Shown piece after piece: positions 1-64,000 of a DNA stretch of 64,000 nt. A model generated the notes under the pieces. The model saw nothing but the letters and a program-made list of their open reading frames with translations. It was not told the DNA's origin and searched no databases. Positions within the stretch are counted from its first letter, which is position 1; every line of letters starts with the position of its first letter. Source of the stretch: Solirubrobacterales bacterium (lineage in GTDB: Bacteria > Actinomycetota > Thermoleophilia > Solirubrobacterales > Solirubrobacteraceae); assembly GCA_026392255.1 (NCBI GenBank), contig JAPLCJ010000017.1, positions 124,001-188,000 of the forward strand, written 5' to 3'. The translations under genes and the position numbers were made by a program.

Positions 1-1031
1 TGGTGATCGGCGAAGCAGAAGTACTCGGCCAGGTCCGCAGCGCCTTTGACGTAGCGCTGGAAGCTGGGACCACAGGACCACTCCTGAACCGCCTCTTCCA
101 ATCTGCCCTCCGCACCGGCAAGCGCGTCAGAACTGAGACAGCCATTGGCGAACGCTCAATGAGCATCTCCACCGTGGCTGCGTCCCTCGCACGCGAACTA
201 CTTGGAGACCTTGACGGTTCACGTGTAGTAATCCTCGGAGCCGGCGAAACCGCTGAGCTAGCCGCCAAAGCCCTCAGCGCATATGGCGCCCAGACTGTCT
301 TCCTTGCCAACCGCCGTCGTAACCGGGCCCTCGCGCTCGCCCAGAAGTTCGAAGGCAAAGCGATCTTCCTTGACGGCCTTCCGGACCAACTCCACAAGGC
401 GGATGTCGTGATCGGCGCAACATCATCACCGCACCCGATTGTCACCGCTGACGAGCTCGACCAAGTTGTCCGCTTACGCAACGGTCGGCCGCTCGTACTG
501 ATTGACCTTGCAGTGCCCCGCGACATCGAGGCAGCCTGTGGTGACCTTCCCGGGGTCACAGTGCGGGACATTGACGACCTTCAAGCCGTTGTTGACCGCA
601 ACAAGTCCGTCCGGGCCGCAGAGGCTGGACTGGCCGAGGACATCGTTGAGGACGAGATCGGAATCTTTGCCCAGTGGCTTGGAACCCTTGACGCAGTGCC
701 AACCATCCGCGACCTACGGACGCGCGGTGAAGAGGTTGCCGACGCTGTTATCGCTGAGAACTCTGGCCGCTGGGAGTCACTCACCGACGCCGATCGTCAG
801 CGCGTTGAACTACTCGCCAAGACTGTTGCCCAGCGCCTCCTGCATGAGCCAACAGTTCAGCTCCGCGGTCATGGTAATGACGGTTCACACGGTAGGTTGG
901 AAACAGTGCGTGAGATCTTTGGCCTCGACAAGGTCAAGCTGAGCCAAGAGCCTTCGGAGTCGCTTGATGGCGGCGGCGAAGTGGTCGAGCTCCCACCGCG
1001 TCGCGGTGCGGACAGCGGCCGTAGCCAGTAG
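1..1031 (+). CDS. hemA: glutamyl-tRNA reductase, 5' end missing
   Basis: Reduces glutamyl-tRNA(Glu) to glutamate-1-semialdehyde, the first step of C5-pathway tetrapyrrole synthesis; HemL in this window does the next step. The frame is open from the first base, so the N-terminal catalytic domain with the active-site Cys lies outside the window. What remains begins in the conserved GE.xxLGQV segment, followed by the LFQxAxxxGKRVRTET stretch, an NAD(P)-binding Rossmann motif (VVILGAGETAELAAKAL, near residue 75 of the visible part), and the C-terminal dimerisation helices. The GTG at base 3 is an internal Val, not a start. It stops 10 bases before hemC and leads a hemA-hemC-cobA/hemD-birA operon. 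Confidence 0.95.
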   Translation, partial: VIGEAEVLGQVRSAFDVALEAGTTGPLLNRLFQSALRTGKRVRTETAIGERSMSISTVAASLARELLGDLDGSRVVILGAGETAELAAKALSAYGAQTVFLANRRRNRALALAQKFEGKAIFLDGLPDQLHKADVVIGATSSPHPIVTADELDQVVRLRNGRPLVLIDLAVPRDIEAACGDLPGVTVRDIDDLQAVVDRNKSVRAAEAGLAEDIVEDEIGIFAQWLGTLDAVPTIRDLRTRGEEVADAVIAENSGRWESLTDADRQRVELLAKTVAQRLLHEPTVQLRGHGNDGSHGRLETVREIFGLDKVKLSQEPSESLDGGGEVVELPPRRGADSGRSQ

Positions 1032-1041
1032 GAGTAGCGCA

Positions 1042-1911
1042 GTGCTCAAGGTAGGAAGCCGTGGATCCGCCCTCGCCACAGCCCAAGCACGGACTGTTGT
1101 GGCCGAACTTCCTGATGCCGAGCTGGTTGTAGTCGAGTCGAGCGGCTCACCGTCAGAGGACAAATCGCGCTGGACCAGGTCTTTGGACCAAGCCTTGCTG
1201 GACGGCGATATTGACATCGCCATCCACTCAGCCAAGGATGTTCCCGCTGACAGGCCCGAAGGAATAGTTGCCCTCGGCGTTCCCAAGCGGGAGGATCCAC
1301 GCGACGCCATCTGCGGCGCTAAGTCGCTAGAAGCACTGGCTGAGCAAGCCAAAGTCGGAACATCAAGCCCTCGCCGCACAGCGTTGATAGCTGCCTTTGC
1401 TCCTCATGTTCAAACCGTTGACCTGCGTGGCAATGTCGACACGCGCCTGCGCAAGCTCAGAGAGGGCGAGTGTGACGCTGCGATCCTTGCCCTGGCCGGA
1501 CTCCGCCGTCTTGGCCTTGCTGAGCAAGGGACTGCTTTGGACCCAACTGTCTTTACCCCAGCACCTGGGCAAGGCTCCCTCTTGCTTGAGGGCCGCGCTG
1601 GTGACGACAAAGTGAGGGAACTTGGCGAGCTGGTTAACCACCGTGAGTCAGCGCTGGCACTCGCAGCCGAGCGGTCACTCGTAATCGCCCTTGGGGCTGA
1701 CTGCCACACTGCTGTTGGAGCTTTGGCACAAGTGGAAACAGACTTGATCACACTCGACGCAATCTGCCTCGCACCAGACGGCGCGAGTTGGATCCGCGAT
1801 CGGATTACCGGCCCGGTCCGCGACGCGGCCACACTGGGCACCGAACTCGCCAAGAGTCTGCGTGCCGCTGGAGCCGATGAACTGCTGGCCCTGTCCAGAG
1901 GCGAGGCGTAA
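1042..1911 (+). CDS. hemC: porphobilinogen deaminase (hydroxymethylbilane synthase)
   Basis: Polymerises four porphobilinogens into hydroxymethylbilane in the cytoplasm. The 289-residue protein starts at a GTG (1042) preceded by GGAG at 1031-1034; the frame is open further upstream but that part reads through the hemA end and has no family similarity. Visible signatures: KVGSRGSALATAQ at the N-terminus, DIAIHSAKDVP with the catalytic Asp region, GTSSPRR, RGNVDTRLRKL, and GADCHTAVGA, whose Cys carries the dipyrromethane cofactor. Length is a little short of the usual ~310. The stop overlaps the next ATG by one base (TAATG), implying translational coupling. Confidence 0.95.
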   Translation: MLKVGSRGSALATAQARTVVAELPDAELVVVESSGSPSEDKSRWTRSLDQALLDGDIDIAIHSAKDVPADRPEGIVALGVPKREDPRDAICGAKSLEALAEQAKVGTSSPRRTALIAAFAPHVQTVDLRGNVDTRLRKLREGECDAAILALAGLRRLGLAEQGTALDPTVFTPAPGQGSLLLEGRAGDDKVRELGELVNHRESALALAAERSLVIALGADCHTAVGALAQVETDLITLDAICLAPDGASWIRDRITGPVRDAATLGTELAKSLRAAGADELLALSRGEA

Positions 1912-3410
1912 TGACCGCCCTGCCCGGAACCGTCTACTTGGTCGGTGGTGGCCCTGGTGACCCTGGCCTTATGACCGTCCGTGCGGTCGAGTTGTTGGCA
2001 ACCGCTGATGTGATCATCCACGACAGGCTCATTCCATCCGGATGCCTTGACCTAGTCCGGCATGACGCCAAAGTCATCTCAGTGGGCAAAGAGGGTGGTG
2101 GGCCCTCAACTCCACAGGATGAGATCAACGACCTACTGGTTGAGCACGGTAAGGCGGGAAGCTCAGTCGTAAGACTCAAGGGAGGCGACCCTTTTGTCTT
2201 CGGTCGCGGTGGAGAGGAAGCACTGGTTCTGCGCAACGCTGGGATTAGCTTCGAAGTTGTCCCAGCGGTCACATCTGGGATCGCTGCCCCCGCCTCAGCT
2301 GGCATTCCCGTCACCCAGCGCGGCATGTCAAGCGCAGTCGCGCTCGTTACCGGCCACGAGGACCCAACCAAGCCGGAGACTGCACTCGACTACGCCGGGC
2401 TCGCCGTTTTCCCTGGCACCTTGGTGCTCTACATGGGCGTCAAACGCCTTGATGCGATCACGGAGTCGCTGATCGCCGCTGGACGCCGGGCCGATGAGCC
2501 AGCAGCGCTGATTGAACGCGGAACCATGCCCGGCCAGAAAACCGTTGTTGCCACACTGGAAACCCTTGCCGCGGCTGGCCAGGAAGCTGGCATCAAGGCC
2601 CCAGCAATCACCTTGATCGGCGATGTCGCGTCGCTCCAGCCAGACCTCCACTGGGTTGAACGCCGACCGCTTCATGGCAGGCGAATCGCAGTAACCCGCG
2701 CCCGCGCTCAGGCCGGCAGCCTCTCCGCCCGCCTAACAGCCTTAGGTGCCCAGACTGTTGAGGTTCCGACCATCAGGACCGAGCCAGTCGATGTCGGAAC
2801 CCCACTGGATCCGGCGGGAACCGACCTTCTCTGCATCACCAGCACCAACTCAGTGGACCTCCTGTTTGACCGCATGGCCGCGGGTGGGCTTGACGCGCGA
2901 GCGTTAGCTGGCGTGACTGTTGCCGCGATCGGACCAGGGACCGCCCGGGCACTCGAGGCGAGGGGAATCCGCGCCGACATTGTCCCCCAGCGTTCCATCG
3001 CAGAGGCCCTCGTGGAGGCGATCGCCGCCAGTGGCCGCGGTTACCCGAAGGCAATGATCGTCCGCGCTGAGGAAGCGCGAAATGTCCTTGATGAAGCACT
3101 CGCAGCCCAAGGCTCTGAGGTCTCAGTAGTTGTCCTTTACAGGACCGTCAGAGAGGACCTCACGGACTCCGAGCAGTCAGCCCTCGCGACAGCAGACACC
3201 ATCACCTTCACGTCGGCTTCAACCGTTCGCCATCTGTTGGACGCGATTGGCGGACCGGCTGGTCTTGGGGAGACAAAGCCGCAGCTTGCTTCCATCGGCC
3301 CCATCACAACGGCAGAGCTTGAAGCCCATGGCCTTAGCGCTGATATTGAGGCCGTCGAGCACGACATTGACGGACTGATTGCCGCTCTGACTGCCGACGC
3401 AGCCAGATGA
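1911..3410 (+). CDS. cobA/hemD: uroporphyrinogen-III C-methyltransferase / uroporphyrinogen-III synthase fusion
   Basis: Two-domain enzyme of 499 residues. Residues 1 to about 245 are the SAM-dependent methyltransferase (SUMT) that makes precorrin-2, with the VYLVGGGPGDPGLMT N-terminal motif, VRLKGGDPFVFGRGGEE, and the PAVTSG(I)AAPA.AGIPVTQR segment. Residues about 255-499 are uroporphyrinogen-III synthase (RRIAVTRARAQAGSLSARL start, weakly conserved family). Such fusions are known in several Gram-positive groups. The SUMT half commits carbon to siroheme or cobalamin as well as heme, which matters given the AhbAB-like gene at 43910-44998. The TGA overlaps the birA ATG (ATGA, 3407-3410). Confidence 0.95.
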   Translation: MTALPGTVYLVGGGPGDPGLMTVRAVELLATADVIIHDRLIPSGCLDLVRHDAKVISVGKEGGGPSTPQDEINDLLVEHGKAGSSVVRLKGGDPFVFGRGGEEALVLRNAGISFEVVPAVTSGIAAPASAGIPVTQRGMSSAVALVTGHEDPTKPETALDYAGLAVFPGTLVLYMGVKRLDAITESLIAAGRRADEPAALIERGTMPGQKTVVATLETLAAAGQEAGIKAPAITLIGDVASLQPDLHWVERRPLHGRRIAVTRARAQAGSLSARLTALGAQTVEVPTIRTEPVDVGTPLDPAGTDLLCITSTNSVDLLFDRMAAGGLDARALAGVTVAAIGPGTARALEARGIRADIVPQRSIAEALVEAIAASGRGYPKAMIVRAEEARNVLDEALAAQGSEVSVVVLYRTVREDLTDSEQSALATADTITFTSASTVRHLLDAIGGPAGLGETKPQLASIGPITTAELEAHGLSADIEAVEHDIDGLIAALTADAAR

Positions 3411-4105
3411 AGCCCCTCGGGCTTCCGCGCGTCCACCACAGGGAGATCAACTCCACTAACGACGCAGCCCGCGCTCTCGCGACAGCTGAGGCAGCGCACG
3501 GAACACTCGTAACCGCTGAGGCTCAGACCCAGGGCCGAGGCCGCCAAGGAAGAGTCTGGTCCGCTGTCCCCGGGTCAAGCCTGCTTTGTACGGTGATCCT
3601 GCGCAACCCGCCGGCCTTGCTTCCACTCGCCGCCGGAGTTGCCGTCGCCGAGACACTTGCCGAGTTCGGCCATGACGCGCAGCTGAAGTGGCCCAATGAC
3701 GTTCTTGTCGAGGAGCGCAAGGTGGCGGGCATTCTGGCTGAGGGCCGTCCGAGCGAAGACTGGGCGATCGTCGGGATCGGCCTCAATGTCGCAGTTGCCC
3801 TGGCCGATCTACCCGAGGACTTGCGGGAGACCGCGGCGACAATGGGCCTGGGGACAGATGATGTTGAACCGGTACTTGACGCGCTGCTGCGTAATTTGAG
3901 TCAAGGACTTGAGCAGAGCGACACCGAGCTTCTCGCCGCTTTCAACCAGCGCGACGTCCTGCTTGGCCGTCAGGTCAAGTGGTCAGGCGGAGTCGGTATC
4001 GGTGCTGGAATCGACGGAACCGGACGGCTTATCGTCACGGGCGACGACGGCATCCGTCACCTGCTCGACGCTGGTGAGGTTCACCTCGGCAGCATCATTT
4101 CCTGA
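3407..4105 (+). CDS. birA: biotin--[acetyl-CoA carboxylase] ligase, no DNA-binding domain
   Basis: Transfers biotin through biotinyl-AMP to biotin carboxyl carrier proteins. The 232-residue protein has the ligase core only: STNDAAR near residue 17, the biotin/ATP loop GRGRQGRVW, and KWPNDVLVEERKVAGILAE with the catalytic Lys. It lacks the N-terminal winged helix of E. coli BirA, so it should not be a repressor. ATGA overlap with cobA/hemD shows co-transcription with the heme genes, although no functional link is known. Its last 123 bases are antisense to the end of the convergent helicase gene. Confidence 0.93.
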   Translation: MKPLGLPRVHHREINSTNDAARALATAEAAHGTLVTAEAQTQGRGRQGRVWSAVPGSSLLCTVILRNPPALLPLAAGVAVAETLAEFGHDAQLKWPNDVLVEERKVAGILAEGRPSEDWAIVGIGLNVAVALADLPEDLRETAATMGLGTDDVEPVLDALLRNLSQGLEQSDTELLAAFNQRDVLLGRQVKWSGGVGIGAGIDGTGRLIVTGDDGIRHLLDAGEVHLGSIIS

Positions 4106-6616
4106 GCCGTTAGCGCGCTCTGGATCAGCACCATGGGAGCCGTTCTCCGCCTTCTTTGCCTGTGCGCGTGCGCGCCCTGCGGCTTGAGCCTTGCGGCGCT
4201 CAGGGTCCTGCTGACGTGAACCACGGCGACGGCCGCGACCCTTACCGCCACGCTTGGGGAAGTTCTTCAGCAAGTCTCGCGCAACAGCACTTGGCTGACG
4301 GGCTTGGTAAATCCACGCCTCTCGCAGAGTCCGCTCAGCGTCTGGAGAGTGGGCTGTCGAAGCTGCGAGAACCGAGACAGCAAGTCGACGGTCCTGGTCA
4401 CGCGTGATGTTGGAGATCTTCTTCGCGTTCTTAGCGTGAGCCTGACCTGAGCTGTTGACCAGGAGGCCAAGCAGGCGCTTGGTTTCAGGCCAACGCTGCA
4501 CGGCGTACTCCTCATGCAAATCACGGGTTGCTTCCGCCAGGCGGCGTGTCCAAGCAGCGACCTGCTCACGTGACCCAACTCGCTGCTCTGCCATTGCCAT
4601 CAGCAGAAGGCGGGCTGCCTCGCGGCGCTCATCCTTGCCCCATGTGATTGCATTGTCAACTGCGTCATCAAAGGCCTCATCGTCACCGGAGTTAGCGATG
4701 TCCTGAACCGCCCGCAGCCTTACCTGCCCGGACGTATTACGAGTCAGGGCACTGAGCTGGAACTCGCGCTTGAGCTCACCGCCCTTGTCAAAGTCGAGCA
4801 TTGACCTGACCTTGCGCCAGTTGGCAGGCTGCACTTTTGCTCCAGCTAGCTGTGACCAAGCACGCTGTTCCCCAAAGTCAAGGTGCTCCACTGCGATGCG
4901 CCAAACATCGCGCTTGAAGACCTCGACGCGCCGCGTGTCATCAGTGGTGACGGGAAGAACGCGCTTCTCAACCTTCATGCGCTTACCGCGGCTGCGGCGT
5001 ACAGGACCGATCACAATCGCTCCCCCGCGATACACGTCTCTATCGAGCAGGCTGTGGAGGGTCACAATCGGGTCGTCGTGCTTGGTCGCAGGGTGAACGA
5101 AGTCCACAACAATCCCGGCTTCCTTACCTGGATGGCGGCGGGTTACACGACCCACACGCTGCTGATAGACCCGCTTGGAAGCTGTGGGGGCAAGGTGGAA
5201 GCAGACAGTTGCGCGAGGAGAGTTCCAACCCTCGGCGAGAAGCTGTGCGTTGACGAGTACATCAATCTCGCCTCGCTCGTAATCAGCGAGCATCCGGGCA
5301 AGGTCACCCTTGGGCGTCTCACCACTGACAGCCTGGGCCTTGATACCGATATCGCGGAAGGCACTCGCAACATTGTGTGCGTGCCTGACACCGGCGGTAT
5401 AAACAACACCCGGCGTGTCGCCGAAACGAGTTCTGTAGAGATCCGCAATGGCAAGGTTGAAGGGCAGCTGATCCAGTACCTCGGCAAGCATTTCCTGGTC
5501 GAACTCAGTGTCTACCTCGCCCCGACGAAGTGGGACCTTGGCGATTGTGCGAACGCCTGGGCCCGGCGGGATCCTGATGCAACGCAGCGGGGAGATAACG
5601 CCACGGCGAGCCGCCTGAGCAAGGTCAAACCGTGAGGTCTGCGTTGGGAACAGATCGGTGACATGCCGGGCAATCAACGCGCCAGTTGCGGTCATCCCAA
5701 TAAAGATCGGCCCCTGCCATGCCCTGATGGCAGCACTTGTCTTCTCGCCAAGGGCGGTGTGGGCCTCGTCGCAGATCACGATGGCGTAAGCCGAGGAGAT
5801 CCGGCCAGCGTTGCGCACAAACCACTGGTAGGTCTCAACGGTCACAGGCCCGTCAGCGCGGTCCTCATCGTCAAGCATTGGTGGCGCGATGCGATCTGCA
5901 TACCCGCGTTCGCGCAGCTCGCCTTCGAACTGGTCCACAAGGTTGCGTCGGTGCGTGAGGATCAGCGTTCCGCCGGTGCTCGACCCCTCGACAAAGCCAA
6001 GGGCGGCAACACTCTTACCGGCACCGGTCGCGTGCTCAAACCAGAAGCGGCGCGCCTGATTTGGATCGTCGAGTACCTCTGACGATGCAAGCTCCTCGTC
6101 GCCGGAGTGGTCCTCCACCACTGGCTCTGACTCAGGTTCAGGCTCGGGCTCAGGTTCGTCGAAGTCATCGAGCTCGTCAATCAGGCCCTCTTCCTCTTCC
6201 TCAGCTACCTCTTCCTCAGGCTCGCCTTCGAGCAGCTCAGGGGCGAGCGGGCCAATCACAACATCCTGTGACTCCGCAAGAAGCGCGGTGAGGGTGCCGG
6301 AGAGGGCGTCGATCTGATGCACGCCCAGAACGGTTCCGTCAACCAAGTGGGGCTCTTCATCATCAAGTACGCGCTCAAGGCCAAGCATCAATGACCAGGT
6401 CCGACGCCACTCACGCGAGGGAACCTTGGCACCGGCCTCAATCTCAATCATTGCCGCATCAAGTGCGGACCTGCGTGGAGTCCTCGGGGCAAGAACGACA
6501 GCAGCGTCCTCGCCGTCCCTCAGGAAGGGTTCGCGCGCAAAGTCAGACGCCCGCTTCAGTGCGGCGCTGTCATAGGGGAGGACGGCCTGTTCGACCGTTG
6601 GTTTCGTATTGCCCAT
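3983..6616 (-). CDS. superfamily 2 DEAD/DEAH-box helicase with acidic insert and basic tail
   Basis: 877 residues from the ATG at 6616. Helicase motifs: VHQIDAL (motif 0, ~99-105), Walker A HATGAGKS (195-202), LILTHRRNLVDQ (Ia), DEAH (283-286), MTAT (III, ~308-311), VYTAGVRHA and LLAEGWNSPRA (IV-V), QQRVGRVTRR (VI, ~485-494). Between motif 0 and Walker A lies a strongly acidic low-complexity stretch (about 131-186), an unusual place for an insert. After the helicase core come an alpha-helical region, a Lys/Arg/Gly-rich segment and an acidic Ser/Asp tail, suggesting nucleic acid or ribosome binding. A GTG at 6721 in the same frame has a better Shine-Dalgarno but adds 35 atypical residues; the start is uncertain. 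Substrate unknown; nearest match in style is the ResIII/UvrB-like group. Confidence 0.85.
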   Translation of the reverse strand: MGNTKPTVEQAVLPYDSAALKRASDFAREPFLRDGEDAAVVLAPRTPRRSALDAAMIEIEAGAKVPSREWRRTWSLMLGLERVLDDEEPHLVDGTVLGVHQIDALSGTLTALLAESQDVVIGPLAPELLEGEPEEEVAEEEEEGLIDELDDFDEPEPEPEPESEPVVEDHSGDEELASSEVLDDPNQARRFWFEHATGAGKSVAALGFVEGSSTGGTLILTHRRNLVDQFEGELRERGYADRIAPPMLDDEDRADGPVTVETYQWFVRNAGRISSAYAIVICDEAHTALGEKTSAAIRAWQGPIFIGMTATGALIARHVTDLFPTQTSRFDLAQAARRGVISPLRCIRIPPGPGVRTIAKVPLRRGEVDTEFDQEMLAEVLDQLPFNLAIADLYRTRFGDTPGVVYTAGVRHAHNVASAFRDIGIKAQAVSGETPKGDLARMLADYERGEIDVLVNAQLLAEGWNSPRATVCFHLAPTASKRVYQQRVGRVTRRHPGKEAGIVVDFVHPATKHDDPIVTLHSLLDRDVYRGGAIVIGPVRRSRGKRMKVEKRVLPVTTDDTRRVEVFKRDVWRIAVEHLDFGEQRAWSQLAGAKVQPANWRKVRSMLDFDKGGELKREFQLSALTRNTSGQVRLRAVQDIANSGDDEAFDDAVDNAITWGKDERREAARLLLMAMAEQRVGSREQVAAWTRRLAEATRDLHEEYAVQRWPETKRLLGLLVNSSGQAHAKNAKKISNITRDQDRRLAVSVLAASTAHSPDAERTLREAWIYQARQPSAVARDLLKNFPKRGGKGRGRRRGSRQQDPERRKAQAAGRARAQAKKAENGSHGADPERANGSGNDAAEVNLTSVEQVTDAVVARDDKPSGSVDSSTDTDSA

Positions 6617-6654
6617 CTGAAGGCTCGAGGATCGAGTGTTTTGAAAAGCCAAAA

Positions 6655-6696
6655 CCCGTGAAACGGGCGTCAGCCCGGGAGGGCCGATAACCGGCC
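6655..6696 (-). promoter_or_regulatory. possible attenuator-like leader hairpins upstream of helicase
   Basis: Reading the minus strand there are three short perfect stems: GGCCG/CGGCC (6696-6682), CGGGC/GCCCG (6677-6664) and CCCGT/ACGGG (6667-6655). The last is followed by TTTTGGCTTTT (6654-6644), like an intrinsic terminator. The second and third share bases 6664-6667, so they exclude each other. If translation starts at 6616 this is a 5' leader; if it starts at 6721 it lies inside the coding sequence. Confidence 0.35.
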
Positions 6697-6743
6697 GGCA
6701 GATCGAGGCAATTGGCGCCACGACTTACCTGCTCCCTTCCGTG

Positions 6744-6749
6744 ATTGTA
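6744..6749 (-). promoter_or_regulatory. -10 promoter element for the helicase gene
   Basis: On the minus strand this reads TACAAT, close to the sigma-70 consensus. No convincing -35 is visible at 16-18 bases. Transcription would start near 6737, giving a leader of about 120 bases to the ATG at 6616, or a short leader carrying GGGAG to the GTG at 6721. Confidence 0.5.
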
Positions 6750-6802
6750 GCGTTTTTTGCAGGTTCTGCGGCTGAGCGGCACACATCTGCGAATCTGGGG
6801 GC

Positions 6803-7375
6803 GTGCGCAGCATTCACACACCCCTGAAAACGTTCCTCGGCATCGCATCAGTTGCACTGATCGCCAGCGGCTGCGGGGCGACCGCTACCAGCGAGGTTGG
6901 TCCGACCACGGACGCGTTGAAGGCCGGACTGGCCGGCTCGCCACCCGCCCTCGCCGCGCAACAAGCCCAGATGGGGAAGGTCCTTGACTCGGGTGCCGTC
7001 GGCTTCCAGAAGGCGCTCGCGAGCCTCCGCGGCTACCCAGTGGTGGTCAACGTCTGGGCCTCCTGGTGCGCTCCCTGCCGTTACGAATTCCCCATGCTTG
7101 GCAATGCTTCCCTCAAGCTGGGAAAGACGACCGGATTCTTGGGGATATCAACCCGTGACACCAAATCAGCAGCGCAGGACTTCCTCAACCGCCATCCGGT
7201 CGGTTACCCCTCATGGGCTGACTCAAGTGGCTCGATCGCAAGTACCGTTGGCGCCGCCACTGGCCTTCCAGTCACCGCGATCTATGACAGATCTGGAAAG
7301 CGGTCCTATCTACATCAGGGGCCGTATGACTCTGGGGCAGCGCTAGCCGCCGATGTCAAACGCTACGGAGGTTGA
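6803..7375 (+). CDS. TlpA-family thioredoxin-like lipoprotein
   Basis: Predicted extracytoplasmic thiol-disulfide oxidoreductase of 190 residues. It begins (GTG, after a GGGG run) with a lipoprotein signal, MRSIHTPLKTFLGIASVALIASGC, in which the Cys after ASG would be lipidated. The thioredoxin fold follows with VVNVWASWCAPCRYEFP holding the CxxC pair, then GISTRDTKSAAQDF and GLPVTAIYDRSG with the cis-Pro. Proteins of this type reduce apocytochrome c or other exported disulfides; a cytochrome c is encoded at 39911-40645, but no maturation genes adjoin this one, so the partner is unknown. First gene of tlpA-GNAT-galT-dtd. Confidence 0.85.
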   Translation: MRSIHTPLKTFLGIASVALIASGCGATATSEVGPTTDALKAGLAGSPPALAAQQAQMGKVLDSGAVGFQKALASLRGYPVVVNVWASWCAPCRYEFPMLGNASLKLGKTTGFLGISTRDTKSAAQDFLNRHPVGYPSWADSSGSIASTVGAATGLPVTAIYDRSGKRSYLHQGPYDSGAALAADVKRYGG

Positions 7376-7380
7376 AGCAG

Positions 7381-7854
7381 ATGAGCATTGAGTCCCCACA
7401 CGCTGAAACCTCCTCAACAGGGTCTGCTCCTGAAGTACGCCGCGTGCGAGACGCCGGTGAATTGACGGCGGCGCTTGCCGTGAGGAAGCGCGTCTTCTGC
7501 GAGGAGCAGGGCGTCCCCTCAACTGATGAGCTGGATGGACGAGACTCCGAAGGGCTCCACCTCGTGGCCCTGATCAATGGAACTGTCGTCGCAACCTGCC
7601 GCACCATCTTTGTTGGAGCAACCGCACAGTTCAGCCGTCTTGCCGTTGAGAAAGAGTTCCGCCGACAGGGGATTGCAACACTCCTGCTCAATCAGGCAGA
7701 GGTGGAGTCACGCGCGGCCAAGGCGAGACGCATTGTCCTCCACGCACAGACCTACGCGATGGACCTCTACGAGAGCGTTGGCTATAACTCCCGCGGCAGC
7801 GTGTTCCGGGACGCGGGGATTGACCACGTCGCGATGGAGAAACGGCTTGCCTGA
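7381..7854 (+). CDS. GNAT family N-acetyltransferase
   Basis: 157-residue acyl-CoA-dependent acetyltransferase of the ElaA-like GNAT type. The ATG at 7381 has GGAGG at 7367-7371 with nine bases between; a TTG at 7372 is also in frame but badly placed. The acetyl-CoA-binding loop reads VEKEFRRQGIATLLLNQAE (about residues 85-103), and the end, LHAQTYAMDLYESVGYNSRGSVFRDAGIDHVAM, is typical of ElaA-like members, which open with VRxxVFxxEQGVP as seen here (VRKRVFCEEQGVP). Substrate not known. Its last 8 bases overlap galT. Confidence 0.85.
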   Translation: MSIESPHAETSSTGSAPEVRRVRDAGELTAALAVRKRVFCEEQGVPSTDELDGRDSEGLHLVALINGTVVATCRTIFVGATAQFSRLAVEKEFRRQGIATLLLNQAEVESRAAKARRIVLHAQTYAMDLYESVGYNSRGSVFRDAGIDHVAMEKRLA

Positions 7855-8833
7855 AATCCGCACTGACCCAATCGGCGGAGCGAAGGTAGTAATTGCCGAC
7901 GATCGTGCTGACCGACCTGGCGCCTTTTACGTTGAGGCCAACCGCCCGCCGATAGACCCCGCGACAGACCCTTTCGCGGAGGGCAACGAAGACATGACTC
8001 CTCCTGAGCTCTGGGCCGACCGGACTGATGGAAAACCAGATTCACCCGGCTGGAAAGTCAGGGCGGTTCCCAACCTCTACCCGGCGCTCACAGCGGAGGC
8101 CTCCCTGCCCGACGGACTGGCTGACTCTGACCTCTTCCCGGTGCGTTCTGCCGAAGGCGCCCACGAGGTCATCATCAACTCGCCTCGCCCAGTGCAGTCA
8201 CTTGCTGACCTTAACCCCGACGAGCTTCGCTCAGCAGTACTCGGGTGGCAGGCTCGGCTAGTTGAGCACGCTGAGGCCCCCTGCAGACACCTTTTCGTCA
8301 ACGAGGGGCGTGAAGCGGGCGCGTCCCTTCCCCACACGCACGCTCAACTGATCGCCCTGCCATTCGTTCCAGCCGCAATCGCGCGCGAGCGAGAGGCGTT
8401 CACAGCGCATGCAGCCCGGACCGCTGGGTCCAATCTGCTCGTGGACATTGTTGCTGACGAGGTGCGCCGCAGAGACCGCGTTGTTGCGATCGACGATGCC
8501 TCAGTCCTACTCGCCCCCTGGGCTTCAACAGCCGCCTACCAGCTGATGATTGTCCCGCGCGATGGAAGCCCTCTCTTTGAGACAGCCGCGGCACCCTGCG
8601 ACGCGATGCTTGGCCGCGCGCTGAAACTTTTGCAGACCAAGTTCGATGTGATCCCTCCGCTCAACATCTGGGTCCGAACCGCGCCCTCAGGGGCCGACCA
8701 CTGGACTTGGCGAATTGACATTCTCCCCCGGCTCGCCCAACCCGCCGGCATCGAACTTGGAACTGGGGTGGGTGTCAACCCGGTCGCCCCTGAGCGCGCA
8801 GCCGAAGAACTACGCGAGCTCGATACGGCATGA
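7847..8833 (+). CDS. galT: galactose-1-phosphate uridylyltransferase (HIT superfamily)
   Basis: Exchanges UMP between UDP-glucose and galactose-1-phosphate (Leloir pathway) by way of a uridylyl-histidine. The start is a TTG at 7847 with GGAG at 7836-7839; the frame is open for 270 bases upstream but that part runs through the GNAT gene in another frame and looks spurious. 328 residues, normal for the family. Signatures: WKVRAVPNLYPAL, HEVIINSPRP, FVNEGREAGASLPHTHAQL with the active-site H-x-H-x-Q, and a second half ending WTWRIDILPR. No other galactose gene is present, so a different sugar-1-phosphate or an ADP-type relative is possible. Overlaps dtd by ATGA. Confidence 0.85.
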   Translation: MPEIRTDPIGGAKVVIADDRADRPGAFYVEANRPPIDPATDPFAEGNEDMTPPELWADRTDGKPDSPGWKVRAVPNLYPALTAEASLPDGLADSDLFPVRSAEGAHEVIINSPRPVQSLADLNPDELRSAVLGWQARLVEHAEAPCRHLFVNEGREAGASLPHTHAQLIALPFVPAAIAREREAFTAHAARTAGSNLLVDIVADEVRRRDRVVAIDDASVLLAPWASTAAYQLMIVPRDGSPLFETAAAPCDAMLGRALKLLQTKFDVIPPLNIWVRTAPSGADHWTWRIDILPRLAQPAGIELGTGVGVNPVAPERAAEELRELDTA

Positions 8834-9264
8834 AGGCGATTGTCCAACGGGTTAGCCGGGCCTCCGTGACGGTTGACGGGACGGTGGTATCTGAGATCGG
8901 GCCTGGCCTACTTGTACTTGCTGGAATCACCCACGGTGACGGTCCCGTACAGGTTGAGAAGCTTGCCCGCCGCATCCTCGCGCTGCGGGTCTTCCCAGGT
9001 GAGGGTGGAGACATGGACTCAAGCCTTGGGCCCGACATGGAAGTCCTCTGTGTCAGTCAGTTCACCCTCTACGGCAACACGAGCAAAGGCAACCGGCCAA
9101 GTTGGGGCGATGCCGCACCCGGGGATGTCGCCCAGCCCCTTTGGGAAGACCTCTGTGATGCACTCGGCGCCAAGCGCGGAGTGTTCGGCGCGATGATGGA
9201 AGTCGAGCTCGTCAATGACGGCCCAGTCACATTGACGCTCGAGGAAGTTCCAGAAGCCAACTAG
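8830..9264 (+). CDS. dtd: D-aminoacyl-tRNA deacylase
   Basis: Hydrolyses D-aminoacyl-tRNAs (and Gly-tRNA(Ala)) as translation proofreading. 144 residues, the usual length. It opens [17 protein letters not shown], has the SQFTLYG motif near residue 78 and the NDGPVT version of the cross-subunit Gly-cisPro motif near the end. ATGA overlap with galT. Its TAG (9262-9264) lies in a CTAG palindrome that also supplies the stop of the convergent oppF gene. Confidence 0.95.
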
Positions 9265-10241
9265 CCGCTGAGCGGATGGTGGCAGGCAGCCACCGAACCA
9301 TCGCGCTGCAGAAGCAGCGGTTCCTCCGCGGAACAAATCGCGTCTGCGTAAGCGCAGCGAGTGTGGAAACGACAAGCCGCCGGTGGATTGGCCGGCGACG
9401 GAACATCCCCGCCCAAGAGCGCGCGTGCCCTGCCTGCGCGGCCAGGTTCAGGCGAAGGCACAGCTGCGAGGAGAGCCTCCGTATAAGGGTGGCGTGGGTG
9501 CGCGTAAAGATCCTCATTAGGTGCAATCTCAGCGATCTTGCCCAAGTACATGACCGCCACCCGATCGCACATGTGACGCACTACAGAGAGGTCATGCGCG
9601 ATGAAGATAATCGTCAACCCCATGTCCTTCTGAAGGTCCTTGAGGAGGTTCAGGATCTGGGCCTGGATGGACACGTCAAGTGCTGAGACAGGCTCATCGG
9701 CAATCAGAAGCCGCGGCTCAAGCGCGATTGCCCGGGCCACGCCAATCCGCTGCCTCTGGCCACCTGAAAACTCATGCGGGAAGCGGTTGTAGTGCTCTGG
9801 GTTGAGGCCAACCCGGTCCATCAGCTCCTGCACCCGCTTGCGGCGCGCGTCACCCTCGCTCAACAGCCCGTGAATCCTCAACGGTTCCTCAATGATTGAC
9901 CCAACACGCTTACGCGGGTTGAGCGACGAATACGGGTCCTGGAAGACCATCTGAATCTGCCGGCGCGCATCCTTCAACGCCCGGCCCTTGAGACCCGCAA
10001 GGTCCTCCCCGTCGAACTCAATCTTCCCTGAGGTGGGATCAATCAAGCGGGCAAGCATGCGGGCAGTCGTGCTCTTCCCACAGCCCGTCTCCCCGACAAG
10101 GCCAAGTGTCTCCCCTTGCGCCACATCAAACGACACACCATCCACCGCTCGCACGGCTCCGACCTGGCGCTGGAGGACTACTCCGCGCGTGATCGGGAAG
10201 TGCTTCACGAGATCGGTAACTCTGAGGAGTGGCTCGCTCAC
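9261..10241 (-). CDS. oppF: oligopeptide ABC transporter ATP-binding protein, F subunit
   Basis: Cytoplasmic ATPase of a peptide importer (also called AppF/DppF). 326 residues from a GTG at 10241 that overlaps the oppD stop as GTGA; the long upstream extension of the frame is antisense noise. Walker [14 protein letters not shown]-loop [12 protein letters not shown], signature [15 protein letters not shown], Walker [14 protein letters not shown]-loop AHD, then the oligopeptide-family C-terminal domain with the Cys-rich [18 protein letters not shown] segment. Last gene of the opp operon. Confidence 0.94.
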
Positions 10242-11287
10242 TTCGGACCCCTGACGACCTTGCGGGCGTCTGCCTCTGTGCCACCTGCAGCAAGTGCCGG
10301 CCACGCTGCCATCCGGCGCTCGTGAGGAATCAGACACGCCGACTGACGGCCCTGTGCCGTGGCTGCCAAAACTGGATCTGTCACCCGGCACTCGTCCTCT
10401 GCGTAGGCGCAACGCTGGGCAAACGCACAACCCGTCGGGCGGGAAATCAAGCTTGGTGGCCGGCCAGGGATCGGAAGCAGGGCTGCGTTCCTTGGGCCAG
10501 TCAGCTTCGGGATTGACCGAAGCAGGCCCCAGGTGTACGGATGCATCGGATGGGAGAAGAGTTCGTTCACCGGAGCCTGTTCCACGATCCGCCCCGCGTA
10601 CATCACGGCCACCTGCTCGGCCGTCTCAGCAACAACTCCAAGATCGTGGGTGATGATCACCAACGCCATTTGAAGCTCTCGCCGTAGACGGTCAAGGAGC
10701 TCAAGTATCTGGGCCTGAACGGTCACATCAAGAGCTGTGGTCGGCTCATCGGCAATCAACAACCGAGGTTCATTGGAGAGCGCCATGGCGATCATCGCCC
10801 GCTGCCGCATCCCGCCGGAGAACTCGTGCGGGTAAGAGTCCAGACGTGCTGAGGGATCGGGGATTCCCACCAGTCCCAGCAGCTCCGCGGCCCGTGCCCG
10901 TGCAACCTTCTTCGGTGTTGGGGAGTGGACCTGGATTGCCTCGATGATCTGATCACCGACCCGGTAGAACGGGTGGAGCGAGGAGAGCGGATCCTGGAAG
11001 ATCATCGCGATCCCCTTCCCGCGGACCGCCCGAAGTGACTCGTCGTCCATTGAGACAAGATCCGATCCTTCAAACATTGCCCGACCGGTGACCGTTGTCC
11101 GTCGTGAACGAGTAAGGCCAAGCAGTGTCAGACCACCAACCGTCTTGCCCGACCCAGACTCACCAACAATGCCGAGCGACTGACCCGGCTCGATGGACCA
11201 AGACACGCCGTCCACAGCCTTCACGACACCGTCCTCTGTGTTGAAGCTGACGGAGAGGTTCTCCACCTGAAGAAGTGGCGCGCTCAT
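10238..11287 (-). CDS. oppD: oligopeptide ABC transporter ATP-binding protein, D subunit
   Basis: Second ATPase of the peptide importer, 349 residues. Walker [13 protein letters not shown]-loop [12 protein letters not shown], signature [15 protein letters not shown], Walker [14 protein letters not shown]-loop THD, and the C-terminal oligopeptide/dipeptide extension with the Cys cluster ([14 protein letters not shown]). The ATG at 11287 overlaps the oppB stop as ATGA, and its own stop overlaps oppF. It should pair with OppF under the OppB-OppC channel. Confidence 0.94.
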
Positions 11288-12246
11288 TCGTAACGCACCC
11301 GCGGGTCAAGGTAGGCGTAGACCACGTCTACGACGAGGTTGGCACCGATCACAAAGAAGGCCGCCAGCAGAACTGTGCCCTGAATCAGAAAGAGGTCGGA
11401 GTGAAGGATTGCGTCATAGGCAAGACGGCCAATGCCCGGGATGTTGAAGACAATCTCCACAAGGACTGCGCCGCCCAGCAAGGCTCCAAGATCGAGGCCA
11501 AAGGCGGTGACAATCGGCGTGATGGCCGAACGAACCCCGTGGCGCATAACCACCGTTCGCTCCGGAAGGCCCTTGGCCCGAGCCGTCCGGATGTAGTCCT
11601 CACCCATCACCTCAATCAGCGTTCCCCGCAGGAGCCGCGAGTAGAACGCGGCGAACGCCACCGCAAGAACAACCCACGGAAGGATCATCGAGTTAAGCCA
11701 GGCGAGGGGATCCTCTGTAATTGGCTGATAACTGCCTGAACCGCCAAAGAGCGGGATTAGCCCGATGTCATCGGCAAAGAGGTAGAGAGCAACAAGGCCA
11801 AGCCAGTAGACCGGTGCGCTAATGCCAACGAGAGCAAGGCTCATCGTTGCGCGGTCAAGCTTGGAATGCCGACGGACCGCGCTGATGATCCCGATTGCAA
11901 CACCACTAAGGAGCCAGAGCACGGCCGCCCCAACGGCAACGGAGATCGTTGCTGGAAGTCGCGAGAAGACAAGCTTGGCTACTGGCTGATCGTTGACGTA
12001 TGAAATCCCGAAATCACCATGCAGCAGGATCCCCTTGAAGTAAAAGGAGAGCTGGTCCAGAAGCGATTTGTCGAGGTGGTACTTATGACGAATCTCCTCA
12101 ATCTGCTGCGGTGATGCGTGCCTCCCCGCTCGCAGAGCTGCCGGATCGGCTGAGGGAAGAACGTAAAAGATGATGAAGGTCACAACGCTCACGGCGAACA
12201 TCAGCACCACAGTCCAGAGCAGCCGTCGAGCGATATAGCGCGCCAT
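11284..12246 (-). CDS. oppB: oligopeptide ABC transporter permease, B subunit
   Basis: Inner-membrane permease of 320 residues with the typical N-terminal signature RYIARRLLWTVVLMFAVSVVTFIIFYVLP, five further hydrophobic segments, and the EAA loop region (RTARAKGLPERTVVMRHGVRSA) that contacts the ATPases. Separated from oppA by 97 bases holding a strong hairpin, so its level may differ from that of the binding protein. Confidence 0.94.
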   Translation of the reverse strand: MARYIARRLLWTVVLMFAVSVVTFIIFYVLPSADPAALRAGRHASPQQIEEIRHKYHLDKSLLDQLSFYFKGILLHGDFGISYVNDQPVAKLVFSRLPATISVAVGAAVLWLLSGVAIGIISAVRRHSKLDRATMSLALVGISAPVYWLGLVALYLFADDIGLIPLFGGSGSYQPITEDPLAWLNSMILPWVVLAVAFAAFYSRLLRGTLIEVMGEDYIRTARAKGLPERTVVMRHGVRSAITPIVTAFGLDLGALLGGAVLVEIVFNIPGIGRLAYDAILHSDLFLIQGTVLLAAFFVIGANLVVDVVYAYLDPRVRYE

Positions 12247-12296
12247 CAGTCAGCCGCACCAATCCACTCGGATGGCGACCTGGCTGAACGGCAGAC

Positions 12297-12324
12297 AGTC
12301 CGCCCGGGCGCACCCGGACGGACT
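12297..12324 (-). promoter_or_regulatory. intercistronic stem-loop between oppA and oppB
   Basis: On the minus strand AGTCCG-T-CCGGG pairs with CCCGG-G-CGGACT around a TGCG loop: 12 pairs including one U.G wobble. On the plus strand that pair would be a C/A mismatch, so the structure favours the opp transcript. No U-run follows, so it is more likely a 3'-end stabiliser for oppA mRNA than a full terminator. Confidence 0.6.
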
Positions 12325-12343
12325 GCAGCCTTCAACAGCGGGG

Positions 12344-14107
12344 CTACTTGATTGAGATAAACGAGATGTCCCATGAGGAGTTGAACTTGTTGACGACACC
12401 CTTGACATTGCTGGAGGCAATGTTCTCGGTGTTGTCCCAAACCCATGGAATCGCCGGCGCTTGAGCCGTAATCGCTTGGTCAATCTGCGCCCATGACTCA
12501 GCCGCTGCGCTGGGGTCGGTGATCAGCGCGGCAGCAGCCATTGACTTATTGATCGACGGAATATTAAGGAGTGGCCAGTTGCTGTTGTTCTCCTGAACAA
12601 TGTTGTTCCCGTTGAACGTTGGGTCCAGAATGGTCTGCGCATCATTGAAGTCCTTCAGCCAGCCCACATTGGGACAGATGGCTACGGCCTTCTTAGGGAC
12701 GTTGCAGAACTGGGTGTACATGGCGTCCTGAGTCACAAGAACCAGCTTCGTCTTGATTCCCAGCTTGGCGAGCTGCGCCTGCGTGATCTCAGCGATCTTC
12801 TGTGCAGTTCCGCCTGACGTTCCTACGATCTGGAGCGTCTCATTACCGGTGTACTTACCTGAGGGGTAGCCAGCCTTCTTCATGTACGAAGCGGCCAAGG
12901 CCGGATCACCACCCGGTGTCGCCATGAAGTCAGCGCCCGTTCCCTTATATCCACCAGCCTGCTCAAACCCTGGAACGCCTGGCACCAGGAAGTGGTTGGC
13001 AACCTTGCCGACCACCGCACCACCACGTGCCTTGAGCATTGCAACACGGTCAGAGACCGCAATGATCGCCTTGCGGACATTGATGTTGTCCAGAGGCTTC
13101 ACAGTTGTGTTCAGCGAGATGTAACGAATGCCACCTGAAGGCGCTCCGATCAGCTGAGTTGACTTTGTGGTGTAGAGCTTCTGCAGGACTGCGGGCGGAG
13201 GCCCGAAATCACCATTGATTGACGACTGACCGGAAACGATCTGGTTGGAGGCGACAGTTACATCAGAGTTGCCTTCCTTGATCTTGACCTCATCGAGATA
13301 GGCCTTGCGGTAATCAGTCGCGGCGACCCAATTGGGGTTGCGAACCAAATCAATCCCACGAGTTGCCTCGTAGCCAATTGCATTGCCCTGCGCATCGTTC
13401 TTGACCATGTACGGGCCGGTCGCAACCTGATGCTGACCATAGGTCGACGGATTGACTGCATCAAACTTCTTCGCATACTCGGCTGGGACCGGAGCAGAGA
13501 CCGGCAGTGCGAGAGCGCCGATGAGCGAATTTGTCGTCGCCTTCGTCAGCTTGAAGATGATCGTCTTTGGGTCTGGGGTCTCAATGCCACGGATTCCTGT
13601 CGCAGTGCCATCGGTGAACTCCTTGACACCATCGAGATTGCCCATGTATGCGCCGACGTAGCCATTTGCAACATTTGGCTTAAAGGCACGCTCAATCGCG
13701 TACTTAACATCAGCCGCCGTGGCGATCCGATTGACCGGCGGGCTGAACTTGACGTCGTCACGAAGCTTCACCGTGACCGTCTTGCCCCCATTGGTAATCG
13801 TCGGCTGACCAATCGCCAAGTCGGGAGTTGGAGTCTTGGTCGTGTCAGGTGCCCAGGAGTAAAGCGAGCGCTGGGTTGCGTAATGAACCATGTATGAGAA
13901 CTGGTAATACGCAGCACCCGCGTCGATGTAGTCCACATCACCACTGGCAAGCATCGTCAGCGTTCCACCCTGCTTGCCGCTGAGATCCTGGGTCGCCGCA
14001 ACCATGTTCTGACCCGCGGTTCCCGCGCTACCGCCGCCGCATGCGGTCGCCGTGACCGCAAGAGCCGTCAGCAGCCCGGCAGTTATCACACCTTTCAAGC
14101 GTCTCAT
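12344..14107 (-). CDS. oppA: oligopeptide ABC transporter substrate-binding lipoprotein
   Basis: Extracellular solute-binding protein family 5, 587 residues. The signal peptide MRRLKGVITAGLLTALAVTATAC ends in a lipobox, followed by a Gly/Ser linker. The family 5 core includes VKLRDDVKFSPPVNRIATAADVKYAIERAF and GPYMVKN. A strong GAGAGGAAG Shine-Dalgarno precedes the ATG. It is the second gene of the operon; binding-protein genes are usually the most highly expressed, which fits the hairpin placed just after it. Peptides are the likely ligand; the exact specificity cannot be read. Confidence 0.93.
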   Translation of the reverse strand: MRRLKGVITAGLLTALAVTATACGGGSAGTAGQNMVAATQDLSGKQGGTLTMLASGDVDYIDAGAAYYQFSYMVHYATQRSLYSWAPDTTKTPTPDLAIGQPTITNGGKTVTVKLRDDVKFSPPVNRIATAADVKYAIERAFKPNVANGYVGAYMGNLDGVKEFTDGTATGIRGIETPDPKTIIFKLTKATTNSLIGALALPVSAPVPAEYAKKFDAVNPSTYGQHQVATGPYMVKNDAQGNAIGYEATRGIDLVRNPNWVAATDYRKAYLDEVKIKEGNSDVTVASNQIVSGQSSINGDFGPPPAVLQKLYTTKSTQLIGAPSGGIRYISLNTTVKPLDNINVRKAIIAVSDRVAMLKARGGAVVGKVANHFLVPGVPGFEQAGGYKGTGADFMATPGGDPALAASYMKKAGYPSGKYTGNETLQIVGTSGGTAQKIAEITQAQLAKLGIKTKLVLVTQDAMYTQFCNVPKKAVAICPNVGWLKDFNDAQTILDPTFNGNNIVQENNSNWPLLNIPSINKSMAAAALITDPSAAAESWAQIDQAITAQAPAIPWVWDNTENIASSNVKGVVNKFNSSWDISFISIK

Positions 14108-14156
14108 CTGAACTTCCTCTCGTTCTGGGTTATTGATTCTTGGAACGGCCGCAACA

Positions 14157-15128
14157 TCAGTCAGCGGCCCTTGGGTTCATGGCGTCGGTAAGTCCGTCGC
14201 CTACAAGGTTGAAGGCCAAAGCAGTGAACAGAATTGCCAAGCCTGGGAAGAGCATGTACCACCAAGCAGTGTTGAAGATTGAGGTCGCGTCGGAGATCAT
14301 CGCGCCCCAGCTCGCTGTCGGTGCCGGCACACCAGCGCCGAGGAACGACAGGGCTGCCTCAAGCAAGATGTTGGTTGGAATCATCAGCGATGCGTAGACG
14401 ATTATCGGAACCACCAAGTTAGGCAGAATCTCGCGAAACAGAATGCGGGAGTTGGACGCGCCAATCGACCTAGCTGCGTCAACAAACTCCTTCTCCTTGA
14501 GCGACAGAACCTGACCTCGGATCAGCCTTGCTGGGTAAGTCCAGCTGACAATTGCAATCACAACCACCACAGTAGAAATACCCGGCTGGATCAATCCACC
14601 AGCACAGCCATTTCCAAGCGAGCAACCAGAAGCAAGCCCTAGGGCCAACAGGAACACTGGAAACGCCAACATCACGTCGACCGAACGGGAAATCAGCGTG
14701 TCAATCCACCCGCCAAAGAACCCGGCGAGCATTCCGAGAACGACACCGATCCCTGTCGCAATCAGCGTCGCGAGAATTGCAATCTCAAGTGACGTTCGAG
14801 CCCCGTAAACCGTCCGGCTCAGGACATCCCTCCCGAGCCCGTCCACTCCAAAGGGGTGAGCAAGACTCGGGCCCGTAGGCAAGCCAAAATCGTTCAGAAG
14901 AGAACTGTCAATCGCGTTAGGTGGCGCGGTGCCGGCTAGCGCCACAAACAGTGGCGCAAAGATCGCCACCAGAGAGAGGAACACAATGAAACCGAGTGAG
15001 GCGATCGCAACGCGATCCTGCCTGAAGCGCCGCCAGAAAAGTTGGGATGGGGTCCGGGCCGCAACAACCTCAGGATGCCCGATCAGGTCGGCATCGAATA
15101 CCTCCTCAAGCAGAGTCCCAGTACTCAC
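14157..15128 (-). CDS. oppC: oligopeptide ABC transporter permease, C subunit
   Basis: Inner-membrane permease, 323 residues. The N-terminal cytoplasmic tail (TPSQLFWRRFRQDRVAIASLGFIVFL) is typical of OppC/DppC; six hydrophobic segments follow and the EAA-type loop reads DAARSIGASNSRILFREILPNL. It is the first gene of the operon (C-A-B-D-F), a less common order than A-B-C-D-F. The promoter should lie in 15129-15195, shared divergently with tRNA-Arg; I see no convincing -10/-35 pair there for oppC. Confidence 0.93.
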   Translation of the reverse strand: MSTGTLLEEVFDADLIGHPEVVAARTPSQLFWRRFRQDRVAIASLGFIVFLSLVAIFAPLFVALAGTAPPNAIDSSLLNDFGLPTGPSLAHPFGVDGLGRDVLSRTVYGARTSLEIAILATLIATGIGVVLGMLAGFFGGWIDTLISRSVDVMLAFPVFLLALGLASGCSLGNGCAGGLIQPGISTVVVVIAIVSWTYPARLIRGQVLSLKEKEFVDAARSIGASNSRILFREILPNLVVPIIVYASLMIPTNILLEAALSFLGAGVPAPTASWGAMISDATSIFNTAWWYMLFPGLAILFTALAFNLVGDGLTDAMNPRAAD

Positions 15129-15179
15129 CGAAGCGCAGCCTATTCCCTCTCGCGGAACCCTTTATCGCGTCTTGCGCAA

Positions 15180-15185
15180 TACCCT
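15180..15185 (+). promoter_or_regulatory. -10 element for tRNA-Arg
   Basis: TACCCT ends 10 bases before the tRNA, which would give a very short 5' leader for RNase P. The same hexamer occurs before dnaB. No clear -35. Confidence 0.4.
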
Positions 15186-15195
15186 CCAGAGTCAA

Positions 15196-15269
<74 letters not shown>

Positions 15270-15303
15270 CTGCAGGCAAGTCTCAGAACTAGGCTTGAGC
15301 TAC

Positions 15304-15876
15304 CTAGCGGTCGTCGCGGTCCGGGTGGACTTCGTCGATCGTGGTCAGCGCTGTGAAGGGGGCGCCAGCGGCTGCCTCAAGAGCGGCGGCGCCACCGGCG
15401 AGGCGATCGCAGATTCCAACAACGCCTACTACCTTGTAACCAGCAGCCTGCATCACCTCAATCGCGCGAACAGTTGAGCCGCCTGTGGTCACAACGTCCT
15501 CGACCATCAAACACTTCTCTCCTGGAACAAGATCAGGTCCCTCGATCTGCTTGCCTGCGCCATGGTCCTTTGGCTCCTTGCGAACAAAGAACGCCTTCAC
15601 ATCAGCTCCACCAGCAAGCGCAGAGCAGGCGATTGGGTCAGCGCCCATTGTCATGCCACCAACGGCCGTGGCCCCGCGGAGCTCTGCCTCGGCAGCAACG
15701 AGCTGGCCCATGGCCAGGAAGCCACGCGGTTGCATGATGGCCTTCTTGGCGTCGATCAGATAAGTCGACTGGCGGCCACTGGCGAGGACAAAGTCGCCAC
15801 GCAACAATGCGTGCGCCTGCAGCTCCTCGAGCAGCACCTGACGGGCTGCGGTGAGATCTTCAGGTGACGCGCTCAC
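15304..15876 (-). CDS. pyrE: orotate phosphoribosyltransferase
   Basis: Converts orotate and PRPP to orotidine-5'-phosphate in pyrimidine synthesis. 190 residues from a GTG at 15876 that overlaps the upstream stop as GTGA, the same coupling used elsewhere in this window; another in-frame GTG lies at 15894. Signatures: LASGRQSTYLIDAKKA, FFVRKEPKDHGAGKQIEG (the mobile loop) and the PRPP-binding motif LMVEDVVTTGGST. No other pyr gene is nearby. It is last in a CPBP-Ldt-pyrE string and converges on tRNA-Arg. Confidence 0.93.
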   Translation of the reverse strand: MSASPEDLTAARQVLLEELQAHALLRGDFVLASGRQSTYLIDAKKAIMQPRGFLAMGQLVAAEAELRGATAVGGMTMGADPIACSALAGGADVKAFFVRKEPKDHGAGKQIEGPDLVPGEKCLMVEDVVTTGGSTVRAIEVMQAAGYKVVGVVGICDRLAGGAAALEAAAGAPFTALTTIDEVHPDRDDR

Positions 15877-16877
15877 CAGTACACCGCGATCCACTCGCCA
15901 ATGTGAATGTGGTTGTAGATGTGTTCGGCTGACGGCACCCAGACGCGCAGGCAGCCGTGGCTTGCGTTGTATGTGGGGAGCTCCTCGTAACCATGCACGG
16001 CATAGCCGTTATGGAAGTACGAGCTGTCAACCATCCCCTTCTTATTTGTCCCGAAGTCCTTCATGTAGAACTGGTACTTACCAAGCACTGTTGGCGTTGA
16101 GGGCTTGCCTGAACTGATTGGGTGGACCTCAACAGGTTTGCGGCCGTGGAAGAAGATCAGCACCTGCTGTGAAAGGTTTGCCTCCAGGTGCGTCCCAAGG
16201 TGTGGGTAGCGCGCCCGAGCGGCGCCGCGGCCTTGCTGGAGCAAGTGGTAGATCCGAGCTGAAGGAGTTTCGATCCGCGACATGCGGTTGACCTTGCGGT
16301 AGGTGAGGACAGCTTTGCCTGTAGCTGGGCCATAGGAGTTGCCGAACGGGGCGTAGTAACCAAGCTTGCGGAGCATCGCTAGAAGAACGCCGACGCCAGT
16401 CCCATTAGATCCGAATCCGGTGGCCCTCTTGTACACCGTCAGGCCGGCGAGCCGCCCTGTGAACACATCTGGGTAGTTCGCCGTGGTGGGGTGGTCAATC
16501 TTGAAGACGGTACGACCGCTGGCCCAAATCTTCGAGCTGTAGGTGAAGGAGCCCTCGGAACACACTCTGTTGACACGCGTGAGGCTGACCCATGCTGAGC
16601 GGATCTGGCGGCTCCCGGTGTAGACCCGCACATGGACACGCTCTCCACTCACATCAGAGATACCGCTAACCGTTCCCCTTAGGCGCACTCGCTCGCCGCT
16701 GGCGCTAAAACTCCGGCCGTGGTAACTGAATACCCCGCCCAGGCTGAGTCGGACAACCAGGGCCGAAGATGGAGCGCCTTGGGCCCGGCGGCAGGCGGCA
16801 GAGGCAACGCTTGGAACTACCAACGCTCCGAAGGAGAATGAGCAGGTCAGCAGGGCAATGGCGCGTCGGGTATTCAC
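15873..16877 (-). CDS. L,D-transpeptidase (YkuD domain), secreted
   Basis: Cross-links peptidoglycan through 3-3 bonds outside the membrane. 334 residues from the GTG at 16877, which gives a clean signal peptide (NTRRAIALLTCSFSFGALVVPSVASA); a TTG at 16916 is also possible. The middle has a peptidoglycan-binding-like segment (GVGVLLAMLRKLGYYAPFGNSYGPATGKAVLTYRKV shortened here to its key parts GVLLAMLRKLGYY and GPATGKAV). The C-terminal YkuD domain carries SYFHNGYAVHGY and the catalytic SHGCLRV with nucleophile Cys. It lies between a CPBP protease gene and pyrE and close to the PBP gene at 17796, a small cell-wall neighbourhood. Confidence 0.92.
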   Translation of the reverse strand: MNTRRAIALLTCSFSFGALVVPSVASAACRRAQGAPSSALVVRLSLGGVFSYHGRSFSASGERVRLRGTVSGISDVSGERVHVRVYTGSRQIRSAWVSLTRVNRVCSEGSFTYSSKIWASGRTVFKIDHPTTANYPDVFTGRLAGLTVYKRATGFGSNGTGVGVLLAMLRKLGYYAPFGNSYGPATGKAVLTYRKVNRMSRIETPSARIYHLLQQGRGAARARYPHLGTHLEANLSQQVLIFFHGRKPVEVHPISSGKPSTPTVLGKYQFYMKDFGTNKKGMVDSSYFHNGYAVHGYEELPTYNASHGCLRVWVPSAEHIYNHIHIGEWIAVYW

Positions 16878-16887
16878 AGTCGACACT

Positions 16888-17700
16888 CTACGCGCGGCGG
16901 ACGATGATGCCGCCAATAGTCAGTGTGGCTGTGAGACCCACGGCGATTAGAGCGAGCGCGGTACCCAAGGCGAGTTTCTCCTGCACCCCGAATGCGATCG
17001 AGTTGTTGACCGAGTGGAGGGCAATACACGGGAGTAAAGATCCTGTCACCACACGCAACAAGCAGAGGATCGCACCCAGAACCGCCAAGGGAACCAGAAG
17101 GGCTCCGGGCGACGAGCCGGCGTGAAGCAGACCAAACAGGACGCCAGTGCCCAACACGCCGACAACGAGCCCAGCGTGCTTCCAGAGCACCGTGAACACA
17201 AAGCCTCTAAACAGGAACTCCTCCGCCAGTGGCGCGGCCACAGTTATTAGCAACGCCCCGCCAGCCCAGAGGAACGCTGAACGGTTGACCCCCAGTTGCT
17301 CAGTCAGAGTCTGCTTCTCGTGTGAGTCAAGTAGTGCTTTCCAAGCAGCAGTAGCCCCGATGAAGACAAACCAGCCAAGTGCTGCCAGGCCAACAGCTTG
17401 GCCCTTGCGCGCAACTCGAACAAAGCCAAATTCGGCTGGGACCAGTTTCCGGACTGCTAGCCAAACAGCGAATGCTGCGCCGCAAATGAAAGCCAAGTCC
17501 ATGACCAACGTTTCACCCAGATGAACACCATGCCCCTTCAGCGAAACCTTCGTTCCAGCGATCCTTCCCACCGCGAGTACCAAGATGACAAACATCGTCG
17601 TTCCAAGCACCGCAAAGCTCGCTATTGACAGGATGGCGAGTGGAATAGTCCACATCGGCCAGTCCGGAAGACCGGCCCTTATCTGCTTGAGATCACTCAC
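16888..17700 (-). CDS. CPBP-family intramembrane protease (Abi/CAAX-type)
   Basis: 270-residue polytopic membrane protein with about eight hydrophobic segments. The CPBP motifs are intact: EEFLFRGF (motif 1, catalytic Glu pair and Arg) and FGLLHAG (motif 2 His), followed by a third hydrophobic motif with SVNNSIAF. Bacterial members cleave or process prenylated or bacteriocin-related substrates, and many are of unknown role. Starts at GTG 17700. Divergent from the penicillin-binding protein across a 95-base region holding a perfect inverted repeat, and 10 bases upstream of the L,D-transpeptidase gene. Confidence 0.88.
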   Translation of the reverse strand: MSDLKQIRAGLPDWPMWTIPLAILSIASFAVLGTTMFVILVLAVGRIAGTKVSLKGHGVHLGETLVMDLAFICGAAFAVWLAVRKLVPAEFGFVRVARKGQAVGLAALGWFVFIGATAAWKALLDSHEKQTLTEQLGVNRSAFLWAGGALLITVAAPLAEEFLFRGFVFTVLWKHAGLVVGVLGTGVLFGLLHAGSSPGALLVPLAVLGAILCLLRVVTGSLLPCIALHSVNNSIAFGVQEKLALGTALALIAVGLTATLTIGGIIVRRA

Positions 17701-17734
17701 TGGTCAAAGGATCCCACCCTGCGGGGGCGAAGGA

Positions 17735-17754
17735 AGTCAAGGCTAGACTTGACT
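17735..17754. promoter_or_regulatory. inverted-repeat operator with divergent -35 boxes
   Basis: AGTCAAG-GCTAGA-CTTGACT: seven-base perfect arms, six-base spacer. The right arm contains TTGACT, a -35 for the PBP gene (TAGAGG at 17771-17776, spacer 16). The left arm gives TTGACT on the minus strand for the CPBP gene (TGGGAT at 17716-17711, spacer 18). A dimeric regulator bound here would control both promoters. Confidence 0.5.
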
Positions 17755-17795
17755 GGCTGGCAACCTTCAATAGAGGTAGCCAAGGCATCTGATCC

Positions 17796-19916
17796 ATGAC
17801 CCAAACGTCCCGACAAAAACGCAAGGCGCGAGCTTCGAGGTCTAGGGGTTCCAAAATCGTTCTCGGCACGGTCTTGGCAATCGGAGGAATTGGAGTCCTA
17901 GGATTTGGCTGGGTTCTTGCGACAGCCGCAGGCTCACCGGGCATCGACGAGCTGCGGCCATCAGAGCAAGGCTCCACATCAGCCGTTTATGCGGCCGATG
18001 GCAGCCGACTGGGATTCATGTCCACAGTCGTCCTCAGGGAGCCGGTTGACGGATCATTGATTCCCAAGCAGTTGGGGCAAGCAACAGTCGCGATCGAGGA
18101 CCGGCGCTTTTACCAACACACGGGCGTTGACTACGTCGGCATTGCCCGGGCAGCGGTCAAGAATCTGACCTCAGGCAAGACGCTCCAAGGCGGCTCCACC
18201 CTGACGATGCAGCTTGCCCGCAACCTCTACATCCCGGGTGAGCGAAGCGTCAAGTCAATCGACCGGAAGATCAAGGAGGCCAAATGGGCGCTTGAGCTCG
18301 AGAGCGAACACAGCAAGCAATGGATTCTTGACTCGTACATGAACGATGTGGCCTACGGAACCATGGGTGGCCAGACCGCCGTCGGCGTTCAGGCTGCTTC
18401 CAGGATGTTCTTCGACAAGCCAGTCAACGAGCTGACCCTCGGTCAGTGCGCACTGCTTGCCGGTCTGCCGCAGGCCCCGTCGCAGTACAACCCATTCCTC
18501 AATCCGATCGGGGCCACAAAGCGGCGCGGCGAGGTCCTTGACTCAATGGCCCGATCAGGGTCAATCAGCCAGCAGGAGGCCGACACGGCCAAGCTGGAGC
18601 CACTGGCAACCAAGCGCAACGCCTACTTCACGACGCGCCGAGAGGGCTTCTTCTTTGACTACGTAACTGAGGAGCTTTACCGCAAGTACGGTGTCGCAGC
18701 CGTCCGTCAGGGTGGGCTCCGGATTGACACCACGATCGAGCCCAAGTTGCAAGAGGCCGGCCGTGCAGCAATCGCGGGGCGTCTTGGTCAGCCGGGGGAT
18801 CCGGCCTCAGCGCTCGTCTCAATGGACCCAAAGTCCGGAGCCATCAGAGCAATGGTTTCATCCGCCGACTACGGCCACACCAAGTTCAACTACGCCTCAC
18901 AAGGGCAGCGGCAGCCTGGTTCAACCTTCAAGGTCATGGTGCTCGTGGCAGCTCTCCGCAAAGGCTTTGACCCGAACAGCACTACCTACGAGTCAAAGGA
19001 GCTAACTCCCGGTTGGCTCGATGGCTACCCAACCTATGGCGTATCGACCTATGCCCATTCGTATGGAGGGTTGATGAACCTCGTACAGGCAACACTTCAG
19101 TCAGACAACACGGTCTACGCCCAGTTGGATGCTGATGTTGGCCCCGAAGAAGTCCGCCAAACGGCGTACGACATGGGGATCACGAGCAAGCTGGATGCCT
19201 TCCCAGCCGAGGGACTTGGTGGACTCACCATCGGGGTAAGTCCGCTTGAGATGGCCAACGCTTATGCCACCTTGGACAACGGTGGGGTACGAGTCGACCC
19301 AGTTGCAATCACTCGCGTCACCTTCCCTAACGGTCGAACTGACGACCTTGGCAAGGTCAAGGCGACAAAGGTCTTCAGTGACGGAATCGCGGCGGCGGCA
19401 ACTAGCATCCTCGAACAGAACGTCCAGAGTGGCACGGGAACCGCTGCCAGCTATGGCTGCCCAGCTGCTGGCAAAACTGGAACAACCAGCGATTACAAGG
19501 ACGCCTGGTTTGTGGGCTTCACCCCGAAACTCTCGACGGCTGTCTGGGTGGGATACGCCAATCCACCAACCTCTATGTACTCCGTCCACGGCATCACAGT
19601 CGCCGGAGGCACTTTCCCAGCTGGGATCTGGCACGACTTTATGTCGGTCGCACACGGCAAGTCCTGTGATCCGTTCCCAACTCCAACTGAACCATTTAGC
19701 GGACAGACCTTCATGGGAGGCAACTCTGCCAGTGGGGCAATTGAAACCACCACCAGTACAACCACCAAGAAGAAGACAAAGCCAAAGACAAAGCCCTACG
19801 AGAAGCCTCCGGTCAAGCCAGGTGGTGGTGGAACTGGCGGTGGTGACGGTGGTGGCGGAACTGGCGGTGGAGGCGGCGACGGTGGTGGTGGCGTGACCCC
19901 TGGTGGCGGTACCTAA
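17796..19916 (+). CDS. class A penicillin-binding protein (glycosyltransferase GT51 + transpeptidase)
   Basis: Bifunctional peptidoglycan synthase of 706 residues. Short basic cytoplasmic tail, one membrane anchor (KIVLGTVLAIGGIGVLGFGWVLATAAG, ~20-46), GT51 domain with EDRRFYQHTGVD (catalytic Glu) and GGSTLTMQLARN, then the transpeptidase with QPGSTFK (Ser-x-x-Lys), SDN (Ser-x-Asn, in LQSDNTVYAQ) and KTGTTSDYKDAWF (KTGT box). The tail from about residue 640 is Thr/Lys-rich then almost pure Gly with Asp, probably disordered wall-spanning. Divergent from the CPBP gene; likely under the inverted repeat at 17735-17754. Confidence 0.95.
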   Translation: MTQTSRQKRKARASRSRGSKIVLGTVLAIGGIGVLGFGWVLATAAGSPGIDELRPSEQGSTSAVYAADGSRLGFMSTVVLREPVDGSLIPKQLGQATVAIEDRRFYQHTGVDYVGIARAAVKNLTSGKTLQGGSTLTMQLARNLYIPGERSVKSIDRKIKEAKWALELESEHSKQWILDSYMNDVAYGTMGGQTAVGVQAASRMFFDKPVNELTLGQCALLAGLPQAPSQYNPFLNPIGATKRRGEVLDSMARSGSISQQEADTAKLEPLATKRNAYFTTRREGFFFDYVTEELYRKYGVAAVRQGGLRIDTTIEPKLQEAGRAAIAGRLGQPGDPASALVSMDPKSGAIRAMVSSADYGHTKFNYASQGQRQPGSTFKVMVLVAALRKGFDPNSTTYESKELTPGWLDGYPTYGVSTYAHSYGGLMNLVQATLQSDNTVYAQLDADVGPEEVRQTAYDMGITSKLDAFPAEGLGGLTIGVSPLEMANAYATLDNGGVRVDPVAITRVTFPNGRTDDLGKVKATKVFSDGIAAAATSILEQNVQSGTGTAASYGCPAAGKTGTTSDYKDAWFVGFTPKLSTAVWVGYANPPTSMYSVHGITVAGGTFPAGIWHDFMSVAHGKSCDPFPTPTEPFSGQTFMGGNSASGAIETTTSTTTKKKTKPKTKPYEKPPVKPGGGGTGGGDGGGGTGGGGGDGGGGVTPGGGT

Positions 19917-19988
19917 ACCCATTCCTGTTCGTGACGGACCGGCCGCAATTGCAGTGGCCGTAAGGACAGTTGGTACGGTTTCCCATGT

Positions 19989-20003
19989 CCCGGCGGTGCC
20001 GGG
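19989..20003 (+). promoter_or_regulatory. GC-rich hairpin upstream of infA
   Basis: CCCGGC-GGT-GCCGGG, a perfect six-base stem ending 18 bases before the infA GTG. It has no U-run, so it could be a weak end of the PBP transcript or part of the infA leader. Confidence 0.35.
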
Positions 20004-20021
20004 CAACACGACTGGAGAAAA

Positions 20022-20252
20022 GTGGCCAAGGAAGAAAAGATCGAGATGGAGGGGACCGTCGAAGACGCCCTCCCGAATGCAATGTTCAAAGTCAAGCTCG
20101 ATGACCTGCCTGATGATGCCGATCCCGTTCTCGGCCATATAGCCGGCAAGATGCGCCGCTTCCGCATCAGAATCAATCCGGGCGACAGGGTTCGCGTAGA
20201 GGTCTCCCCATACGACCTCACCCGCGGACGCATCGTCTACCGCCACAAGTAA
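20022..20252 (+). CDS. infA: translation initiation factor IF-1
   Basis: 76-residue OB-fold factor that binds the 30S A site. It starts at a GTG with GGAG nine bases upstream. The family pattern is clear: [50 protein letters not shown]. Compared with the usual 71-73 residues it has a few extra acidic residues in the loop between strands 2 and 3 ([11 protein letters not shown] replaces ENGHEVL). It sits between a PBP and thiL rather than in the S10/spc/alpha ribosomal cluster, so it may be a second copy or a relocated gene. Confidence 0.93.
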
Positions 20253-20268
20253 CAGCTGGTATCAGGGC

Positions 20269-21207
20269 ATGCTCGAGCCAGAACTGCTCGAAGCGCTGGC
20301 CCGGTTGCTGACGCCGGCGGGTCCCGGGACCATCAGGTCCATCGGAGACGACGCCGCCGTCAGTGACTCACGCGGGCCAACCGCAACCAGTATTGATCAG
20401 ACTGTCGAAGGCATCCACGCAGACATGTCTGTGTTCACCTACGCAGACTTTGGCTGGCGAGCGGTGGCGACAGCAATATCTGACTTGGCAGCGATGGGAG
20501 CCACACCCGCCGACGTCTTAGTTGCCCTCGCCCTACCTGCGGGAGTCTCTGCGGAAGACGCCACCTCACTCATTTCCGCAGCAGACGCTGCTGCTACTTC
20601 CAGCGGCGCGCGAATCATCGGCGGCGACATTGTTTCCTCTCCTACGCTCAGCGCGGCGGTGACAGTAGTTGGGGTTGATCCTCAACAGCCTGGCTTTGTC
20701 GGCCGCGGAGGAGCAGTCCCCGGCGACTTGATTGGTGTGACCGGAAGCCTTGGCGGCTCTGCAGCAGGCCTAATCGCACTCCGAGCAGGCGACTCGACCA
20801 GCCCAGTAGCACGACGCCACTTGCGCCCTACTGCACGAGTCGCGGAGGGCCGCGCCTTGGCAGCCGCGGGGGTCACATCGATGATCGACATCTCTGATGG
20901 CATTGCAACTGATGCCGTCCACATCGGGACCGCCAGCGGCGCCTGTCTGGAAATCCGTATCGAGGACCTTCCAGTTCAGGACGGCGTGGAGGCGATCGCC
21001 TTGCAGTCCGGTGTTGAGCCGACAGTCTTCGCCGCCACCGGAGGAGAAGACTTTGAGCTGCTCTTCACCGTCAACCCAAGCAAACGCGCAGCCATAGAGC
21101 TGGCAGTGGGGGCAATCGGTGTCAGCTGGATTGGTGAGGTAACCGCAAACCAACCAGGCAGCAACCTGACGCAGGCCGGTCTAGCTGGCTGGCAGCACGG
21201 CGACTAA
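20269..21207 (+). CDS. thiL: thiamine-monophosphate kinase
   Basis: Phosphorylates thiamine phosphate to the cofactor thiamine diphosphate. 312 residues. PurM-like ATP-binding fold with SIGDDAAV (Mg/ATP ligands), DQTVEGIHAD, RAVATAISDLAAMGA, IIGGDIVSSP, GSLGGSAAGL, SMIDISDGIATDAVHI and TGGEDFELLFTV. Starts 16 bases after infA and is probably co-transcribed with it. Its TAA overlaps the stop of the convergent M28-like gene by four bases. Confidence 0.94.
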   Translation: MLEPELLEALARLLTPAGPGTIRSIGDDAAVSDSRGPTATSIDQTVEGIHADMSVFTYADFGWRAVATAISDLAAMGATPADVLVALALPAGVSAEDATSLISAADAAATSSGARIIGGDIVSSPTLSAAVTVVGVDPQQPGFVGRGGAVPGDLIGVTGSLGGSAAGLIALRAGDSTSPVARRHLRPTARVAEGRALAAAGVTSMIDISDGIATDAVHIGTASGACLEIRIEDLPVQDGVEAIALQSGVEPTVFAATGGEDFELLFTVNPSKRAAIELAVGAIGVSWIGEVTANQPGSNLTQAGLAGWQHGD

Positions 21208-22958
21208 CGTCGGCCAAGCAGAGATTCAGTGCCCCCGAGGGATCCCGGGCCTGCATACGTGAGCGGTCCCCTAGTCACAAAGTCAAACTCGGTGTCCTGG
21301 TTGGATCGCCAAATAACCACAGCGATGCTCGCAAGCAACCCGGCAAAAAGCGTGACGATCAGACCGCCCAAGATCCCTACCGAGCCGCCTGAGAGTTGCA
21401 GCACGATCAGCCATCCGAACTGAATAGGACCTGCCCCAAACGAGGACATCAGCGACAGCATCGCCAGCACAAGTGGAATCAGTGTGAGGGCTAGAAGAAA
21501 GAAGCCAAGCCGCCTCCCGACAGACCGATCAGGACTCGCCAGCCATGGAGCGACGTGGACAAAGCCCACCACCAGTAGCGCGCTGACCGGGTTAACCAAC
21601 CAAATTACCGCTCCACCAGCTACCGCCATCAACATCAGGGCCGCGGGAGCCGCTTCACCCGGTCCCGGGGCGTCTTCAGGTCGGGTGTAATCAGTTTCAC
21701 CACCCCGAATCGCAGGCCGCAGAAACATCCAACCGAGGATCCCAATCACAGGTAGGCCGGCTACCGCGGCCCAGGCCACTGGAACTGATCCCGGAGTCGG
21801 AACAGACGCTGGAACCCCCGGGATTACTCCGACCGCTCCAGCGAGCAATAGCCAAATCCACATCAGCCCAAAGACCGGCCAAGCGGAAGCAAGCCAGCGA
21901 ACGCTGGCCAGAACTGGGATTCGCCTCCGTCGCGCGCGAGCGAGCCCATCAACGCCAACGACGAGTGCCACGGCTAACAGCGCTCCTGAAACCAAAGTGA
22001 GGACCCAAGGCGGCAACTCTCGATCACGGATTGGAACAGTCGCTGATGGTCGGCCCGGCCAGTTGCCCGATCCCCCATCCAAGACTCCCGCAAGACGTAA
22101 GACCGCTCTTCCGAACGAATCCAGATCAGCTCCGGCCATCGCCGAGCCATTAATTGCTTCCTCGCCCGCTGAGCTGACCATCACGGCAGCAACTCCCGCC
22201 GAAAGAAGCCGTCCCTGATCTCCAGTTGTGAGCGGAAGGGCAAGCCTTGCGAGCCGCGAAGATGATGTGGGTGCACCAGGGTTGAGTCCCGTCTCAGTTG
22301 CCAGCGCCGACGCCGCGCTTCGCTCAAGCGCAAGCGGTGCGGCCACCGAGCGTGCTTCAGACCAGGGAACGACAAATGGCCGGTGCAGACCGGCGCCAGA
22401 TGTCTCACCCAGAACCACCGCGGCAATCGTGCCGTCGGAAGGTGTCGTGAACTCGGCCAATGCCCCGCCCGGGCCAGCCCCAGTAGAGACAAATTCGACT
22501 GTTTGCATAACAGTCCGGCCACCAATTGCCCTGGCTAGCTCCAGCAGCGTGGCCGTCCCGGTCAGTGGAACTTCGCCTGAACCAGGCGTGGCGCGATCAG
22601 CCGCGAGCACTACCTTGGCTTGTGAGAAGCCAGTCCGGACCGCCCGGACTGTCGTCGTGCTGCGCTCCCCGATGATCGTTGCAGTCTGAGATCGCTGGAC
22701 GGTCACCTTCAGTCCCGCCGCGCGGAACCTTGTTGCCACAAACTCAGCGGCCTTGTCATCCCCAATGCTTCCTGGTGACCGGTTGGGGATAGCCCTCAAA
22801 CTCTTCAGATCTGCCATCGCCGCTTGGGAGTCAAACGCGTCTGGCGCCAAGGCAACCGTGCGAGCTTCGGGGGATGGGCGCAGCGAGAATGCCCCGACGA
22901 CGAAGACGGGAATCATCACAAAAAGCAGGACCACTCGATGCAACCGACCTTCAAGCAT
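21204..22958 (-). CDS. M28-peptidase-like multi-spanning membrane protein, likely inactive
   Basis: 584 residues from the ATG at 22958 (another ATG at 23000 adds 14 residues). An N-terminal membrane segment (RVVLLFVMIPVFVVGAFSL) leads to an outside domain of about 300 residues patterned like an M28 aminopeptidase (SPGSIGDDKAAEFVATRFRAAGLKVTVQ, then VVLAADRATPG, GTATLLELARAIGG, TVEFVSTGAG). The zinc-ligand positions of the family (the GAHYD His and Asp, the Asp of GANDNASG, the Glu pair of FxxxEE) read AADRA, SGEVPLTG and STGAGPG. About eight membrane helices follow. I infer a pseudo-enzyme with a binding or scaffold role. Convergent with thiL, divergent from the trehalose genes. Confidence 0.7.
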   Translation of the reverse strand: MLEGRLHRVVLLFVMIPVFVVGAFSLRPSPEARTVALAPDAFDSQAAMADLKSLRAIPNRSPGSIGDDKAAEFVATRFRAAGLKVTVQRSQTATIIGERSTTTVRAVRTGFSQAKVVLAADRATPGSGEVPLTGTATLLELARAIGGRTVMQTVEFVSTGAGPGGALAEFTTPSDGTIAAVVLGETSGAGLHRPFVVPWSEARSVAAPLALERSAASALATETGLNPGAPTSSSRLARLALPLTTGDQGRLLSAGVAAVMVSSAGEEAINGSAMAGADLDSFGRAVLRLAGVLDGGSGNWPGRPSATVPIRDRELPPWVLTLVSGALLAVALVVGVDGLARARRRRIPVLASVRWLASAWPVFGLMWIWLLLAGAVGVIPGVPASVPTPGSVPVAWAAVAGLPVIGILGWMFLRPAIRGGETDYTRPEDAPGPGEAAPAALMLMAVAGGAVIWLVNPVSALLVVGFVHVAPWLASPDRSVGRRLGFFLLALTLIPLVLAMLSLMSSFGAGPIQFGWLIVLQLSGGSVGILGGLIVTLFAGLLASIAVVIWRSNQDTEFDFVTRGPLTYAGPGSLGGTESLLGRR

Positions 22959-23028
22959 CTGCCCAGCGTAGCCACCCCAGCGGCTCCCCTTCAGCGGCAT
23001 TCATGGCTTGTAGTGCCCAATTCGCGAG

Positions 23029-23034
23029 TATCGT
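23029..23034 (+). promoter_or_regulatory. -10 element for the trehalose synthase gene
   Basis: TATCGT ends ten bases before the ATG at 23045, so the transcript should be leaderless or nearly so; no Shine-Dalgarno is visible. Confidence 0.4.
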
Positions 23035-23044
23035 CCGATCGAAG

Positions 23045-24283
23045 ATGATTCAAACTGTCCCACTCGGTACCAAGCAGCTCGCGGACTACGCATCAATCGT
23101 CGGTCGCGACCTGATTGAGGAGATCCACGCTCTTGCCGAGCCTTTGCAAGGCCACAAGGTTCTGCACTTGTCGGCAACCGCCTACGGAGGTGGTGTGGCG
23201 GAGATCCTCTACACGCTGCTGCCGCTGATGCGCGACATTGGACTCGATGCCCAATGGCAAGTGATTTATGGGCAGGACGAGTTCTTCAGTGCGACGAAGC
23301 AGATGCACAACTCCCTCCAAGGCGACCCAAACGATCTGACCCCACAGCAGTGGGCGGACTGGAAGCACTACAACGAGCTCAACGCTGAGCAGCTTTCGGG
23401 CGGCTGGGACACTTGCATCGTCCACGACCCACAGCCCGCGGCGATCATGAACCTCGTCCCAGAGCAGGCCAAGCAGTGGGTCTGGCGCTGCCATATCGAT
23501 CTATCGACACCTAACCAGGACACAATTCGCCAACTACTGCCCTACATCGCTGACTACCCAGAGTCCGTGTTCCACATGCAGCAGTATGTACCGGAGGGAA
23601 TGAACGGCAACGTCAACATCGTTCCCCCAGCGATCGATCCTCTGGCGCCAAAGAACATGGCCTTCTCACTAGACGAGGCCGCCTACATCTGTCACCAGTT
23701 CGGGATTGACGTCGAGCGTCCTCTCGTCTGTCAGGTATCGCGCTTTGACCCTTGGAAAGACCCACTCGGTGTTATTGACTCCTTCCGGCTTGCGCGCGAG
23801 GAGGCCCCTGACATCCAGCTTGCGCTGATTGGATCAATGGCCTCTGATGACCCGGAGGGATGGGAGTTCTTCAATGCCACTGTTGAACACGCGGCCGGTG
23901 ATCCTGACATTCACATCCTCAACAACTTCAACAATGTTGGAGCGATCGAAGTGAACGCGTTTCAGTCGCATTCTGATGTTCTGATTCAAAAGTCAACCCG
24001 TGAAGGTTTTGGCCTGACGGTCTCTGAGGCCCTCTGGAAAGCGCGTCCGTTCATCGGCGGCGATGTTGGTGGCATCCCACTCCAGATCACCGACGGTGTG
24101 TCCGGTTACCTCGTCAGCGACGCGGAGCAGTGTGCCGCTCGAACGCTCGACATTCTCAGGGACCCTGTCCTTGGCGCAAAGCTCGGTAAGGCGGGGAAGG
24201 AACACGTTCGCAAACACTTTCTTACACCTCGACTGTTGAGGGACTGGCTGAAGATCATTAGTCGGGCGCAAACGGGTTCATGA
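23045..24283 (+). CDS. treT: trehalose synthase-like GT4 glycosyltransferase (TreT type)
   Basis: 412-residue GT-B retaining glycosyltransferase. TreT joins NDP-glucose and glucose into trehalose in one step. Seen: HLSATAYGGGVAEILYTLLPLMRDIGLDAQWQVI (acceptor-domain glycine loop), WVWRCHIDLSTPN, PPAIDPLAPKN, QVSRFDPWKDPLGVI and KSTREGFGLTVSEALWKARPFIGGDVGGIP with the EX7E nucleotide-sugar motif. The frame is open upstream but the start is placed at 23045, where family similarity begins. ATGA overlap with the GT20 gene makes a two-gene operon. Other GT4 disaccharide synthases are possible; the HLSATAYGGGVAEIL pattern favours TreT. Confidence 0.82.
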   Translation: MIQTVPLGTKQLADYASIVGRDLIEEIHALAEPLQGHKVLHLSATAYGGGVAEILYTLLPLMRDIGLDAQWQVIYGQDEFFSATKQMHNSLQGDPNDLTPQQWADWKHYNELNAEQLSGGWDTCIVHDPQPAAIMNLVPEQAKQWVWRCHIDLSTPNQDTIRQLLPYIADYPESVFHMQQYVPEGMNGNVNIVPPAIDPLAPKNMAFSLDEAAYICHQFGIDVERPLVCQVSRFDPWKDPLGVIDSFRLAREEAPDIQLALIGSMASDDPEGWEFFNATVEHAAGDPDIHILNNFNNVGAIEVNAFQSHSDVLIQKSTREGFGLTVSEALWKARPFIGGDVGGIPLQITDGVSGYLVSDAEQCAARTLDILRDPVLGAKLGKAGKEHVRKHFLTPRLLRDWLKIISRAQTGS

Positions 24284-25740
24284 CGGACGACTCCGCGCCG
24301 CTCGTACTTGTCTCCAACCGGGGCCCAGTGCGATTTCAGCCTGGCGGTGAGATGCGACGCGGCGGTGGTGGGCTCGTCACGGCGCTCACCGGGTTGGCCT
24401 CTTACCGCGATGTGACTTGGGTGGCGTCGGCCATGTCAGAGAGCGACGCGGAAGCAGCAAGACGCCACGGCGGAAAAGCATTCCCTGTGAGCCTTCCCGA
24501 CAGTCCACGTGACTACTTGGTTCGGTTGGTGGAGTCAGACCCGGCTGCCTACCACGGCTTTTACAGCATCGTCAGCAACCCGATGCTGTGGTTTATCCAG
24601 CATTACCTCTGGGACCTCTCCAATGCCCCCGACATTCGCAAAGAGGAAATCCAAGCCTTTGACTTCGGTTACAAACAGGTCAACGAGGACTTGGCTGCTG
24701 CCGTCCTAGAGGAGATCGAAGGTGTAGAAAATCCGGTCGTAATGGTCCACGACTACCACCTCTACACCCTGCCTGGCGTGATCCGCCGCGAACGGCCCGA
24801 CGCTTTCCTACAGCACTTTGTCCACATTCCATGGACGCAGTCCGACGCCTGGCGCGTATTGCCCGCCCGCCTGCGTGAGGAGCTTTTCACTGGAATCCTC
24901 GGCAACGACATCATCGGCGTGCACACGATGGCGTACCGCCGAAATTTTCTGCAGTGCTGCCGTGACCTAATGGATCTTGAGGTTGACTTTGAGGCCGGCA
25001 AAGTGATCGCCCCCGATGGGCGTGTTGTTTGGGTAAGGGCCTACCCGCTGCCGATTGATGCGGCGAGCACGCGGGCAATTGCTGCAAAGCAGCGCACCAA
25101 AGACTTTGAAACGGACTTGCAGCAACGCAGACGGGAGCATCTGATTCTGCGGGTTGACCGCGCAGATCTTTCCAAGAACGTCTTGCGCGGATTCACTGCA
25201 TTCGACGTGTTCCTGGAGCAGCACCCCGAGTTCCGGGAGCGGGTTTCCTTCATCGCACAGCTAATGCCATCCCGTACCGATGTGCCTGAGTATCTGGAAT
25301 ACCTCGAGCGGATCGAGGCACTCGTCGCCGTTGTCAACCAGCGTCACGGTACGCCCGACTGGATGCCGATCCAGCTCAAATTGCGGGACGACCTTGAAGA
25401 GGCTGTGGCTGCTTACAAGAACTACGACGTGCTGCTGGTCAACGCCATGTTTGACGGAATGAACCTTGTCGCGAAGGAGGGCCCGCTCGTAAATGAGCGC
25501 AACGGGGTATCCATCCTCTCCGAGAACACCGGAGCCCACGAGGAGCTCGGCGAGTTCGCGCTCTCTGTGAACCCATTCGATATTCAGGAGTTGGCTGACG
25601 CGATTCACACTGCCTTGACGATGCCTCCCGAGGAGCGTGCCCGCCGGCACAGGGGTCTCCAGGAGATTGTTACTGCGCGTGATCCGGGTGACTGGATCGA
25701 CGAGCAGCTTGCTGACATTGCCGCGCGGCGCCAGGGCTAG
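24280..25740 (+). CDS. otsA: GT20 glycosyltransferase, trehalose-6-phosphate synthase-like
   Basis: 486 residues, the normal size for OtsA (UDP-glucose + glucose-6-phosphate to trehalose-6-phosphate). Family marks: VSNRGPV at the N-terminus, GGGGLVTAL, VMVHDYHLYTLPGVIR, HFVHIPW, IIGVHTMAYRRNFLQCC, LRVDRADLSKN, NYDVLLVNAMFDGMNLVAKEGPLVNERNGVSILSENTGAHEEL. No trehalose-phosphatase domain or gene is in the window. Glucosylglycerol-phosphate synthase is a close relative and cannot be ruled out by eye. Coupled to the TreT-like gene by ATGA. Confidence 0.8.
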   Translation: MTDDSAPLVLVSNRGPVRFQPGGEMRRGGGGLVTALTGLASYRDVTWVASAMSESDAEAARRHGGKAFPVSLPDSPRDYLVRLVESDPAAYHGFYSIVSNPMLWFIQHYLWDLSNAPDIRKEEIQAFDFGYKQVNEDLAAAVLEEIEGVENPVVMVHDYHLYTLPGVIRRERPDAFLQHFVHIPWTQSDAWRVLPARLREELFTGILGNDIIGVHTMAYRRNFLQCCRDLMDLEVDFEAGKVIAPDGRVVWVRAYPLPIDAASTRAIAAKQRTKDFETDLQQRRREHLILRVDRADLSKNVLRGFTAFDVFLEQHPEFRERVSFIAQLMPSRTDVPEYLEYLERIEALVAVVNQRHGTPDWMPIQLKLRDDLEEAVAAYKNYDVLLVNAMFDGMNLVAKEGPLVNERNGVSILSENTGAHEELGEFALSVNPFDIQELADAIHTALTMPPEERARRHRGLQEIVTARDPGDWIDEQLADIAARRQG

Positions 25741-25870
25741 AGCCCGCCAAACTCGGGCCTTGGCGATGGTTGCTCCTCCCGCGCTGGTGGGTGCCACTGA
25801 GGGGCCCCGGTAGGAACAGGAGTCGTGCGTGCCGGTGGCTTTCTGAGCCGCCGTTTGCGCCTATGTCTGA

Positions 25871-25993
25871 CTACCCTTCCCGCAGCTCGGCGCGAATTTG
25901 GCGAATTATCTGGGTGTTGGACAGCCTCGCGCACAAGCGCAGTATTTGTGGGATGGAGACCCCACCCAACTGGCACTCGGGGCAGTGGGTCAT
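25871..25993 (-). CDS. possible 40-residue small protein with CPEC motif
   Basis: ATG at 25993, TAG at 25873-25871. The peptide opens MTHCPECQLGG and ends in an amphipathic stretch SNTQIIRQIRAELREG. It is not recognised. Support is weak: only an AGG six bases upstream as ribosome site, and an in-frame stop just before the start. It could be a chance frame. Confidence 0.25.
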   Translation of the reverse strand: MTHCPECQLGGVSIPQILRLCARLSNTQIIRQIRAELREG

Positions 25994-26154
25994 CAGCGCC
26001 TAAACCGGCGACAACCGCAATAAAACCGGCAATAAGTGCCCATCGGTGGGCTCGTATTTGGGTACGAACTAACGCCAGCCGTCCCTGTCGTGGCGGACGA
26101 TCTTTGGATCCATCCATGCCACTTAGAAGGGACCGGCCGCGACCAATTCGCCCC

Positions 26155-26166
26155 CGCTGATACGCT
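26155..26166 (+). promoter_or_regulatory. extended -10 promoter of the rpsF operon
   Basis: TGATACGCT at 26158-26166 fits an extended -10 (TGn-TACGCT). It ends nine bases before the rpsF ATG, so the mRNA should be leaderless; there is no Shine-Dalgarno. Confidence 0.4.
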
Positions 26167-26175
26167 GCCGACCTC

Positions 26176-26736
26176 ATGCCTAACGAGACTTATGACCTGA
26201 TGCTCATTGTGAGCGCCGAAGCCGAGGACAGCCGCAAGGCCGAAATCGCGTCTGAAGCCGAAGCTCTGATCACCAAGGGTGGTGGAACAATTGCCGACCG
26301 GACCGCTTGGGGCGACCGCACGCTCGCTTTCGAGATCGAGCACGAGTCACTTGGCGTCTACAGCCTGATCCGCTTCGAAGCACCTGGCGAAGTAATCAAG
26401 CCAATGTCGCGTCAGCTCAACATCACCGAGGGTCTTCTTCGCCACCGCGTGATGAAGGCAGTCCCTGGAGCACCCGCAAGCGTTGCTGCTTCACCGGCTG
26501 CTCAGGCTCCACCTAAGGAGTCCCCAGGTCAGTCTGCACCAACACCACCTGCTCCTTCACCTGCTCCAGCTGCCGAAGATGCTGCTCCGGCAGAGACAGA
26601 GGCCGCCGCACCAGTTGCTCCAGAAGCAGTGGCAGCCGAAGCTCCAGTCGCAGCAGAGCCTGTAGTTGAGGAAGCTCCAGCAGCTGAGGAAGCTCCCGTC
26701 GCCGAAGCGCCAGAAGCGCCCGCCGAAGACGCCTGA
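26176..26736 (+). CDS. rpsF: 30S ribosomal protein bS6 with long Ala/Pro/Glu tail
   Basis: Binds 16S rRNA with bS18 in the 30S platform. The core is residues 1-96 (YDLMLIVSAEAED, GGTIADRTAWGDRTLAFEIEHESLGVYSLIRF, LNITEGLLRHRVMKA). About 90 more residues form a low-complexity Pro/Ala/Glu tail (APAAEDAAPAETEAAAPVAP style), nearly doubling the usual length. The bases of the tail are C-rich and repetitive, prone to length variation. First gene of rpsF-ssb-rpsR-rplI. Confidence 0.95.
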   Translation: MPNETYDLMLIVSAEAEDSRKAEIASEAEALITKGGGTIADRTAWGDRTLAFEIEHESLGVYSLIRFEAPGEVIKPMSRQLNITEGLLRHRVMKAVPGAPASVAASPAAQAPPKESPGQSAPTPPAPSPAPAAEDAAPAETEAAAPVAPEAVAAEAPVAAEPVVEEAPAAEEAPVAEAPEAPAEDA

Positions 26737-26825
26737 TTCTCGCGTCTCTGCGCAGCACGGCCGCGATTACTCCCATTTTCCGTAACGAACTAACTCTGCG
26801 AAGCGTCATTGTGCGCTCCCACCAA

Positions 26826-26831
26826 TAGACT
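26826..26831 (+). promoter_or_regulatory. -10 element upstream of ssb
   Basis: TAGACT, identical to the hexamer before purA, 39 bases before the ssb GTG. It would allow ssb-rpsR-rplI transcription apart from rpsF. An AAAGGA Shine-Dalgarno lies at 26858-26863. Confidence 0.35.
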
Positions 26832-26870
26832 CGCCCGAGAAGATCAGTCGCTGTCGAAAGGAATAACACC

Positions 26871-27314
26871 GTGGCCGTCAATATCAATCGAGTAATCATC
26901 ACCGGAAACCTCACGAGGGATCCCGAGCTGCGCACGCTTCCCAGCGGCAATGCAGTTTGCAAATTGGGCGTCGCTGTCAACGCGCGCCGCAAGAACGCAA
27001 GTGGCGAGTGGGAAGACAAGCCGAACTATTTTGATGTCACAGTTTGGGGAGCTCAGGGCGAGAACGCAGCCCGCTTCCTGACCAAGGGCCGCCCCGTCGC
27101 TATTGACGGTCGCCTCGAGTGGAGCCAGTGGGAAACAGAGGGCCAGAAGCGCCAGAAGGTCGAAATCATCGCCGAGTCGGTACAGTTTCTGGGCGGTCGT
27201 GATGAATCGGCTGGTAGCTCCCCGGCACCTCGTGGAGACGTACCAATCGATGATGGCGACTTTGCACCCCCTGCCGCTCCCAGCGGTGCCGGGGACGAAG
27301 ACATTCCCTTCTAG
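26871..27314 (+). CDS. ssb: single-stranded DNA-binding protein
   Basis: 147 residues starting at GTG with AAAGGA upstream. OB-fold core VNINRVIITGNLTRDPELRTLPSGNAVCKLGVAVN, then PNYFDVTVWGAQGENAARFLTKGRPVAIDGRLEWSQWE, and a Gly/Pro/Asp linker ending in DEDIPF, the conserved acidic tip that recruits DNA repair and replication partners. The usual rpsF-ssb-rpsR order is kept. Confidence 0.96.
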   Translation: MAVNINRVIITGNLTRDPELRTLPSGNAVCKLGVAVNARRKNASGEWEDKPNYFDVTVWGAQGENAARFLTKGRPVAIDGRLEWSQWETEGQKRQKVEIIAESVQFLGGRDESAGSSPAPRGDVPIDDGDFAPPAAPSGAGDEDIPF

Positions 27315-27335
27315 AAGAAATCGGTCAAGAGACAA

Positions 27336-27704
27336 GTGGCGAGACAAAGCACAAGCACCAAGCCGCCAAGGCGGCGCGAAAAGCGAATCGGCAACGGCCG
27401 CAGGAAGTCCTGCCCGTACTGCAAGGACAAGGTCGAGAACGTCGATTGGCGTGATGTCGCATCCCTGCGTCGCTTCGTTTCCGACCGCGGCAAGCTGCGT
27501 GGCCGTCGGATCACCGGTGCATGTCGCCGCCATCAGAGCCAGATTGCAACAGCAGTCAAGCGTGCCCGTGAACTTGCCCTTCTGCCTTACGTAGCTGAGC
27601 ATCACGATGTCGAGGGCCGTCTGATCCGTTCGGATCGTGACGACAGAGACGATCGCGAGGGCGGCCGTGGCCGTGGCCGTGATCGTGGAGACGATCGACG
27701 CTAA
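27336..27704 (+). CDS. rpsR: 30S ribosomal protein bS18 with Arg/Asp-rich tail
   Basis: 122 residues from a GTG; the family core is about 70-80. It contains the zinc-type Cys set (RKSCPYCKDK ... ITGACRRHQ), VDWRDVASLRRFVSDRGKLRGRRI and the C-terminal RARELALLPY. About 30 extra residues follow, built of Arg/Asp/Gly (RDDRDDREGGRGRGRDRG). Its stop overlaps the rplI ATG by one base (TAATG). Confidence 0.95.
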   Translation: MARQSTSTKPPRRREKRIGNGRRKSCPYCKDKVENVDWRDVASLRRFVSDRGKLRGRRITGACRRHQSQIATAVKRARELALLPYVAEHHDVEGRLIRSDRDDRDDREGGRGRGRDRGDDRR

Positions 27705-28156
27705 TGCCACAAGCAATCCTTCTTGACGATGTAGAGACCCTTGGCGCAAAGGGCGATGTTGTTGTCGTCTCCAAGGGCTACATGCGCAACTTCCTTACAC
27801 CGCGTGGCCTGGCCCGCGAGGCATCCGATGTAGCTATCGCTGAAGCAAGGCGTCGGGCAGAGGAAGAGGATCGCGCCCGCCGCGAAGCTGAGTCCCGCTC
27901 AGATGAGTACGCAGCCCTTCTCTCCAAGACCGTTCTGACAATCGCAAGGCAAGCAGGTGACGATGGCCGTCTGTACGGCTCAGTCACCAACGCTGACATT
28001 GCAACCGCAATCATGGATGCCCGTGGCATCAAGGTTGACAAGCGCAAGATCCGCCTTGACGAAGCCATCAAGGCAGTCGGAACGCACATGGTTGAAGTTG
28101 AGATTGCCGGTGGCCACAAGGCCTCCGTCAAGACCATGGTTGTCGCTGAGTCATAA
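27704..28156 (+). CDS. rplI: 50S ribosomal protein bL9
   Basis: 150 residues, normal length. N-terminal rRNA-binding domain ILLDDVETLGAKGDVVVVSKGYMRNFLTPRGLA, a long connecting helix rich in Arg/Glu, and the C-terminal domain GRLYGSVTNADIATAI ... GTHMVEVEIAGGHKASVKTMV. Translationally coupled to rpsR. Confidence 0.97.
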   Translation: MPQAILLDDVETLGAKGDVVVVSKGYMRNFLTPRGLAREASDVAIAEARRRAEEEDRARREAESRSDEYAALLSKTVLTIARQAGDDGRLYGSVTNADIATAIMDARGIKVDKRKIRLDEAIKAVGTHMVEVEIAGGHKASVKTMVVAES

Positions 28157-28217
28157 AGACTTCGCGCAACCCTGCACCAACTCTCATAAACAACCCGCAG
28201 GATGCGGCCCTTTCGCC

Positions 28218-28246
28218 TTCGGACCGCTGGGTGACGGCGCTACCCT
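28218..28246 (+). promoter_or_regulatory. dnaB promoter
   Basis: TTCGGA (28218-28223), 17-base spacer, TACCCT (28241-28246), nine bases before the GTG at 28256. This predicts an essentially leaderless dnaB mRNA, and no Shine-Dalgarno is present. Confidence 0.45.
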
Positions 28247-28255
28247 CGGTCGACC

Positions 28256-29662
28256 GTGACTGCTGAATCCCAATCCCTCGCAGCTGAACTCGCCTCCGTC
28301 GGCAGTAGTGGCACCCCGCCGCACGACATTGAGGCCGAGCAATCTGTCCTCTCAGCAATTCTCCTCTCTGAAAAGGCCCTCTACGGCGTTGTCATTGCCG
28401 GCCAGCTGCGGCCAGAGGATTTCTACCGTCCACAACACGCTGCGATCTACGACGCGATGCTCTCGCTCTACAACGCAGGCGAGCCAATCGACTCCCTCCT
28501 CCTAAAGGAACAGCTTCGCCGCGACAGCAAGCTTGAGGATGCTGGTGGTGAGGTGATGATCGACTCACTCGCCGCAGCAGCCCCAGCCGCAGCAAACGTC
28601 CGTAACTACGCCAAGATCGTGCGCGAGCAAGCTCTGCTCCGCCGGCTCCTGCGCTCCACGTTCGAGATTCAGGAAGCAGTCAACAGCCGTGACGGCGAAG
28701 CTCGGGACCTCGTTGAGCGGGCAGAGATGTCAATCCTCGAAGTTGCCCGAGACGACGCGCAAAAGGACTTCCTCCAAGTCGGAGAAATGCTCGGCCGGGA
28801 GATCGACCGAATGGAAGCGCTCTCCCGTGGCGAAAGGCCCAACGGCGGCACGCCCTCGGGCTTCATTGACCTAGACGCGGTCACAGGCGGGTTCCAGCCA
28901 GGCAACCTGATCATCATCGCCGCCCGACCATCAATGGGCAAGTCCGCGCTGGTCACAAACATGGCCGAGAACGCAGCTGTCGGAGAAGGGAAGCCGGTCG
29001 CGCTGTTCTCGCTGGAAATGTCCGAGGCCGAGCTAGCCCAGCGTTTCGTGGCATCCCAATCTGGAACCCGGGGCGACCAGCTCCGTAAGGGCCAAGTCAA
29101 GGCTGAACGCTGGCCGAGGATCCTTCACGCATGCGAACGCCTCACTGCTGCGCCTCTCTTTGTTGACGACACCTCAGACATCGGGATCATGGAAATCCGG
29201 GCCAAGGCACGGCGGCTCCACCAGAAACTCCGTAACCAGGACGGCACCGGGGGCCTTGGACTGATCATCGTCGACTACCTGCAGCTGATGCGGGCCGATC
29301 ACCGCTACGACAGCCGGGTAGAGCAGGTCGGCCAAATGAGCCGTGGCCTGAAGATCCTTGCCCGTGAACTTGAAGTTCCAGTTATCGCCCTCTCTCAGCT
29401 CTCGCGTGCAGTCGAGAGCCGAACCGACAAGCGCCCAATCCTCTCCGATCTTCGTGAATCGGGACAGATTGAGCAGGACGCCGACATGGTCATGTTCATC
29501 TACCGCGACGACTATTACGACAAAGAGAGCGAGCGCGGCGGTATTGCCGAGTTGATTATCTCCAAACACCGTAATGGCCAGCTCGCCACAGTCGACCTTG
29601 CATTCCAGCCCTCCTACCCTCGTTTCACCAGTGTCGGCAGGGAAACGGACCGCGTGGACTAG
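28256..29662 (+). CDS. dnaB: replicative DNA helicase DnaB
   Basis: Hexameric 5'-3' helicase of the replication fork, 468 residues, no intein. N-terminal domain PPHDIEAEQSVLSAILLSEKAL; RecA-like C-terminal domain with Walker A AARPSMGKSAL, GLIIVDYLQLM (Walker B), VPVIALSQLSRAVESRTDKRP and LRESGQIEQDADMVMFIYRD. No DnaC or DnaI loader is seen; the DciA-type protein at 62835-63131 is the likely loader. Confidence 0.97.
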   Translation: MTAESQSLAAELASVGSSGTPPHDIEAEQSVLSAILLSEKALYGVVIAGQLRPEDFYRPQHAAIYDAMLSLYNAGEPIDSLLLKEQLRRDSKLEDAGGEVMIDSLAAAAPAAANVRNYAKIVREQALLRRLLRSTFEIQEAVNSRDGEARDLVERAEMSILEVARDDAQKDFLQVGEMLGREIDRMEALSRGERPNGGTPSGFIDLDAVTGGFQPGNLIIIAARPSMGKSALVTNMAENAAVGEGKPVALFSLEMSEAELAQRFVASQSGTRGDQLRKGQVKAERWPRILHACERLTAAPLFVDDTSDIGIMEIRAKARRLHQKLRNQDGTGGLGLIIVDYLQLMRADHRYDSRVEQVGQMSRGLKILARELEVPVIALSQLSRAVESRTDKRPILSDLRESGQIEQDADMVMFIYRDDYYDKESERGGIAELIISKHRNGQLATVDLAFQPSYPRFTSVGRETDRVD

Positions 29663-29681
29663 GTCACAGGCCTAAGCTCCG

Positions 29682-31007
<1,326 letters not shown>

Positions 31008-31013
<6 letters not shown>

Positions 31014-31751
31014 CCAGTTCTCAACGAGTTCGTCGTCCCCGACAGTTCCGATGCGTCGGGCTGGAACGCCGACCACAACCGTTCTTGGGGAAACATCGTG
31101 CTTAACCACAGCACCCCCGCCGACAACTGCCTCTTCGCCAATCTCAACGCCTGGAAGCAAAACAGAGCCACCGCCAATGCGGCACGCGCGCCTGAGCGTT
31201 GCGCCCTTCAGTGGCACTGAGCCATCGTGGCGTCCCATGCTGTCGTCGTTAGTGGTGATTGCGCCGGGGCCAACGAAGACGTCGTCCTCAATGATGCTCC
31301 CGGTGGTGATGTAAACAAGGGTCTGAATCCTGACGCCGGCACCGACAACGACATCGTTGTCAATCGTGGTACCGCGGCCAACGACGCTGCCCACCCCGAT
31401 AACGGCTCGCTCACGAACATGCGCTTGATCACCGATCACAACTCCGTCGGCCAGCTGAGCGCCAGCCAACACGATTGCGCCAGCACAGATGCTGACGCCG
31501 TTCCCGACCACGGTGACCCCGGTCTCCCGCCCCTGCGCCCGCGAGTGGGCGGCGAGGCGAGGCTCACGGCCTACAACAGCGTTCTCGCCGACAAGGCACC
31601 CAGTCCCAATCGTGACGCCTTCTCTGATCACAGCACCCGGCTCAATGATCGTATCTGCGCCGATCGCGGCTCCGCTCATCACAACGGCGGTTGGCGCGAT
31701 CGTTGCCGCCGGATCTACTTTGGCGTCGCTGGCGACGTTCTGATCGCTCAA
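31008..31751 (-). CDS. hexapeptide-repeat N-acetyltransferase (WbpD/WlbB-like)
   Basis: 247 residues of left-handed beta-helix repeats ([LIV]GxxxxI pattern: AAIGADTIIEPGAVIREGVTIGTG), with the NDDS-type turn (ITTNDDSMGRHDG) and the final GVPAR(R) motif seen in acyltransferases that act on 3-amino sugars. By family and neighbours it probably acetylates UDP-2-acetamido-3-amino-glucuronate. Starts at TTG 31751 overlapping the oxidoreductase stop (TTGA). Last gene of the operon. A simple serine-type or sugar O-acetyltransferase is the alternative. Confidence 0.8.
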
Positions 31752-32737
31752 CGGGCCTCCTCAAGGGCGTTCTGGAGGCCTTCGAGCACAGAAACGACCC
31801 TCAGACCGCTTTGTCCGTCTGTGCGCGGAGCGCGGCCCTCTGCGATCGAGCTAACAAAATGCTCAAGCTCCGTCCGGAGCGGTTCAGTGTTGGTCAGCTG
31901 CGGGGTCCAAGACCCACCAGCTCGGGCGATGTACTCGCCCCAAGACCGCGTGTCCTCGTCAAAGCCCTTGTCATAGACAGTCAGCTTGCCCTCAATCTTC
32001 ATGTCGTCAAAGACGGCCATGCGCTTAGAGCCAACAACTGTGATCCGGCGTTCCTTGTGCGGGTCCAGCCAGGAGAGGTGCATGTGAGCGGCAATCCCAG
32101 ACGGGAACCGCATGTATCCGAAGACGACGTCCTCAACCCCTGGACGCACGCAAGCTTCGCCGACGGCACTCACATAGTTGGGCTCCTCGCCAAGGAGCGA
32201 AAGGATCACTGCTACATCGTGAGCTCCAAGGCTCCAGAGCGCGTTCTCGTCCGAGCGCAACTGGCCCAGATTTTGGCGGTTGCCGTAGACGTACCTGACT
32301 TCGCCCAACTCACCCGATGAGATCAGCTCGGCCAGAGCCTCAACGGCAGGGTGGTATTCGAGCAGGTGTCCGACCATCAAGATTCGATCTGCCGCAGCGG
32401 CCGCATCAACTGCACGCTGCGCGTCGACCACGGACTGCGCCAATGGCTTCTCGACAAAGCAATGCTTGCCCGCTGCTAGGACCTGGCAGGCGAGGTCTGC
32501 GTGTGTTGGAACCGGAGTCGCCAGCGCCACAGCATCGACACTATCTGAAGCGAGCACATCCGCAAAGCTCGTCGTCGTGATTGCTTCGGGTGCCAACGCA
32601 CTAACGCGCTCAAGCGCTTCAGTATCGGCGTCGCAGATCATCGTCAGCTCGCACGATCCCATTGCTGAGAAGTTGCGAACGAGGTTGGGGCCCCAATATC
32701 CGAGGCCTGTCACTGCGATGCGGGGACGGTTGGACAC
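31748..32737 (-). CDS. Gfo/Idh/MocA-family sugar-nucleotide oxidoreductase (WbpB/WlbA-like)
   Basis: 329 residues. Rossmann NAD site RIAVTGLGYWGPNLVRNF, the family EKPLAQ motif with catalytic Lys (HCFVEKPLAQSV), GHLLEYHPAV, and the C-terminal alpha/beta domain. Between a WbpA-type dehydrogenase and a WbpD-type acetyltransferase, it probably oxidises the C3 hydroxyl of UDP-GlcNAc-uronate to the 3-keto sugar. GTG start. Its 3-keto product would need an aminotransferase that is not obvious in the operon. Confidence 0.82.
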   Translation of the reverse strand: MSNRPRIAVTGLGYWGPNLVRNFSAMGSCELTMICDADTEALERVSALAPEAITTTSFADVLASDSVDAVALATPVPTHADLACQVLAAGKHCFVEKPLAQSVVDAQRAVDAAAAADRILMVGHLLEYHPAVEALAELISSGELGEVRYVYGNRQNLGQLRSDENALWSLGAHDVAVILSLLGEEPNYVSAVGEACVRPGVEDVVFGYMRFPSGIAAHMHLSWLDPHKERRITVVGSKRMAVFDDMKIEGKLTVYDKGFDEDTRSWGEYIARAGGSWTPQLTNTEPLRTELEHFVSSIAEGRAPRTDGQSGLRVVSVLEGLQNALEEAR

Positions 32738-32751
32738 GGAGGTACTTTGCC

Positions 32752-33996
32752 TTAGAGGCGGGCGGAACGATCGCTATCAGGGCCGGTCACACCGCGGAGA
32801 TCCAATGTGAAGGGCGCTCCAGCGACGACCGCGTCATGGTCAACATCAGGGTGAGCGGTGACAATCACGGCGAGGTCACAGGCAGCAACACCACTCTCTA
32901 AGTCGACTGACTCCAGGCCAAACCGATCCATGATCGGCACCATTGGGTCGTGGTACGAGAGCTCGGCGCCCTCCTCCACAAGCAGTCGGGCGATCTTCAG
33001 TGCCGGTGCTTCGCGCATATCGCCAACGCCAGCCTTGTATGACACTCCAATCAACAGAACCTTCGAGCCCCTAACAGCCAACCCGCGGTCGTTGAGTGCC
33101 CGCGCCACGCGGTCAACGCAGTAATAAGGCATCTGCTGATTAACCTTGCCAGCCAGCTCAATGAACTCGGTGGACATGTCGAACTGACGGGCGCGCCACG
33201 CAAGATAAAACGGATCTACTGGCAGGCAGTGGCCACCCATTCCTGGACCGGGCTCAAAACGCATGAAGCCATAGGGCTTGGTTGCGGCCGCATCAACGAC
33301 CTCCCAAATATCAATGTCCATCCTGTCGGCGAGCATCGCGAGTTCGTTGACTAGGGCGATGTTGACCGAACGGAAAATGTTCTCCAGCAATTTGGTCAAC
33401 TCAGCTGCCTCAGGTGATGAGACAGGAACCAGGTTGTCGCAGACCTTTGAGTAGAGCTCGGTTGCTCGGGCTAGGCAAGCATCGGTCAGGCCGCCAACGA
33501 TCTTTGGCGTGTTGCGCATCGTGAAGTCCGTACGGCCTGGGTCGACCCGCTCGGGCGAATAAGCGACAGCAAAGTCAGTCCCGGCGGTCATGCCACTGCT
33601 CTCAAGAATCGGCACCAGCCGTTCGCGCGTTGTGCCCGGATAGGTCGTTGATTCAACGATCACCATCTGGCCCTTCGTTAAGTGCAGCGCGATTGTCTGC
33701 GCGGCTGCTTCAAGCGGCCCAAGGTCGGGCTCGCGATTTCCGCTCAACGGAGTGGGAACACAAACAATCACTGCATCGCAGTCGCCCAGACCCGCTGGCG
33801 AGTCAGTCCACTTGCTCACCCCAGCAACTGACGCGAGCTGTTCTGCCGAGATGTCCTCAATATGGCTGCGCCCAGCCCTAAGGCCCTCGAGCACGGGCTG
33901 TGAGACATCAAATCCAGTGACGTCAATGCCCTCCTGTCCAAATGCCACAAGAAGAGGCAGGCCCACATATCCAAGTCCGACGATCCCGACGCGCAT
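32752..33996 (-). CDS. UDP-N-acetylhexosamine 6-dehydrogenase (WbpA-like)
   Basis: 414 residues of the UDP-glucose/GDP-mannose dehydrogenase family. NAD site RVGIVGLGYVGLPLLVAF, VCVPTPLS, VESTTYPGTT, YSPERVDPG, KLLENIFRSVNIALVNELA, and catalytic GMGGHCLPVDPFYL with the active-site Cys. The YSPERVDPG and GGHCLPVDP forms are typical of UDP-GlcNAc-type 6-dehydrogenases. Makes the uronic acid used by the next enzymes. The ATG shares its A with the epimerase stop (TGATG). Confidence 0.88.
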   Translation of the reverse strand: MRVGIVGLGYVGLPLLVAFGQEGIDVTGFDVSQPVLEGLRAGRSHIEDISAEQLASVAGVSKWTDSPAGLGDCDAVIVCVPTPLSGNREPDLGPLEAAAQTIALHLTKGQMVIVESTTYPGTTRERLVPILESSGMTAGTDFAVAYSPERVDPGRTDFTMRNTPKIVGGLTDACLARATELYSKVCDNLVPVSSPEAAELTKLLENIFRSVNIALVNELAMLADRMDIDIWEVVDAAATKPYGFMRFEPGPGMGGHCLPVDPFYLAWRARQFDMSTEFIELAGKVNQQMPYYCVDRVARALNDRGLAVRGSKVLLIGVSYKAGVGDMREAPALKIARLLVEEGAELSYHDPMVPIMDRFGLESVDLESGVAACDLAVIVTAHPDVDHDAVVAGAPFTLDLRGVTGPDSDRSARL

Positions 33997-35075
33997 CAGA
34001 GAGCCAGTCTAAGTGCCGCGGCCACTCGGTCACCGGCGCGGGCATCACCGTACAAATCGGGTCTAGCCGAAGGCAGATCCGCTGTCAGGGCTGACACGAC
34101 CGCCTCAGCGTCAAGGCCGGTCAATGTGTTCCAGCCAGCATCAACGGTTTCGGTCCACTCTGTGGTGGTGCGCAAGGTTACGCAGCGCACGCCGCTCAAA
34201 TAAGCCTCTTTCTGCGCGCCGCCAGAATCGGTCAACAACGCCGCGGCATTGACCAGCAGCGATTGGAAGTCGATATAGCCCAGAGGTGGGGCGACCGTCA
34301 GGTGGTCGATGGCATCCAGCCTCGGCCGCAACCCGTGTTCCTGAAGCCGGGCTGCAGTTCTTGGATGCAACGGCAAAACGGTTGGGAGTCGGAGCGCCTC
34401 AAGGACCTCAAGCAATCCCTCCAGACCCTCAGCACTGTCAACCGTCCCAGCACGATGGGCTGTGACGAGCAGATAACCGCCTGCTTCAACCCCCATGGTT
34501 GCTAGGACTTCGTGCCGGTTACGAACGCGATCGGCGACCATCGCAACAACGTCGGCCGTTACATCCCCTACTAGCTCGATTCTCCCAGGCAGCTGTTCAT
34601 TCTTGAGGTTCTCAACGGCCACCGGTGTTGAACAGAGCAGAAGCGCTGAACGCTTGTCGGTCTCAATCCGATTGCGCTCCTCCGGCATCGACATGTCAAA
34701 GCTGCGCATTCCAGCCTCAACGTGAGCAACGGAAACACCAGCTGCCTCTGCGGCAAGGGCGCCGCCTAGCGTGGAATTTGTGTCGCCGTAAAGCAGGACC
34801 GTGTCCGGCTGATGCTCTGCGATCACTTGGCCGAGCGCTGCAGCCATCCGTTCGACTTGAGAAGCGTCCGGTCCACCGGCGATCTCCAAGTTCACGTCAG
34901 GTGCGGGAATTCCAAGCTCGTCAAAGAAGACGTCGGAGAGATCAGGGTCGTGGTGCTGGCCGGTATGGACCAAGACCTCAGTCGCGACTTTGCGCAACGG
35001 GCCGGAGACGGCCGCTGCCTTGACGAACTGTGGGCGATTGCCCACCACAGTCAGAACTCGGCGAGTATCGGTCAC
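33996..35075 (-). CDS. UDP-N-acetylhexosamine 2-epimerase (WecB/WbpI-like)
   Basis: 359-residue GT-B-fold epimerase, non-hydrolysing type. VVGNRPQFVKAAAVS at the N-terminus, HTGQHHDPDLSDVFF, LLYGDTNSTLGGALAA, HVEAGMRSFDMSMPEERNRIETD, VTAHRAGTVDS (short of the usual ENT), and LTDSGGAQKEA. The GxRPQFxKAA form is the one seen in WbpI, which epimerises UDP-GlcNAc(3NAc)A to UDP-ManNAc(3NAc)A; simple UDP-GlcNAc to UDP-ManNAc epimerisation is the alternative. ATGA overlap with the class IV aminotransferase. Confidence 0.85.
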   Translation of the reverse strand: MTDTRRVLTVVGNRPQFVKAAAVSGPLRKVATEVLVHTGQHHDPDLSDVFFDELGIPAPDVNLEIAGGPDASQVERMAAALGQVIAEHQPDTVLLYGDTNSTLGGALAAEAAGVSVAHVEAGMRSFDMSMPEERNRIETDKRSALLLCSTPVAVENLKNEQLPGRIELVGDVTADVVAMVADRVRNRHEVLATMGVEAGGYLLVTAHRAGTVDSAEGLEGLLEVLEALRLPTVLPLHPRTAARLQEHGLRPRLDAIDHLTVAPPLGYIDFQSLLVNAAALLTDSGGAQKEAYLSGVRCVTLRTTTEWTETVDAGWNTLTGLDAEAVVSALTADLPSARPDLYGDARAGDRVAAALRLAL

Positions 35076-35866
35076 GCGGCGTCAGTCGGCAGCGCGCTGC
35101 CAACTAGCTCGCTCAGCCGCCCAGCGAGTTCAGCTGTGACGGCGCCGTTAGCCGGGAACTCACGTTGGTCAATTCCATTTACTGCCTGAATCTCACGCGT
35201 CGTGGAAGCAAGGAAAGCCTCGTCGGCATTCGCAAGAAGGTCAGGGAGCAAAATGGACTTCTCGACTGCCCCTGTGATCTGGAAGATGTAGCGGCGTGTG
35301 ATCGACTCCAAAATCCTGTCCGCCAGAGGAGGAGTGAACACATTCCCGCCTTCAACCCAGAAGAAGGTCGCGGTCGGTGCTTCCAGAACCATTCCTTCCG
35401 GTGTCACAAGGAGAGCTTCATCCGCGCCCTTTTCAACCGCAACTCGCCCCGCGAGCATGTTTCCCGCGTAAGACAACGACTTGATCCCGTCGAGAACGAT
35501 CGTCGACTGATAGGCGATAGTCGCAAGCCGCACCGCGGTCCCCCGATCAGGGAGCGGCTCAGTAAGGAGGACCCGGTTGCCGCCGCGAGTAATGACGATC
35601 CGGAGGCATCCATCGCGACTTCCGTGAGCCGCAAGGATGGCCGCGACTTCAGACTTCAAAGCGGGCTCGTCATACGGAAGCCTCAAATTCTCTGCTGAGG
35701 CGGCAAGGCGAACGAAATGCTCATCCAGCGCAAACGGGAACCCTGCGTAAAGCCGCGCAACCTCAAAGGCCCCATCACCGCGAAGTAGGCCGTCATCCGT
35801 TGCCGGAATGACCGCCGCTGCGGCGTCTCCAATGACGCCATTGATTGAGGCAAGTTCAGCGCTCAT
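35072..35866 (-). CDS. class IV PLP aminotransferase (IlvE/PabC/D-amino-acid family)
   Basis: 264-residue fold-type IV PLP enzyme. It starts INGVIGDAAAAVIPATDDGLLRGDGAFEVARLY, has the catalytic Lys in LDGIKSLSYAGNMLAGRVAVEKGADEALLV, and EAPTATFFWVEGGNVFTPPL with the PLP phosphate-binding turn, ending STTREIQAVNGID. Family members act on branched-chain or D-amino acids, or make 4-aminobenzoate by lyase chemistry; I cannot choose. The ATG is four bases after the 3' end of tRNA-Lys and it is coupled to the epimerase by ATGA, so it heads the sugar operon. Confidence 0.85.
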   Translation of the reverse strand: MSAELASINGVIGDAAAAVIPATDDGLLRGDGAFEVARLYAGFPFALDEHFVRLAASAENLRLPYDEPALKSEVAAILAAHGSRDGCLRIVITRGGNRVLLTEPLPDRGTAVRLATIAYQSTIVLDGIKSLSYAGNMLAGRVAVEKGADEALLVTPEGMVLEAPTATFFWVEGGNVFTPPLADRILESITRRYIFQITGAVEKSILLPDLLANADEAFLASTTREIQAVNGIDQREFPANGAVTAELAGRLSELVGSALPTDAA

Positions 35867-35870
35867 CCAG

Positions 35871-35943
<73 letters not shown>

Positions 35944-35985
35944 AGACTCGCGGATACCGATTCGGGATCCGCGATCACGCCGAGT

Positions 35986-36723
35986 TTATCCCCCAAGAGG
36001 GGATGTTGGGCTGCCCTGCGTGGCCTGTTTCGCCGCCTGCTGCATCTGCAGCTTGTATTGGGCCTTCGCGGAGATGAATTGATTCTTCAAAGTGGCCCGC
36101 TGCGCCTTAGGAACTGAGGCGAGCGCTTTGGCACCTGCTTTCTTGCCAAGCTTGTTGTTTCCAGCCAGATATGCCGCAATTGCCAGCTGGGAGTAGGTAG
36201 GGCCAGTTGGCTCCACTGCGGCAACGTACTGCCATGCAATCACAGCTTTTGCACCGTCTGACAAGCCTCCAGGGCCGTACGCCTGCGCCATTAGCTTCGC
36301 AAGTGTTAGATCAATGCTTCCTCGCTGAAGGGACAGATAACGCTCCCAATCAGTCGAAGCTGCCTCTAGCTGAGCCTGTCCCGCTGGCGTGTACTGACCT
36401 GAGGTCGTGTCGAATCCAGCACTTGCTGCCTGAAACCGAAGACGTGCTGCCGCGGCCCAAAGTGAAGCCTGCTGAGCGGGAGTCTGTTTGACCGTCGCTC
36501 CCTTGAGGACAATTGCTGATGCTTTCTTCTCGGCTTTGATGGCCTGGGCATCAAGCGAGACTCCCGAGCCGCCACTGCCTGAATTCTGGTCAGAGTTGAG
36601 TAGCCCAAAGCCGCTACCGCCGACGCCGAAAAGCACGAGGCCGCCGCCAATCAGCAGAGCTAGAAAGACATATACGACCTTCACTACGCGTCGCCGTCCA
36701 GTGGCCCTCAGATCAAAAAGCAT
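35986..36723 (-). CDS. membrane-anchored protein of unknown function, TPR-like helices
   Basis: 245 residues. A basic cytoplasmic start (LFDLRATGRRRVVK) precedes one membrane helix (VVYVFLALLIGGGLVLFGVGG), then a Gly/Ser/Asn linker and an outside helical, Ala-rich domain whose repeats (ASLWAAAARLRFQAA, DLTLAKLMAQAYGPGG, AVIAWQYVAAVEPTGPTYSQLAIAAYLAGN) look like tetratricopeptide hairpins. The tail is Gln/Pro-rich. It overlaps tatC by one base, so it is co-expressed with the Tat exporter; a role in export or respiratory complex assembly is only a guess. Confidence 0.65.
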   Translation of the reverse strand: MLFDLRATGRRRVVKVVYVFLALLIGGGLVLFGVGGSGFGLLNSDQNSGSGGSGVSLDAQAIKAEKKASAIVLKGATVKQTPAQQASLWAAAARLRFQAASAGFDTTSGQYTPAGQAQLEAASTDWERYLSLQRGSIDLTLAKLMAQAYGPGGLSDGAKAVIAWQYVAAVEPTGPTYSQLAIAAYLAGNNKLGKKAGAKALASVPKAQRATLKNQFISAKAQYKLQMQQAAKQATQGSPTSPLGG

Positions 36724-37796
36724 CAGTCGCTCAAGTCCTCTTCTTCTTCGGTTGCACGTGCTTGGTTGCCCGTGGTGCCCACAGTGGGCGATTCAGTGTC
36801 TGCGTTGGGATCGTCCATGTGCGTGTCTAACGCCCAGCCGTCCCCCTCCACATCGTCGCCGTCCTTGCGTTCAGCGAACTTCAGTAAGAGGATACTCAGG
36901 CCGTACAGCACGAGTAGCGGAAGCATCTCCAGCATCGTGGTCACAGGGTCTACGCCAGGTAGGAACGCGGCCACCACTGCGATGCCAACAATGATGTAGC
37001 GCCAGTGGCGCACCAGTGCCGAACTGCTAACGAGACCAGCCCTATTGAGGGCAAGGAGTCCCACTGGGACCTGGAAGATCAGCCCCATCACAAGCAGCAC
37101 TGTCGCGACGAACGCGTAGTACTCCTTGGCCTGAACGAGAATGTCAAACGAACCGGAGTTGAAGTTCTGAAGGAAGTTGACAGCCGGCGGCAAGACCATC
37201 AGATAGCCGAACGCCACTCCGGCCGAGAACAACACCGGGACCATCATCATCAGCGGCAGAACCACTCGTCGCTCGCGCCGATTGAAGGCGGGGAGGATGA
37301 AGCCATAGATCTGCCAGAGAATCACGGGAAGGCTGAAGAGCAGCGTGAAATAGGCTGAAACGGTCAACGTCGCAGTGAACGGCTCGCCTACGCCGGTCGT
37401 GATCGGCTGGCGGGAGGGAGTAACTCTCGGAAGATCAGCTGCTGCGGCCTTGAGTCCCTCAGCAAGATTTTTGAACTCCTGCTTCTGTCCGGCTGGGGTT
37501 GCTGCTGCTGTGGAGAGCGCCTGAGCGGCGTCCGCGGACTTCTGGAGCTCCTGACCTAGCCGAACGCCCACCTCAGCGGTTCCGCTCAGGGCACCAGTTG
37601 ACAAGCCGCTTGGCGTCCCTGCTTGCTTGAGCGGCTCGTTGAGGATCTTGAGCAGGGCGGCGTTCTGCCAAAAACACAGCAGAAAAGCAAGGGCCATTGT
37701 TCCTGCGCAGACGATCAGTCGCGAGCGAAGCTCGTCAAGGTGATCGATGATTGAGAGCCGATCTGCGTGATCGACTTTGCCCAGCAAGGTACTCAC
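36723..37796 (-). CDS. tatC: Sec-independent protein translocase TatC with enlarged first outer loop
   Basis: Receptor subunit for twin-arginine signal peptides. 357 residues against about 250 in E. coli. Six membrane segments; the N-terminal HLDELRSRL motif, GEPFTATLTVSAYF (conserved outer-loop Glu), the NRRERR-type loop and VTTMLEMLPLLVLY are present. The first outside loop carries an insert of about 75 residues (58-132), Ala/Gln/Lys-rich and likely helical. A charged tail of about 55 residues follows the last helix. TatA lies just upstream; the Tat-dependent Rieske protein is in the same block. Confidence 0.94.
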   Translation of the reverse strand: MSTLLGKVDHADRLSIIDHLDELRSRLIVCAGTMALAFLLCFWQNAALLKILNEPLKQAGTPSGLSTGALSGTAEVGVRLGQELQKSADAAQALSTAAATPAGQKQEFKNLAEGLKAAAADLPRVTPSRQPITTGVGEPFTATLTVSAYFTLLFSLPVILWQIYGFILPAFNRRERRVVLPLMMMVPVLFSAGVAFGYLMVLPPAVNFLQNFNSGSFDILVQAKEYYAFVATVLLVMGLIFQVPVGLLALNRAGLVSSSALVRHWRYIIVGIAVVAAFLPGVDPVTTMLEMLPLLVLYGLSILLLKFAERKDGDDVEGDGWALDTHMDDPNADTESPTVGTTGNQARATEEEEDLSD

Positions 37797-37809
37797 GGCT
37801 GACCTAGGC

Positions 37810-38085
37810 TCAGACGGAGTCGCTGGACTCCGGCTGATCCACCTTTTCTGGAGCTGGATCGGCTACGGCAGGAGCCGGCTCGGCCTGCTTGGCCTCAGGT
37901 GCCGGAGCGGCTGGCTTAACCTCGTCGATTTCATCCTGATCCTTATCGCCGGTCAAAGATTCCTTAAAGCCGCGCATGCTGCTGCCGAGGGCCTTGCCTG
38001 CTGCTGGAAGTCGCTTAGGACCGAACACCAACAGGACAATTGCCAGGACAACAATTACTTCTGGGAGGCCGATTTGGCTAAACAT
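37810..38085 (-). CDS. tatA: Sec-independent protein translocase TatA
   Basis: 91 residues: a single membrane helix (LPEVIVVLAIVLLVFGPKRLP), the FGP hinge, an amphipathic helix (AGKALGSSMRGFKESL) and an acidic/Pro/Ala tail. It oligomerises to form the Tat pore. Fourteen bases upstream of tatC, same operon. No tatB is visible, as is usual in systems where TatA serves both roles. Confidence 0.93.
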   Translation of the reverse strand: MFSQIGLPEVIVVLAIVLLVFGPKRLPAAGKALGSSMRGFKESLTGDKDQDEIDEVKPAAPAPEAKQAEPAPAVADPAPEKVDQPESSDSV

Positions 38086-38110
38086 GACTTGGTATCTCTC
38101 CGATATTCGC

Positions 38111-38128
38111 GGTTCCCGGACAGGAACC
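38111..38128. promoter_or_regulatory. inverted repeat between polyprenyl synthase gene and tatA
   Basis: GGTTCC-CGGACA-GGAACC, perfect six-base arms in the 106-base gap. It may be an operator for tatAC or a weak hairpin ending the upstream transcript; there is no U-run. Confidence 0.35.
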
Positions 38129-38191
38129 CTGCGGTTGAAAGACTATCGCGGGAGCCGCCAGATCAGGGCGTATGGCCGCTTGCCGTGCGGA

Positions 38192-39154
38192 TCAGGAGAC
38201 CCGATCAACGAGAGCACGGGCAACAAGCCTGAAGGCCTCAGCCGATACTCCGCTCATCTCTTCTACCGCACCGTTGGCTGTTGCTATCCGGTCCTCGGCC
38301 ATAGAACGGACTTCATCGAGAGCTCCAGTCTGAGCAATCCGGTCACAGACCTCCACAACCGAATCGGTGTTCAAGCTGGGCAGATCCACAGCAGTAAGGG
38401 ATGGGTCGTGCTCCATCGCGATGATCAACGGAAGCGTGACTGTGCCGTCCAAGAGGTCTGTCCCGCGCGGTTTACCGGTTCGCTCCTCGGGACCGGTTAT
38501 GTCTAGAACATCATCAAGTAGCTGGAAGGCCAACCCGACAGAGCCAGCAAATCGCTCTGCCTGCTCTGATTCAAGCCCCCCGGCACGAGAGCCGAGAACT
38601 GCAGCGGCCTCAAATAGCCGGGCGGTCTTGAGGCGACAGCGCTGGAGATACCGCTCCCGTGAGGTTTGAAGATTCCACGCATCAGCCCGTTGAAGCAGCT
38701 CTCCCCTTGCCAGGTCTGAACCGGCCTGAGCTAAAACTTCAACGTCAGCGGTGCCACTAGGGACGAGCTCGCCGAATGCCGCCGCAAAGAGGTAGTCGCC
38801 AACGGCGACAGCCATTCCCCTGCCCCCAGCTGCAACGACTGTGGGGCTACCCCGCCTGACGTCTGAGCGATCGAGAATGTCGTCGTGAACCAAAGTGGCA
38901 GCGTGAACAAGCTCAACAGCCACGCCTGCTCGCACGACAGCATCGGTGTCTCGCGGACTGTGCCCTGCGCTAAGAACGGCCAAAAGTGGCCTGAGTCGTT
39001 TGCCTCCACCCGCTACCGCACTGCTCGCGAAAGGGGCGAGTGCTCCGGTCGCCCGACTGGCCACCTCAGCGAGACTCTTCTCCACGCGAAGGAGTGCCTC
39101 GGTCACGCCAGGTCCCCCAGCTTCGAGAACGGCGAGAACCTCAGGCGAAGCCAT
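38192..39154 (-). CDS. hepT: polyprenyl diphosphate synthase (HepT/IspB-like)
   Basis: Long-chain trans-prenyl transferase of 320 residues, making the menaquinone side chain. Both aspartate motifs are present: VHDDILDRSDVRRGSPTV (first, DDxxD) and LLDDVLDITGPEE (second), with GGGKRLRPLL at the allylic site. It is directly downstream of menG in the respiratory block. It may act alone or, if the small protein at 42178-42597 is a HepS equivalent, as the catalytic half of a heterodimer. Confidence 0.9.
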   Translation of the reverse strand: MASPEVLAVLEAGGPGVTEALLRVEKSLAEVASRATGALAPFASSAVAGGGKRLRPLLAVLSAGHSPRDTDAVVRAGVAVELVHAATLVHDDILDRSDVRRGSPTVVAAGGRGMAVAVGDYLFAAAFGELVPSGTADVEVLAQAGSDLARGELLQRADAWNLQTSRERYLQRCRLKTARLFEAAAVLGSRAGGLESEQAERFAGSVGLAFQLLDDVLDITGPEERTGKPRGTDLLDGTVTLPLIIAMEHDPSLTAVDLPSLNTDSVVEVCDRIAQTGALDEVRSMAEDRIATANGAVEEMSGVSAEAFRLVARALVDRVS

Positions 39155-39159
39155 GGTCT

Positions 39160-39900
39160 CTAAGCAGCGGGCTTGCGGCCGACGTGAATCGCAATGATTC
39201 CGCCCGCCGTGAGTACCCAGCGAATGCGTTCAAGTCCTGCCTCAGCCATCACCGAGGCAAGGCCCTCCGGCTCAGGGAAGCGTTTGACCGAATTGGGAAG
39301 GTAGTCATAAGCGGCAGCGTCGCCTGCAAACTTTCCAAGCGCCGGAACAAGCCGGTCAAACCAGAGTCGGTGGAAGGTCGAGAGCGGCGGCTTTGTTGGT
39401 GTGGTGATCTCCAGCACGACAACATGCCCACCTGGCTTGACAACCCGCGTCATCTCGGTGAGTCCTCGCTTGAGGTCGTTGAAGTTACGGGCGCCGAACC
39501 CAACTGTCGCAGCGTCGAAGACTCCGTCGGGATAAGGGAGTTCCATCGCGTTTGCCCATTCGAAACGGACCCCTTCAAGATGGCGTGCGTCGCTCTTGTC
39601 GCGTGCAAGATCGAGCATTGGCTCGGAGAAGTCCGAGCCAACTACATGGCCCTCTGGGCCGACCAGTGAGGCGAGTTCGATAGCAAGGTCACCGGTTCCG
39701 GTAGCAACATCGAGAACACGCCCTCCTTCCTCGACCTCGGCGAGCTCTGCTGCACGCGCACGCCAACGGTGATGAAGCCCGGCGGTCATGACCTGGTTCA
39801 TCCGGTCATAGACACCGCTGATCCGGTCGAACATCTCCCGAACCTCGGGTTCAGGAAGAGTTCCGCTCCCAGCCCCGTTGGCCTGGTCTGCGGGCGTCAA
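39160..39900 (-). CDS. menG: demethylmenaquinone methyltransferase
   Basis: SAM-dependent C-methylation, last step of menaquinone synthesis. 246 residues of the UbiE/MenG family: VREMFDRISGVYDRMNQVMTAGLHHRWR, VLDVATGTGDLAIELA (SAM site), VGFGARNFNDLKRGLTEMTRVVKPGG and the C-terminal motif (YDYLPNSVKRFPEPEGLASVMAEAGL). Between qcrC and hepT, so quinone synthesis and quinol oxidation are co-expressed. Confidence 0.94.
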   Translation of the reverse strand: MTPADQANGAGSGTLPEPEVREMFDRISGVYDRMNQVMTAGLHHRWRARAAELAEVEEGGRVLDVATGTGDLAIELASLVGPEGHVVGSDFSEPMLDLARDKSDARHLEGVRFEWANAMELPYPDGVFDAATVGFGARNFNDLKRGLTEMTRVVKPGGHVVVLEITTPTKPPLSTFHRLWFDRLVPALGKFAGDAAAYDYLPNSVKRFPEPEGLASVMAEAGLERIRWVLTAGGIIAIHVGRKPAA

Positions 39901-39910
39901 AGCTGCTTGC

Positions 39911-40645
39911 TCAGTTCAACTGCCCGAGGAACGAGACCATCGCGCTGAATTTCTCCGGCGACTGCTCCTCGAGGTTCTTGAAGGACGGCATTGGTGAAGT
40001 TGGGTTGCGCAAAGTCTGGGCGATCGCCTGTGCGGGCAGCTTGTTGGCAATGTGACTCAGCTCAGGACCAGGGCCATTGTTGCCGTTCTCGCCGATTTTG
40101 TGGCAGGCGAGACAACCGGACTGACCCACAACGATCTTGCCTTTTTCCCACTCAACCGCGGCGGCACCAGCAAGGGTTGATGGTGCCTCCATCTCAATCT
40201 CGTTAGGAGAACCAGCCGCGGCGCCCATGTAAGTCAGGTAGCCCATAGCGAAGATCACCATGATGCCTGCGGTCGTGGCCACCGGACGCCGCAGCGGATG
40301 GCGTTCGGCGCTGCGGTCATAGAACGGAAGCAGGAAGAGCAGGATCAGGCCAATGGTTGGAATACCGATGGTCGCCAGTGGCACGAGCTCCGGTGGCTTG
40401 ATGATCTTCAGGAGCTCAAAGAGAAAGAAGAAGTACCACTCAGGGCGCGGAACGTAAGTCGTTGAAGTTGGGTCAGCCTTGGGACCGAGCTCGGCTCCTA
40501 GGACGATCGACATGGTGATGATGATCGCCATCACAATGACGGCAACGACGCTGTCCTTGGCTACTGAATATGGGAAGAACGGCTCGCCCTCTGCCTTCAG
40601 CTGACCGTATTCGCGGAGGTACGCTTCCTTCTCTGCGCGGTTCAT
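39911..40645 (-). CDS. qcrC: menaquinol-cytochrome c reductase: subunit IV fused to cytochrome c
   Basis: 244 residues. The first half is the C-terminal part of cytochrome b (subunit IV) with three membrane helices and the quinol-site PEWYFFF motif; the second half is a monohaem cytochrome c with SGCLACHKIG (CxxCH) and a Met ligand in SPMPSF. This split b6/subunit IV plus fused cytochrome c is the Bacillus QcrC plan, unlike the QcrCAB of most actinobacteria. Overlaps qcrB by ATGA. Confidence 0.93.
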   Translation of the reverse strand: MNRAEKEAYLREYGQLKAEGEPFFPYSVAKDSVVAVIVMAIIITMSIVLGAELGPKADPTSTTYVPRPEWYFFFLFELLKIIKPPELVPLATIGIPTIGLILLFLLPFYDRSAERHPLRRPVATTAGIMVIFAMGYLTYMGAAAGSPNEIEMEAPSTLAGAAAVEWEKGKIVVGQSGCLACHKIGENGNNGPGPELSHIANKLPAQAIAQTLRNPTSPMPSFKNLEEQSPEKFSAMVSFLGQLN

Positions 40646-41430
40646 GCGTCAGCCTTCTTACGGGGCTTGTTCCACGGTGGTGAAGTCGTTCCGAGGCGCA
40701 TTACGAGCCAGAGATGTGCGCCAACCATGGCTCCGATCGCCCCAGGGACGAGCAGCATGTGGATCGCATAGAAGCGCGAGAGCGTGGTCGCTCCAAATTC
40801 GGGGCCTGCTCTAAGGAAGTCGCTCAGGTACGGACCGACGATTGGGCCCGTGCCGTTGATGTTCACGCCTACGATTGTGGCCCAGTAGGACCTCTGGTCA
40901 AACGGAAGTAGGTAACCCGTGAATGACATTGCCATTGTCAGCACAAGTAGCACAACGCCAATCACCCAGTTGAGCTCACGCGGATACTTGTACGCACCGT
41001 AGAAGAAGGTCTGCGCCATGTGGAGGAAGACAAGAACGACCATCACTGTCGAGCCCCAACGGTGCATCCCGCGCAGGAACTGTCCAAGGAACGCCTCGTT
41101 GGTTATCTGGCGGATTGACTCGTAAGCGTTCGTGGTTGACGGGTCATAAGCAGTCGCCAAGAACACGCCGGTTACTGCCTGTGACAGGAACGAGAACATG
41201 ACAGAGAAACCAAGCGCGTAAGTCCAGTCGTGCCGCGGAACCTTGCGGAAAAGAGCCCAGCGGACAGCGCCGGAGAGCTGAAGGCGTTCGTCAATCCACC
41301 CTGCGGCGTGCTTGCCTGCCTCCTGGGCGTTCTCGAGAACTGTCTCTGGCTCAGGGTCAGTTCCTGCTCGACGCGGCTGAAGCTTGAGCGAATCGGGAAT
41401 CGGGGGAAGAAGTTTCTTGACGTCAGGCAT
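40642..41430 (-). CDS. qcrB: menaquinol-cytochrome c reductase cytochrome b6 subunit
   Basis: 262 residues, the N-terminal four-helix half of cytochrome b carrying both b haems. The ligand pairs are in RGMHRWGSTVMVVLVFLHMAQ and RFYAIHMLLVPGAIGAMVGAHLWLV. A charged N-terminal tail of about 60 residues precedes the first membrane helix. Same operon as the Rieske gene and qcrC. Confidence 0.94.
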   Translation of the reverse strand: MPDVKKLLPPIPDSLKLQPRRAGTDPEPETVLENAQEAGKHAAGWIDERLQLSGAVRWALFRKVPRHDWTYALGFSVMFSFLSQAVTGVFLATAYDPSTTNAYESIRQITNEAFLGQFLRGMHRWGSTVMVVLVFLHMAQTFFYGAYKYPRELNWVIGVVLLVLTMAMSFTGYLLPFDQRSYWATIVGVNINGTGPIVGPYLSDFLRAGPEFGATTLSRFYAIHMLLVPGAIGAMVGAHLWLVMRLGTTSPPWNKPRKKADA

Positions 41431-41433
41431 GGG

Positions 41434-42111
41434 CTATTGGTCTGACAGCTTTGCCGTTGAGAACCGAGCTGGGTACATGAATTGACCAATGCCATCAAGT
41501 GGCTCGCCTGGATCGCGTGGTGAGTAACGCGTGAACTCAGAGTTGACGCTGTAACGCGGTCCGATCTGTACTCGGTCGCCGACCACTTGGGTGTAGAACC
41601 GATCGAGCGGGCGCACTGGTGGACCACCAATGACGCTGCCCTTGAAGTCGTAGACACCGCCGTGACATGGGCAGACGAAGCGTTCTGCTGCGGAAACGAA
41701 GCGGACGGAACAGCCCAAATGCATGCAGCGGGTGGAGACAGCAACGATGGCGTCGTACTTGTCCTTCGTTGGTCCGTCGATTGCCTCGTTGTGATGGCGC
41801 ACATAGACGGTCGAGTAACCAGCCTCGCCAATTCCCGAAACGATTCCAAAGGTCTTTGGTGTGTACGTCTCGGTGGAGAAGTCAGCCGTGGAGCCAATGT
41901 CCTGCCATTGCCACTTTTGACGTTCGAAGATTGGGCCCAGAGCGAAGCCGATTGCGGGCAGAGCAAACGCACCTGCAGCAAGTGCTCCCAAGCCGTGGGC
42001 GGTTCCGGTCATCAGCCCTCGGCGGGTGATGGTCTCGCCCTCAAACGCACCGGGCATGTCCCGGTCAAGCGTGTAGGGAGATTTGGTTCTTTTGCGGTTC
42101 TGTTCAGCCAT
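41434..42111 (-). CDS. qcrA: Rieske iron-sulfur protein of the bc complex
   Basis: 225 residues. A twin-arginine type anchor (ITRRGLMTGTAHGLGALAAGAFALPAIGFAL, Arg30-Arg31) precedes the Rieske domain. Cluster ligands: CMHLGC (Cys129, His131, with Cys134 for the disulfide) and CPCHGG (Cys147, Cys149, His150). It carries electrons from menaquinol to cytochrome c outside the membrane. The Tat signal explains tatA and tatC downstream in the same block. Confidence 0.95.
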   Translation of the reverse strand: MAEQNRKRTKSPYTLDRDMPGAFEGETITRRGLMTGTAHGLGALAAGAFALPAIGFALGPIFERQKWQWQDIGSTADFSTETYTPKTFGIVSGIGEAGYSTVYVRHHNEAIDGPTKDKYDAIVAVSTRCMHLGCSVRFVSAAERFVCPCHGGVYDFKGSVIGGPPVRPLDRFYTQVVGDRVQIGPRYSVNSEFTRYSPRDPGEPLDGIGQFMYPARFSTAKLSDQ

Positions 42112-42177
42112 AGTTAGGGCGGTTTGCTTCTTGGTCGCACATTCTATACGGGCGGCAAGAGGTGCGAGGGCTCATCG

Positions 42178-42597
42178 TCAGCTCCCCGCGCCAATTCGGG
42201 CGCAGCTTGCTTCCCAGGCAGCTTCGGCAGCGGCTGGAACTCCTTCAGCTTGCGCGGTCGCAGCGGCCATAATCAACCGGCTCAGCTCGGTGATAGTTGG
42301 CGCGTCGCCCAACGCTGCGATTCGCTCCAACCCCGCCGCATATAGGCGATCGCCCGCCAGCAACGCGAGGTCAGCGTCTTGAGTGGCGAGCAATCTCGCG
42401 CCTCCCCAGTGAAGGAGGTGGCCCTCACGGATGGCTTCAAGCCCGTAGCTGTAGTCACCTGCTGCGCCCTCAGTCCTGGGACCAGCCGCCAAGGCAACAG
42501 GCGCTTCCCCTTCCCCGATCGGATCACTCACCAGCGCTGCCGCCAGCAGCGGGTCGTCGGCAGCGAGGTCGTGGCTGAGTGACTCGAAAGCGGTCAT
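42178..42597 (-). CDS. small protein, possible heptaprenyl diphosphate synthase component I (HepS-like)
   Basis: 139-residue, Ala-rich, all-helical protein. The stretch DADLALLAGDRLYAAGLERIAALGDAPTITELSRLIMAAATAQAEG resembles (shown by its parts LLAGDRLY, ALGD, ELSRLI and QAEG) the LLAGDYYS...LA..GDI..I..LS..I...NE pattern of HepS, the non-catalytic subunit of Bacillus heptaprenyl diphosphate synthase, and the distant helices of full prenyl synthases. Coupled to hemL by ATGA and 66 bases before qcrA. The function is inference from weak similarity and gene order. Confidence 0.6.
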   Translation of the reverse strand: MTAFESLSHDLAADDPLLAAALVSDPIGEGEAPVALAAGPRTEGAAGDYSYGLEAIREGHLLHWGGARLLATQDADLALLAGDRLYAAGLERIAALGDAPTITELSRLIMAAATAQAEGVPAAAEAAWEASCARIGAGS

Positions 42598-43877
42598 GCG
42601 ATTTCGGCAAATGCCGCGGAGGCTGCTTCCAGCGTCCTGTCGATTGTCTCGTCGTCATGGGCAAGCGACGGGAACCAGGCCTCGTACTGCGACGGTGGTG
42701 CGTAGACACCGCGAGCCAACAAGGCTCGGCACCAAGCGGCGAACTTATCGCGGTCGGTCTGCTGGGCACTCGCATAGTCGGTGACCTCGTCTGCACTGAA
42801 GAAAACGGTCATCAGTCCGGGTTGGGTTACAACCCTGACCGGGCAATCGCCAGCGGCCTGACGCATCCCTGACGCAAGGCGCTCGGTAGTGGCCGAGAGT
42901 CGCAGGTAGGCCTCGTCATCGAGCAGGTTCAATACCGCCCGGCCGGCGGCAACAGCCAGAGGATTACCGGAGAGAGTCCCTGCTTGGTAGACGTCACCTG
43001 CCGGGGCGATGTGCTCCATCAGGTCGCGACGGCCACCGTATGCCGCGGCAGGCAGACCGCCCCCGAGGACCTTGCCAAACACAGTCAGGTCAGGTTGAAC
43101 TCCGAACAGTTCTTGAGCGCCACCACCGGAAACACGGAAGCCGGAGATCACCTCATCAAACACAAGGATGGCGCCGTTGGAGTCAGCCATCTCGCGGAGC
43201 AACTCTAGAAACCCTGCGGCGGGCGGCACGAGGCCCATGTTGGCCGGAACAGGCTCCGCCAAAATTGCCGCGAACTGGTGCTTGGCGCAGGCCGCTGCAA
43301 GAGCGTCTGGGTCATTCCAAGGAACGACGATTGTCGCCGCGGCAGCCGCTGCTGGAACGCCAGGACTGCCGGGAATCCCAGCCGTGGCCAGCCCCGAGCC
43401 GGCCTCCGCCAGCAGACCATCAACATGCCCGTGGTAAGCGCCTGCAAACTTGAGGAGGGTCTCGCGTCCTGTCACAGCCCGAGCCAGCCGGACTGCGCTC
43501 ATCGCGGCCTCGGTGCCGGAGGACGTCATCCGCAGCATCTCTACTGATGGAAGTCTGCGGCCGACCTCCTCAGCAAGCTCTACCTCACCCTCAGTCGCTG
43601 CTCCGAAGGTGGAACCTTTTGCGAGTTGTGCTGTAACTGCCTCAACCACTGCTGGGTGAGCGTGACCGAGGATCAGCGGTCCCCACGAGCAGACGTAGTC
43701 GGTGAATGAGTTCCCATCAACATCTGTGATCTCGGCGCCAAGTCCCCGCTCAATAAAAAGCGGGTCGCGGCCAATCGATCGCATCGCCCGGACAGGCGAA
43801 TTGACGCCGCCCGGCATTACGGAGACCGCTCTCTCAAAGAGGGCGCTGGAACGGGTGTCGTCTAGACCGGTGGACAT
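42594..43877 (-). CDS. hemL: glutamate-1-semialdehyde 2,1-aminomutase
   Basis: PLP enzyme converting glutamate-1-semialdehyde to 5-aminolevulinate; works directly after HemA (window start). 427 residues from the ATG at 43877; a GTG at 43913 that overlaps the upstream stop (GTGA) would add 12 residues with poor codons. Marks: SVMPGGVNSPVRAM, GSEAAMSAVRLAR-like segment (SSGTEAAMSAVRLARAVTGR), VFDEVISGFRV and VFGKVLGGGLPAAAYGG with the PLP Lys. Confidence 0.95.
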   Translation of the reverse strand: MSTGLDDTRSSALFERAVSVMPGGVNSPVRAMRSIGRDPLFIERGLGAEITDVDGNSFTDYVCSWGPLILGHAHPAVVEAVTAQLAKGSTFGAATEGEVELAEEVGRRLPSVEMLRMTSSGTEAAMSAVRLARAVTGRETLLKFAGAYHGHVDGLLAEAGSGLATAGIPGSPGVPAAAAAATIVVPWNDPDALAAACAKHQFAAILAEPVPANMGLVPPAAGFLELLREMADSNGAILVFDEVISGFRVSGGGAQELFGVQPDLTVFGKVLGGGLPAAAYGGRRDLMEHIAPAGDVYQAGTLSGNPLAVAAGRAVLNLLDDEAYLRLSATTERLASGMRQAAGDCPVRVVTQPGLMTVFFSADEVTDYASAQQTDRDKFAAWCRALLARGVYAPPSQYEAWFPSLAHDDETIDRTLEAASAAFAEIA

Positions 43878-43909
43878 GGGCGGATAGTCACCGATGACGC
43901 CTCTCGGCA

Positions 43910-44998
43910 TCACCCCTGACTGTGTTCAGACTCCCACTGCTCGAACTCACCAGTGAAGTACTGGAGACGGATCTTCTTGAACTCAGTTGACGAGTAGAGA
44001 ACGGACCGCTCGTGGATACCGGTGTCGTTGGCGATGGCCTCAAGGATTGCGTCGCACTCCTCCTTGGACCGTCCGTGCGCCATCGTGAACAGCGCGTAAG
44101 GCCAGTCTGCGTAGACAGGCCGCTCGTAACAGTGTGAGATTCCCCGGAAGGAAGCCATCCGGCCGCCGATCTCGAGGACCTTGTCCTGAGGGACCTTCCA
44201 GACGCCCATTCCGTTGGCGCTGAAGCCCGCCCGGCGGTGGAACAAGATTGCTGCGACACGCCGCAGAATGCCCCGGTCCTGCATCCCACGCAGGTGCTCC
44301 AGGAACTTCTCTTCCGGCATTCCAACCGCAGCCGCTGCTGGTGCAAACGGCTGGGAGATGACGGGCATGCTGCCTTGGAGTGCCTTGATCACGGCGACAT
44401 CAAGTTCGTCGTAAGGGACGACATTGATCGGTGCTGGCTTGACAGCTTCTGCCTGCGGTGTTGCAAGAGCTTCAGTTCCGCCCTCCATCTCCAAGTCCAT
44501 CCTGATCTTGAAGAGGTTCAGGGTTGGCAGCTGACGAACGGACTCGGCGCCTGCCTCAGCGGCGAGAATGTCGAGCGTTCCCTGCAAGCCCAACTGGGAA
44601 TCTGGAGTTGTGGCGATCGTGAACCAGAGATTGAAGTCGTGGTCACGGAGGTAATTGTGGGAGACACCTGGGTGCTGATTGATCGCCTTGGCAGCGCGGT
44701 GAGGATTCTCAGGGTCAACCTTGGCGGCGACGAGCATGGATGCAAAACCAAGTGCGCGCGTGTCGAAAATCGGCGTGACTTGGCGGATGATTCGATCCTT
44801 GATCAACCGTTCCACGCGTGACAGAAGTTCCGCCTCAGGAATCCCTGCGGCCTCAGCGACGGCGGCGTAGGGGTTCGAAGCAATCGGGAACTTCCCTTGC
44901 ATCAAGTTGAGGATCTGACGGTCGGTGTCGTCAAGCGGAACGGCTGAGCCGCCTACTCTGCTCCTCGTCTTTGCCTTTGCTACCGGGCGCGTAGCCAA
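43910..44998 (-). CDS. ahbAB: fused AhbA-AhbB-like siroheme decarboxylase (Lrp/AsnC fold, two copies)
   Basis: 362 residues made of two halves, each a winged helix plus RAM-type ligand domain. Half one: LDDTDRQILNLMQGKFPIASNPYAAVAEAAGI then TPIFDTRALGFASMLVAAKV. Half two: ELDVAVIKALQGSMPVISQPFAPAAAAVGM then AAILFHRRAGFSANGMGVWKVP; the HRRAGF His is the one conserved in AhbB/NirD. AhbA and AhbB together decarboxylate siroheme in the alternative heme route, and the related NirDL serves heme d1. Start is TTG 44998, overlapping hemB by 19 bases. A heme-linked regulator is the alternative, but the position between hemB and hemL fits an enzyme of the pathway. Confidence 0.78.
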   Translation of the reverse strand: MATRPVAKAKTRSRVGGSAVPLDDTDRQILNLMQGKFPIASNPYAAVAEAAGIPEAELLSRVERLIKDRIIRQVTPIFDTRALGFASMLVAAKVDPENPHRAAKAINQHPGVSHNYLRDHDFNLWFTIATTPDSQLGLQGTLDILAAEAGAESVRQLPTLNLFKIRMDLEMEGGTEALATPQAEAVKPAPINVVPYDELDVAVIKALQGSMPVISQPFAPAAAAVGMPEEKFLEHLRGMQDRGILRRVAAILFHRRAGFSANGMGVWKVPQDKVLEIGGRMASFRGISHCYERPVYADWPYALFTMAHGRSKEECDAILEAIANDTGIHERSVLYSSTEFKKIRLQYFTGEFEQWESEHSQG

Positions 44999-45960
44999 CT
45001 TGCTGCCTCCAATGCGTGGTAGGTGATGATCGTTCCTGCACCAGCTCTTCGAATCGCCGTGAGTGATTCCAACACCGCTCCTTGGCGATCCAGCTGCCCA
45101 GTGGCAGCTGCAGCCTCGATCATGGCGTATTCACCGCTCACTGCGTATCCAGATACGGGCAAGCCGCACTCTTCGCTCACTTGGTAGATCAAGTCGAGGT
45201 TGGTAATTGCCGGCTTGACGATGAGTGCGTCGGCACCTTCCTCCACGTCAAGCCACGCCTCGCGGAGTGCCTCGATCGAGTTGGCGGGGTCCATCTGGTA
45301 GCCGCGCCGGTCACCCTCCTGCGGGCTGGAACCCGCCGCGTCGCGGAAAGGCCCATAAAACGCTGAGGCGTGCTTGACGGCGTATGACATGACCGCGGTG
45401 TCGCTCTGGCCACTGGCGTCCAACGCCGACCGAATAGCACCGACACGCCCATCCATCATGTCGCTCGGGGCGACAATGTCAGCGCCCGCCGCAGCCTGAC
45501 TGACAGCGGTCTGTGCGAGCAGTGGCAGCGTTGCGTCGTTGTCTACATCGCCTGCCGGGTTAAGAACACCGCAGTGTCCGTGATCGGTGTAAGCACATAA
45601 GCAAGTGTCGGCGATCAGGACTAGGTCAGTCCCACTCTCAGACCTCAGCCGCCTGAGGGCCTGCTGGACGATCCCGTCATCAGCAGAGGCAGAAGTTCCA
45701 GTCGAGTCCTTTGTAGCTGGCACCCCAAAGACGAGAATCCCGCCAAGCCCGGCCTCTGCTGCCTCAGAACCGAAGGCCGCGAGTGCATCAAGGTCGAGCC
45801 TTGAAACCCCGGGCATCCCGCTGATTGGCTCGACGCCAGATCCTGCATGAACGAAGACAGGGGCGATCAGGTCGGCTGGCGCAAGTGTCGTCTCACGGAA
45901 CAGAGTCCGTAGTGCACTTGTCCGCCGCAGACGGCGAGGGCGTGAGGCTGGGAAGGACAT
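44980..45960 (-). CDS. hemB: delta-aminolevulinic acid dehydratase (porphobilinogen synthase)
   Basis: Condenses two 5-aminolevulinates to porphobilinogen, feeding HemC. 326 residues from the ATG at 45960 behind GGGGGAGA. Signatures: RPRRLRRTSALRTLFRETTL, the metal-loop CLCAYTDHGHCGVL (Cys-type zinc site), VAPSDMMDGRVGAIR, SYAVKHASAFYGPFRDA with the first catalytic Lys, and LIVKPAITNLDLI with the Schiff-base Lys. First gene of the 10-kb minus-strand heme/respiration block. Confidence 0.95.
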   Translation of the reverse strand: MSFPASRPRRLRRTSALRTLFRETTLAPADLIAPVFVHAGSGVEPISGMPGVSRLDLDALAAFGSEAAEAGLGGILVFGVPATKDSTGTSASADDGIVQQALRRLRSESGTDLVLIADTCLCAYTDHGHCGVLNPAGDVDNDATLPLLAQTAVSQAAAGADIVAPSDMMDGRVGAIRSALDASGQSDTAVMSYAVKHASAFYGPFRDAAGSSPQEGDRRGYQMDPANSIEALREAWLDVEEGADALIVKPAITNLDLIYQVSEECGLPVSGYAVSGEYAMIEAAAATGQLDRQGAVLESLTAIRRAGAGTIITYHALEAASWLRAR

Positions 45961-46147
45961 TCTCCCCCGAGGATAGGCGAGCACGGCCTCCGTCGCGCGT
46001 CACGGGCGCAAGCGGACAGGCTGTGTTCTCTCCCGCCTATATCTGCACGGAGACGGGCCAACAAACCACTTGGCGGCCAAGGCTGGGAACCTCTAGACAG
46101 ATGAGCAGCAGACAGAACATGCACAACAACCCAGTTGAGTTGGCCTC

Positions 46148-46933
46148 ATGAGCGGTCAAGGGATCCTCTTCGTAGGCGATGTCGTCGGCAGCGCGGGCCG
46201 TAACGCACTGATCACGCTGCTCCCTGGCTTGATCAGCGAGTTCACTCCGCGCTTCGTGGTTGTCAACGGTGAGAACGTCGCCGCAGGCAAGGGCATCACT
46301 CCGAAGCTTGCTGAGGACTTCTTTGCCGCCAACGTGGACGCGATCACGCTCGGTAACCACGCCTACCGCCGCAAGGAAGGCTGGGAGTTGCTCGACGAAG
46401 ACCGTCGCGTAGTCCGGCCGGCCAACCACTTCATGACCAGCCCGGGCCGCGGGTCAACCGTTATTGAGAAGGATGGAGTGCGCCTTGGGATTCTCAACCT
46501 GAGCGGCAATCACGGCATGGACGCCCCACATCCATTCATGGCCGCAGCAGACGCCGGAGTACACGACCTCAAATCAAAATCCGATCTGATCCTCGTTGAC
46601 ATGCACGCCGAGGCAACTAGCGAGAAGGTCGCCCTCGGTTGGCATCTCGACGGTCGCGTCACAGCAGTTGTCGGAACCCATACCCACGTCCCCACCGCTG
46701 ATGCGCGAATTTTGCCACAGGGAACGGCCTACATCACCGATGTGGGAATGACTGGCTCACGTGATGGTGTGATCGGCGTAATCAAAGAGCAGGCCATCGA
46801 GGCAATGAGCACTCACCTGCCAGTCCGCTTTGAGCCTGCCGAGGCAAACCCTTGGATCAATGCAGTCATGATCGAGCCCGCCAGCGCAGACGCTCCGGCA
46901 ACGATCACACAGGTTCTGCGCCCGGCTTCCTGA
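46148..46933 (+). CDS. ymdB: YmdB-type metallophosphoesterase (2',3'-cyclic nucleotide phosphodiesterase family)
   Basis: 261 residues, cytoplasmic dimetal phosphoesterase. ILFVGDVVGSAGRNAL (metal-ligand Asp), VVVNGENVAAGKGIT (Asn/Glu), ITLGNHAY (His), and VVGTHTHVPTADARILPQGTAYITDVGMTG are the family marks. Bacillus YmdB hydrolyses cyclic nucleotides and affects biofilm fate. It stands alone, divergent from hemB, and its last 29 bases overlap the convergent membrane protein gene. Confidence 0.9.
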   Translation: MSGQGILFVGDVVGSAGRNALITLLPGLISEFTPRFVVVNGENVAAGKGITPKLAEDFFAANVDAITLGNHAYRRKEGWELLDEDRRVVRPANHFMTSPGRGSTVIEKDGVRLGILNLSGNHGMDAPHPFMAAADAGVHDLKSKSDLILVDMHAEATSEKVALGWHLDGRVTAVVGTHTHVPTADARILPQGTAYITDVGMTGSRDGVIGVIKEQAIEAMSTHLPVRFEPAEANPWINAVMIEPASADAPATITQVLRPAS

Positions 46934-48431
46934 CCGTCCAGTCATCGGACACGGCGACAAAGACCGCCGGCAGGAACCAGACCAGGTAGGTGTAGAACCA
47001 GTAGACAGCTGAGAGCTCAACGGCAATCACGACAGCGGCCGCTAGGGCTGCCAAGCGGACTGGCGTGCGGCGATCACCACGGGGCAGAAGTGTTGTCAGC
47101 AAGACAAGTCCCGCCACGCAGACCCGCCAGCTCTGCAGCAGCCAGTGAGGCAAGTCCCACCAGCCCCAAGCTGAGAAGGGCGAGTCGCGACCATCCTGGA
47201 ACCCAACGGTGCGCTCCCAGACCTTGATCGGATCGTCGAAGTAGGGAATGAGGACGATTACGAACGCCACGACTGCTGCCAGTACATAGACGAGCATGTC
47301 CCTTCGCCGTGAGGAGTTCTTGGCCCGGAGGAAGATGGGCACAAGGGCAAGCGTCGCCATCTTTGACAGGCCGCCGACAACCGCCGCGGCTCCACGCAGG
47401 GCTGCGCCGCGGACACCAGAGAAGGTGGCTGTCAGAAGCGCCAGGACGATTAGGAGCGCCGGCAGGGTGTCGTTGGCAGCGCACATCGCCGTATAGAGAG
47501 TGAATGGGCACGTGACCCACAGCCAACTCAAGATCAATGCGCCGGGAGGGCCTCTCAGCCGCCAGCCGAGTAGAGCCAGGAGAGACAGCGCGAGGAGGTC
47601 CAGCACCACTGCCGCAGCGGCAGCGGCAGCCAGGCGACCGTCGTTTGAATCCGCGTCAAAGATCAACGCGAAGGGCGCGTAGGCAGCCCATGTAACGGGC
47701 CCGTAGGTGTCACCTCGCTCAATTCGTTTTGGGAAGTGTCCATAGACCGCTGCTCCAGACGCGAGTCTGTTGCCACCGATCACGCTCGCCTCGCCAACAT
47801 CAATCACATTGCCGTCCGCGATCGTAAACGCGGCCCTGAAACCGATCAGGAACACGATCCCCACAACCATCGCCTTGCTGCCAATCAGCGTTTTGATCTG
47901 GGCTGCGTCCGGTTTGGGCCCCTTAATCCCTCTCCACAACATCCGGCCCATCAGCCACAGCAGGGGCGGATATAGAGTGGGAACCGAGATGTCCAGCCGT
48001 CCTCGATTGAAACCAGCAATCGAAACTGAGAGCAGCGCGACTGCGGCGATGTCCAAGTGAGCCAGAGAGGGTCGTCTGCGTGGCAAGAACGGCAACAGAA
48101 AGAGCGCCAACAGCGGCAGCCAGACCCAAAGCGCAGAGGCATCCTTGCCAAACGCTCCTGGATAGCCACGAGCCATGGTCCAAGCAGCCTGGAAGCCGGT
48201 CCACTCCTCCTGCACCTTGCCATCGGCCCGCGAGATAAACACCTCAACCACCAACTCACCCTTCGCTGACCAGAACTGCTCCCGCCAACGCCCAGGCTGC
48301 TTGGTGAAGTCCCAGTGGCCACCCTTGTGTGACCGGACCTCCGCCTTGACGGCAGGGAGCGCCTTTGTGATTCGCCGAGCGTGGCTTTCACTGATTGAAG
48401 CCAGAGCAGGCGTTGCGGCAACCACCAGCAT
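46905..48431 (-). CDS. polytopic membrane protein, GT-C/GT87-like
   Basis: 508 residues with about ten hydrophobic segments, preceded by a ~90-residue outside domain rich in Trp (KQPGRWREQFWSAKGELVVEVF). Architecture and the NRGRLDISVPTLYPPLLWLMG and GDTYGPVTWAAYAPF loops resemble polyprenyl-phosphate-dependent mannosyltransferases (GT87), but no clear catalytic Asp motif can be pointed to. The ATG at 48431 cuts a signal peptide in half: the frame reads ILRALAAAAVMLVVAATPALA, starting at an ATT (48461) or CTG (48464) that overlaps the upstream stop. A non-AUG start is possible. Confidence 0.7.
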   Translation of the reverse strand: MLVVAATPALASISESHARRITKALPAVKAEVRSHKGGHWDFTKQPGRWREQFWSAKGELVVEVFISRADGKVQEEWTGFQAAWTMARGYPGAFGKDASALWVWLPLLALFLLPFLPRRRPSLAHLDIAAVALLSVSIAGFNRGRLDISVPTLYPPLLWLMGRMLWRGIKGPKPDAAQIKTLIGSKAMVVGIVFLIGFRAAFTIADGNVIDVGEASVIGGNRLASGAAVYGHFPKRIERGDTYGPVTWAAYAPFALIFDADSNDGRLAAAAAAAVVLDLLALSLLALLGWRLRGPPGALILSWLWVTCPFTLYTAMCAANDTLPALLIVLALLTATFSGVRGAALRGAAAVVGGLSKMATLALVPIFLRAKNSSRRRDMLVYVLAAVVAFVIVLIPYFDDPIKVWERTVGFQDGRDSPFSAWGWWDLPHWLLQSWRVCVAGLVLLTTLLPRGDRRTPVRLAALAAAVVIAVELSAVYWFYTYLVWFLPAVFVAVSDDWTVRKPGAEPV

Positions 48432-48453
48432 TACGGCTGCGGCCGCAAGCGCT

Positions 48454-49935
48454 CTAAGAATCAGCTGGGACTTCGGAATCGAGATTGAAGTGCTCCCTCA
48501 CTAGGCCGGCGACATCACGGATGCTCCACTCCTCCCGGGCGGAACGGCTGTCTGGACCTGTTCCTGCCCAGAGCAGCACTCCATGACTATCTACCCGGTG
48601 CAGTGAACCGTGGCTGCCACCATTTAGATGCGAGGCGCCACCCCAGTCGAGAAATTCAGAACCCGGTGCTGCTGAGAGCAAGACGTCACCCGCAGTGGGG
48701 CAGTTAAGCGCGGACCAGATCCGCCGCAGGGCATCCGGGTAGTCAGGGGTAGCGATCATTCCATCCTCAGTCTTCATTCCGAGCACGCTTAGGTCGCCCT
48801 CAACACTCCATCCGCGGCCGTGAGCATCGAGCAGATCTCCGCCAGGCGCAAACCGCAACTCGGACCCGAGTCGCAGTACCCGTGCCTCTCCGTCACCCAA
48901 GAGCATCGCGAGGTCAACACCCGGAACCCTGAGGGCATCCCCAGCGGCCCGCTCAGCGGTGTGCTCTGGACTATCGGACTTGAGGACGTAAATCATCGCG
49001 GACCGCTGAGCCAGCCCAAGGGCAATCTCTTCGGCCTCAACTCCACTGTCGCGGGGTGTCCGCACCCACCACTCTGAGAACGCTGCCAGAAGGTCAACTC
49101 TCTGTGAAACATGGTCATGCCCATGGTCGGCCGCGACGATGATCCCGTACCGGTCCAGAAGCTGGTCCACTCCCCCGGCTGCGTCGGCGAGCCGCGCGAG
49201 CTGACGGTCAGCCACGGCGACTGACTCAACCTGTGCTGCCGGGCCGTGCTTGTGGGAGTGGGAGTCATTGTCAGGCAGTGAGAGCAGTAAAAAGTCAAAC
49301 TCGTCGGTGGCGACAAGCTCGGCGCCAACGCAACCTGAATGCTGGTCGCGAACGCCTGTCATTCCCAACTGTGACCTGCAGCCCATCGGCCTGGAAGCGA
49401 AGATGTCGGCGTAGAACAGGTCGCGCGGGCCCTGAACTGACTCGCGGAAAAATGTGCTCGTCGCAAACCGCGCCAGGCGCGAATGGCGCGCGGGCTGATG
49501 CGTATGGCGTCCGCGATAGATCAGGTATGTCGTTCCCGCGGTCCTCAGCCCTGCGTCGTCGAGTGATTCAAAGATTGTGGGAGTGGCAGGCGACAGGTGA
49601 TCGCGATTCATCGCATAGACGGTGTCACCCAGGGTGCGGGCTATTCGTTGCTTCCTCGCGGCAGCAAAGCTGGACCCGTATTCGACGTAGCGCCGCTCTT
49701 CTCGGTGGTACCAGTTCATCGACGGAATCAGGTGCTGATCCGGCCCAACCCCAGTGGTGATTGAGGCTGCGCAAACCGGAGTGACTGATGGGAACGAGGC
49801 AACGCAATCGTCGACATAAACACCCTCACCCATCAGCCGGGCCAAAACCGGCGCAGTGCCATCAGCAACGGCACGCTCAAGCGCATCAGGACGGAGTCCA
49901 TCAATCACGGCGAGTATCAGGCCACGGCTGCTCAT
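48454..49935 (-). CDS. type I phosphodiesterase / nucleotide pyrophosphatase (alkaline phosphatase superfamily)
   Basis: 493 residues from the ATG at 49935; the open frame upstream to 50217 has no family similarity. Metal and nucleophile sites follow the NPP pattern: LAVIDGLRPDAL (Asp), FPSVTPVCAASITTG (Thr nucleophile), LSLPDNDSHSHKHGP (Asp and His), AADHGHDH (Asp-His) and GGSHGSLH (last His). No signal peptide is evident, so it may be cytoplasmic. Substrate unknown; phosphodiester or pyrophosphate bonds. Adjoins the GT-C-like gene, so a lipid- or sugar-phosphate substrate is conceivable. Confidence 0.85.
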   Translation of the reverse strand: MSSRGLILAVIDGLRPDALERAVADGTAPVLARLMGEGVYVDDCVASFPSVTPVCAASITTGVGPDQHLIPSMNWYHREERRYVEYGSSFAAARKQRIARTLGDTVYAMNRDHLSPATPTIFESLDDAGLRTAGTTYLIYRGRHTHQPARHSRLARFATSTFFRESVQGPRDLFYADIFASRPMGCRSQLGMTGVRDQHSGCVGAELVATDEFDFLLLSLPDNDSHSHKHGPAAQVESVAVADRQLARLADAAGGVDQLLDRYGIIVAADHGHDHVSQRVDLLAAFSEWWVRTPRDSGVEAEEIALGLAQRSAMIYVLKSDSPEHTAERAAGDALRVPGVDLAMLLGDGEARVLRLGSELRFAPGGDLLDAHGRGWSVEGDLSVLGMKTEDGMIATPDYPDALRRIWSALNCPTAGDVLLSAAPGSEFLDWGGASHLNGGSHGSLHRVDSHGVLLWAGTGPDSRSAREEWSIRDVAGLVREHFNLDSEVPADS

Positions 49936-50020
49936 CCTGACCGGTGACGGTAGCGGGAGACCGGACAGCCGCAACCACTGACAGAACCCGGCAACCGGCT
50001 CCGGTACCGTCCCATGGGCT

Positions 50021-51409
50021 GTGAAGGACACAAACCTCAACCCGCAGAAGCGCTCAGGCCGTGGCGACGCGGTCGCGATCGAGCGGTACGGAAAGCTCTT
50101 TGCGGCACGCACCCGCTCAATGACTTCCTCTGCAATGCGCGACCTGATGTCAATCACGGAACGCCCCGAGGTCATCTCACTAGCTGGCGGGCTCCCAGAC
50201 ACATCCACCTTTCCCAAGGAATCCTATGCAGCGCTGATGAGCAAGTTGGCCGCTGAGGAACTGGCTAGTGCACTGCAATACGGGCCTACTGAGGGCTTGG
50301 CAGCCGCACGCGAATGCATTCGCTTCGTGATGGCCGCAGAAGGCATCACGGTCGATCCGGATGACGTAATTGTCACAACTGGCGGCCAGCAGGTTCTGGA
50401 TCTTGTCTGCAAAGTGCTGATTGACCCGGGCGATGTGATCGTCGCGGAAGGCCCAACCTACCCCGGGGCTGTTTCTGCCTTCACCTCTTACGAGGCCCGT
50501 GTTGAGCAGGTGCCGATCGACGCTGACGGCATGGACCCTGAGCTGCTGCGAGAGCGGCTTGTGCAGCTTGACGCTGAGGGTGCGCGTCCAAAGTTCATCT
50601 ATCTGATCCCCAACTTTCAGAACCCATCCGGAGTGACTCTGTCGGCCGAACGGCGCAAGGCCATTCTCGAGATTGCCCGCGAGTGGGAGATCCTGATCCT
50701 TGAGGACAACCCATACGGGCTGCTCCGCTACGAGGAGGACCCAATCCCCTCAATCCTTGAGATGGATGGTGGTGAGTCAGTCATCTACCTGGGGACTTTC
50801 TCCAAGATCCTCTCGCCCGGAATCCGCCTCGGCTGGGTTACCGCACCTAGGCCGGTGCTGGAGAAGCTCAACCTTGCCAAGCAGGCAGCAGATCTCTGCG
50901 CCTCATCGCTCGCTCAGCACTTTGTGGCCGCCTACATCGGTGGCGGCGGTTGGCCCGAGTACATGGCAAGCCTGCGGCGGATCTACCGCGACAGGCGTGA
51001 TGTGATGTTGGAGTCGTTGACCTCTGAGATGCCTGAGGGAACCACCTGGGTTTCACCCGCTGGTGGCCTCTTCGTCTGGGCAACGCTCCCCGATTACATC
51101 GACACGACTGACTTGCTTGCCCGGGCTCTGCGCGAGAACGTTGCGTTCGTTCCGGGTCGCGCAGCATGGGTCAATGGTGACGGCGGGTCCTCCCTCCGAC
51201 TGAACTTCTCTGGCGCTGACTCCGACCGCATTCGGGAGGGCATCCGCCGAATCGGAATGGTTGTCGGCGAACAGGTCGACCTCTACGAAACGATGATGGG
51301 TCGATCAGCCGGCGCTGCTCCAGCCCCAGCCCAGTCCGCGCCGAGCGAGGGCGCTCGTGTGGTTCCGATCGCACCCCGCAAGCGGCGTGCTTCAGGCGCT
51401 GAGGGGTGA
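50021..51409 (+). CDS. class I/II PLP aminotransferase (LysN/2-aminoadipate aminotransferase type)
   Basis: 462 residues from GTG 50021. Fold-type I marks: VISLAGGLPDTSTFP, ALQYGPTEGLAAARE, TTGGQQVLDLVCKVLIDPGD, YLIPNFQNPSGVTLS, LEDNPYGLLRYE, GTFSKILSPGIRLGW (PLP Lys) and SSLRLNFSGAD. No GntR helix-turn-helix, so it is an enzyme not a MocR regulator. The last ~40 residues are an Ala/Pro-rich, basic tail. Five bases before ddl; probable co-transcription. Specificity could be 2-aminoadipate, aromatic or branched-chain acids. Confidence 0.88.
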   Translation: MKDTNLNPQKRSGRGDAVAIERYGKLFAARTRSMTSSAMRDLMSITERPEVISLAGGLPDTSTFPKESYAALMSKLAAEELASALQYGPTEGLAAARECIRFVMAAEGITVDPDDVIVTTGGQQVLDLVCKVLIDPGDVIVAEGPTYPGAVSAFTSYEARVEQVPIDADGMDPELLRERLVQLDAEGARPKFIYLIPNFQNPSGVTLSAERRKAILEIAREWEILILEDNPYGLLRYEEDPIPSILEMDGGESVIYLGTFSKILSPGIRLGWVTAPRPVLEKLNLAKQAADLCASSLAQHFVAAYIGGGGWPEYMASLRRIYRDRRDVMLESLTSEMPEGTTWVSPAGGLFVWATLPDYIDTTDLLARALRENVAFVPGRAAWVNGDGGSSLRLNFSGADSDRIREGIRRIGMVVGEQVDLYETMMGRSAGAAPAPAQSAPSEGARVVPIAPRKRRASGAEG

Positions 51410-51413
51410 CCAG

Positions 51414-52349
51414 ATGAAGATCGCGGTCCTTGAGGGTGGTCGCTCGCTGGAGCGTGGAGTTTCCCTGCGCACGGGCGGTCGGGTCAAAGACGCCCTGGTT
51501 CGACTGGGCCACGAGGTGATCAGCGTTGACGCTGACACTTCGATGATCTCCAACCTGCGGGAACACAAGCCTGATGTTGCGTTCCTCGCCCTGCACGGCC
51601 GTGACGGTGAGGACGGCACCGTTCAACAGGTCCTTGACTTGCTCCAGATCCCGCACACTTCGTCCGACGCGGCCGCCTCAGCCCGGACCGGCGACAAGGC
51701 CATTGCTAAGCGACGGTTCCGAGCGGTCGGCCTGCCGACCCCAGACTTCTACGTCTTGGACTCCACTGCCGTCCGTGAGCTCGCCGCCGTCGAACTTGTC
51801 CCGACTATCGGCGAGCGACTCGGCTGGCCGATGATCCTCAAGCCTGCACTGCAAGGGTCGTCCTTGGGCGTTGCCTTAGCCCACAAAGAAGAGGACGTTC
51901 CCGGGGCGCTGCTGTCAGCCCTTTCATATGACGACCGCGTGCTCTTTGAGCAGTACTGCCCGGGGCGTGACTTGGCCGTAGCGGTCGTCGGGCATCCAGA
52001 CGGTGCTGTCGCCTGGCCGCCGGTAGAAGCAATTCCCGGCGGCGATCAATATGACTTTCAGGCGCGCTACGAAATTGGCTCCGCGAAATTTGAGTGCCCG
52101 GCGCAACTTGATCCAGCGACACACGTGCGGGCCTGCGAGCTAGCCGTGTCCGCCTTTGAGGCTCTGCAGTGTTCGGGTGTGGCACGGGTTGACCTGATCC
52201 TCGGCGAGGATGGCGACCTCACAATCCTCGAGATCGATTCAGTTCCGGGCCTAACGCAAACGAGCCTTGTACCTCTCGCGGCCGAGGCCGCAGGGTTGGA
52301 GTTCGACGCTCTAATCGAGCTGATGCTCGACTTGGCTATAGCCGTCTAA
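51414..52349 (+). CDS. ddl: D-alanine--D-alanine ligase
   Basis: ATP-grasp ligase making the D-Ala-D-Ala end of the peptidoglycan stem. 311 residues from ATG 51414 behind GAGGGG. Seen: EGGRSLERGVSL, LHGRDGEDGTVQ, GDKAIAKRRFRAVGLPTP, LKPALQGSSLGVALA, EQYCPGRDLAVAV, YDFQARY (the Tyr for D-Ala-D-Ala specificity) and LEIDSVPGLTQTSLVPLAA. Two usual residues differ: the Mg-binding Asn of ExN is Asp, and the Lys before the specificity Tyr is Arg. Probably active since Asp can bind Mg. Confidence 0.88.
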   Translation: MKIAVLEGGRSLERGVSLRTGGRVKDALVRLGHEVISVDADTSMISNLREHKPDVAFLALHGRDGEDGTVQQVLDLLQIPHTSSDAAASARTGDKAIAKRRFRAVGLPTPDFYVLDSTAVRELAAVELVPTIGERLGWPMILKPALQGSSLGVALAHKEEDVPGALLSALSYDDRVLFEQYCPGRDLAVAVVGHPDGAVAWPPVEAIPGGDQYDFQARYEIGSAKFECPAQLDPATHVRACELAVSAFEALQCSGVARVDLILGEDGDLTILEIDSVPGLTQTSLVPLAAEAAGLEFDALIELMLDLAIAV

Positions 52350-52355
52350 AGCGCT

Positions 52356-52853
52356 CTAGGCGTCTTGGCCGCCGGCGAAGTCCTCGGGGCTTACGTCCTC
52401 GAGGAACTCCTTGAACTTCTCGACAACCTCATCCGTGTCCTCGTTGTCGTGCTCAAATTCGATCGAGGATTCCTCAACTACGTCCTCGGCGGCAAAGATC
52501 GGCGCGCCCGACCTGACGGCCAGTGCCAGAGCATCGCTGGGCCTTGAGTCGATCTCGATCTCCCGACCGTCTGATGTCTGAATCGTGATTGAGGCGTAGA
52601 AAGTGTTGTCACGCAGCTCGGTGATCGCCACCCGCGTGCACTGAGCGTCGAGCTCGCTGAGGGTCTCCGTGATCAGGTCGTGAGTCATCGGGCGAGGCGT
52701 TGAGGAGCCTTGGAGCTTCATCAGGATCGCCGCTGCCTCAGGGTGACCAATCCAGATCGGAAGGAACCGGTTGGTCTCAACGGCCTTGAGAAGCACAATC
52801 GGCTGTTTGCCGACCATGTCGAAGCTAACTCCGTAGATGACCATCTCCTGCAC
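52356..52853 (-). CDS. DUF151 bifunctional nuclease-family protein
   Basis: 165 residues. MVIYGVSFDMVGKQPIVLLKAVETNRFLPIWIGHPEAAAI, MTHDLITETLSELDAQ, DSRPSDALALAVRSGAPIFAAEDVVEE match the bifunctional nuclease (BFN) family, whose plant member has DNase and RNase activity; bacterial roles are unclear. The acidic tail is typical. GTG 52853 is favoured over the ATG at 52844 because AAGGAG lies six bases before the GTG. Convergent with ddl across six bases. Confidence 0.9.
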   Translation of the reverse strand: MQEMVIYGVSFDMVGKQPIVLLKAVETNRFLPIWIGHPEAAAILMKLQGSSTPRPMTHDLITETLSELDAQCTRVAITELRDNTFYASITIQTSDGREIEIDSRPSDALALAVRSGAPIFAAEDVVEESSIEFEHDNEDTDEVVEKFKEFLEDVSPEDFAGGQDA

Positions 52854-52971
52854 GTGCGGCTCCTTGGGCGGTTATGTCTAAGGCTAGCGCCCGCCGCGCT
52901 CATCACGGGGATCACTGCCTTCGGAGGAGTCATTCTGTTTCGGCTGCCATCTTCCTTCACAGCCAAGCAAG

Positions 52972-53045
<74 letters not shown>

Positions 53046-53085
53046 CGCGAGGGCGGAAGTCTAACGGCGCAGGCCGGGTTGGCGC

Positions 53086-53136
53086 GGTGAGGTGAAGCGG
53101 GCTCACCAGGCAGCAGCAGTGGGGCGTTGTCGCCCC
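53086..53136. other. two hairpins in the gap before the AEC transporter
   Basis: GGTGAG...CTCACC (53086-53091 with 53102-53107) and GGGGCG-TTGT-CGCCCC (53121-53136), both perfect six-base stems. No U-run follows on either strand. They may belong to the tRNA-Ile upstream region or an AEC leader. Confidence 0.3.
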
Positions 53137-53154
53137 TGTGCGATCCTCCCCCCG

Positions 53155-53256
53155 GTGAACGCTCCCTCTCTCACCGATCTGACCGCCGTCCTTGGCCCGG
53201 ATCCCTCGGAAGCATCTGCCCCGCTGGGCCTTAAGGACCGCGCACCCAAGTGTTGA
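53155..53256 (+). CDS. possible 33-residue leader peptide
   Basis: GTG at 53155, TGA at 53254-53256, overlapping the start of the AEC gene. The frame ends GLKDRAPKC. No Shine-Dalgarno is seen. Unrecognised; it may be a leader coupled to the transporter or chance. Confidence 0.2.
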   Translation: MNAPSLTDLTAVLGPDPSEASAPLGLKDRAPKC

Positions 53257-54179
53257 TCCTCGCGGTAGTCACGATCTTGGCCACAATCGGCGGGGTGGCT
53301 GCTGAGCACCGTTGGAAGACCGGTGCAAAGACGCTCGCGGGACACCTGCTTGAGGCTCTTGTTTATGTGCTGATGCCGGTGATCATCTTCTTCGCGGTGA
53401 TCGACCTCCATCTGACCGAGGCCGTCGGCGCGGGACTCGCCTTTGGCTGGGCGGAACGCCTTGTCGTTGTTATCGCCGCCTGGCTGATTGGGTCACGGCT
53501 CCTAAAGCTGACGCGTCCACAGTCCGGTGCGCTGATGACGGCCGTCGCGGTGGCCAATACGGGATATCTGGGGATCCCTTTAACCGCTCTGCTGCTTGGG
53601 CACGACAAAATCCCGCTCGCCGTTGCCTACGACAACGTGGTGAACTCTCCCATTGTTCTGCTCGTTGGATTTGGGGTGGGAGCTGCCTTCGGGACAAACG
53701 CAGGCAAGTCCGGGAGGGATCGCGTTAAGTCCTTCTTCACGCGCAACCCGCCGCTCTACGCGCTGATTCTTGCTCTACTGGCCCCGAAGTCACTCGCCCC
53801 TTCCTGGGGTCCTGACCTCGTGCACATAGTTGCCATGGGAATCGCTCCCGTTGGCTTCTTTGCCCTCGGCGTCAATCTGATGCTTGAGCACGATGAGACG
53901 GGGGTGAGGATCTTTCCACCGCCTCTCACACCAGCTGTTTTCACAGCCTTAGGTCTGCGACTACTGGTCGCTCCCGCTGTGATGATTGTTCTCTCCGCGG
54001 TCGTGATTGCTGCGCCTCACACCTTCCTGTTGGAGGCTGCAATGCCAGCCGGAATCAACGCCCTGGTCGTCGCCCATCTCTACGGGCTTGACATGAAGAT
54101 CACCGTCGGCGCGATCGCCTGGTCAACCGGGCTAGTCCTAACCGCGGTCACAGCCATAGAACTCCTCGGGGTTCTCTAA
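53250..54179 (+). CDS. AEC-family (auxin efflux carrier-like) transporter
   Basis: 309-residue permease with about ten membrane helices in the AEC pattern: N-terminal LEALVYVLMPVIIFFAV, the LTRPQSGALMTAVAVANTGYLGIPL Asn/Gly-rich crossover, FFALGVNLM and the C-terminal LEAAMPAGINALVVAHLYG mirrored helix. Family members export auxin, malate or other carboxylates in bacteria; the substrate cannot be read. GTG start at 53250, with a TTG three bases on. Convergent with parB 28 bases away. Confidence 0.88.
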   Translation: MLILAVVTILATIGGVAAEHRWKTGAKTLAGHLLEALVYVLMPVIIFFAVIDLHLTEAVGAGLAFGWAERLVVVIAAWLIGSRLLKLTRPQSGALMTAVAVANTGYLGIPLTALLLGHDKIPLAVAYDNVVNSPIVLLVGFGVGAAFGTNAGKSGRDRVKSFFTRNPPLYALILALLAPKSLAPSWGPDLVHIVAMGIAPVGFFALGVNLMLEHDETGVRIFPPPLTPAVFTALGLRLLVAPAVMIVLSAVVIAAPHTFLLEAAMPAGINALVVAHLYGLDMKITVGAIAWSTGLVLTAVTAIELLGVL

Positions 54180-54207
54180 GCCCCGCAGAGAGGTCCCGTT
54201 CGCTAGC

Positions 54208-55134
54208 TCAGGCAGGTCGCCTGTGCGATGAGAACTGCTCTGCAAATACCGCAGCCTCGGCCATTGATGCGAACTCCAACCGGACCCGGCAGCCCTTCCC
54301 TTTTGCCTTGACGCTGACCGCATCCCCGAAGGTTGCGGTCAGAGAATCAGCTACATCAGTCAGGGCAACCTCGTGGTCAGCATGGAGCTCCCTGGGAACC
54401 GATGGGGTTGATTCAGTGTTCCGCGCCCGCTCCTCAGTTGTGCGAACAGACCAACCCCGGCTGTAAGCCTCGGCAGCGAGATCGCGCCTCACGTCATGGC
54501 GCTTAACCATCAGGAGAGCGCGGCCGTGACCCTCGCTCAGACGCCCGTCCTCGAGCATTTCCAGAGCCGTGTCCGGGAGGTCAAGGAGTCGAATCAGGTT
54601 AGAGACGGCTGCGCGGCTACGGCCAACCCTGCGGCCGACCTCTTCCTTGGTGAGGCCGAGCTCGTCAACAAGCGCTGAGCAGGCGCGGGCCTCCTCGACA
54701 GGGTTCAGGTCCTCGCGAGCCATGTTTTCGATCAGTGCCACCTCGAGTGCGACAGCATCATCGTCCTCGCGGATCACGGCAGGAATTTCAGTGAGGCCGG
54801 CAGCTGTAGCGGCACGCCATCTGCGCTCGCCTGCGATCAGCTCCCAACCTCCGCCTGATATCGGACGTACGAGGATTGGCTGAAGGACACCGCGCTCACC
54901 GATCGAACCCGCCAGAGCGACTAGGGCGTTCTCGTCGAACTGGCGGCGAGGTTGTCTAGGATTAGGCTTGATTGAGGCGATTGGAATGGTGCGCAGGACC
55001 TCAGCGGAGCCGTCCTCACGGGGAACGACGGAGAGCAGTGCGCCAAGCCCCTTACCCAGACCACTTGGTCCTTTAGAGATGCCGGAGCCCAGGCCCTTGC
55101 CGAGCCCGGGGGTCTTCTTTGCTGGTTCGCTCAT
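54208..55134 (-). CDS. parB: chromosome partitioning protein ParB
   Basis: CTP-dependent clamp that loads at parS and organises the origin region. 308 residues: a ParA-binding N-terminus in which the GLGKGLG motif occurs twice (residues 10-16 and 25-31), the CTPase/N-engagement domain with NPRQPRRQF and LIAGERRWRAA, ENMAREDLNPVEEA, the helix-turn-helix GLTKEEVGRRVGRSRAAVSNLIRLL, and a C-terminal dimerisation domain. A parS site lies 1.6 kb away at 56701-56716. Follows parA by 33 bases. Confidence 0.96.
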   Translation of the reverse strand: MSEPAKKTPGLGKGLGSGISKGPSGLGKGLGALLSVVPREDGSAEVLRTIPIASIKPNPRQPRRQFDENALVALAGSIGERGVLQPILVRPISGGGWELIAGERRWRAATAAGLTEIPAVIREDDDAVALEVALIENMAREDLNPVEEARACSALVDELGLTKEEVGRRVGRSRAAVSNLIRLLDLPDTALEMLEDGRLSEGHGRALLMVKRHDVRRDLAAEAYSRGWSVRTTEERARNTESTPSVPRELHADHEVALTDVADSLTATFGDAVSVKAKGKGCRVRLEFASMAEAAVFAEQFSSHRRPA

Positions 55135-55167
55135 TTCAGTGCTACCTCCGTTTTGTTGAAGTGGGTA

Positions 55168-55926
55168 CTAGACCCGCGCCGCAACCTCGCGAGCCAGGGC
55201 AACGTATGCCTCTGCGCCAGCACAGTGCGGGTCGTGATGAATAACCGGAAGGCCGTGGCTAGGTGACTCGCCAATCCTTACGTTCCGGGGGATTACGGTG
55301 TCAAAGACAAGTCTTGGGAAGTGGGTACGGAGCTCGGTCTCCACATCGCGCGAGAGTCGCGTGCGGGGGTCATGCATGGTCAGAACAAGCCCACAGACCG
55401 TGAGGGATGGGTTCAGTTCGCGCTGAACAAGCTCAAGTGTTTCGAGCAGGCCCGCAAGGCCTTCCAGTGCGTAGTACTCGGACTGAACGGGAACGATTAC
55501 CTCATCCGCTGCAGCTAGAGCGTTAACTGTCAGTGGACCAAGTGATGGTGGGCAGTCGATGATGATGAACTCAAACTGGTCGCGGACGGATTCGAGAGCT
55601 GCCTTGAGGACATGTTGGTAGTCCTGATTCTGGGGGAGCTCAACACCGGCCCCAGCAAGACCTGGAGTCGAGGGGACGACAGAGAGGTTGTTGATTCGGC
55701 TAGCTCTGATAGCCGCCACCGTTGGTGACTCACCTGAGAGCACCTCGTAGATAGATGGGGTGAGGTCCTTTGGTAGGCCAACGCCAACTGTTGCGTTTGC
55801 CTGGGGGTCTAGGTCAACAAGAAGTGTTGAGTATCCGGCCTCGGCGACGCAAGCGGCGAGGTTGACGGCCGTGGTGGTCTTGCCGACACCACCCTTCTGA
55901 TTCGCAACAGCAAAGATTCTTCCCAT
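55168..55926 (-). CDS. parA: chromosome partitioning ATPase ParA
   Basis: 252-residue deviant-Walker ATPase that moves ParB-origin complexes over the nucleoid. FAVANQKGGVGKTTTAVNLAA (deviant Walker A with signature Lys), LLVDLDPQANATVGVG, IIDCPPSLGPLTVNAL and VPVQSEYYALEGLAGL are all present. Standard position between rsmG and parB. Confidence 0.97.
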   Translation of the reverse strand: MGRIFAVANQKGGVGKTTTAVNLAACVAEAGYSTLLVDLDPQANATVGVGLPKDLTPSIYEVLSGESPTVAAIRASRINNLSVVPSTPGLAGAGVELPQNQDYQHVLKAALESVRDQFEFIIIDCPPSLGPLTVNALAAADEVIVPVQSEYYALEGLAGLLETLELVQRELNPSLTVCGLVLTMHDPRTRLSRDVETELRTHFPRLVFDTVIPRNVRIGESPSHGLPVIHHDPHCAGAEAYVALAREVAARV

Positions 55927-55985
55927 TGCCCAAAGGTAGCCCTAGGCTCGGTCGGAAAGCCCGATCTATCTAGCGTTCTTGGCCC

Positions 55986-56708
55986 TCAGGAGCCGAGTGG
56001 GCGCTTGACGGCAATGCCTGCGCGCCGAGGGAATCGGTCGGGGGTTGGGGCGATCTTCCTGCTCAAGACTAGTTTTCGCCTTCCGCCGCCACGCCAGGGC
56101 TCTACTTGGATCACCTCTGGCTCCGACATACCCGTAAGACCAGCCGCAACCGCTCCTTGCGCTTTCTCATCGCCTTCGAGCTTGCCTTTCCAAGCAACCA
56201 TCAGTCCACCCTCTCTGAGCAGGGAGGCTGAGTACTCGACAATCACAGGCAAGCTTGCCATCGCCCTGGCCGTGACGACATCACATACCCCATGGCCAGA
56301 ATCCCATTCCTCGGCTCGGCTCCAGACGGTCTCAACGTTGTTTAGACCCGCTTCCTCAGCAGCGTTGGAGATGAACTCGCAACGGCGCTTCTGGGCATCA
56401 ACGGCAATAACACGGGACTCCGGCAGAGCGGATGCCAGAACAAGCCCAGGGATACCGCACCCGGAACCTAGATCCGCGATGGTCTTGGCCGTCTTGACGT
56501 CCTCTACGCCCAATGCCGTCAGCGAATCGGCGATGTGGACGTTGACGCCTTCGAGTGCATCAGTCACTGCTGTTGGGGCATGTTCTGCAGCAAGACTCAA
56601 CAGAATTGCCCGGAAGTGGTCGAGATTCTCCTCTGAAAGGCCATATTCGGCCTGTAATTCAACTAAACGCTTGTTGACACGGGCGGGCAATGCGCCGGAC
56701 CGTTCCAC
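55986..56708 (-). CDS. rsmG: 16S rRNA (guanine527-N7)-methyltransferase
   Basis: 240 residues. SAM site IADLGSGCGIPGLVLA, ITARAM-like segment VTARAMASLPVIVEY, KGKLEGDEKA, and VLSRK near the C-terminus. The GTG start (56708) lies inside a CACGTG core that is also the centre of a parS site, so its initiation region may be covered by ParB. Nine bases after jag. Confidence 0.94.
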   Translation of the reverse strand: MERSGALPARVNKRLVELQAEYGLSEENLDHFRAILLSLAAEHAPTAVTDALEGVNVHIADSLTALGVEDVKTAKTIADLGSGCGIPGLVLASALPESRVIAVDAQKRRCEFISNAAEEAGLNNVETVWSRAEEWDSGHGVCDVVTARAMASLPVIVEYSASLLREGGLMVAWKGKLEGDEKAQGAVAAGLTGMSEPEVIQVEPWRGGGRRKLVLSRKIAPTPDRFPRRAGIAVKRPLGS

Positions 56709-56716
56709 GTGAAACG
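56701..56716. promoter_or_regulatory. parS centromere site
   Basis: CGTTCCACGTGAAACG matches the consensus TGTTTCACGTGAAACA at 13 of 16 positions, with the CACGTG core intact. ParB-binding site close to parAB and dnaA. It overlaps the rsmG start codon and the rsmG-jag gap. Confidence 0.8.
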
Positions 56717-56717
56717 C

Positions 56718-57170
56718 TTAATCTTCGAGAGGCTCAACCACGAGGTAACGCTCTGGTTCACGCCCCTCGCTGGTTGTATCGACGTCCTCACGCTCACGGA
56801 GGTACTCATGGACCACACGGCGCTCCGACGCTGACATTGGCTCCAGTGAGACGCTTTGTCCTGCCTCGATCGCCTCATCGGCCGCATCGTCGGCGATTTC
56901 ACGAAGTTCAATGGCCCTGCGCTCGCGCCATCCACCAGCGTCAACCTCAACGCGGCGCATGTCGGTTCGGTCCACCGAGGCCGCCCGGTAGGCGATGTGT
57001 TGGATTGCGTCGAGTGTGTTGCCATGCCGGCCGATGATCTGACCCATGTCGGGACCGTCGATGTCGACCTTGATTACTTCCCCGTCATCAACAATCTTGA
57101 ACTCAGCATCAGGGTCCAGGGCCTCAACTACCGACCCAACCACGGTGCGTACGCGCTCTTCAACACTCAT
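56718..57170 (-). CDS. jag: Jag/KhpB-type RNA-binding protein (KH + R3H)
   Basis: 150 residues. KH domain with GQIIGRHGNTLDAIQHIAY and an R3H domain ending in SASERRVVHEYLRE...EGREPERYLVVEP. The N-terminal Jag_N domain of Firmicute homologues is absent. KhpB proteins bind many RNAs and influence cell-envelope growth. ATGA overlap with yidC, the conserved partner. Confidence 0.93.
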   Translation of the reverse strand: MSVEERVRTVVGSVVEALDPDAEFKIVDDGEVIKVDIDGPDMGQIIGRHGNTLDAIQHIAYRAASVDRTDMRRVEVDAGGWRERRAIELREIADDAADEAIEAGQSVSLEPMSASERRVVHEYLREREDVDTTSEGREPERYLVVEPLED

Positions 57171-58162
57171 CTCCGCCTCCCTGTCCGCTTCTTGTTATTG
57201 CGGGCTGGTGGAGGTCCACCCTTGCCCTTCGGCTTCTTTACTTCAGGCTCTGCCTCTGCCTTGCTGGATGCCCCGGCTTCCTTCACCTTGGCCATAAAGC
57301 CCTTCGTTTCCTTCTCTTCGGGCTCGGGGGCGACTGTTCCTCCCCCAGAGTCAGCTAGCGCCTTGGCTTGGGCGTCAGCGCCACCGGCCGAGAATCGCTT
57401 AACAACGTACTGCTGTCCCACAGTCCAGGTGTTGGTCGTGATCCAGTAGAGGATGAGGCCGGCGGGGAAGCTGAGGATGAAGAAGACGAAAACGAGGGGC
57501 ATCGCCAGCATGATGTTGCGCTGGGTCTTGTCCATCGTTGTGGTCATCATCAAGCTTGAGCCCAGCTGTGAGGCGACGTAGAGCACGATCAGCGTGACTA
57601 GAACGGCGCCGCTGGCCTTCGATGTCAGGTCTGGGATGAAGAGGAACTGCTGTCCCGTGGGAAGTGGGCGCACGTCTGAGCAGGTGATCTTCTCAACAGT
57701 CGTGTGATGCTGAGCTGCGTAAGCGGTGATGGTTGGGCAAATATCGGTCTTGAGCTGCTGCTGAAGAAGGTAGAACAGTGAGATGAACACAGGCATCTGC
57801 GCCAGCAGGGGAAGGCATGATGCGAGTGGGTTGATCTGGTTCTCACGGTAGAAGGCCATCAGCTCTTCGTTCAGCTTCGAGCGCTTCTCAGTCTTTACAG
57901 CGGCGCTGTCGCCAGGCTTCCCCTTGTACTTAGTCTGAATGGCCTTGATCTCAGGCTGGAACCGCTGCATACGCTGCATGGATCGGATCTGCTTGATCGT
58001 GAGGGGAACCAACACAGCCCGGATTAGGAAGGTCATCAAGATGATTGACCAGCCCCATGACCCGATAACCGAGTGGATTACGACAAGGACTTCACCAAAG
58101 AAGTCGATTAGTGGCTGGAGGGCGTCACTGATTACGTTTGCGGTTATGAACAGGTTGTTCAC
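57167..58162 (-). CDS. yidC: membrane protein insertase YidC (Oxa1 family)
   Basis: 331 residues, Gram-positive type without the large periplasmic domain. Membrane segments include SWGWSIILMTFLIRAVLVPLTIKQI with the groove Arg, NPLASCLPLLAQMPVFISLFYLLQQQL, and three C-terminal helices. The Lys/Glu-rich basic tail (KPKGKGGPPPARNNKKRTGRRR) should touch ribosomes. GTG start overlaps the yidD stop (GTGA). Confidence 0.95.
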   Translation of the reverse strand: MNNLFITANVISDALQPLIDFFGEVLVVIHSVIGSWGWSIILMTFLIRAVLVPLTIKQIRSMQRMQRFQPEIKAIQTKYKGKPGDSAAVKTEKRSKLNEELMAFYRENQINPLASCLPLLAQMPVFISLFYLLQQQLKTDICPTITAYAAQHHTTVEKITCSDVRPLPTGQQFLFIPDLTSKASGAVLVTLIVLYVASQLGSSLMMTTTMDKTQRNIMLAMPLVFVFFILSFPAGLILYWITTNTWTVGQQYVVKRFSAGGADAQAKALADSGGGTVAPEPEEKETKGFMAKVKEAGASSKAEAEPEVKKPKGKGGPPPARNNKKRTGRRR

Positions 58163-58467
58163 TGTGGGTTGATCATTTCGTGTTGATTGTGGGCGCAGGT
58201 CTTCGAAGCGCGAAAGAGTCTTTGGTCAGCAACCTTGTCCACACCACCATGGCTGAACGGATTACACCGAAGGACCCTCCAAACCGTGAGGACCAGGCCA
58301 CGGAGTATGCCCAACTCTTCGATTGCTTGAATTGAGTAACGCGAGCAGCTCGGCTCGTAGCGGCAACGTGGGGCAAGTGATGGTGAGATCCAATTCGACC
58401 AGAACCGGACAGGCAGAGTAACTAGGTGACGAGGAATCCTTGCTAGCCCTTGTGTTTTAGGCGTCAT
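58159..58467 (-). CDS. yidD: membrane protein insertion efficiency factor YidD
   Basis: 102 residues from ATG 58467, overlapping the rnpA end by 11 bases. The family core is clear: LPVRFWSNWISPSLAPRCRYEPSCSRYSIQAIEELG and GLVLTVWRVLRCNPFSHGGVD with three Cys. Longer than many YidD (~70-85) through a C-terminal tail. Aids YidC. Confidence 0.94.
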   Translation of the reverse strand: MTPKTQGLARIPRHLVTLPVRFWSNWISPSLAPRCRYEPSCSRYSIQAIEELGILRGLVLTVWRVLRCNPFSHGGVDKVADQRLFRASKTCAHNQHEMINPQ

Positions 58468-58855
58468 TTCCACCCTCGTCGCTCTTATCTCTTTGGGGCA
58501 GCGCACCTGCCTGAGTCAGCAGTTCGTCCAACTCTTTGGCAACTCCCTCAAGCGCTTCGCGGTCGCAGAACTCCGAAGCTCCGGTTCTAGCAACGACAAC
58601 AATGTCGGTTCCGGGCTTGATCTCATGCAGCTTCGCTGTGAACGCTTCCTTCAATAGGCGCTTGACCTTGTTTCGCTCAACCGCGCCGCCTACTTTACGG
58701 GAAACAGAGAGGCCGAGTCTTGCTACCTCTTCGTCCCCTCGCGGGAAGGCGTGCAACACGAACAGCTTGGTTGCGTGTGATCGACCACTTCTATACACAC
58801 GGTCGAAGTCAGCACTGCGGGTAATCCTCCCGCGGCGACCGGAACTGCCAGCCAC
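58457..58855 (-). CDS. rnpA: ribonuclease P protein component
   Basis: 132 residues. ITRSADFDRVYRSGRSHAT, LGLSVSRKVGGAVERNKVKRLLKEAF (RNR motif) and GTDIVVVART are diagnostic. GTG start overlaps the rpmH stop by one base. The RNA subunit gene is not in this window as far as I can see. Confidence 0.96.
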   Translation of the reverse strand: MAGSSGRRGRITRSADFDRVYRSGRSHATKLFVLHAFPRGDEEVARLGLSVSRKVGGAVERNKVKRLLKEAFTAKLHEIKPGTDIVVVARTGASEFCDREALEGVAKELDELLTQAGALPQRDKSDEGGNDA

Positions 58856-58989
58856 TAGACGGTGAGGCGTCGGCGACCCTTGGCACGGCGGCGGGCAAGA
58901 ACCCGGCGGCCAGCCTTCGACGACATCCGCTCTCGGAAGCCGTGCGTGCGTGCGCGTTTGCGCTTCTTGGGCTGGTAGGTGCGCTTCAT
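58855..58989 (-). CDS. rpmH: 50S ribosomal protein bL34
   Basis: 44 residues: [22 protein letters not shown] followed by [22 protein letters not shown], the standard protein. The frame is open for another 47 codons upstream but those residues are not part of the family. Divergent from dnaA. Confidence 0.97.
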
Positions 58990-59123
58990 TGCCTCGGGAA
59001 CCTTACCGTCCAGCAAGCCTTGATGTCGGCCGGGAACTGAAAAGGCCGAAAAATGCGGGAAGTCCTGCTTTAGAGCAATAGGTCCTCGTCTAGTGTCGCG
59101 TGACCTTGAGAAAAAGCGCCTGA
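58990..59123. promoter_or_regulatory. rpmH-dnaA divergent intergenic region
   Basis: 134 bases. TAGTGT at 59091-59096 is a possible dnaA -10, giving a leader of about 20 bases; GAGAAAAAG precedes the dnaA ATG. No match to the DnaA box TTATCCACA or TTGTCCACA is seen here, so this is not an obvious oriC. Confidence 0.4.
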
Positions 59124-60503
59124 ATGCCAATCACTGACCTAGAGACCACTTGGAATCGCATCCGTTCTGATCTGCGCGACGCTGTCAGCGACTCAACGTT
59201 CCAGGTTTGGTTGGAGCCCCTCAGGCCAGCATTGATGGAAGACCACGTTTTAGTCGTAGAAGCCCCGGACTCCATCCGCCACTGGGTGGAGGGCCGTTTC
59301 ACAGACCTCATCGCGCAGGCAGCCCAGCGAGTGACCGGTATCTCCACCACTGTTGAGTTGACCGAGCCAGGAAAAGTCACTGACATTCGCGAGGTCTCAG
59401 CCTCAAGTACGACTCGAGGGTTTGAAAGTGACTCTTTTGCAGGTCCTTCCCAAACCCTCGACTTAGACCCGAAGCTTACGTTCGACCAGTTTGTGATTGG
59501 CGAGAGCAATCGCCTCGCCCACGCGGCAGCATTGGCTGTGGCCGAGCAGCCGTCACAGGCCTACAACCCGCTGTTCATCTACGGCCCACCTGGTGTGGGC
59601 AAGACACACCTACTGCAGGCGATTGGAAATCTTGTCCGTGAAGCCCAACCTGATGCCCGTATTGAGTACACAACAGCCGAGGACTTCACCAACGGTTTTG
59701 TCCACTCGATCCGTCAGGGCGACACTAGGGAGTTCAAGTCTAAGTTCAGGGACGTTGACCTCCTCCTACTTGACGACGCCCAGTTCCTTGCCAGCAAGAC
59801 CAAGACCGAGGAAGAGTTCTTCCATACCTTCAACAGTCTGATCAGTAGTGGTGCTCAGGTTGTAATCACCTGTGACAGAACTCCGGCTGACCTTGACTCC
59901 TTGGAAGCTCGGCTGCGAGAGCGTTTCGCTGCGGGACTAGTTGCAAACGTTGAGAGCCCGGAGATCCCAACTCGGCTTGCCATCCTCACGATGAGGGCAC
60001 AGCGCGACCAACTTGGAGACATACCCCGCGAAACCTTGGAAGCCATTGCCTCAAGGATCAAGGGCAACGTCAGAAGCCTTGAGGGTGCCCTAATCCGTGT
60101 TGTTGCCTATGCCTCACTCACAGGTGTGAAGGTGACGCGTGAGCTGACAACTCAAGTTCTGGATCAGCTTTACCCGGGAGCTACCAACGCTCCAGTCCGT
60201 AAGGGTGTCGGTGAGATCAAGACATTGGTAGCCAGCACGTACGGAGTGACAGAGGCTGACCTCGACTCCCGATCCCGGGCGGCTGAATTTGTTTGGCCTC
60301 GCCAGATCGCGATGTACCTCTCACGCGAGGTTCTTGGTGAACCATTGCCTTCTATTGGTCGTCAGTTCGGTGGACGCAACCACTCAACAGTTCTGAACGC
60401 CTGCCGACGTGTTGCAGACCGGATCTCTGCATCACCTGAAGATGCTCTTGCTATCCGCTCTTTAGAGCGCCTTGTCTCCGGTGAAGCCGACCGGGAAGAC
60501 TGA
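59124..60503 (+). CDS. dnaA: chromosomal replication initiator DnaA
   Basis: 459 residues. Domain [29 protein letters not shown]; domain III AAA+ with [16 protein letters not shown] (Walker A), [12 protein letters not shown] (Walker B), CDRTP (sensor 1); domain [21 protein letters not shown], the DnaA-box-binding signature with Asn in place of the usual Asp. Domain II is short. Confidence 0.97.
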
Positions 60504-60547
60504 AACGATCTTCCGTTATCAACGTAATCAACACAATCATCTGACCT

Positions 60548-61720
60548 ATGTCCTCTACATCTGAAAAGGGAACAATTGGATTGAAGATTGAGCGGGATCT
60601 ACTGCTCGAAGGTCTTCAGTCCGCTACCCGTATCGCATCGTCTAAGACGAGCATCACTGCTCTCAGTGGTGTGCAGCTTGCCGCGGGACCCGAGGGAATT
60701 GAGCTAAGGGCGACTGACCTGGAACTCTCTCTGAGGCTTCCTCTTGCTGGTGAAGTGACTTCGCCTGGCGAGGTAGTCCTCCCAGCCAGACTCTTCACGG
60801 ATGTTGTCCGTGCACTTCCAGCTGGACAGGTGACACTCAAGGCCAGGGCGTCCCAGCAGGATGTAGAGATCACATCCGGGTCTGCAACTTTCGACCTCAA
60901 AACACTGAGGGCAGAAGACTTCCCAACACTCCCTCAGTCGAGTGGAGATTCGGTCGTTGTTCTGCCAGCGGAAGTTCTAGACGCAACTATCCGTCGGGTT
61001 GAGCGGGCTGCCAGCACGGATCCCTCACGGCCAGTCCTGACCGGGGTTCTCGTACAGGCTGAAGCAGGCACCCTCCGAATGGTCGCAACTGACTCTTATC
61101 GGCTAAGCGTCAAGGAAACAAAGTTGGAGACACCGCTCACAAATGGCTTTGAAGCCAACGTTCCAGCAAGAGCTCTCCAGGAAGCTGTCCGTTTAGCTAA
61201 GGGGACTAAGGGCGACCCAGCTGCTGACGGCGAAGAGGCTCTAGCTAAGGGATCAGTCCGGATTGCAGTGCAGGAGAATCAGATTGTCTTCGACCTTGAT
61301 GGCACCGTGCTCGCCTCGCGGCTAATCGACGGTCAATTCCCTAAGTACAAGGAGCTGATCCCGGACGAGTTTGATCATGAGTTGAAGTTCAATAGCGCTG
61401 AGCTGTCCGACGTGGTTCGTCGGATCAGCCTGCTCGCTCAGAGGACTAAGCCACTGACGCTCTCCTTTGAGAAGGGTTCACTCACAATCAGTGCTGAGAC
61501 ACCCGACATCGGTGAGGCAAGGGAATCAATTCCAATTAATTACGACGGTGAGCTACTCGAGATCGGCTTTAACCCCGACTATCTCCGTGATGGAATTGAG
61601 AGCGCTGGCGATGAGGAGATTGTCCTTAAACTCCTAACAGCCAATCGCCCAGGACTGATCGAGTCGGGATCCGAAGGTGGGTTCCTCTATCTGATCATGC
61701 CGATTCGCCTCGGCAGCTGA
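60548..61720 (+). CDS. dnaN: DNA polymerase III beta subunit (sliding clamp)
   Basis: 390 residues in three clamp domains; LKIERDLLLEGLQSATRIASSKTSITALSGVQL start, SGSATFDLKTLRAEDFPTLP in domain I, VATDSYRLSVKE in domain II, and the C-terminal YLIMPIRL that ends nearly all clamps. The 44-base gap after dnaA is AT-richer and holds TTATCAACG, a poor DnaA-box match. Confidence 0.97.
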   Translation: MSSTSEKGTIGLKIERDLLLEGLQSATRIASSKTSITALSGVQLAAGPEGIELRATDLELSLRLPLAGEVTSPGEVVLPARLFTDVVRALPAGQVTLKARASQQDVEITSGSATFDLKTLRAEDFPTLPQSSGDSVVVLPAEVLDATIRRVERAASTDPSRPVLTGVLVQAEAGTLRMVATDSYRLSVKETKLETPLTNGFEANVPARALQEAVRLAKGTKGDPAADGEEALAKGSVRIAVQENQIVFDLDGTVLASRLIDGQFPKYKELIPDEFDHELKFNSAELSDVVRRISLLAQRTKPLTLSFEKGSLTISAETPDIGEARESIPINYDGELLEIGFNPDYLRDGIESAGDEEIVLKLLTANRPGLIESGSEGGFLYLIMPIRLGS

Positions 61721-61740
61721 TCAGGGATTAAGTCGACTGC

Positions 61741-62838
61741 ATGCAGGTCCTCGATCTGGATCTGCGGGACTTTCGTAGTCACCACAGGTTTAACCTCAAA
61801 CCAGGGGCGAGCCTGACAGTCATTGCCGGCCCAAACGGCTCAGGGAAGACCAATATCCTTGAGGCACTTCACTTCGGTCTGACGGGAACCTCCTGCAGAG
61901 CCGCAATGGACCGACAGACCATTGCCTGGAAGGAGTCGACGACCAGGGTTGAGGTTGGTTTCGAGAACAACTCGGTCGTCCACACAACCGCGGTGGCACT
62001 CCAACGGTCAGGGGAGAAGCTGACAACCCTCGACGGCGCAGCACCGGAGCGTTTCGAGGCAGGACTGGATCGCCCGGCAGTGCTGGTGTTCCTCCCAGAT
62101 CGACTTAGTTTGATCACAGGTAGTCCCACAGAGCGTCGATCTCACTTTGACCAGCTAACTGGATCACTTGACCACACATCTTCCGCCCTTAAGGCCTCGT
62201 ATACAAGAGCCCTCACGCAACGAAACGCGTTGCTTGGCTCCGCTCAGAGGACTGGCTCCACTCCAGGTAGCTTGAGCGCCTGGAATGAACAGCTAATCGA
62301 GCTTGGTACAGCGCTAATCCAGTCTCGTGATGAGACCATCACGGCGTTGTCGGAACCGATGGCTAAGGCAGCCGCATCACTTGGTTTGACCGGCGAGCTT
62401 GTTCTTACACATAGGCCTGGTGGAGCTCGGGAGGCCGACGTTTTTCGCAGTGAACTGGAGGAACGGACCGAACAGGACATCAACCGCGGTTTCACGGGGT
62501 ACGGTCCACATCGAGCCGAGTTCATCTTTAAGCGGGAGGGTCACGACCTCAAATCAACTGGCTCACAAGGGGAGAAAAGGATGGCGTTGCTCTCATTGCT
62601 ACTCGCCGAGCGAGAGTTAATTACTCAACGAACTGGAAGTACTCCACTGCTTCTACTGGACGATGTGATGAGTGAGCTTGACGCCGACCGGCGGCAGTTC
62701 CTAACGGACACTGTCTATGGGGTTGGACAGTGTGTGATCACAGCGACTGAGTTTGAGCACGTTCCAGCCCCAACTGATGACGCGGTCGTACTGGTCGCCT
62801 TGGGGCATCCACACGAAGGTGGGTTGCGAGCAGCATGA
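61741..62838 (+). CDS. recF: recombination protein RecF
   Basis: 365-residue SMC-like ATPase for RecFOR gap repair. LRDFRSHHRFNLKPGASLTVIAGPNGSGKTNILEAL (Walker A), FLPDRLSLITGSPTERRSHFD, GYGPHRAEF, STGSQGEKRMALLSLLLAE (signature) and LLLLDDVMSELDADRR (Walker B). Stop overlaps the dciA ATG (ATGA). Confidence 0.95.
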   Translation: MQVLDLDLRDFRSHHRFNLKPGASLTVIAGPNGSGKTNILEALHFGLTGTSCRAAMDRQTIAWKESTTRVEVGFENNSVVHTTAVALQRSGEKLTTLDGAAPERFEAGLDRPAVLVFLPDRLSLITGSPTERRSHFDQLTGSLDHTSSALKASYTRALTQRNALLGSAQRTGSTPGSLSAWNEQLIELGTALIQSRDETITALSEPMAKAAASLGLTGELVLTHRPGGAREADVFRSELEERTEQDINRGFTGYGPHRAEFIFKREGHDLKSTGSQGEKRMALLSLLLAERELITQRTGSTPLLLLDDVMSELDADRRQFLTDTVYGVGQCVITATEFEHVPAPTDDAVVLVALGHPHEGGLRAA

Positions 62839-63131
62839 GACGAGGGAGGGAGAGACCACTCTCTGGTGCAATCAACCGACTTGTTGATTCACTCGCCCCA
62901 ACGGACCCTGTTGCAAGAGTTGCCGGGGCTTGGCCATCACTCGTCGGTGAGGCTATGGCTAAGCACACAAAACCGGTCTCGTTGAAGGGCGGGGAGCTCA
63001 AGATTGAGTGCGCCTCGAGTGTCTACGCGCAGGAGCTTGAGCTGCTTTCGAGGAAGGTCATAAAGGCCCTCACGGAGCGTATTCCAGAGGCGCCTGTAAA
63101 TAGCCTGAGGTGTGTAGTCGCCAAGCGTTGA
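62835..63131 (+). CDS. dciA: DciA-like DUF721 protein (replicative helicase loader family)
   Basis: 98 residues. VARVAGAWPSLVGEAMAKHTKPVSLKGGELKIECASSVYAQELELLSRKVIKAL is the DUF721/KH-like core. DciA interacts with DnaB at replication start in bacteria lacking DnaC/DnaI. Position between recF and gyrB is the usual actinobacterial one. Confidence 0.88.
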   Translation: MRRGRERPLSGAINRLVDSLAPTDPVARVAGAWPSLVGEAMAKHTKPVSLKGGELKIECASSVYAQELELLSRKVIKALTERIPEAPVNSLRCVVAKR

Positions 63132-63205
63132 GAAAAAGGCGAAAAATGCCGCGAAATAGGGCGATTTGGGGGCAATTTGGACCCTTGTTCCGGGGCCTCG
63201 TGTGG

Positions 63206-63211
63206 TATCGT
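63206..63211 (+). promoter_or_regulatory. extended -10 promoter of gyrB
   Basis: TGG-TATCGT (63203-63211), an extended -10. Transcription should start near 63218, immediately before the hairpin described next. Confidence 0.45.
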
Positions 63212-63220
63212 TAGCGATGC

Positions 63221-63283
63221 CTTCAGAGGGGCTTTCAAAACGCTTCAAGCCGCTGTCGCGTTGCCCCGAGTAGCTATCTGAAG
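63221..63283 (+). promoter_or_regulatory. structured 5' leader of gyrB mRNA
   Basis: Three nested perfect stems: CTTCAGA/TCTGAAG (63221-63227 with 63277-63283), GGGGC/GCCCC (63228-63232 with 63263-63267), and AACGC/GCGTT (63239-63243 with 63258-63262), with a 14-base apical loop. The outer 3' arm touches the presumed ribosome-binding bases (GAAGAG, 63280-63285) 13 bases before the ATG. Not a family I recognise. Confidence 0.5.
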
Positions 63284-63295
63284 AGCAACCTCATT

Positions 63296-64000
63296 ATGAG
63301 CGATAAGAACAAGCCAGAGACCGCTGAGACCGGATATGATGCTCAAGACATCACAGTCCTTGAGGGGCTCTCCGCTGTCCGCAAACGCCCTGGTATGTAC
63401 ATCGGTTCAACTGGGCCCAGGGGACTTCACCACCTTGTCTATGAGGTCGTTGATAACTCCGTAGACGAGGCCCTAGCCGGCCACTGCAAGCGGGTTACGG
63501 TCACCATTCACCAGGACCTCTCAGTCACGGTTACCGACGATGGCCGAGGGATTCCGGTCGCCGAGCACAAGACCGAGAAGAAGCCTGCTGTCGAGGTAGT
63601 CCTCACAGTTCTCCACTCCGGTGGCAAGTTTGGTGACGGCGGTGGATACAAAGTCTCGGGTGGCCTCCACGGAGTCGGTGTGTCCGTAGTCAACGCACTC
63701 TCAGAGAAGCTTGAAATCGACATTCGCCGCGACGGGCATCACTGGACTCAGGAATACCGCCGTGGCGATCCACAGAACAAGCTTGTCAAGGGAGAGGCAA
63801 CCTCCGAGACCGGTACGACCATCAAGTTTCTCCCCGACAGTGAGATTTTCGAGACACTCGAGTTTGAGTTCAAAGTCCTTGAAGACAGGCTCCGCGAGAC
63901 GGCATTTCTTACACGTGGCCTGAACATCCTCCTCACGGATGAACGTGAGACGGGAGATGATGGAAAGCATAAGCATGTTGAGTTCGAGTACGAGGGTGGC
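63296..64000 (+). CDS. gyrB: DNA gyrase subunit B, 3' end missing
   Basis: The first 235 codons of the ATPase subunit; it runs off the window. After a short tail ([25 protein letters not shown]) come [35 protein letters not shown] (ATP-binding Asn/Glu), [21 protein letters not shown] and [19 protein letters not shown] of the GHKL ATPase fold. ATG at 63296. Confidence 0.97.

What the first reader, a model, noticed from the sequence alone, without database searches (positions are those of the whole stretch)
63203..63295. Elaborate stem-loop at the 5' end of the gyrB transcript
Seventeen base pairs in three nested perfect stems span 63221-63283, beginning within a few bases of the predicted transcription start and closing against the ribosome-binding bases. 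Such placement could control gyrB translation or mRNA stability, for example in response to supercoiling or a ligand. I do not recognise it as a described motif.
Basis: seen in the sequence. Interest (0 to 1): 0.55.

Follow-up and report, generated by a model that had tools for sequence, protein, structure and literature searches.

The report
Conserved gyrB leader stem-loop
The start of the message for a DNA-supercoiling enzyme (gyrase subunit B) folds into a stem-loop that related bacteria keep although its letters change, so it is probably a real control or protection element, of a familiar kind but not a catalogued one.

Summary
The 17 pairs are present as described (63221-63283); three more (63218-63220 with 63285-63287) extend the outer stem to the predicted first base of the transcript. 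Folding energy alone is only mildly unusual. Comparison is what persuades: the four gyrB leaders held for this genus (two of them near-identical) fold alike with the same start-codon spacing, and 6 of 10 outer-stem pairs change on both sides between species while every pair present stays standard. The two distant relatives beat shuffles (2 and 9 of 1500). Other genera lack this outer stem; 113 of 126 gyrB-bearing family genomes outside the genus match a model of a different gyrB hairpin, GCCCCGG:CCGGGGC. Rfam matched neither. In this genus that hairpin and the Shine-Dalgarno sequence are gone: the outer stem's 3' strand lies where a Shine-Dalgarno would be, and the start codon is left unpaired. 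Best reading: a 5'-end-sealing leader that sets gyrB mRNA lifetime and allows initiation without a Shine-Dalgarno. The mechanism is inferred; supercoiling or ligand sensing is neither supported nor excluded. A new member of a known kind: structured leaders of housekeeping genes.

The parts
63201..63211 (+). Putative extended -10 promoter element TGTGGTATCGT; transcription start predicted at about 63217-63219
   Evidence: TGTGGTA identical in four leaders of the genus; TG[CG]TA at a matching distance in 119 of 126 family leaders; generic sigma-70 scan negative; not mapped
63218..63227 (+). 5' arm of the outer stem (10 pairs with 63277-63287; A63284 bulged)
   Evidence: fold; compensatory changes; shuffle test
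63228..63232 (+). 5' arm of the middle stem GGGGC (pairs with 63263-63267)
   Evidence: no both-sided change seen in L002-L004
63239..63243 (+). 5' arm of the inner stem AACGC (pairs with 63258-63262)
   Evidence: no both-sided change seen in L002-L004
63258..63262 (+). 3' arm of the inner stem GCGTT
63263..63267 (+). 3' arm of the middle stem GCCCC
63268..63276 (+). One-sided 3' internal loop GAGTAGCTA
   Evidence: fold; partly conserved AGTAG in L002 and L004
63277..63287 (+). 3' arm of the outer stem, at the place where sister genera carry a Shine-Dalgarno
63288..63295 (+). Unpaired 8-nt spacer before the start codon, no Shine-Dalgarno
   Evidence: ensemble pairing of -8 to +3 is 0.00 in L002; longest match to AAGGAGGTGA 3 nt
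63296..64000 (+). gyrB, first 235 codons, cut by the window's end
   Evidence: start supported by matching N-termini in the four leaders of the genus

Best explanation
The gyrB mRNA of this genus begins with a self-contained stem-loop that ties its first ten nucleotides to nucleotides 60-70 and ends 8 nt before the start codon. Shown by comparison: the outer stem is conserved through compensatory changes, is peculiar to this genus, and sits where the rest of the family has a different hairpin plus a Shine-Dalgarno. Inferred: by sealing the 5' end it slows 5'-dependent mRNA decay, and by occupying the Shine-Dalgarno position while leaving the start codon open it sets a fixed, Shine-Dalgarno-independent rate of gyrB translation. 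It is a tuning and stabilising leader rather than a ligand switch.
For: Same architecture in the four leaders of the genus; 6 of 10 outer pairs changed on both sides with every pair present standard; outer pairing reached by 0, 2 and 9 of 1500 shuffles for L002, L004, L005; slid partners lose the covariation. 5' end and -19 to -9 mostly paired, -8 to +3 open, unlike the mean of 105 leaders of other genera. No Shine-Dalgarno in the genus, against 107 of 115 leaders elsewhere. Precedents: 5'-UTR stem-loops that stabilise mRNAs (PMC7509114, passages); initiation without a Shine-Dalgarno at unstructured start codons (PMC3121790, search listing and start of abstract only).
Against: No transcript, decay or translation data. 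The transcription start is unmapped. Only three independent sequences. L004's total fold energy is ordinary (287 of 1000 shuffles as good). Model R2 from L002-L004 does not find L005. In B. subtilis delta-ermC a stem-loop placed too close to the Shine-Dalgarno lowered mRNA stability (PMC7509114), so a stem this near the start could act the other way.
Confidence: 0.42

Rival explanations
1. Translational brake: the outer stem blocks entry of the 30S subunit, and gyrB is translated well only when the stem opens (temperature, a protein or RNA partner).
For: The 3' arm lies at -19 to -9 and is paired at 0.76-0.89 in the genus.
Against: There is no Shine-Dalgarno to hide, and the start codon region is open.
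Confidence: 0.28
2. Regulated sensor: a protein (perhaps gyrase itself), a small molecule or supercoiling acts through the leader to feed back on gyrB.
For: Gyrase genes are commonly supercoiling-controlled; in Streptomyces coelicolor gyrBA is strongly activated by relaxation (PMC5055605, passages). The apical sequence is well conserved among L002-L004.
Against: That paper assigns the response to the promoter; the apical sequence is not kept in L005; no alternative conserved fold was sought or found.
Confidence: 0.12
3. Transcription-level element: attenuation by an intrinsic terminator, or hairpin pausing.
For: In other genera the family hairpin is followed by pyrimidine-rich sequence; 18 of 101 have 5 T in 8.
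Against: No terminator-like site in 62800-63500; GAGTAGCTA, not a T run, follows the middle stem here; no family hairpin reaches 6 T of 8.
Confidence: 0.1
4. Chance fold with no function.
For: Fold energy alone is only mildly low (z -1.7 to -2.2).
Against: Compensatory changes and shuffle tests in two distant relatives.
Confidence: 0.05

Closest known systems
5'-UTR stem-loops that stabilise bacterial mRNAs (recA of Acinetobacter baumannii and vacA of Helicobacter pylori in PMC7509114, passages; E. coli ompA recalled)
   Same: stem-loop at or near the 5' end of a leader, upstream of the ribosome-binding region
   Different: no decay data here; the stem ends 8 nt before the start codon and there is no Shine-Dalgarno
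gyrA RNA motif, RF01740 (PMC2864571, one passage)
   Same: candidate leader RNA named for a gyrase gene
   Different: listed for Pseudomonas; no Rfam match in window 60000-64000 or in the leaders of 16 related loci
Supercoiling control of gyrBA in Streptomyces coelicolor (PMC5055605, passages)
   Same: control of gyrase genes in an actinobacterium
   Different: described there as promoter control, not as a leader RNA
Initiation on mRNAs without a Shine-Dalgarno (PMC3121790, listing and start of abstract)
   Same: start codon region without structure and without a Shine-Dalgarno
   Different: here a conserved stem-loop lies just upstream
gyrB leader hairpin of the rest of the family
   Same: same place between promoter and gyrB start, similar leader length
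   Different: different stem sequence and register, 5' end mostly unpaired, Shine-Dalgarno present; R1 does not match the genus's leaders

Membership tests
5' stem-loop mRNA stabiliser | stem closing at or within a few nucleotides of the mature 5' end | tested here: inconclusive
   pairs begin at the predicted start (first five nt paired 0.63-0.96), but the start is not mapped
5' stem-loop mRNA stabiliser | longer mRNA half-life when the stem is present | not testable with these tools
   needs decay measurements
Shine-Dalgarno-sequestering leader or thermometer | a Shine-Dalgarno paired in the stem | tested here: not met
   longest Shine-Dalgarno match in the four leaders is 0-3 nt
Intrinsic-terminator attenuator | GC-rich hairpin directly followed by a U run | tested here: not met
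   0 terminator-like sites in 62800-63500
gyrA motif RF01740 or any other Rfam family | covariance-model match | tested here: not met
   no match up to E=1 in 60000-64000; none in the leaders of 16 related loci
Riboswitch | conserved ligand-binding core and two alternative folds | tested here: inconclusive
   apical sequence shared by L002-L004 is absent from L005; alternative folds were not studied
Family gyrB hairpin (R1) | match to model R1 upstream of gyrB | tested here: not met
   no match in the leaders of L002-L005 with filters off

The most novel reading that the evidence does not exclude
In the Solirubrobacterales the gyrB mRNA carries a dedicated leader RNA that controls gyrase level. 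In this small-genome genus it was rebuilt from scratch: the ancestral hairpin and the Shine-Dalgarno were both discarded and replaced by a 5'-closed fold that itself directs Shine-Dalgarno-free initiation, so one regulatory RNA was swapped for another under unbroken selection.
Probability: 0.17. Interest if true: 0.65.

Novelty: new member of a known kind. Interest (0 to 1): 0.4.

Why it matters
Gyrase level sets chromosome supercoiling. In the one actinobacterial study consulted, control is placed at the promoter (passages). A conserved leader fold, and a second one shared by most of the family that Rfam does not match, would add a post-transcriptional layer; my searches showed no paper on it. 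The genus and its relatives offer a natural before-and-after case of one leader RNA replacing another, together with loss of the Shine-Dalgarno.

Tried and rejected
Generic promoter and terminator scan: 0 and 0. Rfam: no leader match. Model R1 on the genus's leaders: no match with filters off; the three weak genome-level matches of the genus (E 0.58-0.77) were not located. Model R2 on L005: no match. MAFFT on all four genus leaders was poor, so the L005 pairs were read from its own fold. The energy of the 5'/3' duplex alone gave weaker support (101, 56, 74 and 128 of 5000 shuffles). Shine-Dalgarno use by a crude ORF method could not be told from its control (15 against 10 of 54 genes in the window, 5 against 5 of 33, 16 against 14 of 53), so I do not claim the genome is Shine-Dalgarno-poor; the 16S match stops at model position 902, so its anti-Shine-Dalgarno was not seen. 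Outside the family R1 is not specific: in a class sample, 88 of 299 genomes matched at E<=0.01, and several matches outside the family, such as G309 and G317, are on other contigs than gyrB, while G292, G324, G329, G360 and G371 lie upstream of gyrB. Literature: searches found 0 papers; 47, 48 and 50 listed 2, 1 and 2 papers, of which I opened one (PMC4448311, where gyrB is only a table entry); the other four were seen as listings only.

Rows dropped: leaders were read for 128 of 130 gyrB-bearing family genomes (G019 and G023 not fetched, match at a contig end); 126 got a start (the choice favoured a Shine-Dalgarno and a -10); 119 had a -10 motif; 94 passed a hairpin pattern and 76 remained after removing near-duplicates; 66 went into model R1 after 10 more were left out for odd length or shape. 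Covariation counts on that alignment are therefore biased to hairpin-bearing rows, and up to 66 of the R1 matches are to training rows.

Full report
Setting. The window lies in an unnamed 1.66-Mb genome, G000. It carries reading frames that I take, from recall of their translations, for dnaA (59124), dnaN (60548), recF (61741) and a DUF721 gene (62835-63131), and then gyrB from ATG 63296 (gyrB homologues). In a GyrB tree three loci named Solirubrobacterales (L033, L034, L047) fall in one clade with the family of the window's genome (99/99), and the window's genus is a supported clade (100/98). The source is therefore very likely a member of the Solirubrobacterales, class Thermoleophilia.

Observation. 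The minimum-energy fold from the predicted transcription start includes them and adds TGC/GCA at the base, giving a ten-pair outer stem, 63218-63227 with 63277-63287, with A63284 bulged. The energy is only mildly lower than chance: 9 of 200 shuffles, 24 of 1000 from the predicted start, and a z reached by 2.5% of 400 stretches of the window, while 28% have as low a raw energy. Folding alone would not carry the claim.

Promoter. TGTGGTA is identical in the genus's four leaders. A TG[CG]TA element at a matching distance was found for 119 of 126 family leaders with an assigned start, though its presence also weighed in choosing starts. From the TA of this element to the end of the start codon is 93-94 nt in the genus, and the median over the 119 is 88. 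This puts the transcription start at about 63217-63219. It is not mapped, and the generic scan found no sigma-70 consensus.

Comparison within the genus. Four genomes of the genus are held: the window (L002), a close relative (L003, GyrB 97%) and two more distant ones (L004, 85%; L005, 87% over residues 2-152). The four leaders fold with an outer stem between about nucleotides 1-10 and 60-70, a one-sided 3' loop, inner stems, and the start codon at nucleotide 79 or 80. The outer arms differ strongly (3-5 identical letters of 10 or 11), yet the pairing is kept: six of ten outer pairs (3, 5, 6, 7, 8, 10) change on both sides among the species, and every pair present is standard; one pair is absent in L004 and two in L005. 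The L005 register was read from its own fold. In an ensemble test the outer pairing was equalled by 0 of 1500 shuffles for L002, 2 for L004 and 9 for L005; Fisher's method over the three gives 1.7e-6. L002 suggested the structure, and I had seen the folds of L004 and L005 before setting the test regions, so the fairest figures are those of L004 and L005, and they are still somewhat optimistic. On the MAFFT alignment of L002-L004 four pairs change on both sides; 6 of 500 shuffles reach that, and slides of 1-3 columns give 0 or 1. These changes are all in the outer stem; the middle and inner stems show none. Against: R2, built from L002-L004, does not recover L005, and L004's total energy is ordinary (287 of 1000).

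Copy number. R2 has one match at E<=0.5 in the window's genome, the gyrB leader; outside the genus the matches are weak (best E 0.01).

Comparison with the family. Other genera have a different gyrB leader: a stem GCCCCGG:CCGGGGC, then a pyrimidine-rich stretch, a common ACGU, AUCGGAGG and the start codon. R1, built from 66 selected leaders, gave 121 matches at E<=1e-3 in 146 genomes: 113 in sense just upstream of gyrB, 2 antisense at the same place, 3 in genomes without a GyrB match, and 3 elsewhere. So 113 of 126 gyrB-bearing genomes outside the genus have it; at least 47 of these were not in the model. The stem's core scarcely varies, so its own covariation is modest: 84.3% of cells paired, 5 of 10 pairs with a change on both sides. 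Of 40 gyrB leaders from other families (39 of the same order, 1 elsewhere in the class), 9 match in sense at E<=0.01, and several more show a similar stem by eye. R1 does not match the leaders of the window's genus. Of 105 leaders of other genera, 2 have six or more expected outer pairs of the genus's kind. Rfam matched neither structure.

What changed in the genus. A Shine-Dalgarno match of 4 nt or more precedes gyrB in 107 of 115 other leaders (start choice favoured this) and in 0 of 4 here. The region -19 to -9 is paired at 0.76-0.89 (mean of 105 others 0.51), the first five nucleotides at 0.63-0.96 (others 0.22), and -8 to +3 at 0.00-0.16 (others 0.46). The GyrB tree nests the genus in a moderately supported group (86/76) with genera g8, g9, g10 and g11. 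Members of g9, g10 and g11 have the family hairpin, so it is probably ancestral and was replaced. G024 (g8) matches neither model.

Mechanism. Shown: a conserved RNA stem in the gyrB leader of this genus, closed at the predicted 5' end, with an open start codon and no Shine-Dalgarno. Inferred: sealing of the 5' end stabilises the message (precedents in PMC7509114, passages) and the open start supports initiation without a Shine-Dalgarno (PMC3121790, listing and start of abstract). The same review also reports a case in which a stem-loop too near the Shine-Dalgarno lowered stability, so the direction of the effect is open and a brake on ribosome entry is the main rival. An intrinsic-terminator attenuator is not supported here, although 18 of 101 family hairpins are followed by 5 T in 8. 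Ligand or supercoiling sensing remains open: in Streptomyces coelicolor gyrBA responds to relaxation, which that paper assigns to the promoter (PMC5055605, passages).

Known or new. The nearest catalogued RNA by name is the Pseudomonas gyrA motif RF01740 (PMC2864571, one passage). Searches of an open-access library showed no paper on a gyrB leader RNA in this group; most papers of subscription journals are not in it. I file this as a new member of a known kind, a structured leader of a housekeeping gene.

Noticed in passing
63163-63179; leaders printed: About 45 nt upstream of the gyrB -10 many family and order leaders carry a common DNA stretch like ATTTGCAGGGATTTT; the window has GATTTGGGGGCAATTTG. 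It could be a regulator site. Seen by eye, not counted.
   Followed up: no
gyrB leaders of other genera of the family, e.g. L014:1402-1476, L025:1399-1473: A single-copy gyrB leader hairpin GCCCCGG:CCGGGGC with a common ACGU and a Shine-Dalgarno downstream, in 113 of 126 genomes, without an Rfam match; it may deserve a study of its own.
   Followed up: partly
first transcribed bases of family gyrB leaders, e.g. L023 just upstream of 1409: Sequence after the -10 is often alike (TATYCTTCTGTCAACC), as if the initially transcribed bases were under selection; the window differs.
   Followed up: no
L023:465-517 (-): Rfam match to ASdes below its cut-off (31 bits against 40), probably chance.
   Followed up: no
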